A DNA stretch of 34,730 nucleotides from Candidatus Omnitrophota bacterium (lineage in GTDB: Bacteria > Omnitrophota > Gorgyraeia > Duberdicusellales > 4484-171): the NCBI GenBank assembly GCA_028703535.1, contig JAQVMQ010000009.1, positions 1-34,730 of the forward strand. Direction: 5' to 3'. The stretch's first letter is position 1; each line of letters begins with the position of its first letter. The position numbers and the translations under genes were made by a program. The notes beneath the pieces are model-generated. The model was not told the origin of the DNA and ran no database searches. It saw nothing but the letters and a program-made list of their open reading frames with translations. Below are positions 1 to 34,730 of this stretch, one piece after another.

Positions 1-2
1 GT

Positions 3-275
3 CCGGGCGGCTGTATAGGCGGCGGCGGACAGCCTTATGCCGGAGCGAACTCTGTGCCTTTGGATGAAAACAATCTCAGGAAACGTGCTGAGGCACTTTA
101 TAATTTTGACAGGGAAAAGACTATAAGGCGTAGTCACGAGAATCCGGATATAATTAAATTGTATGAAGAGTATTTAGGAAAACCTTTAGGGGAGAAATCG
201 CATAAACTTTTACATACAAATTATAAACAGCATTTCCCTAAAGGTGTAATAGATAAAACTAACAGGAATATATAG
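3..275 (+). CDS. [FeFe]-hydrogenase catalytic subunit, C-terminal end (5' cut by window)
   Basis: The frame is open from the window edge and begins PGGCIGGGGQPYA, the third H-cluster loop of [FeFe]-hydrogenases, whose Cys links the [4Fe-4S] and diiron parts of the H-cluster. The rest matches the small-subunit-like tail of these enzymes (RAEALYNFDREK...SHENPDIIKLYEEYLGKP...SHKLLHTNY) and ends in a short Lys/Asn-rich extension. Only about 90 residues are present; the upstream part is outside the window. The protein would reduce protons or oxidise H2 in the cytoplasm. It is followed 12 bases later by a NuoE-like subunit, so the order is catalytic subunit then NuoE, unlike the complete operon at 18.7-25.7 kb. 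The canonical GGGGQP loop differs from GAGQP in the second enzyme. Identification is firm; which hydrogenase group it belongs to cannot be judged. Confidence 0.93.
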   Translation, partial: PGGCIGGGGQPYAGANSVPLDENNLRKRAEALYNFDREKTIRRSHENPDIIKLYEEYLGKPLGEKSHKLLHTNYKQHFPKGVIDKTNRNI

Positions 276-287
276 GGGGTATGGATT

Positions 288-773
288 ATGGTATGTACAA
301 ATAAAGAAAAGATAGACGAGTTGAAAAAATACATGGATGAGGTTATGCGGAATCCTTATCCGGAATCTTATCTTATTGCTGTTTTGCATAAGGCACAGGA
401 ACTGTATGGATATTTAGACAGGGAGATCATGGATCTTGTCTCCGAAACAATGTCTATTCCTACGGCTAAGATATGGGGTGTTGCGACATTCTATCATTTT
501 TTCAATCTTAAACCGCAGGGCAAACATTCAATTTTTGTTTGTTTAGGGACTGCATGTCATATCAAAGGCAGTGGAGAGATACTTGATCTTATACGGACAA
601 AATTGAATATTGAAATAGGCGAAACTACGCCTGACGGTTTTTTTACATTACGTGAAACGCGCTGTCTTGGGGCATGCGGCCTTGCGCCTGTTGTGATGAT
701 AGATGACAAGATATACGGCAATTTGACACGTGATAAAATGATAAGCATATTGGATGGTTTTAAGAGAAAATAA
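288..773 (+). CDS. NuoE/HndA-like [2Fe-2S] hydrogenase subunit
   Basis: A 161-residue protein of the NuoE / HndA (24-kDa) family with a helical N-terminus and a thioredoxin-like [2Fe-2S] domain. The four cluster ligands are visible as C85 and C90 (CLGTAC) and C126 and C130 (CLGAC). The family passes electrons between the NADH-oxidising flavoprotein subunit and the rest of the hydrogenase or complex I. The start at 288 has a purine-rich ribosome site (AGGGGG, 274-279) and follows the hydrogenase stop by 12 bases, so both are one transcript. A paralogue with the same Cys pattern lies at 18730-19242. No NuoF-like partner follows here, so it may be upstream of the window or supplied by the other operon. 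Confidence 0.93.
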   Translation: MVCTNKEKIDELKKYMDEVMRNPYPESYLIAVLHKAQELYGYLDREIMDLVSETMSIPTAKIWGVATFYHFFNLKPQGKHSIFVCLGTACHIKGSGEILDLIRTKLNIEIGETTPDGFFTLRETRCLGACGLAPVVMIDDKIYGNLTRDKMISILDGFKRK

Positions 774-821
774 ATGGTATAAATTATTGGTCAGACTTTA
801 GCAATGTAAGAAAGGATTTTT

Positions 822-1202
822 ATGGCCAAAAAAGTATTAGTAGTCGATGATGACCCACGGCAAGTAAGCGATATAAGATTTCTACTTGAGTCTGAAGGTT
901 ATAGCATATTGACTGCTAACGACGGAAGCGCGGGTTATGATATGGCTTTAAGTGAAAAGCCTGATCTTGTTATTCTTGATCTTATAATGCCTATAACCGA
1001 TGGATTTGAGACAGTGAAGAAATTTGGTGAGAATAGCATGACCGCGCATATTCCTATAATTGCGATAACCGCGATAAGAAGTAAAAAAAATGTTTCTTTT
1101 AAGCTTGAACCTGATGTTGATTGGTTTCCGGTTGAGGCGGTACTTGATAAACCCTTCAAAGACGATGTATTTTTAGATGTAGTAAAAAAATATATGGGTT
1201 AA
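822..1202 (+). CDS. Single-domain response regulator (CheY-like receiver)
   Basis: A 126-residue stand-alone receiver domain. The acidic pocket (VVDDD, residues 7-11), the phospho-acceptor D53 (VILDLIMP), T83 (AITA) and K110 (DKPF) are all present, so it should be phosphorylatable. There is no output domain, so it acts by protein contact or as a phosphorelay intermediate. It lies 48 bases after the hydrogenase NuoE-like subunit with its own AAGAAAGGA ribosome site, and is probably in the same transcript. That suggests, as inference only, a role in controlling or sensing hydrogenase activity; the partner kinase is not adjacent. Confidence 0.9.
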   Translation: MAKKVLVVDDDPRQVSDIRFLLESEGYSILTANDGSAGYDMALSEKPDLVILDLIMPITDGFETVKKFGENSMTAHIPIIAITAIRSKKNVSFKLEPDVDWFPVEAVLDKPFKDDVFLDVVKKYMG

Positions 1203-1329
1203 TGAAAATATATTGTTAGTTAGTCTAATTTTAAAATAATCCCAATTTAATTTGAAATCTGTTAATATATTATTTATTGATGTAAATAATTTAATAGATG
1301 ATTGATATTTTCGGTAAGGAGCAGCGATT

Positions 1330-2169
1330 GTGATGAGTATAGAGTATATTTTTTTATTTATTTTTCTTGCTTTTATTTTTGAATATATGGATTCAACATT
1401 GGGGATGGGCTATGGTACAACATTGACGCCTGTGCTTTTAATAATGGGTTATGAGCCTTTGCAGGTTGTTCCGGTGGTTTTAATTTCGGAACTTTTTAGC
1501 GGGCTATTAGCCGGTTTTTTACATCATAGAGAGGGTAATGTTGATTTTAAACCGAAGGTCATTTGTTTGCCCGAAATAGCCAGGGAGTTGAAAGGATTTG
1601 GGTATTTAAGAATATTAAGGGATTCGTTCCCGCGTCATTTAAAGGTCGCGCTTATTTTGGCTGTATGCAGTATAGTCGGGACAGTTTTGGCTGTTTTTGT
1701 CGCATTAAATATTCCTAAATTATGGGTTAAATTTTATATAGGGGCTTTGGTTCTGGCCATGGGCGTGACTATACTTATATGTTTTAATAAGAAATTCAGT
1801 TTTTCATGGAAAAAGATAGTTGGCCTTGGTTTGTTAGCATCATTCAATAAAGGGATAAGCGGAGGAGGATACGGCCCTATAGTCACAAGCGGGCAGATAT
1901 TATCCGGAGTTGAAGGTAAAAGCGCTGTCGGCATAACTTCGTTAGCCGAAGGATTGACTTGTGCTGTCGGGATAATAACTTATATTTTTGTATCAAAGAA
2001 CCCGTTGGATTTGACTTTAGCGCCGTATATAGCTGTAGGTGCTATCTTGGCTGTGCCGTTTTCGGCAAAAAGTGTTAAGAAAATATCGGAAAAAAAATTA
2101 AAATTTGCCATAGCCGTTTTGACTATAATATTGGGCGCCGTGACAATATATAAGACAGTCGTTAAATAG
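1330..2169 (+). CDS. TSUP (TauE/SafE-type) membrane permease
   Basis: A 279-residue, highly hydrophobic protein with about eight predicted membrane spans and the TSUP-family look: an N-terminal half with DSTLGMGYGTTLTPVLL and a second half with FNKGISGGGYGPIVTSGQ, both Gly-rich re-entrant-like segments. The family exports or imports small sulfur-containing or organic anions; substrate cannot be read from sequence. The start may be GTG at 1330 or the ATG that follows at 1333; AAGGAG at 1316-1321 serves both, with better spacing for 1330. It stands alone, with AT-rich intergenic DNA on both sides. Confidence 0.85.
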   Translation: MMSIEYIFLFIFLAFIFEYMDSTLGMGYGTTLTPVLLIMGYEPLQVVPVVLISELFSGLLAGFLHHREGNVDFKPKVICLPEIARELKGFGYLRILRDSFPRHLKVALILAVCSIVGTVLAVFVALNIPKLWVKFYIGALVLAMGVTILICFNKKFSFSWKKIVGLGLLASFNKGISGGGYGPIVTSGQILSGVEGKSAVGITSLAEGLTCAVGIITYIFVSKNPLDLTLAPYIAVGAILAVPFSAKSVKKISEKKLKFAIAVLTIILGAVTIYKTVVK

Positions 2170-2390
2170 TCGATAGTTTTTAGTCAATAGTCATTAGTAG
2201 ATATTGATTTAAAGGTATATAAAAAGCTATAAGCTGTTAGCTATTAGCGAAAATTATTTTTCCGCCGCAATAATAATTTTTATTCAGACGAATTCGCCGG
2301 GGCGAAAAAAATAAAAATAAAATATTGTAGGGGCGGGCTTTAAGTCTGCCTGCTATTATTTTAATTGCGAAGCATCATGAAGGATATTCC
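2170..2390. repeat. Intergenic repeat stretch with GTAGGGGCG element
   Basis: This gap holds degenerate short repeats of the form tagtcaatagtc / gctgttagctattagcga and the word GTAGGGGCG at 2327-2335, followed by an imperfect GC hairpin. The same 9-mer recurs at 4189, 33593 and 33629. A compact palindrome TTCGCC-GG-GGCGAA lies near 2291-2304; its loop is too short for a normal terminator. No gene is apparent. Confidence 0.45.
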
Positions 2391-3722
2391 ATGTCGAGAT
2401 TAGTAAAAGAAAGTGTTTTGAAAACTTTGCTTAAGATGGCTGTGCCTATGCTTGGTGCTACTTTTGCCATGAACGCGTATAATCTTACTGACACATGGTT
2501 TGTTTCAAGGCTGGGTACTGATTCTTTAGCGGCGATGTCTTTTACTTTTCCTGTAGTTATGTTTTTAAGATTTATAATGCGCGGTCTGGGTGTCGGGACC
2601 ATGACATCTGTTGCTAAAGAAATAGGCGGACATAAAAAAGATAACGCGGCGCAATTAACTACACATTCTATTTTTTTAAATATAATTTTATCGGGTATTA
2701 TCTTAATTATCGGGTTGGCTGTTATGAAGCCGTTATTTATGCAGTTAGGCGCGCATGGGAATGTTTTAGATTTAACGTTAAGTTATATGCGTATTTGGTA
2801 TTACGGACTGGCTGTTATATCAATACAAATGATGATAATAGACATTATCATAGGGACCGGCAGTGCGAAAACTGCCAGTCTATTAGTAATAACCGGTACG
2901 GTTCTTAATTTCATCTTTGATCCTATATTAATTTTCGGGTTATTTGGTTTTCCTAAAATGGGTATACAGGGCGCGGCATTGGCTACTATTTTGTCTCATT
3001 TTATTTTATTATTTTTATCGTTATATCTTTTACATAAAAAATATTGTCTAATATCTTTTAGGCAGTTCTCTTTAGCGAAAGTTCTAGGATCTTGTAGAAA
3101 AATTTTACATATTGGTTTACCCAGCACATTAAGTTCGCTCTTAAACCCCATTTCCATAGCAGTGATAATAAAAATAGTGGCGGATTTTGGGCCTGCCGCG
3201 GTAGCCGCCTGTGGTGTTGCCGGACGTATTGAAATGTTTGCTTTTATGATACCCATGACTGTGGGCATTTCACTTGTGCCTTTTACGGCGCAAAATTACG
3301 GCGCGTCGCGTTTTGATAGAATAGAGGAGGCAAGAAAAGGAACAGTTATTTTTGCTTTAAGTTACGGGGTTATCGCTGCTTTTATATTTTTGTTGATAGC
3401 AAGACCGCTTGCGGAGCTTTTCTCAAATAATGAAGAAGTTATAAATGTTTTGGTAAGATATATTTATATAACGTGTCTGGGATATGGTTTTCTTGAGGTC
3501 AGCCGTTATGCCGGGTTTTTTATGACAGGAATACATAAGCCGATATCTGCGGCTATATTGAACATTGTCCGTGTAGTTGTTTTTCTTATACCATTATCGT
3601 TTTTTGGAGCGAAAGTTTTTGGATTAGAAGGTGTATTCTGGGGAAGGCTATTGACGGATATATCAGTCGGTATTATTAGTATTATTTGGGCGAAAAAACT
3701 TTTAGCCGTTAGTTGTAAATGA
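2391..3722 (+). CDS. MATE-family multidrug/cation efflux transporter
   Basis: A 443-residue membrane protein with about twelve spans arranged as two MatE repeats. The first begins MAVPMLGATFAMNAYNLTDTWFVSRLG and the second near GLPSTLSSLLNPISIAVI, the typical pseudo-symmetric halves. MATE proteins expel drugs or metabolites in exchange for H+ or Na+. GAAGGA at 2379-2384 sets the start. The gene is closed by a clear rho-independent terminator at 3731-3759, so it is not co-transcribed with the peptide gene 500 bases downstream. Substrate is unknown. Confidence 0.93.
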   Translation: MSRLVKESVLKTLLKMAVPMLGATFAMNAYNLTDTWFVSRLGTDSLAAMSFTFPVVMFLRFIMRGLGVGTMTSVAKEIGGHKKDNAAQLTTHSIFLNIILSGIILIIGLAVMKPLFMQLGAHGNVLDLTLSYMRIWYYGLAVISIQMMIIDIIIGTGSAKTASLLVITGTVLNFIFDPILIFGLFGFPKMGIQGAALATILSHFILLFLSLYLLHKKYCLISFRQFSLAKVLGSCRKILHIGLPSTLSSLLNPISIAVIIKIVADFGPAAVAACGVAGRIEMFAFMIPMTVGISLVPFTAQNYGASRFDRIEEARKGTVIFALSYGVIAAFIFLLIARPLAELFSNNEEVINVLVRYIYITCLGYGFLEVSRYAGFFMTGIHKPISAAILNIVRVVVFLIPLSFFGAKVFGLEGVFWGRLLTDISVGIISIIWAKKLLAVSCK

Positions 3723-3730
3723 TTTTATTT

Positions 3731-3759
3731 TTTCAAGCATCGTCTTGAAACTATTTTTT
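3731..3759 (+). terminator. Rho-independent terminator after MATE gene
   Basis: Perfect 7-bp stem TTTCAAG / CTTGAAA with a 6-base loop, followed by TATTTTTT. It begins 8 bases after the stop codon. Confidence 0.8.
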
Positions 3760-3794
3760 CTACCTTTGAGCTGTTAGCGATTGGAAAAGGGGAC

Positions 3795-4323
3795 GAAAAG
3801 GGGACAGCGCCCTTTATCTTACCTTTTCAAGAAAAACTTGACGGTACTATGGGGGGATACAAGTAAGTAGAGTAAGTGAAAGAGAAAACAAAAACGTAGG
3901 GGTGGTGCTTGTCTTGCCCGTAATAATATAAAATTTAGCCAATATTCATGTTGGCGGATAGGGGGCGAGTTGCCCGTCCCGTTATTAATCAATTTTATAA
4001 AAATGAGGGAGAGGCGGTAAAGAAACGAATTGTAAGCAAGAAGAAACAGCAATGGAAGGGTAGCTCTCAATCTTGAACAGGCAGCAAATTAGTCAATAGT
4101 TAATAGTCGTTTCCCGTTCGCTTTGCTCACGGGACTGCCCTTATATGTTGAATTAAGGTTGCGGAGTCGATAGTACAAAAAAATGTTTGTAGGGGCGGAA
4201 GGATATCCGTCCGTTAAAAAATGGCAGAAAAGATGAAAAGGAAAAGTACGAAACAGAAGTGGCTTAACCCCGAAATGACACGAGTTAAGCTAAACCCTGA
4301 ACAGGGAGTATTGAGTTGTTGTG
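3795..4323. repeat. Direct repeat copy A (matches 10551-10850), containing 5' part of peptide 1
   Basis: Bases 3795-3967 match 10551-10721 with only a handful of differences, and 4205-4323 match about 10734-10849. Copy A has about 230 extra bases (3968-4200) that copy B lacks. The left end carries AAAGGGGACAGCGCCCTTT, a small hairpin-forming word of REP-like type, related to the one at 32601. GTAGGGGCG occurs at 4189-4197. Homology stops abruptly at the codons just after Cys-Cys of the peptide genes. The non-coding part 3760-4220 otherwise shows no gene; a minus-strand reading frame there is not convincing. Confidence 0.85.
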
Positions 4324-4421
4324 ACAATACCGGTCGGGGACTACAGGCTACAGAATTAACTATGCAATGCACAGATCTAATTGGTTGTACGGGTACTGTG
4401 CCCGATGGGCTTGCAAGTTAG
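4221..4421 (+). CDS. Small Cys-rich peptide 1 of the W...LSCC family
   Basis: A 66-residue peptide, one of eight in the window. Its basic N-terminus is followed by the shared block from W14 to CC (WLNPEMTRVKLNPEQGVLSCC split at this point: G replaces the usual A before VLSCC). The tail has R-G six residues after CC, then QC, a five-residue gap, C, and ends in Ser. A second Met four codons in (4233) would give the MKRK start seen in peptide 2; neither start has a good ribosome site. The first 34 codons are almost identical to peptide 4, whereas the tails are unrelated. I do not recognise the family. The layout suggests a leader plus variable core, as in ribosomally made modified peptides; a Cys4 metal site is the main alternative. 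Confidence 0.85.
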   Translation: MAEKMKRKSTKQKWLNPEMTRVKLNPEQGVLSCCDNTGRGLQATELTMQCTDLIGCTGTVPDGLAS

Positions 4422-4731
4422 TTTTAAAATTTTTTAGCGTAGTTGAGTGCTAGCCACTAGCGATATTTGATTTTCCCGACAAAGCCGAGCTCGTCTAGAT
4501 AGGGCCTAATTAATTTAGCTGGACGATATGAAAAAAAACTAGACCGGTGTTTGTTTGTGAAAGGCTCCGATTTTTGAGTTCATGGGTTGACAATGGGGAG
4601 TGATAAAAGAGAAAAAGCAATGGTATGAATTCTTTACCAATTCCAGCCTTGGGGTGCGATTGGTTTCTGATATGAGATTTGGCGCAATATGAGGTGTAAT
4701 TCACTCTTTTGACTTTTTTAATAAAAATGAG
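4422..4731. other. Intergenic stretch without convincing gene
   Basis: AT-rich DNA between peptide 1 and the DtxR-type gene. It contains short 'tagccactagcga'-style degenerate repeats near 4450. A minus-strand frame at 4510-4770 has no ribosome site or recognisable protein. I see nothing else until the promoter at 4732. Confidence 0.5.
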
Positions 4732-4769
4732 TTGACAAAGATTAAACAATATGTTAGATTCATCTAACA
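4732..4769 (+). promoter_or_regulatory. Promoter and iron-regulator operator upstream of dtxR-type gene
   Basis: TTGACA (4732-4737), 17-base spacer, TAGATT (4755-4760). The palindrome TGTTAGAT-TC-ATCTAACA (4752-4769) sits across the -10 box. The same arms occur at 5301-5318 before feoA. The arms resemble DtxR/IdeR-type boxes (TTAG...CTAA). The natural inference is auto-repression by the adjacent regulator. Confidence 0.78.
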
Positions 4770-4797
4770 AATAAAGAGGGGCCTAAAAAGAGATTTT

Positions 4798-5277
4798 ATG
4801 AAAAGTAAACTTAGTTCTGTAATGGAAGATTATTTAGAAACTATAGCAATGCTCAAAAAACGCGGTGATGGCGTAGTAAGGGTAAGGGATATAAGCGCTT
4901 TATTGAATGTTAAGAATCCAACGGTGAATGCGGCCTTAAAAACTCTTTCGGTTAAAGGTTATGTTGTTCATGAAAGATACGGGTATGTTACGCTTACTGT
5001 TAAAGGTGAAGAAAAAGCCTATGATATTCAGCGTAAGCACGATATGCTTTTTAAATTTCTTACAGATATTCTAGGTGTTGACAGACATACGGCATCTTTT
5101 GATGCCTGTAAAATGGAGCATGCCATAAGCCCTAAGACTTCAATTCGTTTAACTAAGTTTATTGAGTTTTCTGAGGAAGGATTAAATAAAGAGAATCCGC
5201 AATGGCTGAAAAATTTCAAACATTATTTAGAAACCGGGAAAAAGCCAAGCTGTAATATGAGGAAAGTAAAAAAATAG
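4798..5277 (+). CDS. DtxR/MntR-family metal-dependent transcriptional regulator
   Basis: A 159-residue regulator with an N-terminal winged helix (residues about 5-70; recognition helix near NPTVNAALKTL) and a dimerisation/metal domain, but no C-terminal SH3-like domain, so MntR-like in length. Candidate metal ligands are D11, E14, H81, C104, E107 and H108. D11/E14 sit where MntR-type proteins have ligands, while C104 in ACKMEH matches the Cys of iron-sensing DtxR/IdeR, so metal preference is mixed on sequence alone. It precedes feoAB and is flanked by two matching palindromes, which makes Fe2+-dependent repression of itself and feoAB the likely role. Confidence 0.92.
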   Translation: MKSKLSSVMEDYLETIAMLKKRGDGVVRVRDISALLNVKNPTVNAALKTLSVKGYVVHERYGYVTLTVKGEEKAYDIQRKHDMLFKFLTDILGVDRHTASFDACKMEHAISPKTSIRLTKFIEFSEEGLNKENPQWLKNFKHYLETGKKPSCNMRKVKK

Positions 5278-5298
5278 AAGAGAAAAATTTTTGTTCAT

Positions 5299-5320
5299 AA
5301 TGTTAGATTAATCTAACATT
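5299..5320 (+). promoter_or_regulatory. 22-bp perfect palindromic operator upstream of feoA
   Basis: Core TGTTAGATTAATCTAACA at 5301-5318, extended by two further matching pairs on each side. It shares both 8-bp arms with the operator at 4752-4769. A half-site-like ATCTAA follows at about 5330-5335. Likely the DtxR-family binding site controlling feoAB. Confidence 0.8.
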
Positions 5321-5348
5321 TATTTATTAATCTAAATTAGGAGGTTTT

Positions 5349-5597
5349 ATGGAAAAAAGGCTTAATGAGTTATCTATTAACCAAAAAGGGAAAGTCACTG
5401 ATATTTACGGACAGCAGGAGTTGATAAAGAAATTTTTGGATATGGGGATTATAAGGGGTACCGAAATCGAGGTTGTAAAAGTCGCGCCTTTGGGTGACCC
5501 GATAGATATTAAAATAAGGGGCTATCATTTAAGCTTAAGGCGTAATGAGGCAGTAAATATTTCTGTTATGGTTTTAAATAAGGAGGAACGTATATGA
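5349..5597 (+). CDS. feoA: FeoA ferrous-iron transport accessory protein
   Basis: An 82-residue SH3-like FeoA protein with the expected LSINQKGKVTDIYGQQELIKKFLDMGIIRGTEIEVVKVAPLGDP pattern (family signature LxxMGxxxGxxIxVxxxAPxGDP). FeoA binds and tunes FeoB at the inner membrane. AGGAGG at 5339-5344 sets the start. The stop overlaps the feoB start by four bases (ATGA), so the two are translationally coupled. An operator for the upstream DtxR-type regulator lies 28 bases before the start. Confidence 0.95.
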   Translation: MEKRLNELSINQKGKVTDIYGQQELIKKFLDMGIIRGTEIEVVKVAPLGDPIDIKIRGYHLSLRRNEAVNISVMVLNKEERI

Positions 5598-7678
5598 AAA
5601 AAATAAAAATTAATGTGGCACTTGCGGGTAATCCAAATTCAGGTAAGTCTACAATTTTTAATAATATTACAGGCGCGCGTCAGCATGTTGGGAATTATCC
5701 CGGAGTCACTGTTGAAAAAAAAGAAGGGAAGGTCGATTTTAAAGGCTATGAATTAAATATAATAGATCTTCCCGGAACATACGGACTGTCGGCATATTCG
5801 GAAGATGAGGTTGTTGCGCGTGATTTTATTATAAAGGAGAAGCCTGACGTAATAGTTCATATTGTTGATTCTTCAAATTTAGAAAGAAATCTGTATCTGG
5901 GTACTCAGTTAATGGAATTAGATATACCGCTTGTGTTTGTTATGAATATGAGTGATATGGCAGAAAAAAACAGGCAGTTTATTGATTATAAAAAATTATC
6001 AGATTTATTGGGTACAGCGGTTATTCCTACGGTCGGTAATAAGAATCTGGGGACCGATAAAATTCTGGATACAATAGTGAAAATTTATGAAGGGAAGATG
6101 AAAATAAAAATGGTTGAGGTTGATTATGGTTCGGAAATAAATGAAGAAATAATTAAAATCACATCAATCATTAAGCGGGAAAAAGATTTAATTTCACTTT
6201 ATCCGTTAAATTGGCTCGTCATTAAAGTATTGGAGAATGACCCGGAAGTTATGAGTATAGTTAATTCGTATGCGACAGCTTCTGAAGTTATCGCTCAAAA
6301 AGATAAGAGCAGGCAGCATCTTTATTTGCATTTTGGTGATAATATCGAGACTATAATAGCGGACAGACGTTATGGTTTTGTGAGCGGCGCGTGTTTAGAG
6401 TGTCTGAAGATTACGGTAGAAGAAAGACACAATTTGTCTGACAGGATAGATAAAGTGATTTTAAATAGAGTCTTGGGACTTCCTATTTTTGCTATGGTTA
6501 TGTATCTGATATTTAAATTTACTTTTACGTTTTCTGAGCCAATGGTTGGTTGGTTTGAGAGTTTTTTTGAGCTGCTTTCGTCCCTAGCAGTGAAATATAT
6601 ACCGGATGGATTAGTGCAGTCTTTTGTTGTTGACGGGCTTATAGGTGGTGTAGGAGGTGTTTTGGGTTTTTTCCCTTTGGTTTTGTTTATGTTTTTTGCG
6701 ATAGCTTTTTTTGAAGATTCAGGGTATATGGCACGTGCCGCGTTTGTGATGGACAGGATAATGAGCAAGTTCGGGCTTCACGGTAAATCTTTTTTGCCTA
6801 TGATGATCTCAACTAACGGATGTGCCGTTCCTGGTATTATGGCGACACGTACTTTGTCAAACAAACGAGACAGACTTATAACTATGATGGTTACGCCATT
6901 TATGATATGCGGCGCGAAGTTGCCTATTTTTGCTTTGTTTATAGGCGCGTTTTTTTCTGCTGAATATGGTGCCGATATTATGTTTATTATGTATATTTTA
7001 AGTGTTATTATCGCGTTTGTTTCAGCGTGGGTTTTAAAGAAATTAGTTTTTCAAGGCGAAACTTCTCATTTTGTTATGGAGCTGCCGCCGTATAGGCTGC
7101 CTTCTTTTACGGGGTTATTGCTTAAGATGTGGGAGCGAGGCCGGTTATATTTAAAAAAGGCCGGTACGATAATAGTTGTTATTTCAATTATGATCTGGGC
7201 AGGTTTTACTTTTCCGATAAAAGAAGCACCAGATAGTTTAACTGATGAGGCTGCGGCGTCTTTTCAGATTGAAGAAAGTTATGCCGGCAGAATAGGGAAA
7301 TTTATCGAATCGGTGGTTAGACCTATAGGTATGGATTGGCGTGGAGGTGTTGCGCTTATAGCCGGGGTTGCGGCTAAGGAAGTCGTTGTCAGTACTTTAG
7401 GGACAATATACAGTTTAGGTGAAGTTGATGCTGAAGCGCCGGACTCGTTAAAAGAAGTTTTGCAGAAAGATAAATTTTGGAATCCGTTGAAAGCTGTGGC
7501 GTTTTTGATGTTTTCACTTATTTATTTACCTTGTTTTGTGGCTATGGCGGTTTTTTATCGGGAAAGCGGCTCTAGTATTAAATGGACATTCTTTCTGATT
7601 TTTTGGACTTCTGTTATGGCGTGGGGCGCGGCATTTATTGTATATCAGGGCGGAACTTTATTGGGTATAGGGGTTTAA
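5594..7678 (+). CDS. feoB: FeoB ferrous-iron transporter
   Basis: A 694-residue inner-membrane Fe2+ transporter. The N-terminal G domain shows G1 GNPNSGKS (12-19), switch I around PGVTVE (T39), G3 DLPG (58-61) and G4 NMSD (118-121). A GDI-like linker (about 165-280) follows, then the membrane part with two Gate domains, including GYMARAAFVMDRIM, NGCAVPGIMATRTL and the Cys of MICGAKLPIF. Length is normal for FeoB and all GTPase motifs are intact. AGGAGG precedes the start within feoA. A small zinc-ribbon protein follows 14 bases after the stop. Confidence 0.97.
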   Translation: MKKIKINVALAGNPNSGKSTIFNNITGARQHVGNYPGVTVEKKEGKVDFKGYELNIIDLPGTYGLSAYSEDEVVARDFIIKEKPDVIVHIVDSSNLERNLYLGTQLMELDIPLVFVMNMSDMAEKNRQFIDYKKLSDLLGTAVIPTVGNKNLGTDKILDTIVKIYEGKMKIKMVEVDYGSEINEEIIKITSIIKREKDLISLYPLNWLVIKVLENDPEVMSIVNSYATASEVIAQKDKSRQHLYLHFGDNIETIIADRRYGFVSGACLECLKITVEERHNLSDRIDKVILNRVLGLPIFAMVMYLIFKFTFTFSEPMVGWFESFFELLSSLAVKYIPDGLVQSFVVDGLIGGVGGVLGFFPLVLFMFFAIAFFEDSGYMARAAFVMDRIMSKFGLHGKSFLPMMISTNGCAVPGIMATRTLSNKRDRLITMMVTPFMICGAKLPIFALFIGAFFSAEYGADIMFIMYILSVIIAFVSAWVLKKLVFQGETSHFVMELPPYRLPSFTGLLLKMWERGRLYLKKAGTIIVVISIMIWAGFTFPIKEAPDSLTDEAAASFQIEESYAGRIGKFIESVVRPIGMDWRGGVALIAGVAAKEVVVSTLGTIYSLGEVDAEAPDSLKEVLQKDKFWNPLKAVAFLMFSLIYLPCFVAMAVFYRESGSSIKWTFFLIFWTSVMAWGAAFIVYQGGTLLGIGV

Positions 7679-7692
7679 GAGCGGTGTTTGTT

Positions 7693-7887
7693 ATGAAAAA
7701 GGATGCAGTAAATAATAATAAAAATATTAAAGATGATCGGCAAATAAGATGTGCTTGCGGGAAATTGTATATGGTAAGGACAAAAGACGGATATGAATTT
7801 AAATGTTCAAGATGTAAAAGGATATATTTGATTAAGTATGAAGATCTCATAGCTGACTATCTTACAAAAGGGAGAAGTATTGACTAA
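7693..7887 (+). CDS. Small Com-like zinc-ribbon protein
   Basis: A 64-residue protein with a treble-clef/zinc-ribbon pattern IRCACGKLY...YEFKCSRCKRIY (C-x-C-G ... C-x2-C), resembling the Com-type zinc ribbon otherwise known from phage translational regulators. I choose ATG 7693 because the longer frame from 7582 would lie inside feoB; GTG 7684 is an alternative. It follows feoB by 14 bases and is followed by a strong terminator at 7931-7970, so it is the last gene of the feoAB transcript proper. A metal-binding role in the iron module is plausible but not shown. Confidence 0.75.
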   Translation: MKKDAVNNNKNIKDDRQIRCACGKLYMVRTKDGYEFKCSRCKRIYLIKYEDLIADYLTKGRSID

Positions 7888-7930
7888 TAATATCGGTTTG
7901 TAAGTAGTATGCGCGCGGTCAGAGATCATG

Positions 7931-7970
7931 AATCCGGAACCCATAGAGTATGTGTTCCGGATATTTTTTT
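7931..7970 (+). terminator. Strong rho-independent terminator ending feoAB transcript
   Basis: ATCCGGAAC (7932-7940) pairs perfectly with GTTCCGGAT (7954-7962), with an inner CATA/TATG stem and a GAG loop, followed by ATTTTTTT. The next gene's ribosome site begins right at its end, so partial read-through or attenuation could set expression of the downstream genes. Confidence 0.88.
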
Positions 7971-7982
7971 AAGGAGGCTAAT

Positions 7983-8186
7983 ATGGAGAAGAAAGGTTTG
8001 CTGGTTAATAGAGAGGGTGTGGGGAATATTTTTAAGTGTAGTTGCGGGATAATCCATGTAAATCTTAAAGCTATTTCTTTGAGATTTACTGAATCAGCTT
8101 TTCTGGAAGTCGCAGGGATGTTTAAAGAAGGGGCGTCAAAATTGATGGATGAAGGATTGAAAATATTGCTAAGTGAACAGGAATAG
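7983..8186 (+). CDS. Small CxCG-motif protein in Feo locus
   Basis: A 67-residue cytoplasmic protein with a KCSCG motif at about residues 19-23 followed by IIHVNLKAISLRFTESAF and a C-terminal amphipathic helix. I do not recognise it by name; small CxCG proteins of this look accompany iron-transport genes in other anaerobes, which is a recollection rather than a check. AAGGAGG at 7971-7977 fixes the start at 7983; the longer frame from 7950 would start inside the terminator hairpin. It lies between the terminator and a 25-codon Cys-rich gene. Confidence 0.72.
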   Translation: MEKKGLLVNREGVGNIFKCSCGIIHVNLKAISLRFTESAFLEVAGMFKEGASKLMDEGLKILLSEQE

Positions 8187-8200
8187 TGAAAGGAGGTTTT

Positions 8201-8278
8201 ATGAAAAAACAATGTCGATGTAATGGTGATTGCGGGTTAAATTGTAAATGTAAAAATAAAAAAAATGAGAACAAATAG
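8201..8278 (+). CDS. 25-residue Cys-rich miniprotein
   Basis: A very short gene with a near-perfect ribosome site (AAAGGAGG, 8189-8196) five bases before ATG. The product MKKQCRCNGDCGLNCKCKNK... has five Cys in a C-x-C-x4-C-x3-C-x-C pattern within a Lys-rich peptide, like a minimal metallothionein or iron-sulfur/metal-binding peptide. It lies 14 bases after the CxCG protein and 23 bases before the porin, each with its own strong ribosome site, so it is part of one transcript. Its reality rests on the ribosome site, spacing and Cys pattern; function is unknown. Confidence 0.62.
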   Translation: MKKQCRCNGDCGLNCKCKNKKNENK

Positions 8279-8301
8279 TTTTTAAAAAGGAGGTAGGTTA
8301 G

Positions 8302-9576
8302 ATGAGAGTTAAAGGGACTTTGAGTTTATTTCTGGTTTTGGGTTTTTTAATCTTTTCGGTTGAGCATGTTTTTGGCGGTACTACGGGAGAAGAAATTCTA
8401 GAGTTGAAACAGAGGATAGAAGGACTTGAAGCAAAACTGGCAGAAGATCGGGAAGTAAGGGAAAAGGAATTTATCGCGCAAAATACATTGAATAGGATAA
8501 ATGAAGTCTTTGACGGGCTCAGCATAGGAGGAGGCGCTACTTTTATTATGCAAGGTACAAATAATGCTAATGGCGAGAGCCTTTCAAATAATAGCGAAGA
8601 CTCTACGGATGCGTCTTATTCTATAGATCTTGAGTTTGAGAAAGAATTTAAAGATTACGGCAAGGCATTTATACACTTAGAGACAGGTGATGGATCGGGG
8701 GTTGAAGACGAATTGGCTCTTTTTTCATCGGTTAACAGGGACGTGGATGATTCTGATAGTGGCGTATCTGTCACTGAGGCGTGGTACGAGCATTATTTTT
8801 CTAAAATACCGTTGGCATTGACTTTTGGTAAAATAGATCCGACTGCCTATCTTGATGGTAATAATTATGCCAATGACGAATGTTCCCAATTTTTAGGGCA
8901 TGTTTTCAGAAATTCTCCTGTAATAGAATTTCCTGACGATAATGGCGCAGGTATTCATGCCTTATTAGAGCCTTTGGATTTTTTTGATATTGAATTAACA
9001 TTAATGGACGCTGATGCTGATTGGGAGAATGTAGGCGATAATATTTTCTTTGCGGGACAAGTAAATATTAAACCGGGATTTTACGGTAAAGACGGTAATT
9101 ATAGGTTTTATGTATGGCTGAATAACAAAGACCATATTAAATGGACTAATAGTTCAGAATCGGAAGAAACAAATTACGGTGCAGGTATTAGTTTTGATCA
9201 AGAACTGACTGACATTATGAGTGTGTTTCTTCGTTATGGATGGCAGAACCCGGAAGTTTATGTGGATGGTTCAGATTTTTCACTGGAACAGTCATGGAGT
9301 GCCGGTGTGCAGTTTTCGGGAGATAAATGGAATAGAGGTGATGATGTTCTTGCTTTAGCTTTTGGGCAGATAATCCCGTCTGATGATTATAAAAATTGCG
9401 CGGCGGTAAAAGGAAATACTGAGAACCATTTTGAGGCGTATTACAACTTCAGAGTTAATGAGCATTTAAGTCTAACTCCAGATATCCAGGTTATTTGGGA
9501 CCCTTATGGCGGAGATGCCGTTAACGGAGATAAAACGGTTTTTGTAGGGGGCTTGCGTGCACAAATAGACTTTTAA
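8302..9576 (+). CDS. Outer-membrane porin (OprB-like carbohydrate-porin type)
   Basis: A 424-residue secreted protein. Residues 1-25 form a signal peptide ending near VFGG, 28-60 a short coiled coil (EEILELKQRIEGLEAKLAEDREVREKE broken across heptads), and the rest alternating beta-strands ending in Phe (AQIDF), typical of an outer-membrane barrel. The segment FGKIDPTAYLDGNNYANDE...QFLGHVFRNSPVIEFPDDNGAGIHALLEP matches the style of OprB-like porins. AAGGAGG at 8287-8293 sets the start. Placement at the end of an iron-uptake transcript suggests passage of iron or an iron ligand, which is inference; the homology alone suggests a general or sugar porin. A terminator follows at 9599. Confidence 0.82.
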   Translation: MRVKGTLSLFLVLGFLIFSVEHVFGGTTGEEILELKQRIEGLEAKLAEDREVREKEFIAQNTLNRINEVFDGLSIGGGATFIMQGTNNANGESLSNNSEDSTDASYSIDLEFEKEFKDYGKAFIHLETGDGSGVEDELALFSSVNRDVDDSDSGVSVTEAWYEHYFSKIPLALTFGKIDPTAYLDGNNYANDECSQFLGHVFRNSPVIEFPDDNGAGIHALLEPLDFFDIELTLMDADADWENVGDNIFFAGQVNIKPGFYGKDGNYRFYVWLNNKDHIKWTNSSESEETNYGAGISFDQELTDIMSVFLRYGWQNPEVYVDGSDFSLEQSWSAGVQFSGDKWNRGDDVLALAFGQIIPSDDYKNCAAVKGNTENHFEAYYNFRVNEHLSLTPDIQVIWDPYGGDAVNGDKTVFVGGLRAQIDF

Positions 9577-9598
9577 TATTAGGGCCTGTTTTCTGAAA

Positions 9599-9637
9599 CC
9601 CAGTTTTCGTTTTGGACGGGAACTGGGCTTTTTATTT
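9599..9637 (+). terminator. Rho-independent terminator after porin
   Basis: CCCAGTT (9599-9605) pairs with AACTGGG (9621-9627), followed by CTTTTTATTT. It closes the iron-module transcript. Confidence 0.82.
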
Positions 9638-9697
9638 GACTAGCTGCTCTATCTTGATATTAAGAGGATATGCTATTTTTGTATGGAGGTTTTTAAT
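9632..9697 (-). pseudogene. 3' relic of an XRE-type regulator, antisense to start of peptide 2
   Basis: Read on the minus strand, this short stretch gives KNL..KIAYPLNIKIEQLVK followed by a stop, which aligns with the C-terminus of the intact XRE regulator at 9953-10159 (KNLAKIAKSLNTKIENLVK-stop) at about 14 of 20 positions. No N-terminal part remains. The relic runs into the ribosome site and first codons of peptide 2, so the peptide gene appears to have been joined to, or to have overwritten, the rest of a former regulator gene. It suggests that a regulator-plus-peptide unit was once duplicated here. Confidence 0.62.
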
Positions 9698-9899
9698 GAA
9701 AAGGAAAAATACAAATAGACAAAGATGGATTAAACCGGAATTAATACAGATAAAGCTTAATCCGGAACAAGCTGTTTTAAGTTGCTGTGATTTTTCTGTA
9801 AGAGGTATGAATACTGCCGGAGAATTGTGGTATATACCTTCAGGTCAGTGCTGGAAGGTCGGGTGTTTCGGAGAAACGCAGGCCTATGGTTTGAGTTGA
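9696..9899 (+). CDS. Small Cys-rich peptide 2 of the W...LSCC family
   Basis: A 67-residue peptide: basic MKRKNTNRQR start, the shared block WIKPELIQIKLNPEQAVLSCC (broken here as W..KPE..IKLNPEQAVLSCC), then a tail with RG six residues after CC, QC, four residues, C, and final Ser. TGGAGG at 9684-9689 fixes the start at 9696; the longer frame from 9612 begins inside a terminator and is rejected. This is the copy with the clearest ribosome site and therefore the best guide to the family's true N-terminus. It lies convergent to the intact XRE regulator and overlaps a relic of another on its 5' side. Confidence 0.85.
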   Translation: MKRKNTNRQRWIKPELIQIKLNPEQAVLSCCDFSVRGMNTAGELWYIPSGQCWKVGCFGETQAYGLS

Positions 9900-9952
9900 A
9901 TTTTTAAAAAAGGATGTTTGCTTAGGGTTAATAAAGTAAGACTTTGCATAAA

Positions 9953-10159
9953 TCATTTAACCAGATTTTCTATTTTAGTATTAAGAGATTTAGCTATTTT
10001 TGCCAAGTTTTTCACGCCGATATTTTTTTCGCCGCGTTCAATTTGGCCTATATATGCTCTGTGCAGGTTAGCTTCTAACGCAAGGTCTTCTTGTGTCCAG
10101 CCTTTTTTATTTCTGTATTTTTTTATATTTGTTCCGACAAGTTTATTTATATTTTCCAT
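9953..10159 (-). CDS. XRE-family (Cro/C1-type) transcriptional regulator
   Basis: A 68-residue single helix-turn-helix protein: IKKYRNKKGWTQEDLALEANLHRAYIGQIERGEKNI is a textbook HTH_3 domain covering residues 12-46, and there is no other domain. It is read divergently from peptide 3 and convergently to peptide 2. A minus-strand promoter (TCGACT at 10206-10201, 16-base spacer, TATAAT at 10184-10179) and AAGGA ribosome site precede it. Two 19-bp near-identical repeats lie in the 130-bp space shared with peptide 3, one abutting its own -35 box and one across the peptide -10 box, so it plausibly controls both genes. Confidence 0.9.
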   Translation of the reverse strand: MENINKLVGTNIKKYRNKKGWTQEDLALEANLHRAYIGQIERGEKNIGVKNLAKIAKSLNTKIENLVK

Positions 10160-10178
10160 ATGATTTTCCTTGAATAGG

Positions 10179-10225
10179 ATTATAGAGTATGCTACTGATA
10201 AGTCGACTACCTATAGATATCATTT
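10179..10225 (-). promoter_or_regulatory. XRE gene promoter and first 19-bp repeat
   Basis: On the minus strand, TCGACT-N16-TATAAT. Immediately upstream of its -35 box, plus-strand 10207-10225 reads CTACCTATAGATATCATTT, which matches 16 of 19 bases at 10250-10268. Proposed operator for the XRE protein. Confidence 0.55.
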
Positions 10226-10237
10226 ATTGTTTTATCT

Positions 10238-10268
10238 CTTGACTTTCTGCTACCCAGAGGTATCATTT
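10238..10268 (+). promoter_or_regulatory. Peptide 3 promoter with second 19-bp repeat over the -10
   Basis: TTGACT (10238-10243), 17-base spacer, TATCAT (10261-10266). The repeat CTACCCAGAGGTATCATTT (10250-10268) covers the spacer and -10 box, 43 bases (about four helical turns) from its partner. Binding here would block peptide 3 transcription. Confidence 0.6.
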
Positions 10269-10300
10269 TAGAAAGGCTTTTATAAAAGAGAATGTTAAGA

Positions 10301-10501
10301 ATGTGTAGTAAAAAACAAAATAAAAAGAGGATATGGGCTGTTTTGGAGATAACTAAGATCAAACTTAATCCCGAACAAGCGGTATTGAGTTGTTGCGCAG
10401 TACCTTCTAGGGGGGCAACAGAACCGCCTTTTCAGTGTAGTATATCCGGTTCCGGTAGTGGGGTATGCACGACTCAAGAAGCCTATCTATCTAACAGTTA
10501 A
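10301..10501 (+). CDS. Small Cys-rich peptide 3 of the W...LSCC family
   Basis: A 66-residue peptide: MCSKKQNKKR, then the shared block with W..LEITKIKLNPEQAVLSCC (Leu replaces the usual Pro after W), RG six residues after CC, QC, a nine-residue Ser/Gly-rich gap, C, and final Ser. ATG 10301 is preferred over 10292 because AAAGAG (10285-10290) is far too close to the latter. It has a convincing promoter with a candidate operator for the divergent XRE regulator, the only family member here with such a regulator pair. An extra Cys occurs at residue 2. Confidence 0.83.
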   Translation: MCSKKQNKKRIWAVLEITKIKLNPEQAVLSCCAVPSRGATEPPFQCSISGSGSGVCTTQEAYLSNS

Positions 10502-10550
10502 TCTTTTATGGATAATTTGCCCGGTTAAAAAGGGAGAAAGAGAAAAATGG

Positions 10551-10850
10551 GAAAAGGGGACAGCGCCCTTTATCTTTCCTTTTCAAGAAAAACTTGACGG
10601 TACTATGGGGGGATACAAGTAAGTAGAGTAAGTGAAAGAGAAAACAAGAACGTAGGGTGTGCTTGTCTTGCCCGTAATAATATAAAATTTAGCCAACATT
10701 CATGTTGGTGGATAGGGGGCGGATGGACATCCTCCCGTTAAAAAATGACAGAAAAGATGAAAAGGAAAAGTGCGAAACAGAAGTGGCTTAACCCCGAAAT
10801 GACACGAGTTAAGCTAAACCCTGAACAGGCAGTGTTGAGTTGTTGTGATG
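10551..10850. repeat. Direct repeat copy B (matches 3795-3967 plus 4205-4323)
   Basis: Second copy of the segment described at 3795, lacking about 230 bases present in copy A. It starts with the hairpin word AAAGGGGACAGCGCCCTTT and includes GGATG-GA-CATCC at 10721-10732, which replaces the divergent internal part. It continues into peptide 4 and stops matching at the codons after Cys-Cys. Confidence 0.85.
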
Positions 10851-10963
10851 TTGTTGCGAGAGCTCTTACCAGTACAATTACTTTTACTAGAGTTTCCCAG
10901 TTTCAGTGTAGTGACAGGAATTTATGTCCGGCTACGGACTTTGCTTCTGATGTATCCAGTTGA
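10745..10963 (+). CDS. Small Cys-rich peptide 4 of the W...LSCC family
   Basis: A 72-residue peptide, the longest copy. Residues 1-33 differ from peptide 1 at only three positions (A2T, T10A, G29A), up to and including LSCCD. The tail is unrelated except for the scaffold: RA six residues after CC, QC, five residues, C, and final Ser-Ser. ATG 10757 (MKRK) is an alternative start by analogy with peptide 2. No clear promoter of its own is visible; the duplicated upstream segment may supply one. Confidence 0.85.
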   Translation: MTEKMKRKSAKQKWLNPEMTRVKLNPEQAVLSCCDVVARALTSTITFTRVSQFQCSDRNLCPATDFASDVSS

Positions 10964-11081
10964 ATTTGTTTTCGTTTATATGATCCAATATAAAAATATT
11001 GTATTATTTATATTTTAATGTAATACTGTTTTGTGAATTTATATATAGGTGAAGGCTGTTACTTTTACGGGGAGAGGTAAT

Positions 11082-12146
11082 ATGGCAGGGTTTATAAAAA
11101 AAATATCTAAAACTGCGGGGCACTTGCCGGGTGAGCTTATACACATAGGTGAGAATACCGGCAAAAAGGTCAAAGTATCCGTTATGGATTATGATCCTGA
11201 CGCTTTTCGTGAAAAGACAGATATCAATATAGACGAAGCACTTTCTTTTAAAGATAACAATAGTATTACATGGATTAATGTAGATGGTCTGCATGAATTG
11301 GGGATTATAGAAAAAATAGGTAATAAATTCGGGCTTCATTCTTTAACACTTGAAGATATAGTCAATACGGGGCAGCGCCCGAAATTTGAGGATTTTGAAT
11401 CTTATATTTTTATAGTTCTTAAAATGGTCATGTTTGATGATAAAAATAAAGAGATAACCGCTGAACAGGTCAGTTTTATATTGGGAGAAGATTTTGTTGT
11501 TTCTTTTCAGGAAAAAGAGGGAGATGTTTTTGACCCTATACGCGAACGGATACGCAAGGCAAAAGGGCGTGTAAGAAAAATGAAAGCGGATTATTTAGCG
11601 TATAGTCTTATAGATGCGGTTATAGACAATTATTTTTCTATTTTAGAGAAACTTGACGATAAGATAGAGATCATAGAAGAAACTCTTATATCCAATCCCG
11701 AGCCTAACACGTTAGGGGATATTTATAAACTTAAACGTGATATAATTTTTTTAAAAAAATCTATATGGCCTTTACGCGAAGCGGTTAATAGTTTAGAGCG
11801 GACCGAATCTGATATTATAAGTGAGAATATGGGTGTGTTTTTTCGTGATATATATGATCATACCATACAGGCAATAGATACTGTTGAAACTTTTAGGGAC
11901 ATGGTTTCGGGTATGCTTGATATTTATTTGTCGAGTATAAGCAATAGAATGAATGAGATAATGAAGGTTTTAACTATTTTTGCCGCTATTTTCATCCCGT
12001 TGACTTTCATAGCCGGCATTTACGGTATGAATTTTGAATTTATACCGGAGCTAAAGTGGAAATGGGGCTACTTTATGGCGCTTAGTATAATGTTTCTTTT
12101 GGGGACGGGTATGCTTTTTTATTTTAGAAAGAAAAAATGGATCTAA
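11082..12146 (+). CDS. CorA-family Mg2+/Co2+ channel
   Basis: A 354-residue CorA-type protein: a large N-terminal cytoplasmic alpha/beta domain with long helices, then two C-terminal membrane helices (ILTIFAAIFIPLTFIAGIYGMNF and the last ~25 residues) with the signature YGMNF selectivity motif between them. It forms pentameric inner-membrane channels for divalent cations. GGGGAGAGG just before ATG 11082 favours this start over GTG 11049. A LapA-like small membrane protein follows 12 bases after the stop and is probably co-transcribed. Confidence 0.95.
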   Translation: MAGFIKKISKTAGHLPGELIHIGENTGKKVKVSVMDYDPDAFREKTDINIDEALSFKDNNSITWINVDGLHELGIIEKIGNKFGLHSLTLEDIVNTGQRPKFEDFESYIFIVLKMVMFDDKNKEITAEQVSFILGEDFVVSFQEKEGDVFDPIRERIRKAKGRVRKMKADYLAYSLIDAVIDNYFSILEKLDDKIEIIEETLISNPEPNTLGDIYKLKRDIIFLKKSIWPLREAVNSLERTESDIISENMGVFFRDIYDHTIQAIDTVETFRDMVSGMLDIYLSSISNRMNEIMKVLTIFAAIFIPLTFIAGIYGMNFEFIPELKWKWGYFMALSIMFLLGTGMLFYFRKKKWI

Positions 12147-12158
12147 GGAGAAAGAATT

Positions 12159-12350
12159 ATGGATATTAAAAAATTATCTTTAATTATTTCGGGAACATTA
12201 ATTTTAATATTTTTTTTACAGAATACCCAAGTGGTGACTATAAGAATTCTTTTTTGGCAAATTTCTATGTCGCGTATTATCTTGTTAGGTATTACTTTAT
12301 TGGTGGGTATGGTTCTGGGTTTTTTTGTGGCTAAGCGAAAATATAAGTAA
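12159..12350 (+). CDS. LapA-domain small membrane protein
   Basis: A 63-residue protein with two membrane helices (about 7-23 and 39-57). The FFLQNTQVVTIRILFWQISMSRIILLGITLLVGMVLGFF pattern is typical of the LapA/DUF1049 family, often linked to lipopolysaccharide assembly in proteobacteria. AAGGAG precedes the start. It sits between corA and a dehydrogenase gene with short gaps, so likely one transcript. Function here is unproven. Confidence 0.85.
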   Translation: MDIKKLSLIISGTLILIFFLQNTQVVTIRILFWQISMSRIILLGITLLVGMVLGFFVAKRKYK

Positions 12351-12372
12351 GATATATTTGGGAGATTAATAT

Positions 12373-13419
12373 ATGAGCAAGAAAAAGATATTTTTTTATG
12401 ATGCGAAACCTTATGATAAGGATTTTTTTAATAAGGCTAATGAAAAGTTCGGGTATGATATACAATACTTCGCCGGTCATTTAAATCCCGATACAGCGAG
12501 ATTAGCTAAAGGCAGTGATGTCGTGTGTGCTTTTGTTAATGACGCGGTTAACGCTGATGTTATAAGCGTATTTAAAGAGAATAATATCGGCATGATAGCC
12601 TTGCGCAGTGCCGGTTATAATAATGTCGACCTCAGAGCTGCCTATGGCAATATACACGTTGCGCGTGTTCCGGCTTATTCACCTTATGCGGTTGCTGAAC
12701 ATGCCGCGGCGTTGATGCTTACCCTGAATCGCAAGACGCATAGGGCGTATTACAGGACACGTGACGGAAACTTTTCAATAAATGGTTTTCTTGGCTTTGA
12801 TATGTATAAAAAAACTATAGGTGTTGTAGGGATTGGCAAGATAGGTAAATGTTTTATAGATATTGCGTTGGGTTTTGGTATGAAGGTTATAGCGTATGAT
12901 AAGCTTCGGGATGAGTCTTACGCGGATAAAAAAGGCTTTAAATATGTAGAACTTAATGAGTTATACGCATGTGCGGATATTATTTCACTGCATTGTCCGC
13001 TTAGTCCTGAAACGCATCATCTTATAAATGAAGAAAGTATAAAGCGGATGAAAGAAGGTGTCATGATCATTAATACCGGACGTGGCAAATTAATTAAAAC
13101 GGAAGCGCTGATAGCCGGTTTAAAAAGCGGGGTCATAGGTTCTGCAGGTCTTGATGTCTATGAGGAGGAGTCGGAATACTTTTTTGAGGATTTTTCGAAT
13201 GCGGTAATCGGTGATGATGTTCTCGCCAGGCTTTTGACTTTTCCTAATGTGCTTGTCACTTCGCATCAAGGGTTTTTTACTAAAGAAGCTCTCGCAAATA
13301 TTGCGGATACAACATTGGACAATATTAAAGAATACTTTGACGGTGGTTTTTTAAAGAATGAGATATGTTATAAGTGCGAGAAAGAGTGTTTAAAGGTTAA
13401 GGACAAAAGGTGTTTTTGA
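12373..13419 (+). CDS. D-2-hydroxyacid dehydrogenase (D-lactate dehydrogenase type)
   Basis: A 348-residue NAD-dependent D-isomer-specific 2-hydroxyacid dehydrogenase, closest in style to fermentative D-lactate dehydrogenase (LdhA). The Rossmann motif GIGKIG is at 153-158 with D176 selecting NAD, and the catalytic set R237 (NTGRG), E264 (DVYEEE) and H298 (TSHQG) is complete. It would reduce pyruvate to D-lactate, re-oxidising NADH, which fits a fermentative H2 metabolism. The C-terminus has an unusual Cys-bearing tail (CYKCEKEC...RCF) after the usual end of the family. GGGAG lies before the start. Confidence 0.92.
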   Translation: MSKKKIFFYDAKPYDKDFFNKANEKFGYDIQYFAGHLNPDTARLAKGSDVVCAFVNDAVNADVISVFKENNIGMIALRSAGYNNVDLRAAYGNIHVARVPAYSPYAVAEHAAALMLTLNRKTHRAYYRTRDGNFSINGFLGFDMYKKTIGVVGIGKIGKCFIDIALGFGMKVIAYDKLRDESYADKKGFKYVELNELYACADIISLHCPLSPETHHLINEESIKRMKEGVMIINTGRGKLIKTEALIAGLKSGVIGSAGLDVYEEESEYFFEDFSNAVIGDDVLARLLTFPNVLVTSHQGFFTKEALANIADTTLDNIKEYFDGGFLKNEICYKCEKECLKVKDKRCF

Positions 13420-13448
13420 TAGTTTTTTGTTTTAGTGATTTGTTTTTT

Positions 13449-13457
13449 TGATATAAT
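13449..13457 (+). promoter_or_regulatory. Extended -10 promoter, near-leaderless start of methyltransferase operon
   Basis: TG-A-TATAAT with the last base nine bases before the ATG at 13467. The same TGATATAATAT word with the same spacing precedes peptide 8 at 29041. The transcript would carry only about 3 bases before the start codon. Confidence 0.62.
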
Positions 13458-13466
13458 ATAAAATAA

Positions 13467-14465
13467 ATGAGTAGTTCAAATTTGTTTTCAAAAATCAGAT
13501 ATTATATAGAAATAGGTCGTAAGATGCAACAGCATCTTACGAAATTACCTGATGACTGGCCGAAATTTCAGGAAAAGTTTAATAGAGAAGTTGATATTCT
13601 TTTTTCAGATATAATGAATTTTGAAAAAAGTGTTTTATCTCGGGGAGATATAGATACTTTTTTTAAAGTAAAAAATTTCTTTATAAAAAATTTTAGAAAC
13701 CAATTTCGGCAGGGTGAATATTGTATCTGGAGCATTGATAAACCTTATGGATATGCTGGTGACTTTAAAATTATGGAAGATATTTATAGGAATGCACCTT
13801 CGACAACAGGTTTTGGGCGTTTATTTGATAATTATTTTCAATCTTCTGCTATTTCTGTTGCTGTCAGAAATCGTAAAGAAGATATCAAAAAATTTATTTT
13901 TGATTTTGTAAAAAAGAAAGAGGGTAAACATGTAGGAGTCGTAAGTTTAGCTTGCGGACCTTGCCGAGAGTTGAGGGAACTGCTGGCTACGGATAGGAAT
14001 TTTTTTAAAAATGTAAGTTTTGAGTGTGTTGATAATGACAGTCGTGCAATAGAATTTTCTAAAAAATTATTAGAAAAAAATAATAACATAAGATTTTTTA
14101 AGAGAAATGCTTTACGGATTGCTCTTTCAAAGAATATTTCAAAAAAAATATCGCAACGGTATGATGTTATATATTCTGCAGGGTTGTTTGATTATTTAAA
14201 TAAAAAAATTTCCATGAAATTGATAGAAGCTCTGAAATCATTATTAGTGGCTGGAGGAAAAATTATCATAGCCAATGTTACAGATAAATACTCTAATCCA
14301 TCTGTTTGTTTTATGGAATGGGCTGGCGATTGGAATCTTATATATAGAAGCGATAACGAGTTAAAAGATATTTTTATCAAATCAGGTTTTAATAAAGACG
14401 ATATTTATATGAAGAGCGAACACCAGGGTATAGTAAATTACATCATTGCTTCAAATTCAGAGTAG
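13467..14465 (+). CDS. Class I SAM-dependent methyltransferase
   Basis: A 332-residue protein with a helical N-terminal domain (1-150) and a C-terminal Rossmann-type methyltransferase domain: motif I VSLACGPCREL (159-169), acidic D189 at the end of strand 2 (CVDND), and later VIYSAGLFDYL and GKIIIANV. The substrate is not evident. No ribosome site is present; a -10 box lies nine bases upstream, so translation is probably leaderless. The next gene, a sensor-kinase-like membrane protein, starts five bases after the stop, and a BASS transporter follows that, giving a three-gene operon perhaps for sensing and modifying a small organic signal. Confidence 0.85.
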   Translation: MSSSNLFSKIRYYIEIGRKMQQHLTKLPDDWPKFQEKFNREVDILFSDIMNFEKSVLSRGDIDTFFKVKNFFIKNFRNQFRQGEYCIWSIDKPYGYAGDFKIMEDIYRNAPSTTGFGRLFDNYFQSSAISVAVRNRKEDIKKFIFDFVKKKEGKHVGVVSLACGPCRELRELLATDRNFFKNVSFECVDNDSRAIEFSKKLLEKNNNIRFFKRNALRIALSKNISKKISQRYDVIYSAGLFDYLNKKISMKLIEALKSLLVAGGKIIIANVTDKYSNPSVCFMEWAGDWNLIYRSDNELKDIFIKSGFNKDDIYMKSEHQGIVNYIIASNSE

Positions 14466-14470
14466 CTTAT

Positions 14471-16504
14471 ATGAGCTTTTATGCGTTGAGCGGGTTGATT
14501 AACGGTATAACCAGTACTGTCTTAGGAATTTTTATTTTTCTTAAAGTCAGGAGGCGCGGGGATAACCCCTTATATATTTCTTATGTCTTTTTTTGTTTAA
14601 GTGTATCTGTTTGGAGTTATTTTTATTTTGCTTGGATGATAACCGGTATCCCTCAAAAGGCATTGTTATATTCGAGATGTCTTATGATGGGGGCTATGTA
14701 CATACCTATCTTTTATTTACATCATCTTTTATATTTACTAGGTAATTTTAATGAAAAAAAAGCTATAATTTTCTTTGGCTATTTATTTACTTTTGTATTT
14801 TTATTATTTGGTTTCAGCCCTTATTATGTTGAAAGTGTTAGCTTGAAATTTTGTTTTGAATTTTGGCCTAATCCCGGAATTGCGTATCATATGTTTCTTA
14901 TATTGTGGTTTTATTTCGTGGCCTATGGTGTATATATACTTCTGCGGTCATTTAAAAATACTACCGGTGCAAAAAGAAACCAAATTAAATATGTTTTATT
15001 TGCTACAGTTTGTGGTTGGCTGGGAGGTGCGACAAATTTTCCTTTATGGTATAACATAAAAATTTTTCCTATAGGCAACATTTTAGTTTCTGTATATGTG
15101 ATAATTACGGCTTACGCTATAATCAAACACCATTTGATGGATATACGGATAGCCCTTACGCGGACCGGGGTATTTATATGTGTTTATGTTATAGCTTTAG
15201 GTTTGCCGTTATTTTTGGGATATAAATACGATATGTGGAAAACAGCGGCTTATTCTTCTATTATCTTGTCTTTTATGGGTTCTTTTGTTTATGGTTATTT
15301 TAAAAGAAGAGCGGAGAATGCGCTTTTAAAAGAACAGATACGCTATCAGGTTACGTTAAAAGATTTCTCCTCCAAATTAATATTTATCAGAGATGAGAAT
15401 GAACTTTCAGAGAAACTTGTTTCACGGATAATGGAGATAGTAAATCTTAAGTTTTGTGCGATGTACATTTTCGACAGGGATAAGCTTTATCTTAAAAATA
15501 TAAAATGTAATGGTGATATTTCTTTGCCCGAAAAGATATCATTTAATGATAAGTTTATCAGAGCATTTAAAAATATTAATATTCCTATATTGGGAGAGGA
15601 CCTTCCTGAATTTAAAGATTTGGAGATTGGTATGGTTGCTCCTTTGTTTTCAAAACAAGAATTTTATGGTTTCATTGTTCTAGGGCAGAAAACAAACAAT
15701 ATTATGTTTACCGATACCGATATTGATGTTTTTAGCATAGTATCCAACCAGGTGTCTTTGGCCTTGTCTGAGATATATTATTTTAACGAATATAAAAAGG
15801 CGATTGAAGAAAAGTTTAACATACTAATTGAAAAAGAAAAATTAGAAAGTGCTTTTCAGATATCGGAGGCTTATCGTCATGAACTGGGCAATATAATAAA
15901 TATTATTTCCATGTCATTGGGGGATATAACTTTTACCGAAAATTATAATCCGGGTAAAGAAGAAATAGAGCATGCCGCAGGTTCTATCTTGGCCAATGTA
16001 AAGCGCGCGCAGTATGTTTTTGATGTTATTAACCTGTATAACGAACATTCTGTTTCTGAATTTAAAAAAGTTGACCTGTCTGAGATTTTGTCTTCTATTA
16101 TCAGGGGATATGAGAATGAATGTAAAGCCTGTGGCATAGATATTAGAAATAAAATAAAGAAAAATATATTTTTTGAAATAAACAGGAATTTTGAATTTGC
16201 TTTTAAATATTTGTTAGAAGGCGCTATAGGAGCTATAAGGTATACCTTGCCGGAAAATAAGATTATGGAAGTTGGCCTTGAAGAGACGGCCGGTAATATT
16301 CATTTGAGGATCTCTGACACAGGAGGTAACGCGGCAGAAAATAAATTTTATAAAGGTGTAGGTATAGTTCGGGCTAAAGACGGCGGTATATGTTATTTTT
16401 TGGCTAGGCGTATAATGTTTGATCATAACGGTACATTTAAGGTCAAGCCCTGTTATGATGCTAAAGGAACAGAGTTTGTTATTGAGTTTGATGTAACAAA
16501 ATAA
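14471..16504 (+). CDS. Membrane sensor histidine-kinase-like protein (7TM, GAF, degenerate ATPase)
   Basis: A 677-residue protein. Residues 1-280 hold about eight membrane helices like the 7TM sensor region of some histidine kinases, 300-430 a GAF-like domain, about 460 a dimerisation helix with YRHELGN (candidate phospho-His), and 560-677 an HATPase-like domain. The N-box is degenerate: where kinases have N-A-I-[RK]-[YF]-[TS] this has G-A-I-R-Y-T, losing the Mg-binding Asn, and the G1 box is DTGGN. So it may be a weak or non-catalytic kinase. It lies in an operon between a methyltransferase and a BASS transporter; no response regulator is adjacent. Confidence 0.83.
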   Translation: MSFYALSGLINGITSTVLGIFIFLKVRRRGDNPLYISYVFFCLSVSVWSYFYFAWMITGIPQKALLYSRCLMMGAMYIPIFYLHHLLYLLGNFNEKKAIIFFGYLFTFVFLLFGFSPYYVESVSLKFCFEFWPNPGIAYHMFLILWFYFVAYGVYILLRSFKNTTGAKRNQIKYVLFATVCGWLGGATNFPLWYNIKIFPIGNILVSVYVIITAYAIIKHHLMDIRIALTRTGVFICVYVIALGLPLFLGYKYDMWKTAAYSSIILSFMGSFVYGYFKRRAENALLKEQIRYQVTLKDFSSKLIFIRDENELSEKLVSRIMEIVNLKFCAMYIFDRDKLYLKNIKCNGDISLPEKISFNDKFIRAFKNINIPILGEDLPEFKDLEIGMVAPLFSKQEFYGFIVLGQKTNNIMFTDTDIDVFSIVSNQVSLALSEIYYFNEYKKAIEEKFNILIEKEKLESAFQISEAYRHELGNIINIISMSLGDITFTENYNPGKEEIEHAAGSILANVKRAQYVFDVINLYNEHSVSEFKKVDLSEILSSIIRGYENECKACGIDIRNKIKKNIFFEINRNFEFAFKYLLEGAIGAIRYTLPENKIMEVGLEETAGNIHLRISDTGGNAAENKFYKGVGIVRAKDGGICYFLARRIMFDHNGTFKVKPCYDAKGTEFVIEFDVTK

Positions 16505-16508
16505 TTTT

Positions 16509-17441
16509 ATGAAAAAAATACTTAATATATATACAAAATATATGGCTATCTGGGTATTTTTCTTTGGGCTTATCGCTTATATTTATCCTTCGCCGTTTGT
16601 TGCTTTACGCGGATATATGGATTTATTTTTCGCGCTTACTATGTTTGGCATAGGGTGTGTGTTGAATATAGACGATTTCAAGAAGATATTAAAAGAGCCT
16701 CAAATAGTAGCTATTGGTTCTTTTATGCAGTTTACTCTTATGCCGTTAGGCGCTTTTTTAACATCAAAAATACTAAATTTACCTGATGAAATAACACTAG
16801 GCCTTATATTAACATCTGCCGCGCCGGGCGCTATGGCGAGCAATGTCATGAGTTATGTGGCAAAAGCCGACGTGGCATATTCTGTTAGTTTGACTACGGT
16901 TTCTACGCTTTTAACACCGGTCATGACGCCGGCTATTACTTATTTTTTGGCAGACTCTATATTGCATGTAGATTTTTGGGCAATGTTTTTCAGCATAATC
17001 AAGATGGTCATTGCTCCGCTTATTTTGGGTTTATTTTTGAAATATAAATTCGCGAAATCAATTGAGAGAATAGAACCGGTTTTCCCGGCAATATCAACAA
17101 CGTTTATAATATTTATATGTTCGCTTGTGATAGCCTTAAACAAAAATTTTCTTGTGATGCTCACCGGCATGGTTTTAGCCGGGGTTTTTCTTCTTAATAT
17201 ATGGGGCATGTCTTCAGGCTTTTTCTTTGGTAAATTATTTAAAATGAACAAAGCACGGTGCCGTACGCTTTCAATAGAAATAGGCATGCAAAATGCCGGT
17301 TTGGGTTCTGTACTTGCGCTAAAACATTTTAGTGAACGTGTCGCCATACCGGCGGCATGTTTTGTTTTTGTATGTATATTCACAGCAGCTATAATGGCTG
17401 AAGTTTGGGCAAGGGAAGAGAAGGCAGCTGTTAGTCTTTAG
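16509..17441 (+). CDS. BASS (bile acid:sodium symporter) family transporter
   Basis: A 310-residue membrane protein with about nine or ten spans and the SBF/BASS signatures GIGCVLNIDDF, LTSAAPGAMASNVMSYVAKADVAYSVSLTTVSTLLTP and a second half with EIGMQNAGLGSVLALKHF. Members import organic anions such as bile acids, pyruvate or pantoate with Na+; the substrate cannot be read here. It starts four bases after the sensor gene, so is co-transcribed with it and the methyltransferase. Confidence 0.92.
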   Translation: MKKILNIYTKYMAIWVFFFGLIAYIYPSPFVALRGYMDLFFALTMFGIGCVLNIDDFKKILKEPQIVAIGSFMQFTLMPLGAFLTSKILNLPDEITLGLILTSAAPGAMASNVMSYVAKADVAYSVSLTTVSTLLTPVMTPAITYFLADSILHVDFWAMFFSIIKMVIAPLILGLFLKYKFAKSIERIEPVFPAISTTFIIFICSLVIALNKNFLVMLTGMVLAGVFLLNIWGMSSGFFFGKLFKMNKARCRTLSIEIGMQNAGLGSVLALKHFSERVAIPAACFVFVCIFTAAIMAEVWAREEKAAVSL

Positions 17442-17545
17442 CTATTATGAGAAATTTATCTTCCTCAAAAGATGGGTTGCCAAAGGCTGAAAAATAATGA
17501 TACGAAGATTTTCTTTATTGGGCTTCTAATACCGGTAAAAAGAGT

Positions 17546-18544
17546 ATGAGTTTTACTTATAAGGTTACAAAAACTAATAAGTTAAAAGTTAAAACTTCAG
17601 ACGGTGACATCCTCTATCCTTCAGGTGTTTTTTCGGTTGATAATAATTTTCTTATATATGAAGTTACTGAATCTGTAACATGGCGCAGAAAATACGGAAT
17701 ATCAAAGAAAATAGTTTTTAAAGGAAACTGGTCGATAGACAAAAATAATAATTTAAAATTTTCTCTAAATCGTGCCGAAGGTGAGGGCGGGGTTGAAAAA
17801 ATATCGTTTGATACAAGCCTAATAGAAACAAAATCTGATTATTTAATATTTTCAATAAAAAGCTGTGGTAAGCCCGGTAATTATAAATGGACTATGTGCC
17901 GGCTTAAAGGAAAATGGCAGGCCGATAAATATAACCGCATACAGTTTTTAGTTCAGAAAACAAAAGAGCCTGACGTGTTGACGTTCAAGGGTGTGTGGAC
18001 TGTTAAAAATAATACATTTACTTATATTTATAGACGTTCGGACCTTGCGACTAAAACAAAAAAAATATCTGAATTGCGATTTGAAGGTTATTGGCATATA
18101 AACGAAGCAAATCGATTGGTTTATTATTTTGACATAAAAAGTAATCCGTCTTTTGTTTTTAAAGTTCATTTACAGACACCTAATATTATAGGCAAAGATG
18201 GTGTTATTAAGTATCGCGTGGGTATAGGTTTAAAAGGCAGCAATACATTCAGAGCTAAAACTATAGTGCTTTATGGTGTTTGGAAGTTCAGCCGTAAAGG
18301 GGGTATTTCTTTTGAAATAGACTACGGACGCAAAAGAGCAAATATTATTGATTTTAATGTTTTTGTGAAATTATGTGAGAATGATAAGATAACTTTTTCG
18401 TTGTTAAGCAAGGAAGGGGCTGATCTGCGGTTAAGCCTTGAATTTAGTAAGAAGTTTCTAAAAAATAAAGCCGAATGGTTTGTTAAGTTGTTTACTGAAG
18501 GCAGTTCTAGCGGGGTGGAGTGGGGTATTAATATCCCGTGGTAA
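17546..18544 (+). CDS. Hypothetical beta-repeat protein with recurring F-K-G-x-W motif
   Basis: A 332-residue protein with no signal peptide or membrane segment that I can see. It is built from about five to six repeats of roughly 40-60 residues, each holding a strand motif [IVL]-x-[FL]-[KEY]-G-x-W-x-[IVF] followed by a turn and an aromatic strand: near residues 57-70 (FKGNWSIDKNNNLKF), 123-135 (LKGKWQADKYNRIQF), 147-155 (FKGVWTVKNN), 175-190 (FEGYWHINEANRLVY) and 243-255 (LYGVWKFSRKGGISF). The repeats suggest a beta-barrel or beta-sandwich. I do not recognise a family. AAAAGAG precedes the start; it stands alone between the BASS operon and the hydrogenase operon. Confidence 0.75.
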   Translation: MSFTYKVTKTNKLKVKTSDGDILYPSGVFSVDNNFLIYEVTESVTWRRKYGISKKIVFKGNWSIDKNNNLKFSLNRAEGEGGVEKISFDTSLIETKSDYLIFSIKSCGKPGNYKWTMCRLKGKWQADKYNRIQFLVQKTKEPDVLTFKGVWTVKNNTFTYIYRRSDLATKTKKISELRFEGYWHINEANRLVYYFDIKSNPSFVFKVHLQTPNIIGKDGVIKYRVGIGLKGSNTFRAKTIVLYGVWKFSRKGGISFEIDYGRKRANIIDFNVFVKLCENDKITFSLLSKEGADLRLSLEFSKKFLKNKAEWFVKLFTEGSSSGVEWGINIPW

Positions 18545-18656
18545 TGTGATTTCTAGTTTCACTCGTAGTATCAGAATATATTAAAAGTTTATAAGTCTTT
18601 AATCCACAGAACGTTGTGTTATCTTTTTTGGCGAGCTAAAAAAGAGTATAAAATTA

Positions 18657-18707
18657 TTGACAAAGAACAAAATATATTTTATACTCTAATCGTGAAAAGA
18701 ATCACAA
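18657..18707 (+). promoter_or_regulatory. Hydrogenase operon promoter with Rex-like operator
   Basis: TTGACA (18657-18662), exactly 17 bases, TATACT (18680-18685): a strong sigma70-type promoter. TCGTGAAAAGAATCACAA at 18690-18707 matches the Rex consensus TTGTGAA-N4-TTCACAA at 12 of 14 fixed positions and lies over the expected transcription start. A Rex-type gene is in the same operon, so NADH/NAD-dependent auto-regulation is likely. Confidence 0.8.
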
Positions 18708-18729
18708 TAAAAAATTAAAGTATAAGCCG

Positions 18730-19242
18730 ATGAATAAGGAGAAAACACAGTATATGATAGACGTTAATGAGAAAAAGTTCTATAAAGTTGATGATATCGT
18801 GAAAAAACACGGTTTTAAGAAGATGAATCTTATAGCGATATTACAGGAAATACAGGGAGAATATCGTTATCTTCCTGAAGAAATTATGACTTATGTTGCG
18901 ACTGTTATGAATTTACCCTTATCTCATATTTTTGGTGTTGCGACGTTTTATTCACAGTTCAGCTTAGAGCCTAAAGGTAAGTATGAGATAAAGATATGTG
19001 ACGGGACTGCCTGTCATGTAAGGGGCAGCGAGCCGATAATCAAAGCTGTGCGTAATAAGTTGAATTTAACCAAAGATAAAAAAACTACTGATGATTTGCT
19101 GTTTAGTTTAGAAACCGTGAGTTGTCTGGGGGCATGCGGGCTTGCACCTGTGGTTGTTATCAACGATAAAGTGTATCCCCAGATGACTCCGGAAAAAATA
19201 AGTAAAGTTATAGATGACCTTAAAAGTCTAAAGAAGGAATAA
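18730..19242 (+). CDS. NuoE/HndA/HydC-like [2Fe-2S] subunit of NAD-linked [FeFe]-hydrogenase
   Basis: A 170-residue NuoE-family protein with C90 and C95 (CDGTAC) and C132 and C136 (CLGAC) as [2Fe-2S] ligands. It is the small electron-transfer subunit of trimeric electron-bifurcating or NAD(P)-linked hydrogenases (HydC or HndA). It is the first gene of a six-gene operon with gaps of 2-14 bases, downstream of a strong promoter and a Rex-like operator. A paralogue is at 288-773. Confidence 0.93.
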   Translation: MNKEKTQYMIDVNEKKFYKVDDIVKKHGFKKMNLIAILQEIQGEYRYLPEEIMTYVATVMNLPLSHIFGVATFYSQFSLEPKGKYEIKICDGTACHVRGSEPIIKAVRNKLNLTKDKKTTDDLLFSLETVSCLGACGLAPVVVINDKVYPQMTPEKISKVIDDLKSLKKE

Positions 19243-19244
19243 GT

Positions 19245-21107
19245 ATGGGCCGAAAAATAAAAAACCGCGAAGAATTTGCTGATTTTAAAGGTGCGGCATT
19301 TAAGAATTTTGTAGAACACGGCGCACGAGTTCTTATATGTTCAGGAACGGGCTGTATGGCTAACGGCGCGATGGATGTGTATAACGTATTTTTAGAATTG
19401 AAAATTAATGTTAAGTTTAAGAATACTGAGAAAGATATAGCGTTGGTTAAGACGGGATGCCGAGGGTTTTGTGAGAATGGTGTTCTTGTCGATATAGTTG
19501 ATGACGGGGTGACTTATGTTAAAGTCAAAAAGGAGGATGTAGCTGAAATAGTGGAGAGCCATTTAAAAAACGGGCAGATAGTGCAGCGTCTTTTATATCA
19601 TGACCCTAAAACTGATTCCAGAGTAGAAAAGAATAAAGATATTAATTTTTATGCTAAACAAAAACGTACGTCTTTGGCTAATTGCGGACATATCGATCCC
19701 GAAAGTATAGGTGAATATATATTTGTCGGGGGATATGAATCGTTATGGGATGTTTTAAGTAAAACACCGGATGAAGTATGTAAAACAGTTTCTGAAAGCG
19801 GATTGCGCGGCCGCGGCGGCGGCGGGTTTCCTACAGGGCGTAAATGGGAGTTTGTTAAAAACGCCGAAGGTAAAAAGAAATACGTTATTTGTAACGGTGA
19901 TGAAGGCGATCCGGGCGCGTTTATGGACAGAAGTATAATGGAGGGTGATCCGCATAAGCTTATTGAAGGTATGATAACAGCGGCTTATGCTGTTGGTGCT
20001 GATGAAGGTTATATCTATGTGCGGGCTGAATACCCGCTGGCTGTTAAAAGATTGCGTGTAGCGGTTAAGCAGGCTGAAGAAATCGGCGTTTTAGGCGTAA
20101 ATATATTCGGTTCGGATTTTTCGTTTAAAATAAAAGTTAAAGAAGGTGCCGGCGCTTTTGTTTGTGGAGAAGAAACAGCGTTAATGGCGTCAATTGAAGG
20201 TGAACGCGGTATGCCCAAATCTAAGCCGCCTTTTCCTGCTAATAAAGGGTTGTTTGGCAAGCCGACATTGATAAATAATGTCGAGACTTATTCCAATGTT
20301 CCGTTGATAATGAAAAACGGTGCCCAATGGTTTAGGAAATTGGGGTCACCTAAAAATCCCGGGACTAAAACTTTCGCGTTGACAGGGGAGATAAATAATT
20401 CAGGGCTTATTGAAGTACCTATGGGTATGACGTTACGAGAGATAGTCTTTGATATTGGCGGGGGTATACGTAATGGGAAAAAATTCAAAGCTGTTCAGAT
20501 CGGTGGTCCGTCCGGCGGATGCTTGACCGAAGAACATTTGGACCTTCCGCTTGAATATGAGACTTTGATAGAAGTTGGGGCTATGGTTGGCTCAGGTGGG
20601 TTGGTTGTTCTTAATGAAGATACTTGTATGGTAGAGATTGCGAGATTTTTTATGCATTTTACCCAGAACGAATCCTGCGGTAAATGTGTTTTATGCCGCG
20701 AAGGTACTAAAAATATGCTTAAGATATTAGAAAAAATAGTCGAAGGTAAGGCTCAACTTTCTGATCTTGATCTTTTGGAAGAATTGGCACTTGCGGTTAA
20801 GGACGGGTCTTTGTGCGGACTTGGCAAGACTGCGCCTAATCCGGTTTTGTCTACTCTGCGTTATTTCAGAGATGAATATTTAGCTCATATAATTGATAAA
20901 CGCTGTCCAGCCGGTGTATGCTCAGCGCTTAAAATGATTGAGATAGATGAACAGTTATGTAAAGGCTGTAGTAAATGCGCTAGGCTTTGTCCGGTAGGTG
21001 CTATAAGCGGTGAGATAAAGAAAACCTATAAGATTGATCAGACTAAATGTATTAAATGCGGTGCGTGTTTGACAGCATGCCCGTTTAAAGCGATAAAAGA
21101 GGTGTAA
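19245..21107 (+). CDS. NuoF/HydB-like NADH- and FMN-binding hydrogenase subunit
   Basis: A 620-residue flavo-iron-sulfur subunit. Domains in order: thioredoxin-like [2Fe-2S] domain (C32, C37, C72, C76); NuoF core with the NADH/FMN loop GLRGRGGGGFPTGRKW (186-201) and CNGDEGDPGAFMDR (216-229); SLBB-like region; NuoF C-terminal [4Fe-4S] site ESCGKCVLCREGT (476-488); and two ferredoxin [4Fe-4S] sites (CKGCSKCARLCP, 572-583; CIKCGACLTACP, 602-613). This is the full HydB layout, which oxidises or forms NADH and passes electrons to the hydrogenase subunit, with possible flavin-based bifurcation. It lies two bases after the NuoE-like gene and two before the catalytic subunit. Confidence 0.96.
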   Translation: MGRKIKNREEFADFKGAAFKNFVEHGARVLICSGTGCMANGAMDVYNVFLELKINVKFKNTEKDIALVKTGCRGFCENGVLVDIVDDGVTYVKVKKEDVAEIVESHLKNGQIVQRLLYHDPKTDSRVEKNKDINFYAKQKRTSLANCGHIDPESIGEYIFVGGYESLWDVLSKTPDEVCKTVSESGLRGRGGGGFPTGRKWEFVKNAEGKKKYVICNGDEGDPGAFMDRSIMEGDPHKLIEGMITAAYAVGADEGYIYVRAEYPLAVKRLRVAVKQAEEIGVLGVNIFGSDFSFKIKVKEGAGAFVCGEETALMASIEGERGMPKSKPPFPANKGLFGKPTLINNVETYSNVPLIMKNGAQWFRKLGSPKNPGTKTFALTGEINNSGLIEVPMGMTLREIVFDIGGGIRNGKKFKAVQIGGPSGGCLTEEHLDLPLEYETLIEVGAMVGSGGLVVLNEDTCMVEIARFFMHFTQNESCGKCVLCREGTKNMLKILEKIVEGKAQLSDLDLLEELALAVKDGSLCGLGKTAPNPVLSTLRYFRDEYLAHIIDKRCPAGVCSALKMIEIDEQLCKGCSKCARLCPVGAISGEIKKTYKIDQTKCIKCGACLTACPFKAIKEV

Positions 21108-21109
21108 AA

Positions 21110-23143
21110 ATGGATAAAAAGGCTTGTGATAAAATTTTGTATATTGACGATAAGCCTTTTGCGATAGGTAACGAAAAGAATTTATTGGAAGTCATACGTA
21201 ATGCGGGGTATGATCTGCCGACCTTTTGTTACCGTTCCGATCTTTCAGTTTACGGTGCATGCCGTATGTGTGTTGTTGAGATCGAAGGTAGAGGAGTTCA
21301 GGCCAGTTGTACGGTTCCGCCCGAGCCGGGTATGAAAGTTACAATAAACACCGAAAAAACCAGACGTATACGGCGTATGGTAATAAAACTTTTGCTTGCC
21401 AATCACAGTAAAGATTGTACGACGTGTTCTAAAAGCGGAGAATGCGATCTTCAGGAAGCCGCTAGTAGATTGGGTATAACTGATATACCGTTTGAATGTG
21501 AGGAAAAAAAACACCCGCTTGATACGGGCAATCCGGCTGTTATAAGGGACCCTAATAAATGTATCTTATGCGGGGCGTGTGTTAGGACTTGCCGTGAAAT
21601 ACAGGGTAAAAGTGTATTGGATTTTGTTTATCGCGGATCGAATACAATAGTATCACCAGCGTTTAAAAAAAACCTGGATGAGGTCAACTGTACGTTTTGT
21701 GGGCAATGTGTTGCGGTTTGTCCAACGGGTGCTTTACGTATACGTTCTGAGCTTGATAATTTCTGGAAAATGGTGTTAGATAAAAATAAAAAAGTCGTTG
21801 TACAGGTCGCGCCTGCTGTGCGTGTTGCCTTTGGCGAAGCATTTGGTATTAAGCCCGGAAAAAATCTTATAGGTATGATAACGGCGGCGTTACGAAAAGT
21901 CGGTGTCGACAAAGTATTTGATACTACGTTTGCAGCTGATCTTACCATTATGGAAGAAGCGACTGAGTTCGTTAATATGCTTAAAAGTAAAAAAGATTTT
22001 CCATTGTTGACTAGCTGTTGTCCTGCGTGGGTTCGGCATGTTGAACAGAAATATCCGCAGTTTATATCGCATTTATCTACTTGCCGTTCTCCACAGCAGA
22101 TGTTCGGCGCGGTAGCTAAAGAGTTGTTATCTAAAGAGTATGGCATTAGACGAGAGGAAATATGTGTTGTGTCTGTTATGCCGTGTACGGCCAAAAAGTC
22201 CGAGGCCAGACGTAAGGAGTTTAGTGTCAATTCTGACCCGGATGTAGATGTAGTTTTGACTACCCAAGAATTAATCAAGATGGTCAAAGCGGGAAACATA
22301 AATTTTTCTGCGTTAGAACCGCAAGAGATGGATTCACCTTTTGGCGTTTTTTCAGGAGCGGGTGTGATATTCGGTGCCTCAGGCGGTGTCGCTGAGGCGG
22401 CTTTACGTACTGCGTATAAACTTGTTACGGGCGAGGCGTTGGGTGAGATTGAAATTAAACCTTTGCGCGGGTTGAAGAGCTTTAAAGAATTTGCTGTTAA
22501 TATCAAGGGTGAGGTTATCAGTGTCGCAGTTGTTAATACTTTATCGCAAGCAAGTAAGCTGCTTGAAGATATAGCGGCGCATAAAGTCCATTATCATCTA
22601 GTTGAGGTTATGGCGTGTCCCGGCGGATGTATCGCGGGTGCCGGTCAGCCATATAGCATTGATCGTATGGCTATTAGAGAAGGCCGACTTAAGGGACTTT
22701 ACCAGGATGATGTGGATAGTAGAATTCGGGTTTCTTATGAGAATGAAGAAGTTCAGAAATTATATGATAAATGGCTGCAAAATCCTAATAGCGAAATTGC
22801 TCATCAATTTCTTCACACGCATTATCATAATAGGAAACGTATTACAGGTGAAGATATAGGCCTTTTCCGTAAAGGATCTGAGGTTCTGCCTAAAACTACT
22901 GTTTGTGTTTGTGTCGGTACATCATGTTATGTGCACGGTTCATATGATTTTATCGAGGCGATAATGGCTAAGATCCGTGCTGAAGGGCTGGAGGATGCTG
23001 TTATGGTTAAAGCTACGTTTTGCCTGCAGCAATGTGGGCATGGTCCTAATATAAAGATAGATGATCAGATTATAAGTCATGCTACTGTTGATAGGGTGTC
23101 TGAGATTTTTGATAGATATATACGTGTGAAATACAAGAAATAG
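21110..23143 (+). CDS. [FeFe]-hydrogenase catalytic subunit (HydA/HndD type) with C-terminal [2Fe-2S] domain
   Basis: A 677-residue enzyme with an N-terminal [2Fe-2S] domain (C40, C51, C54, C67), His-Cys3 [4Fe-4S] site (H99, C103, C106, C112), two ferredoxin clusters (CILCGACVRTC, 151-161; CTFCGQCVAVC, 194-204), then the H domain: L1 TSCCPAW (301-307, proton-relay Cys 303), L2 MPCTAKKSE (357-365), L3 VMACPGGCIAGAGQPY (500-515). All H-cluster Cys are present. L3 reads GAGQP where GGGQP is usual. After the small-subunit-like tail (to about 575) comes an extra thioredoxin-like [2Fe-2S] domain (C601, C606, C638, C642). It makes or oxidises H2 with the two preceding subunits. Confidence 0.96.
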   Translation: MDKKACDKILYIDDKPFAIGNEKNLLEVIRNAGYDLPTFCYRSDLSVYGACRMCVVEIEGRGVQASCTVPPEPGMKVTINTEKTRRIRRMVIKLLLANHSKDCTTCSKSGECDLQEAASRLGITDIPFECEEKKHPLDTGNPAVIRDPNKCILCGACVRTCREIQGKSVLDFVYRGSNTIVSPAFKKNLDEVNCTFCGQCVAVCPTGALRIRSELDNFWKMVLDKNKKVVVQVAPAVRVAFGEAFGIKPGKNLIGMITAALRKVGVDKVFDTTFAADLTIMEEATEFVNMLKSKKDFPLLTSCCPAWVRHVEQKYPQFISHLSTCRSPQQMFGAVAKELLSKEYGIRREEICVVSVMPCTAKKSEARRKEFSVNSDPDVDVVLTTQELIKMVKAGNINFSALEPQEMDSPFGVFSGAGVIFGASGGVAEAALRTAYKLVTGEALGEIEIKPLRGLKSFKEFAVNIKGEVISVAVVNTLSQASKLLEDIAAHKVHYHLVEVMACPGGCIAGAGQPYSIDRMAIREGRLKGLYQDDVDSRIRVSYENEEVQKLYDKWLQNPNSEIAHQFLHTHYHNRKRITGEDIGLFRKGSEVLPKTTVCVCVGTSCYVHGSYDFIEAIMAKIRAEGLEDAVMVKATFCLQQCGHGPNIKIDDQIISHATVDRVSEIFDRYIRVKYKK

Positions 23144-23156
23144 TGAAGGGATATTT

Positions 23157-24062
23157 ATGCGAAATGATTTACCAAAACCTACTTTACGACGTTTACCCAT
23201 ATATTTTAAGTTATTTAACGATGCCTTAGCCGAAGGGAAAACGCATCTTTCCAGTCATGAGATAGCGAGTGACCTTGGAATTGATTCTACTCAAGTACGT
23301 AAGGATATTGCCATGACAGGTTATGTAGGCAAGCCCAAATCCGGATTTGAGATCGAAGGGTTTATAAAGCATTTGAAAGTATTTTTGAAATTACAGCGCA
23401 AGAAAAAAACTATAGTGGTGGGCATGGGGAATCTTGGTGTGGCTATATCGCGTTATAAAGGTTTTGATGAATACGGGCTTGATATTGCGGGATTATTTGA
23501 CAGTGATTTGCACAAAGTCGGTATGAAAGTCAGAGATTGTAAGATAAGCCTTGTTGTTGAGATGCCGGATTTTATACGCGAGAATACTGTTGAAATAGCT
23601 ATATTGACTGTACCTATGGATGAGGCTCAAGCGGTTACTAATCTTCTTGTTGAAGCGGGGATTAAAGGTATATGGAATTTTACACCGGCACAACTTAAAG
23701 TTCCGGATAATGTTATTGTTTGGTCACAGGACCTTATGGCGGGATTTATGACACTTTTACTGTTGATGCAGCAAAAAGAAGAGGATATAGTTGTTGACGG
23801 AGAAGATGCAAAAAAGCATGAACTGCGTATTTGTATGGGTTCGGCGTGTCATCAATTGGGCGCGTTTGATGTATTGCAAGCCATGAAGAATTTTCTTAAG
23901 CAGTATAATGTTGAGAATCGGGTACATTTAAAAGGAGCTTTTTGTCTTGGCCATTGTGCTGAAGGGATAGCAGTAACGTTGGACGATCAGCTGATAAAGG
24001 GCGTGCGTATCGAAAATGTGGAAGAGAAATTTGTTAATGAAATATTACCTGTCATCCGATAA
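23157..24062 (+). CDS. Rex-type redox regulator fused to a thioredoxin-like [2Fe-2S] ferredoxin domain
   Basis: A 301-residue protein. Residues 8-65 are the Rex winged helix (LPIYFKLFNDAL...SSHEIASDLGIDSTQVRKDIAMTGYVGKP), 80-205 the NAD(H)-binding Rossmann domain with VGMGNLG (88-94) and the domain-swap helix. These match full-length Rex (about 210 residues). A second domain, 222-301, carries C226, C231, C263 and C267 (CMGSAC, CLGHC), the ligand pattern of thioredoxin-like [2Fe-2S] ferredoxins and of the hydrogenase subunits in this same operon. Rex represses fermentation and hydrogenase genes when NADH is low; the extra cluster could let it also sense, or dock to, the hydrogenase electron chain (inference). 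AAGGGA precedes the start; it lies 13 bases after the catalytic subunit. Confidence 0.93.
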   Translation: MRNDLPKPTLRRLPIYFKLFNDALAEGKTHLSSHEIASDLGIDSTQVRKDIAMTGYVGKPKSGFEIEGFIKHLKVFLKLQRKKKTIVVGMGNLGVAISRYKGFDEYGLDIAGLFDSDLHKVGMKVRDCKISLVVEMPDFIRENTVEIAILTVPMDEAQAVTNLLVEAGIKGIWNFTPAQLKVPDNVIVWSQDLMAGFMTLLLLMQQKEEDIVVDGEDAKKHELRICMGSACHQLGAFDVLQAMKNFLKQYNVENRVHLKGAFCLGHCAEGIAVTLDDQLIKGVRIENVEEKFVNEILPVIR

Positions 24063-24076
24063 AAAAGGAGTGTATA

Positions 24077-24583
24077 GTGAAAGACTCTAAAGATTCTTTG
24101 TGGCGGTTATTATGGGATTATGACCCGAACGGTTTATTAGTAGTCGATCTTGATATGAACATAAAAGTTGTTAACGCGGCGTTTTGCGCTATGGTCCAGA
24201 AGACAAAAGCCGATCTTTTAGGGAAATCTGCGGTAGGTATAATAGATGATATCGAGGATTTTAAAAAAGTCTGGCAGGACAATAAGATCGTCAAAGCCGA
24301 GGAGAAAGATTATCCGAAGTATGATTTGCATGTGAGGCGTGTATTGTTTCCTATACGTAACGAGAATATCATCGCGTGTATTATGGTCGATGTTACCGAT
24401 GAATGGCGTCAGAAAAAAGAAATAGCCAGAATGCGTAAAGAAACTATAGAGCGCGTTAATCATGTGGTTGATAAACAGATGAAAGTTGTTCAGGAGATAG
24501 CCGGTTTGTTGGGCGAGACGACAGCCGAGACAAAAGTAAGTTTGCTTAAACTTGTTGAGATGCTTCAGGAGGGTAACGAATAA
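24077..24583 (+). CDS. PAS-domain protein of hydrogenase operon
   Basis: A 168-residue soluble protein. Residues 5-115 form one PAS domain (LLWDYDPNGLLVVDLDMNIKVVNAAFCAMVQKTKADLLGKSAVGIID...), followed by a helical tail that may dimerise. There is no kinase or other output domain. GTG 24077 is the start, set by AAAGGAG at 24064-24070. It sits 14 bases after the Rex fusion and two bases before a SpoIIE-type phosphatase. A PAS sensor paired with a PP2C-like phosphatase suggests a partner-switch or Ser/Thr signalling step tied to hydrogenase activity; PAS ligand unknown. Confidence 0.88.
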   Translation: MKDSKDSLWRLLWDYDPNGLLVVDLDMNIKVVNAAFCAMVQKTKADLLGKSAVGIIDDIEDFKKVWQDNKIVKAEEKDYPKYDLHVRRVLFPIRNENIIACIMVDVTDEWRQKKEIARMRKETIERVNHVVDKQMKVVQEIAGLLGETTAETKVSLLKLVEMLQEGNE

Positions 24584-24585
24584 AT

Positions 24586-25740
24586 ATGCTTTTTTATGAA
24601 GTCGCCAACATGAGCCTGCATAAACACGGTGAAGAACTTTGTGGTGATACCGTTAAAATAAGTAAATATCCCGGAAGAACAATAGTTGTTTTGTCGGACG
24701 GGCTGGGCAGCGGCGTAAAAGCTAATATACTTTCAACTTTGACTTCAGAAATAGTTAATACGATGCTTTCTAACGGAGTGTCTATACAGGAAGTGCTGGA
24801 TACGATGGTGGCGACTTTGCCTGTATGTAAGGTGCGCAAGATGGCCTATGCTACTTTCTCTATTTTAGACATAAATGAACGCAAAAATATTTATCGTGTT
24901 ATAAATTCTGATAGCCCCGCTATATTTCATATGCGTGACGGTAAAGTAATCGAAAACAAAACCAGTGCTATCAAGGTTCGTGATAAAGAACTTACTTTAC
25001 AGGAAGGCGAAATTCATGAAGGAGATTTTCTTGCTATGATATCAGATGGCATATTATGCGCTGGGCTTGGCGGAAAGCTTAATTTCGGTTGGCGCTGGGA
25101 ACAGGTATCAGAGTTTTTAGAAAGTGTTCATAACCCGAAAATGTCGGCACAGGATGTGACCGAAAAGATAATAGAGCAGACAAGAATACTGTATGACGAT
25201 TATATAGGTGATGACGCTACATTTGTCGGGGTGAACGTGCGGCAAAGAAGAAAACTTGCTTTGTTTACCGGCCCGCCGATCAATAAAGATGATGATGATA
25301 AATATTGTCGTGAGTTTCTTGCGTTTAACGGTATTAAAATCGTATGCGGAGGGACTACTGCGAATATTTTGGCGAATTATTCCAATACTTACGTAGAAAC
25401 AGATGTTTCTACTATGACACAGGATTGTCCGCCTGTAGGTAAAATGGAGGGGATTGACCTTGTAACGGAGGGAATAGTTACTATATCTAAAGTTATGGAT
25501 TTTTTCAAAAATTATCATGGCCGTTACGAGAATATAATTGAAACGAATGACGGTATTAATCGGCTAGTAAGATATTTGATTAATGCTGATCACATACATA
25601 TATGGGTAGGACAGACCATAAATCCGTTTTATCAGAACCCATTGCTTCCAAAAAATGTTTCAATACGTCTTAATCTTATGCGTGAACTGGCTAATTTTTT
25701 AAAATCATTGCATAAAGATGTAGTCTTAAAGCTTTGCTAA
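24586..25740 (+). CDS. SpoIIE-type (PP2C-like) serine/threonine phosphatase of hydrogenase operon
   Basis: A 384-residue protein with a SpoIIE-like PP2C domain in residues 1-218: metal-binding acidic residues D21, D38 (VVLSDGLGSG), D154 (MISDGIL) and D209/D210 (GDDATFV). Residues 220-384 form an additional alpha/beta domain (KLALFTGPPINKDDDD..., CGGTTANILANY) that I cannot assign. Such phosphatases accompany some [FeFe]-hydrogenase operons of anaerobes and are proposed to regulate them by dephosphorylation. It is the last gene of the operon, two bases after the PAS protein. The substrate is unknown. Confidence 0.88.
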   Translation: MLFYEVANMSLHKHGEELCGDTVKISKYPGRTIVVLSDGLGSGVKANILSTLTSEIVNTMLSNGVSIQEVLDTMVATLPVCKVRKMAYATFSILDINERKNIYRVINSDSPAIFHMRDGKVIENKTSAIKVRDKELTLQEGEIHEGDFLAMISDGILCAGLGGKLNFGWRWEQVSEFLESVHNPKMSAQDVTEKIIEQTRILYDDYIGDDATFVGVNVRQRRKLALFTGPPINKDDDDKYCREFLAFNGIKIVCGGTTANILANYSNTYVETDVSTMTQDCPPVGKMEGIDLVTEGIVTISKVMDFFKNYHGRYENIIETNDGINRLVRYLINADHIHIWVGQTINPFYQNPLLPKNVSIRLNLMRELANFLKSLHKDVVLKLC

Positions 25741-25784
25741 TAATTTTTTTAATTATTTTGTTTTAGCGAGTAAACTGCGGTTAC

Positions 25785-25813
25785 TTGATACCGGATGGCT
25801 TTAGGTGTATTAT
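25785..25813 (+). promoter_or_regulatory. Promoter of peptide 5, leaderless geometry
   Basis: TTGATA (25785-25790), 17 bases, TATTAT (25808-25813). The ATG at 25821 is eight bases after the -10 box, at the expected transcription start, and has no ribosome site. Confidence 0.65.
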
Positions 25814-25820
25814 ATGGGAA

Positions 25821-26021
25821 ATGGATAAGGAGAAAACAATTAATAGAAATAAACTTGTCTGGTTGAAGCCGGAAATAATAAAGATAGCGCTCAACTCTGA
25901 ACAAGCGGTATTGAGTTGCTGCGATAATTCAGGGAAAGGTATATCTGAGGTTTCTTGGACTCCCTATTCGCAGTGTGGGGGTATGTGCGTTGGCACGGGG
26001 GCTAATGCAATGGCCAGTTAA
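25821..26021 (+). CDS. Small Cys-rich peptide 5 of the W...LSCC family
   Basis: A 66-residue peptide: MDKEKTINRNKLV, shared block W..KPEIIKIALNSEQAVLSCC (A for K and S for P are local variants), KG six residues after CC, QC, a three-residue gap, C, and final Ser. ATG 25821 is chosen because a TTG start at 25785 would lie in the -35 box. It is the first of three tandem copies (gaps 36 and 16 bases) directly after the hydrogenase operon but with its own promoter. Confidence 0.83.
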   Translation: MDKEKTINRNKLVWLKPEIIKIALNSEQAVLSCCDNSGKGISEVSWTPYSQCGGMCVGTGANAMAS

Positions 26022-26057
26022 TCTTTTTGATTTTTGCAGATGACATGAATTTAAATA

Positions 26058-26246
26058 ATGAACGTAATGAAGAATAAAAAATGGATAAAACCTGAAATGT
26101 TACGAATAAAGCTTAATCCTGAGCAAGCTGTTTTGAGTTGTTGCAATTCAGCCATGCGTGCGTTGGATAATGGGGGACATCAATGCGGATATCCGGCTTT
26201 CACGTGTGGGACAAGTTATGGGAATCTCGATTCGGTCTCAAGTTAA
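26058..26246 (+). CDS. Small Cys-rich peptide 6 of the W...LSCC family
   Basis: A 62-residue peptide: W..KPEMLRIKLNPEQAVLSCC block, RA six residues after CC, QC, six residues, C, final Ser-Ser. ATG 26067 (MKNKKW) is an alternative start; a weak TTGATT-N17-TTAAAT (26028-26056) would make a transcript starting close to it. No ribosome site. Middle gene of the three-copy array. Confidence 0.82.
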   Translation: MNVMKNKKWIKPEMLRIKLNPEQAVLSCCNSAMRALDNGGHQCGYPAFTCGTSYGNLDSVSS

Positions 26247-26262
26247 ATGCTTAATCCTAAGA

Positions 26263-26448
26263 ATGAATAATAAGATTTCAAAAAGAAAAGTGTGGGCGGG
26301 GATAGAAGTGACAAGGATAAAAATTAGCCCTGAACAAGCTGTTCTAAGTTGTTGTGAGGTTGTGTATCGAGGAGAGACATTTCCTGCCAATACGACACAG
26401 TGCGGGGCTGGATGTTGGGTTTATGCGCGTAATAGTATGAGCAGTTAG
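26263..26448 (+). CDS. Small Cys-rich peptide 7 of the W...LSCC family
   Basis: A 61-residue peptide: MNNKISKRKV, block W..IEVTRIKISPEQAVLSCC, RG six residues after CC, QC, three residues, C, final Ser-Ser. The long frame from 26158 overlaps peptide 6 and is rejected in favour of ATG 26263. It starts 16 bases after the peptide 6 stop, so it is probably co-transcribed with it. No terminator is obvious in the 200 bases that follow. Confidence 0.82.
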   Translation: MNNKISKRKVWAGIEVTRIKISPEQAVLSCCEVVYRGETFPANTTQCGAGCWVYARNSMSS

Positions 26449-26652
26449 TTTTATTATAGTAAATAGTGTCGGTTGGAACAAGTAGTACTCTAGAATGTTA
26501 AAAAATTTTGCTGAGAAATCTCGTTACAGAGAAGGATGCTTTATATATTACATTCTCACGCAATGAGATAGTTCTTATTAATATATTCAATTATTGGACT
26601 TATTTGATCTTGTGGGAAATCATATCAGTCTGTAAAATAGGGTAGAGGTTTT

Positions 26653-27052
26653 ATGGAATCTATTCTTGTAGTAGGTATTATTCTTTTTGTCGGTTTTATA
26701 TTCGGTGAACTTGCTGAATTTATTAAGTTACCTAAAGTCACCGGATATATTATAGCTGGCATAATGCTTAACCCGGGCATATGTCGCATTATTCCTTCCG
26801 GTTTTACTGAACATACCGATCTTATAACAAACATAGCATTAGCTTTCATAGTTTTTTCTGTCGGTGGTACATTATTATATTCTAAAATAAAAAAACTAAG
26901 CAGAATAATCTTATCTATTACTTTCTTTGAGGCTGAATTTGCATGTATTATTGAACGTTGTTATAGGTGTTACAGTTATACAAGAACTCATAGGTCCGTT
27001 ATTTGCCAAAATAGTTATAGCAAAAGCCGGTGAGATAAAACCGGTAAATTAA
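26653..27052 (+). pseudogene. Decayed Kef/CPA2-type cation:proton antiporter (internal deletion)
   Basis: The first ~97 codons encode the N-terminus of a Na+/H+ or K+/H+ antiporter of the Kef/CPA2 type (FGELAEFIKLPKVTGYIIAGIMLNPG...IALAFIVFSVGGTLLYSKIKKL...ITFFEAEFA). From about 26952 a different frame encodes a normal antiporter C-terminus (NVVIGVTVIQELIGPLFAKIVIAKAGE), ending at 27050-27052. The ~250-300 residues normally between them are missing and the join shifts the frame, so the gene is dead. In the original frame translation runs on to 27033 with nonsense sequence. TAGAGG lies before the ATG. Confidence 0.82.
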
Positions 27053-27075
27053 GTCTTAGAAGAGTCAAGGAGATA

Positions 27076-28248
27076 ATGACTATGCCTAAAGATCCAATTT
27101 GCGGGATGGATGTCTCGGAGAGATCAGCTCTAAAGATCAAATATAATGGACAGTATTATTATTTTTGTAGTAAACATTGTCTTGAAAAATTTTCTAAAGA
27201 AAAGAATATATCCTGTGATATAGCTTCCGGGTGTAACACTTCTTCGGGATCTGTTTTTTATAAAAATAAAACTTTTATAGTGACAGCCATTCTTTTTGTT
27301 TTTATATCGGCTTCTTATGGGTTTTCATGGCTTGCGCCTTTTCGTAATGCGTTTTTTGATTATTTCAAAGTTATATGGTGGGCAGTTCTCTTGGGGTTTT
27401 TGATAGGTGGTTTGATAGATTACTATATTCCGCGTGAATATATATCATTAATATTAGCGAGAGGCGGAAAGTTAGCTATAGTCAATGCAGTTCTTTTAGG
27501 TTTTTTTATGAGTGCCTGTTCTCATGGTATATTGGCGTTATCAATACAACTACATAAAAAAGGTGCGTCTAATCCGTCGGTTGTAGCGTTTTTGTTGGCA
27601 AGCCCGTGGGCGAATATGGCACTTACTATAATGCTTATAGGCTTTTTTGGGTTTAAAGCGTTGTTTATAATCTTTGCAGCTATTTTTATCGCGCTTATTA
27701 CCGGTTTTATATTCCAGTTTCTTGAGAAAAAAGGATTAATTGAAACTAATAGTAATACAGTTGCTGTTGATGCGGGATTTTCTATTCGTAAAGATATTGC
27801 TATTAGGTTAAAAAGCTATAAGTTTTCAGCTAATAGGGCAAAAAATGATATCAAAGGTATTTTTAATGGGATGGTGTCCCTAAGTAATATGGTGCTTTGG
27901 TGGATACTTATAGGTATGGGTATCGCGTCTTTCGCGGGAGCGTATATACCTACAGATTTTTTCCAAAATTATATGGGTCCTACAGTTTTAGGACTTTTTG
28001 TGACACTAGCGTTAGCAACTGTTATGGAAGTCTGTTCGGAAGGTTCTGCCCCTATGGCATTTGAGATTTTCAGACAAACTAAAGCTTTAGGTAATAGCTT
28101 TGTTTTTTTAATGGCGGGGGTAGCGACAGATTATACGGAAATAGGTCTTTTATGGCATAATGTAGGGAAAAGAACCGCTATCTGGCTTCCTATAATAACT
28201 GTGCCGCAGGTTATATTGTTTGGGTTTTTAGCTAACTTTATATTTTAA
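27076..28248 (+). CDS. YHS-domain permease (SO_0444/ArsP-like metal efflux type)
   Basis: A 390-residue membrane protein. Residues 5-45 form a YHS-like metal-binding domain (C9, C31, C35: PICGMDV, YYFCSKHC). The rest has about eight to nine spans with the permease signatures YIPREYISLILARGG, GFFMSACSHGILALSIQLHKKGASNPSVVAFLLASPW and EVCSEGSAPMAFEIF. It resembles the SO_0444/ArsP_1 family of Cu/Zn or arsenic(III) efflux permeases; the metal is not certain. AAGGAG sets the start. An Smr protein follows four bases after its stop. Confidence 0.87.
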   Translation: MTMPKDPICGMDVSERSALKIKYNGQYYYFCSKHCLEKFSKEKNISCDIASGCNTSSGSVFYKNKTFIVTAILFVFISASYGFSWLAPFRNAFFDYFKVIWWAVLLGFLIGGLIDYYIPREYISLILARGGKLAIVNAVLLGFFMSACSHGILALSIQLHKKGASNPSVVAFLLASPWANMALTIMLIGFFGFKALFIIFAAIFIALITGFIFQFLEKKGLIETNSNTVAVDAGFSIRKDIAIRLKSYKFSANRAKNDIKGIFNGMVSLSNMVLWWILIGMGIASFAGAYIPTDFFQNYMGPTVLGLFVTLALATVMEVCSEGSAPMAFEIFRQTKALGNSFVFLMAGVATDYTEIGLLWHNVGKRTAIWLPIITVPQVILFGFLANFIF

Positions 28249-28252
28249 ATTT

Positions 28253-28510
28253 ATGTCCAGACTTAAATTAGACTTACACGAGGTATATAACAAAGGTGAT
28301 TTGATCGATAAAGCCTTAAATGATATTATTACAAGAGCTGTTGATAAGAAAATAGATGAAATTGAGATAATACCGGGAAAGGGCAGCGGACAGCTTAAAA
28401 AGAAAGTTATAAGGTTTTTGGAACAAAAACATATAAAAAAGTTATATCACAGGATCGATAAGGATAGTAAAAATTTCGGCAGACTGTTTGTTTATTTTAG
28501 ATATAAATAA
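28253..28510 (+). CDS. Stand-alone Smr-domain protein
   Basis: An 85-residue protein consisting only of a Smr domain: LDLHE (residues 5-9) and IEIIPGKGSGQLKKKVIRFL (38-57) match the two Smr signatures LDLHG and h-x-I-I-x-G-[KR]-G. Smr domains nick DNA or cleave RNA at stalled ribosomes. HE instead of the usual HG in the first motif is a small deviation. It lies between the permease and the HD gene, with gaps of 4 and 9 bases. Confidence 0.83.
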   Translation: MSRLKLDLHEVYNKGDLIDKALNDIITRAVDKKIDEIEIIPGKGSGQLKKKVIRFLEQKHIKKLYHRIDKDSKNFGRLFVYFRYK

Positions 28511-28519
28511 TTATTATTT

Positions 28520-29005
28520 ATGGATGATTTTAAGAATATTTTAATTGTGGAGATGGAAAAATATTTCAATGATGATTCAAAAAGAATATTACATGCCAAA
28601 AAAGTCTTGGAGTATGCCGAAAAGATTATGACGAAAGAAGGCGGCGAAAAGAGAGTCATAATGCCTGCGGCTATATTGCATGATATAGGCATAAAAGAAT
28701 GTGAACGTAAATATAATTCTACGAACGGGAAATTACAGGAGAAGGAAGGTCCGCCTATAGCGAAAAGGCTATTAGATAAGATTAATTATGACTGTGTATA
28801 TGTTGATGAGATATTGGAGATAATAGCCAATCACCATTCTTTCGGTAAAGTCAATACTCTGAATTTCCAGATAATTTATGAAGCTGATTGGCTTGTGAAT
28901 CTTGCCGAAGATTTTAAGAAAACAACTCGAGCTCAAAAAGAGAGAATAATAAACAAGAATTTTAAGACTGAAATTGGGATAAGGATAGCACGTAAATTAT
29001 TTTAA
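28520..29005 (+). CDS. HD-domain phosphohydrolase
   Basis: A 161-residue single-domain HD protein: H at about residue 24 (RILHAKKVLEYAEKI), HD in AAILHDIGIKE (about 54-55), NHHSFG (about 112-115) and D in YEADWLVNLAED complete the metal site. Such small proteins hydrolyse phosphate esters of nucleotides or similar; the substrate is unknown. It is the last of a probable three-gene transcript with the YHS permease and the Smr gene. Confidence 0.85.
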   Translation: MDDFKNILIVEMEKYFNDDSKRILHAKKVLEYAEKIMTKEGGEKRVIMPAAILHDIGIKECERKYNSTNGKLQEKEGPPIAKRLLDKINYDCVYVDEILEIIANHHSFGKVNTLNFQIIYEADWLVNLAEDFKKTTRAQKERIINKNFKTEIGIRIARKLF

Positions 29006-29022
29006 AAATAAAAAAATAAATA

Positions 29023-29031
29023 TGATATAAT
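29023..29031 (+). promoter_or_regulatory. Extended -10 promoter of peptide 8, near-leaderless
   Basis: TG-A-TATAAT ending nine bases before ATG 29041, the same word (TGATATAATAT) and spacing as at 13449-13467. No -35 box is evident. Confidence 0.65.
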
Positions 29032-29040
29032 ATTTTGAAA

Positions 29041-29238
29041 ATGAAAAACATATATAAAAAAAAAGTATGGGCTAGCCCTAAAGTTACAAGCGTGAAACTT
29101 AATCCCGAACAGGCTGTGTTAAGCTGTTGCGCAGGAGTAGGCAGAGCAGAGTTCGTTGTGTCTCTTACGGGTTCTATTTTCCAATGTGTCGTTAATATGG
29201 GGGTATGTGCTGATTCTGATGTATCAATGGCGTCATGA
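29041..29238 (+). CDS. Small Cys-rich peptide 8 of the W...LSCC family
   Basis: A 65-residue peptide: MKNIYKKKV, block W..PKVTSVKLNPEQAVLSCC (K replaces the E after P), RA six residues after CC, QC, six residues, C, final Ser. ATG 29041 is preferred to TTG 29035, which lies between the -10 box and the expected start of transcription. It is an isolated copy with its own extended -10 promoter. Confidence 0.84.
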   Translation: MKNIYKKKVWASPKVTSVKLNPEQAVLSCCAGVGRAEFVVSLTGSIFQCVVNMGVCADSDVSMAS

Positions 29239-29282
29239 TTGTTTTTTAGTTATTAAAAATTTATATAAACTATATTGGTTAG

Positions 29283-29858
29283 ATGAGTAAAAAAGACAGA
29301 AAGATAATTCTTATAGCATAATGTCTTATTAATCCTTACTGCAGAGTGTATATTCTGGGCCAAAATTTTCCCTTATCCCGCGAGTTGACAGACTATCTTA
29401 TGGAAAGAAAAATAGGCATTATACAGTATCCGTGCCCTGAGACTACAGCTATGGGGTTGAAGAGGAATCCTCAAGGGCGTCAATAATATGACAGTATTTT
29501 TTTTAGGGATCATTGCAAAGAACTTTTAAAGATACCGTTACTTATGGTGAAAGAATTTTTTTAAAATAATTATCATTTAGTTTGCTTCATAGGTCTTGAG
29601 AATAGCCCTACATGCGGGATACATTGGGGTAAACATAAAGTTAATAAATATCAAACAGAATCGCCTACTCCTGTGAAAAACCCTGAACCGTCGGATCCTG
29701 TATTAAAGGGGATAATGGCAGAGATATCAGCTCAAGAGCTTGTTGAGGATGATATCACGGTATCTTTTTTAGAGTTTCCCGTACAATCCGATCCGTCTTC
29801 AGACAAACGTAAAAAGTTTTGGTCAGATCTTGAGAAAGCCTGCGTTTTGGATAGATAG
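29283..29858 (+). pseudogene. Decayed CPE/SPTCG-motif protein (DUF523/COG5418-like)
   Basis: Reading from ATG 29283 gives MSKKDRKIILIA-stop-CLINPYCRVYILGQNFPLSRELTDYL...IIQYPCPETTAMGLKRNPQGRQ-stop-YDSIFFRDHCKELLKIPLLMVKEFF-stop. After a frameshift in the T/A run near 29557-29570 the frame continues NNYHLVCFIGLENSPTCGIHWGKHKVNKY... to 29858. YPCPET and NSPTCG with the early Cys resemble the Cys motifs of DUF523-related desulfurase-like proteins (COG5418 in my recollection). Two in-frame stops and one frameshift make it a pseudogene, though residue-level conservation between lesions suggests recent death. Confidence 0.78.
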
Positions 29859-29887
29859 CCTAAAAAATTATATTATATTGTATAGTC

Positions 29888-29896
29888 TGGTATAAT
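29888..29896 (+). promoter_or_regulatory. Extended -10 promoter before PHP-kinase gene
   Basis: TG-G-TATAAT, giving a leader of about 20 bases that includes TAGGG before ATG 29925. The same T-G-N-TATAAT form recurs at 32100, 32528 and 33380. Confidence 0.55.
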
Positions 29897-29924
29897 AAGT
29901 GAAATATAATATAGGGTTTATGAT

Positions 29925-31430
29925 ATGTTATTAGAATTACACTCACATACTTCAAGATATTCAAAATGCAGTGTTTGCACACCGGAAGATTTGGTTCGCA
30001 GGATAATGGAGAAAGGGCTGCAGGGGCTTGTCATAACGGAACATCATTATTTGTGGACTGATGATGAAATAAGACAGTTGAAAAGAGATGCAGGTGTAGG
30101 TGAGCATTTTTTGATAATGGCCGGTCAGGAAGTAGACACGGATATCGGGCATGTTGTGGTATACGGCGCGAAAGAAACCATACCTGAACGCATAAAACTT
30201 ACAGAATTAAGAGAGAAATTCCCGGACGCGGCATTATTGTGGGCACATCCTTTTAGGAAGGGCAGGCTTCCCGAGATAAGGCAATTACTTGATGAAAATA
30301 TCAATGCCGTTGAGATAATAAGCTCAAACCATACGGTGCAGGAAAGTTGCTTAGGTCTTACCTTATGGCATAAACATAAGTTCAATGCTGTGTCGGGGAG
30401 TGATTCTCATCATGTCGATACTGCCGGGCTTTTCCCTACACAGATAATGCATCCTGTTGAAAATATCGATCAGCTTGCTTGTGAGATAAAAACGGGTCAT
30501 TGTCTTCCGTTCATCAAAGAGATACCGAAGGCCGGTTCTAATATTGTTGTCACGGAAGTAATATTCGGTACAAAGGGAGAGGATGAATCACGCAGTCGTA
30601 TCATAATAAAATCAATGAAAGATGAAGAAAAGTTTAATAAGGAAAAGGATGTCTGCAAAATAGTTGGGGATTTACGTGAAAAAGGTTTTAAAAACCCTAT
30701 ATTTCGTATACCAAAAATCATAGCGGTAGATGATTCAAACAGAGAGATCATAGAAGAAAGCCAGCGTGGCAAGATATTAGCCGAACTTTTGCCCAGGGTA
30801 AGTTTGAAAGTCGGACGCCTTTATGTTAGGATGGCAGCGCAATGGCTTGCGCGGTTACATAAAATAAAAACCGAAGGCCGGTATGACGATAATCAGTTGT
30901 TAAAAGAATTTAAAAGGCTTGATGGTTATGCTCAGCGTATTAAAGTCATGCCGGATGAGTTTGTTAAGATCTTTTCGGGCTTTATTGATACCGTAAAGCA
31001 AAAAGAAGAGGAGTTGTTTTCCAGGGTTGGGAAAGAGCTTGTTTATAACCATGGCGATTATCATCCTAAAAATATAATTATCGGGCAGGACAAAGTGCAT
31101 GATATATCGACATTGTTTGTTTCGGTAATAGACTTTGACAATCTAATATTTACTCTTCCCGCGTTTGATGTGGGATATTTTTTATCGCAGTTTGAAAGTC
31201 AGCTTGGCGATATAAGCAAAAAATATGATAAAGATTTTTTAAAAGCATATATTAAAGAATCCGGTCGTGACGATAAAGATTTTATTGCTCAAGTTGGACT
31301 ATTCAAACTCAGAGCAAATTTGAGTATAGGCGCATATCTTATAAAAGTCGGGGCGGGCGATAGCCCTGCTATGCATAAGGTTATACAATCGTCATTAGAA
31401 TCTAAGACTAAGTATTTGCATAATATATAA
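29925..31430 (+). CDS. PHP-domain phosphoesterase fused to aminoglycoside-phosphotransferase-like kinase
   Basis: A 501-residue two-domain protein. Residues 1-200 form a PHP metallo-phosphoesterase domain with H6, H8, E39/H40, E69, H108, D160 and H162 as likely metal ligands (ELHSHTS, TEHH, GQEVD, WAHPF, GSDSHH). Residues 205-501 resemble APH/choline-kinase-fold enzymes: beta-strand Lys K229 (IIIKS), catalytic loop HGDYHPKN (376-383; D378, N383) and metal-binding VIDFDN (D403). One half would remove and the other add a phosphate, possibly on a sugar, nucleoside or lipid head group; the substrate is unknown. It stands alone with its own promoter and a terminator at 31439. Confidence 0.87.
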   Translation: MLLELHSHTSRYSKCSVCTPEDLVRRIMEKGLQGLVITEHHYLWTDDEIRQLKRDAGVGEHFLIMAGQEVDTDIGHVVVYGAKETIPERIKLTELREKFPDAALLWAHPFRKGRLPEIRQLLDENINAVEIISSNHTVQESCLGLTLWHKHKFNAVSGSDSHHVDTAGLFPTQIMHPVENIDQLACEIKTGHCLPFIKEIPKAGSNIVVTEVIFGTKGEDESRSRIIIKSMKDEEKFNKEKDVCKIVGDLREKGFKNPIFRIPKIIAVDDSNREIIEESQRGKILAELLPRVSLKVGRLYVRMAAQWLARLHKIKTEGRYDDNQLLKEFKRLDGYAQRIKVMPDEFVKIFSGFIDTVKQKEEELFSRVGKELVYNHGDYHPKNIIIGQDKVHDISTLFVSVIDFDNLIFTLPAFDVGYFLSQFESQLGDISKKYDKDFLKAYIKESGRDDKDFIAQVGLFKLRANLSIGAYLIKVGAGDSPAMHKVIQSSLESKTKYLHNI

Positions 31431-31438
31431 CAGATATA

Positions 31439-31494
31439 CCTAGGCTTGAAAATCAGCTTCAAGTTTTAAGTCTTAAGCCATAGGAAGTTTTTTT
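31439..31494 (+). terminator. Compound terminator after PHP-kinase gene
   Basis: Outer arms CCTA-GGCTT (31439-31447) and AAGCCATAGG (31475-31484) pair with one bulge; an inner CTTGAA/TTCAAG hairpin lies at 31445-31463; seven T follow at 31488-31494. Confidence 0.65.
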
Positions 31495-31607
31495 ATATAT
31501 CTTTCTTATTCTTATTTTTTTACAGGTTTTTTCTTCTTGCGATTTATAGTAGTTTTTTGATCGGGCTGTTTCACTGATGGCTTACGACATAAGGCTTATA
31601 GCTAGTA

Positions 31608-32024
31608 TTAGTATCCCTTCCGCCTTGCGTCTTTTTGTAGATCGGTTTGTATCTTATATGGTTTGCCCAGACTGAATGAATTTTGGGACTGTGCGTCTTC
31701 TTCGCTTTTATATACTTGATCTTTATAGGGAATACCAAATTCAATATTTTTTATCTCGCTGCTTGTCAGTTCTTTTGAGTTATCCATCCCGACAACTAAC
31801 GATTCTCTTGTAGGAGAATCTATTTTAGTTTCAAAGGGGTTCTCCAATGCGCCGGGGTTTGTTTCAACATGCGAAGCTGTGTCAGGTGTTTCGTTGCTGA
31901 CTACCTGTGAAACCGGGTTAGATTCTTTGAGCGTTGTTTCAGGCGAAGACCCTTCATAAATAATTTTTTGAGAATAGACGATATATGGTATTGCCAAAAT
32001 CATTAATATTATCAATGTTCTCAT
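31608..32024 (-). CDS. Small secreted or periplasmic protein of unknown function
   Basis: A 138-residue protein with an N-terminal signal peptide (MRTLIILMILAIPYIVYSQ) followed by a low-complexity, Ser/Thr/Glu/Pro-rich hydrophilic chain and no recognisable domain. The promoter on the minus strand (TTGACA at 32060-32055, 18 bases, TAAAAT at 32036-32031) ends six bases before the start codon, so the mRNA is probably leaderless. After the stop the same frame continues, past two further stops, into a Lys-rich tail (RKPSVKQPDQKTTINR then KKKKPVKK), which suggests a formerly longer C-terminus. I do not recognise a family. Confidence 0.7.
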   Translation of the reverse strand: MRTLIILMILAIPYIVYSQKIIYEGSSPETTLKESNPVSQVVSNETPDTASHVETNPGALENPFETKIDSPTRESLVVGMDNSKELTSSEIKNIEFGIPYKDQVYKSEEDAQSQNSFSLGKPYKIQTDLQKDARRKGY

Positions 32025-32030
32025 ACAGAT

Positions 32031-32060
32031 ATTTTAACTTATTGAGGGCTTTGATGTCAA
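32031..32060 (-). promoter_or_regulatory. Promoter of the secreted-protein gene, leaderless geometry
   Basis: Minus strand: TTGACA (32060-32055), 18-base spacer, TAAAAT (32036-32031), start codon at 32024. Confidence 0.62.
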
Positions 32061-32099
32061 ATATGTCTTTTTGTTTCTACTTTTCATCTATTCATAGTT

Positions 32100-32108
32100 T
32101 GGTATAAT
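32100..32108 (+). promoter_or_regulatory. Extended -10 promoter before C_GCAxxG_C_C gene
   Basis: TG-G-TATAAT about 50 bases upstream of the start at 32160. Confidence 0.5.
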
Positions 32109-32159
32109 GCCTGCTTTACGAAAATTATTATATTAGGCTGTAATAGAGGAGAAAACATT

Positions 32160-32486
32160 ATGGAAGTACAAAAAGCACAGGACCTATTTTTATCAAAAAC
32201 CGGATATAACTGCGCGCAATCGGTATTAAAAGCATTTGAAAAGCATAAACCGCTTGCTTATGAACAATATAAAGCTTATGGACATGGCGGCTCTAACGGT
32301 AAATGCGGAGCTTTGGCTGCGGCGCAAGTTTTATGCAATGACGCTATCTCAAAAGAGATTGAAGCTAAGTTTATAGATAAGGCGGGTTCGTCCCTTTGCC
32401 GTGAGATTCGCAGACTCAATAAACTTAATTGCGCTATGTGTGTTAAAGAAGGCGCGGCGCTTGTTAAAGAATATCTCTGTAAGTAA
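32160..32486 (+). CDS. C_GCAxxG_C_C-family putative redox protein
   Basis: A 108-residue protein with the Cys pattern that names this family: YNCAQSVL (C20), NGKCGALAAA (C44), VLC (C53), SSLCREI (C76) and LNCAMCV (C86, C89). These small proteins are thought to be redox-active or metal-binding, with no firm function. AGAGGAG just before ATG sets the start. The gene is monocistronic. Confidence 0.87.
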   Translation: MEVQKAQDLFLSKTGYNCAQSVLKAFEKHKPLAYEQYKAYGHGGSNGKCGALAAAQVLCNDAISKEIEAKFIDKAGSSLCREIRRLNKLNCAMCVKEGAALVKEYLCK

Positions 32487-32527
32487 GTTGCAATTTTGCC
32501 AAACAACCTTTTCAAATAGTTCTAATT

Positions 32528-32536
32528 TGTTATAAT
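32528..32536 (+). promoter_or_regulatory. Extended -10 promoter before CvfB-like gene
   Basis: TG-T-TATAAT. It would give a leader of about 145 bases containing the hairpin word at 32601-32620. Confidence 0.5.
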
Positions 32537-32600
32537 GCGATTTATTATATAGGTTAACATTTAATAGATATAAAAAGATATTTTTTCTATAAAGTAAGAC

Positions 32601-32620
32601 AAAAGGGACAGACACCTTTT
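32601..32620. repeat. REP-like hairpin word
   Basis: AAAAGGGACAGACACCTTTT: AAAAGG pairs with CCTTTT around a GACAGACA loop. It is related to AAAGGGGACAGCGCCCTTT at 3797 and 10553. Words of this type are scattered as mobile, REP-like elements in several bacterial groups. Confidence 0.55.
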
Positions 32621-32689
32621 ATGGGTTTATTGTGTTTTGTGTGTTAAGGAGTATGTTTGCAAATAGGTTTATAAAGACAGGAAATATCT

Positions 32690-33142
32690 ATGGCAAAAGA
32701 CTGCAAAAAATTAAAAACAGAGGTTAAGTCCGGTGTGTTTACTTTATGGCAGGAAGTCGATATCACTGTAATTGCTTTTACGGATATGGGAGTTAAAGTC
32801 GCAGTTAACGATGAATATCTTGGACTTGCTTATAAAAATGAGATATTCACGGATCTTGCTAAAGATCAATCTTTAAAAGGGTATATTAAATGTATAAGAG
32901 CCGACGGAAAAATTGATATCTCCTTTCAGCCGCTGGAGGGTAAGCATGTGGCAAACGTGACAGAAGATATACTTGCCCTATTGGCTTCATCCGGCGGAAA
33001 ATTGCCTTTTAACGATAAAACTTCACCTGAACGTATAAAACAAAAGTTCGGTATTAGCAAGAAAGTTTTCAAAAAAGCTATAGGTGTTCTTTATAAACAG
33101 CGTAAAATAAAAATAACAGATTCGGGAATTGAGAGAGTGTGA
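32690..33142 (+). CDS. CvfB-like S1/winged-helix RNA-binding protein (short form)
   Basis: A 150-residue protein matching the C-terminal half of CvfB/YitL proteins: an S1-like beta-barrel (residues 10-85; FTDMGVKVAVNDEYLGLAYKNEIF, GYIKCIRADGKIDISFQP) and a winged helix (90-150; FGISKKVFKKAIGVLYKQRKIKI). Normal CvfB is about 280 residues with more S1 domains, so this is a short variant or an N-terminally trimmed one. AGGAA lies before the start. RNA binding and control of gene expression is the family role. Confidence 0.83.
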   Translation: MAKDCKKLKTEVKSGVFTLWQEVDITVIAFTDMGVKVAVNDEYLGLAYKNEIFTDLAKDQSLKGYIKCIRADGKIDISFQPLEGKHVANVTEDILALLASSGGKLPFNDKTSPERIKQKFGISKKVFKKAIGVLYKQRKIKITDSGIERV

Positions 33143-33379
33143 CATTTTAAAATAGGTGCTATCTCTAAGTCAAGATGTTATTTTTTTATCTATTACGTGA
33201 TGCTGTTAGAAGATATTTAAATTTGTGTCAGCATGTTACTATAGTTCTGACAGACTTTCTATATATTTTTGAAAACAAAACCCAGTGACCGTCCGGGACT
33301 GTCAACTGTATTTGGTTAGAGAAGTCTACTGAGTATAATTGAGGGTTACTAGCCTTCCAAAATAATTGTAATTGTAATT

Positions 33380-33388
33380 TGTTATAAT
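33380..33388 (+). promoter_or_regulatory. Extended -10 box with no downstream gene
   Basis: TG-T-TATAAT followed by no coding start; the nearest transcription end is the terminator at 33666-33707. Confidence 0.45.
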
Positions 33389-33394
33389 ATAATG

Positions 33395-33707
33395 TGGTAC
33401 GGTATCAAAATTTGTTAGAGCGCGTGCTCGTTTAATACTTTTAATTCTTTCTTTTTAGAACCGGAGAAAACCGAAAAATGCTTGAAAACAAAAAAGAAAA
33501 TCACTCCAAAAGTTCCAGAATCTATATCAGAACTTTTGGCTGACCGATGGCCTCGGTATAGTAGGACTATGGAGAGTCTGGCGGAGGCGATGGTAGGGGC
33601 GAATTAATTAACATACATCAGAAGCTCCGTAGGGGCGAAAGATATAACGCGTAGACAGGTCAATTCCCTATTGCTGTGCCGGCGTGGCATAGAAATAGGG
33701 TTTTTTT
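33395..33707 (+). ncRNA. Candidate non-coding transcript
   Basis: The stretch is bounded by an extended -10 box (33380-33388) and a strong terminator, giving a predicted ~310-base RNA without a good reading frame. It does not match tmRNA, RNase P RNA, SRP RNA or 6S RNA as far as I can tell by eye. Part of it consists of GTAGGGGCG-type repeats, which argues for caution. Confidence 0.25.
33666..33707 (+). terminator. Rho-independent terminator in gene-poor stretch
   Basis: CCCTATT (33666-33672) pairs with AATAGGG (33694-33700), with an inner TGCC/GGCA stem, followed by seven T. Confidence 0.8.
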
Positions 33708-33931
33708 GTTTACCCCGCTAGAGAACTATTTGCTATAACGGGGTTTATGGGTTATTAGAAGCGGTGTCGATTGAGGGTTGGACGAGGTACGGGGAGTCAG
33801 TGATTGTAGGCAGAATGGTAGTATTTTAAACCCTACGACTTTAGAAGAAAGGTCTTGCCAACTATTAAACCCTATATGGCCTAATCACCTCAGGCCCAAT
33901 CGCCCATAAATCATTCTGCACTAAATAATTC

Positions 33932-33984
33932 TTGACAATATGTGTTTTGTTGGTGTATTATGTGAATATGAATTCACATTCACA
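33932..33984 (+). promoter_or_regulatory. tetR promoter with inverted-repeat operator
   Basis: TTGACA (33932-33937), 18 bases, TATTAT (33956-33961). TGTGAAT (33961-33967) is mirrored by ATTCACA at both 33972-33978 and 33978-33984, giving overlapping inverted repeats directly after the -10 box. This is a typical place for TetR self-repression. Confidence 0.72.
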
Positions 33985-34003
33985 TAAAAACTAAGGTGAG
34001 TTA

Positions 34004-34603
34004 ATGAAAAATTGTAAAGAAAAAACAGTTGTCCGGCAGGCTCAGATAATCGATGCTGCGCTCGATGCTATTGCCAAGGATGGATTTAAAGGCTTAACGA
34101 TTGCTTCTATAGCCAAGAAAGTCGGCATTACCAACAGCAATGTCTATCGTCATTTTTCTGGAAGAGAAGCGATTATTGACGCAATCGTGAGCGAAGTTGA
34201 GATTAGTTTGAAGAAGATAACAAGCGAGGCATGCAATAAAAATGATCTACCAAGCCGATGCCTTCAGAATATTTTCCTGAAACACATTGAATTTTTAGAG
34301 ATGCACAAGGGCATACCTCGGGTTATTTTTTCTGATGAAATGTATTCAGGAAACGAAGAGATAATAATGAGGTTAAGAGGAATTGTTAAGCAGTATATAG
34401 GTGAAATAAAGAAAGTGTTAAAGAAAGGGATCATGGAGAAAGAATTCGACTCAGGGTTGGACATCGATGCTGCCGCTATGACGTTTATGGGTTTTATCCA
34501 ATCAACAGCGTTGCAATGGATTTTGTTTCGCTACTCGTTTTCTCCTAAAAAAAGGGGTGAAAAGATATGGAAAATATATTTAAGAGGAATACGTGCACGA
34601 TAA
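34004..34603 (+). CDS. TetR/AcrR-family transcriptional regulator
   Basis: A 199-residue regulator. Residues 10-58 form the TetR helix-turn-helix (IIDAALDAIAKDGFKGLTIASIAKKVGITNSNVYRHFSGREAIIDAI), the rest a helical ligand-binding and dimer domain. The start has an AAGGTGAG ribosome site. The next gene, a TolC-type outer-membrane channel, overlaps its 3' end by 37 bases, so it very likely represses its own efflux operon. Confidence 0.93.
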   Translation: MKNCKEKTVVRQAQIIDAALDAIAKDGFKGLTIASIAKKVGITNSNVYRHFSGREAIIDAIVSEVEISLKKITSEACNKNDLPSRCLQNIFLKHIEFLEMHKGIPRVIFSDEMYSGNEEIIMRLRGIVKQYIGEIKKVLKKGIMEKEFDSGLDIDAAAMTFMGFIQSTALQWILFRYSFSPKKRGEKIWKIYLRGIRAR

Positions 34604-34730
34604 TACTCACAGTCTATTTCGTGATTGTTGGCTTTGTTTCATTTTCATATGCTGATATTGCAGAAAAAAGGCAAAGCTCTCTGTCCTTAGAGGATGCGGT
34701 CTCTTTGGCCTTTAAGAACAATAAGGATAT
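34567..34730 (+). CDS. TolC-family outer-membrane efflux protein, N-terminus (3' cut by window)
   Basis: The open frame from ATG 34567 encodes a signal peptide (TIILTVYFVIVGFVSFSYA) followed by SLSLEDAVSLAFKNNKDI, the hallmark start of TolC/OEP proteins (L-[ST]-L-x-[ED]-A-[VLI]-x-x-A-[LF]-x-[NK]-N). It overlaps the tetR 3' end by 37 bases in another frame. Only 54 codons are in the window. RND or ABC efflux partners probably follow beyond it. Confidence 0.82.
   Translation, partial: MENIFKRNTCTIILTVYFVIVGFVSFSYADIAEKRQSSLSLEDAVSLAFKNNKD

Follow-up and report, generated by a model that had tools for sequence, protein, structure and literature searches.

Evidence for recombination at a fixed leader-core junction in a large candidate RiPP precursor family of a Candidatus Omnitrophota genome

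Peptides 1 and 4 have near-identical leaders followed by unrelated C-terminal parts, and the locus that encodes them raises the question of how the same leader came to stand in front of different cores. Both genes lie on the forward strand of the window, i.e. the entire contig C40 (34,730 b) of a 1.41-Mb draft genome (90 contigs, 90% complete) whose relatives are Candidatus Omnitrophota. The first-pass annotation had placed the two genes in a duplicated segment, with near-perfect homology through the upstream DNA and the leader codons, and the homology itself was confirmed. Indeed, three direct repeats connect the two copies (3795-3901/10551-10657, 98% identity; 3905-3967/10659-10721, 97%; 4192-4324/10716-10848, 94%), a search of the whole genome returned the matches of this pair at E = 8e-76 and 1.5e-53, and the leaders (-95 to -1) are 97% identical. 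The segment is however not collinear, since approximately 224 bp (3968-4191) are present in copy 1 and absent from copy 4, in which the join lies at GGGGCG.

In copy 1, the order of features on the forward strand is as follows: (i) an upstream A-block (3795..3967) with a REP-like GTAGGGG... palindrome, 96% identical in copy 4 and 95% identical at contig C86, (ii) a degenerate older leader (3962..4092), contained in the extra 224 bp, whose last frame ends in SNGRVALNLEQAAN and a stop and which is 87% identical to the leader region at G000:C44, (iii) a module running from the old leader to the new one (4087..4174), composed of AATTAGTCAATAGT, a REP-like palindrome (TTTCCCGTTCGCTTTGCTCACGGGA) and GTCGATAGT, (iv) the 5'UTR and leader block (4192..4324), 94% identical to 10716-10848, in which homology stops at Cys-Cys, and (v) the peptide 1 precursor (66 aa, 4221..4421), which has the start common to the family at an internal ATG (4233) and its core (DNTGRGLQATELTMQCTDLIGCTGTVPDGLAS) at 4323..4418. 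Copy 4, on the same strand, consists of an A-block (10551..10721), a 5'UTR and leader block (10716..10848) and the peptide 4 precursor (72 aa, 10745..10963, internal ATG at 10757) with its core (DVVARALTSTITFTRVSQFQCSDRNLCPATDFASDVSS) at 10847..10960. Past Cys-Cys, the two copies agree at 18/60 nt, which is the chance level, and their 3' flanks are unrelated to each other. Neither core has a DNA relative elsewhere in the genome, the core and 3' flank of either copy had no match in the remainder of the 90% complete draft, and no donor of core 1 or core 4 was found in it; the unrelatedness of tails and flanks reported earlier thus held.

These two genes belong to a group of about 50 precursor genes dispersed over the 1.41-Mb genome, accompanied by a looser second class. 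A leader profile searched against the source genome matched 66 places at E<=1, of which 48 were strong, on more than 30 contigs. Eight members are encoded in the window, all on the forward strand: peptides 1 and 4, peptide 2 (9696..9899), peptide 3 (10292..10501), peptide 5 (25821..26021), peptide 6 (26058..26246), peptide 7 (26263..26448) and peptide 8 (29041..29238). The genes share a layout in which a leader W..PEI..IKLNPEQAVLSCC precedes a core of 26-40 aa that contains two Cys and ends in Ser. The class I consensus is K..W..PE...(I/V)KLNPEQAVLSCC, usually followed by Asp, then by a basic and a small residue, QC, a second Cys and the C-terminal Ser; exactly two Cys are present in 43/47 cores, and the C-terminal Ser in 56/57 complete genes. 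Class II (about 10 genes, YKPKI..IELD.EQAVLA.C) comprises looser relatives of class I. No Pfam or NCBIfam model matched the peptides above its cut-off. Among 384 genomes sampled from the phylum, 26 contained a leader-family match, with copy numbers far below that of the source genome (17 in G005). A viral origin of the leaders was considered and rejected, as no leader relative was found among 2.9 million viral contigs. Short precursors with a conserved leader and a variable core are characteristic of RiPPs of the radical-SAM/PqqD type, and peptides 1 and 4 are best read as precursors of a large new candidate RiPP family whose maturation would be guided by the leader.

A putative maturation cassette is encoded on contig C80. 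It includes the single PqqD gene of the genome (60 bits versus a Pfam cut-off of 23.4), with three radical-SAM genes, an HprK-like gene and a phosphodiesterase-like gene as neighbours. In the source genome the precursors lie outside this cassette, the nearest being 18 kb from the PqqD gene. In related genomes, where loci were found from a radical-SAM alignment, one or more leader-family precursors stand beside the cassette at 20/24 loci, and in three of the four loci without a precursor the contig is very short or ends near the match. Loci with both cassette and precursor occur in Omnitrophota, Saganbacteria, WOR-3 and Elusimicrobia, and in genome G020 a leader is fused behind a truncated PqqD. 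The best reading is that one cassette of a PqqD protein, three radical-SAM enzymes and an HprK-like kinase would serve the whole family in trans. The HprK-like protein has the motif H...GKSGAGKST...NDDR, which follows the H...GxxGxGKS...DD pattern of HprK-type peptide kinases, and the structure predicted for it (mean pLDDT 90) has matches to PEPCK and HPr kinase folds; against curated HprK-type family models it scored below cut-off. Since this motif and fold occur together with a C-terminal Ser in 56/57 genes, the cassette suggests phosphorylation of that Ser, by analogy with kinase-tailored lasso peptides.

The first-pass annotation had attributed the sharp end of homology to recombination at a fixed point and not to slow drift, and the breakpoints were surveyed across family members. 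An all-against-all comparison of 64 members yielded 344 in-register pairs, whose right ends cluster from -1 to +8 nt relative to the Cys-Cys end, in contrast to left ends spread from -300 to -40. The right ends of weak pairs are partly imposed by conservation of the leader protein, and the argument rests on the strong pairs, i.e. those with homology extending into non-coding 5' DNA, together with the loss of the 3' flanks. In each of the 25 strong pairs homology stops somewhere from -18 to +7 nt, and none of the surveyed pairs retains a common core. Furthermore, a Mantel test over 46 genes showed no correlation between leaders and cores in similarity (r 0.027, p 0.32). The exact position of the edge had to be revised: homology does fade one codon after Cys-Cys, as was proposed, but the Asp codon found there is conserved in most members, and the best-resolved pairs lose near-identity already about 12-20 nt before the Cys-Cys end. 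Two apparent exceptions were rejected. The sole pair running to +251 (C35_7405/C64_16880) is not a full gene duplicate, as both members are orphan leaders and the homology crosses the AATTAGTC module up to the Cys-Cys of the next gene, with no duplicated core. The 3' flank common to C12 and C67 (88%) corresponds to an antisense XRE-type regulator gene and not to a core exchange.

Duplication of whole genes followed by slow drift, or by strong diversifying selection of the core, would account for the architecture that the cores keep (R/K then a small residue, QC, C, terminal Ser), and the cores are probably anciently related. It fits poorly with flanks that are 94-98% identical beside cores at chance level, of different lengths, and with the loss of the non-coding 3' flank as well. 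For the peptide 1/4 pair, this explanation is excluded by the pile-up of breakpoints, the absence of any common core and the independence of leader and core, and in general it is considered very improbable. A diversity-generating retroelement, or another targeted mutagenesis of the core, would likewise confine variation to the C-terminal part of the gene; however, core lengths of 26-40 aa and unrelated 3' flanks are not what template-copied mutagenesis, with its variable region of fixed length and its conserved 3' flank, would leave behind, and this explanation can be given almost no credence.

The fixed-junction pattern recurs in other genera of Omnitrophota and in Saganbacteria. In G020, homology in six pairs extends over 550-630 nt and stops between -9 and 0 relative to the Cys codon, in Saganbacteria L174 a pair with 95% identity over 149 nt ends at +3, and the right ends of 15 pairs in G301 fall at -7 to +12; G005 has a similar and weaker pattern. 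Two genes of L172 (Omnitrophota), the only pair returned with a stricter leader pattern in the G073 set, are 92% identical over 387 nt up to +5. Recombination at one fixed point, and not slow drift, is therefore strongly supported, given that all 25 strong pairs end at the junction, that leaders and cores are independent, and that the pattern is replicated in other genera and in another phylum.

These replicates also bear on whether the assembler simply jumped between near-identical leaders, a chimera that was named at the outset as a possible refutation. The genome is a multi-contig draft, and C57, C59 and C50 are among the contigs that begin or end in a leader. Nevertheless, exact identity between copies 1 and 4 extends over 70 nt at most, bounded by mismatches at both ends, every gene is in frame with the core pattern of the family, and the same sharp edge is present in several other genomes. 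A chimera is thus improbable in the case of copies 1 and 4, and it could not account for the numerous replicates. One sharp-edge pair is even identical in two MAG assemblies, L172 and L188 (17,109 identical bases), although reads may be shared between them. The probability left to an assembly artefact is very small, slightly below that given to drift.

Which side of the junction moved was addressed by comparing the blocks individually. The A-block, the 5'UTR and the leader each have different sister copies, so that the 5' modules are mosaic: copies 1 and 4 are 97% identical in the leader, copy 1 and C35 are 97% identical in the 5'UTR but only 78% in the leader, and copy 4 and C86 are 96% identical in the A-block but only 74% in the leader. 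In the pair C64_17182/C64_16645 the leader alone matches (97%), the 5'UTR and the core being unrelated; 78/79 upstream positions agree and 4 of the last 21 differ, which places the exchange point within the NPEQAV codons. Homology is lost at -18 in several further pairs. Orphan leaders were found at five loci, including copy 1, where they stop at EQAV or an equivalent, followed by (A)ATTAGTC; they run into AATTAGTCNATAGT, usually a REP-like palindrome, and then a complete gene. The EQA(V/A)N-stop junction at which the degenerate leader of copy 1 (3962-4092) ends is also that of the four other orphan leaders. The different block sisters, the leader-only pair and the displaced older leader indicate that leaders, and not cores alone, have at times been overwritten or inserted. 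In copy 1, the degenerate leader suggests that the leader now ahead of the core probably took the place of an earlier one, and for this copy movement of the leader side is favoured.

The cassette-like replacement of cores suggested in the first-pass annotation thus becomes doubtful as to its direction in the peptide 1/4 pair, although the process itself does occur in L172. There, the two genes have wholly different cores and their match resumes from the last codons or the stop codon into the 3'UTR, i.e. a true core-only replacement. The left edge of the core is fixed everywhere, whereas a right edge was seen only in L172/L188.

The explanation preferred overall, and considered likely, is a leader-guided RiPP family in which recombination at the leader end re-pairs 5' modules with cores. 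The leader W..PEI..(I/V)KLNPEQAVLSCC would be bound by the single PqqD-type protein encoded on C80, which would present the precursor to the three adjacent radical-SAM enzymes. The core, with two Cys besides Cys-Cys and its C-terminal Ser, would probably be cross-linked, and the HprK/PEPCK-fold kinase encoded alongside would probably phosphorylate the terminal Ser. Because such maturation would accept any core behind the leader, exchanges where the leader codons are strongly conserved, at their 3' end (CCTGAACARGCNGT...TGYTGY), could yield functional genes. Ectopic recombination or conversion among dispersed copies is the presumed route by which 5' modules (REP-like palindrome, 5'UTR and leader) would be re-paired with unrelated modules of core plus 3' flank. 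The draft state of the genome, the contigs that break at leaders, the negative search for a donor of either core in the 90% complete draft and the location of the precursors outside the cassette in the source genome count against this explanation.

Alternatively, a dedicated exchange system, either REP/RAYT (Y1 transposase) or a site-specific reaction, could insert leader modules or swap core cassettes at the CCTGAACAGGCNGTA motif. Mobile leader modules (REP-like palindrome, 5'UTR and leader) would then insert at one motif, orphan the old leader and capture the old core, and would constitute an integron-like generator of leader-core pairs for a new class of radical-SAM/kinase peptides. Five orphan leaders of differing sequence stop at nearly the same codon and all run into the AATTAGTCNATAGT module, REP-like GTAG palindromes lie upstream of leaders, seven Y1_Tnp genes are encoded in the genome, and the L172 pair is replaced precisely from the leader to the stop codon. 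An association of TnpA-REP with prochlorosin genes is also cited in PMC10783134. However, no recombinase turned up as a regular neighbour of the genes, REP copies are not confined to the surroundings of precursors, the right edge has no obvious terminal structure, and the common orphan junction could stem from a single event followed by conversion. RAYT genes are adjacent to a precursor on C81, about 1.2 kb away on C78 and about 4.4 kb away on C18, and on the contigs of the remaining ones no precursor was found; from these contig-by-contig distances, enrichment of RAYT genes near precursors is not convincing. A dedicated system of this kind is considered rather unlikely, and re-pairing by recombination among dispersed copies is the more probable of the two.

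The system is best called a combinatorial RiPP system, similar in logic to the prochlorosins without being a member of them, with an unusually legible record of recombination. The prochlorosins (ProcA/ProcM lanthipeptides of marine picocyanobacteria) likewise combine one promiscuous maturation system with many precursors that have conserved leaders and non-conserved cores, and their diversity has been linked to recombination proteins and TnpA-REP transposases (PMC10783134, PMC10027976). Their leader is of the Nif11 type, whereas the peptides described here have another leader family, without a match to the Nif11 models of Pfam and NCBIfam, and a PqqD/radical-SAM/kinase cassette; here, moreover, leader/core mosaics were mapped at the nucleotide level, and the host is a 1.4-Mb genome of an uncultured phylum. 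The SynChlorMet cassette (NCBIfam TIGR04248-TIGR04251: ScmD, ScmC, ScmE, ScmF) also combines a PqqD-like protein, several radical SAM/SPASM proteins and an HprK-like ScmC relative. The present cassette differs by its three radical SAM genes, and the scores for the ScmC, ScmD, ScmE and ScmF equivalogs (23-81 bits) stayed far below the cut-offs (100-400). Kinase-tailored lasso peptides (PadeK/ThcoK type) share a recognition protein and an HprK-type kinase, which in several cases phosphorylates the Ser at the C-terminus of the precursor (PMC10368454), and their YxxPxL motif resembles the leader motif W/Y..P.I; the radical-SAM enzymes and the core pattern set the present system apart. The leader of peptide 6 weakly matched the sactipeptide precursor StsA (NF045558; 17.7 bits versus a cut-off of 42), and the cassette enzymes did not reach the cut-off of StsB-like models. 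The peptides form a candidate class for which Pfam and NCBIfam hold no curated family model matching at cut-off.

Combinatorial RiPPs such as the prochlorosins raise the question of how one enzyme system gains dozens of unrelated cores. Here about 50 copies lie in one small genome, some of the leaders are recent duplicates, others are orphaned, and the junctions are fixed, which makes the process legible at the nucleotide level and testable in populations. The family also points to precursors of the radical-SAM/PqqD/kinase cassette in Omnitrophota, Saganbacteria, WOR-3 and Elusimicrobia.

The genome that carries the class I precursors also encodes a second class of precursors, which share the motif YKPKI..IELD.EQAVLA.C (L083, L084, L085, L093 and L101-L103, stretches taken around matches); their cores comprise 44-50 aa, with a C-terminal Ser in nearly all of them. 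In another genome, G020, a truncated domain of PqqD, the putative leader-recognition protein, is followed by a fused leader and core in several dispersed copies, including L130 (11514-12236) and L131 (8868-9623); such a fusion is a precursor with its own recognition-domain fragment.

In the window, a lone XRE-type helix-turn-helix gene (9953-10159, minus strand) is convergent with the precursor gene of peptide 2. Small regulators resembling it also lie close to precursors at L082, L080 and L102, and one is common to contigs C12 and C67 (88%). The proximity of regulators to precursors at several loci hints at local control. A GTCGATAGT/TTAGTCAATAGT repeat and a REP-like palindrome occur without a precursor at 2169-2400, where a TauE-like gene has its stop codon immediately 5' of them.

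The stretches L172 and L188 are 100% identical over 17,109 bases. Since the two MAGs concerned (G018 and G073) were assigned to different families by genome database search, misbinning of one MAG or the other may have occurred.

At 4798-7678, in the interval that separates peptide 1 from peptide 2, translations suggest a gene for a DtxR-like regulator and, after it, genes of the FeoA-like and FeoB-like types. At 18730-24062, the translations likewise suggest NuoE/NuoF-like subunits together with an iron-hydrogenase-like protein, and a Rex-like regulator whose C-terminus bears a predicted additional ferredoxin-like part.
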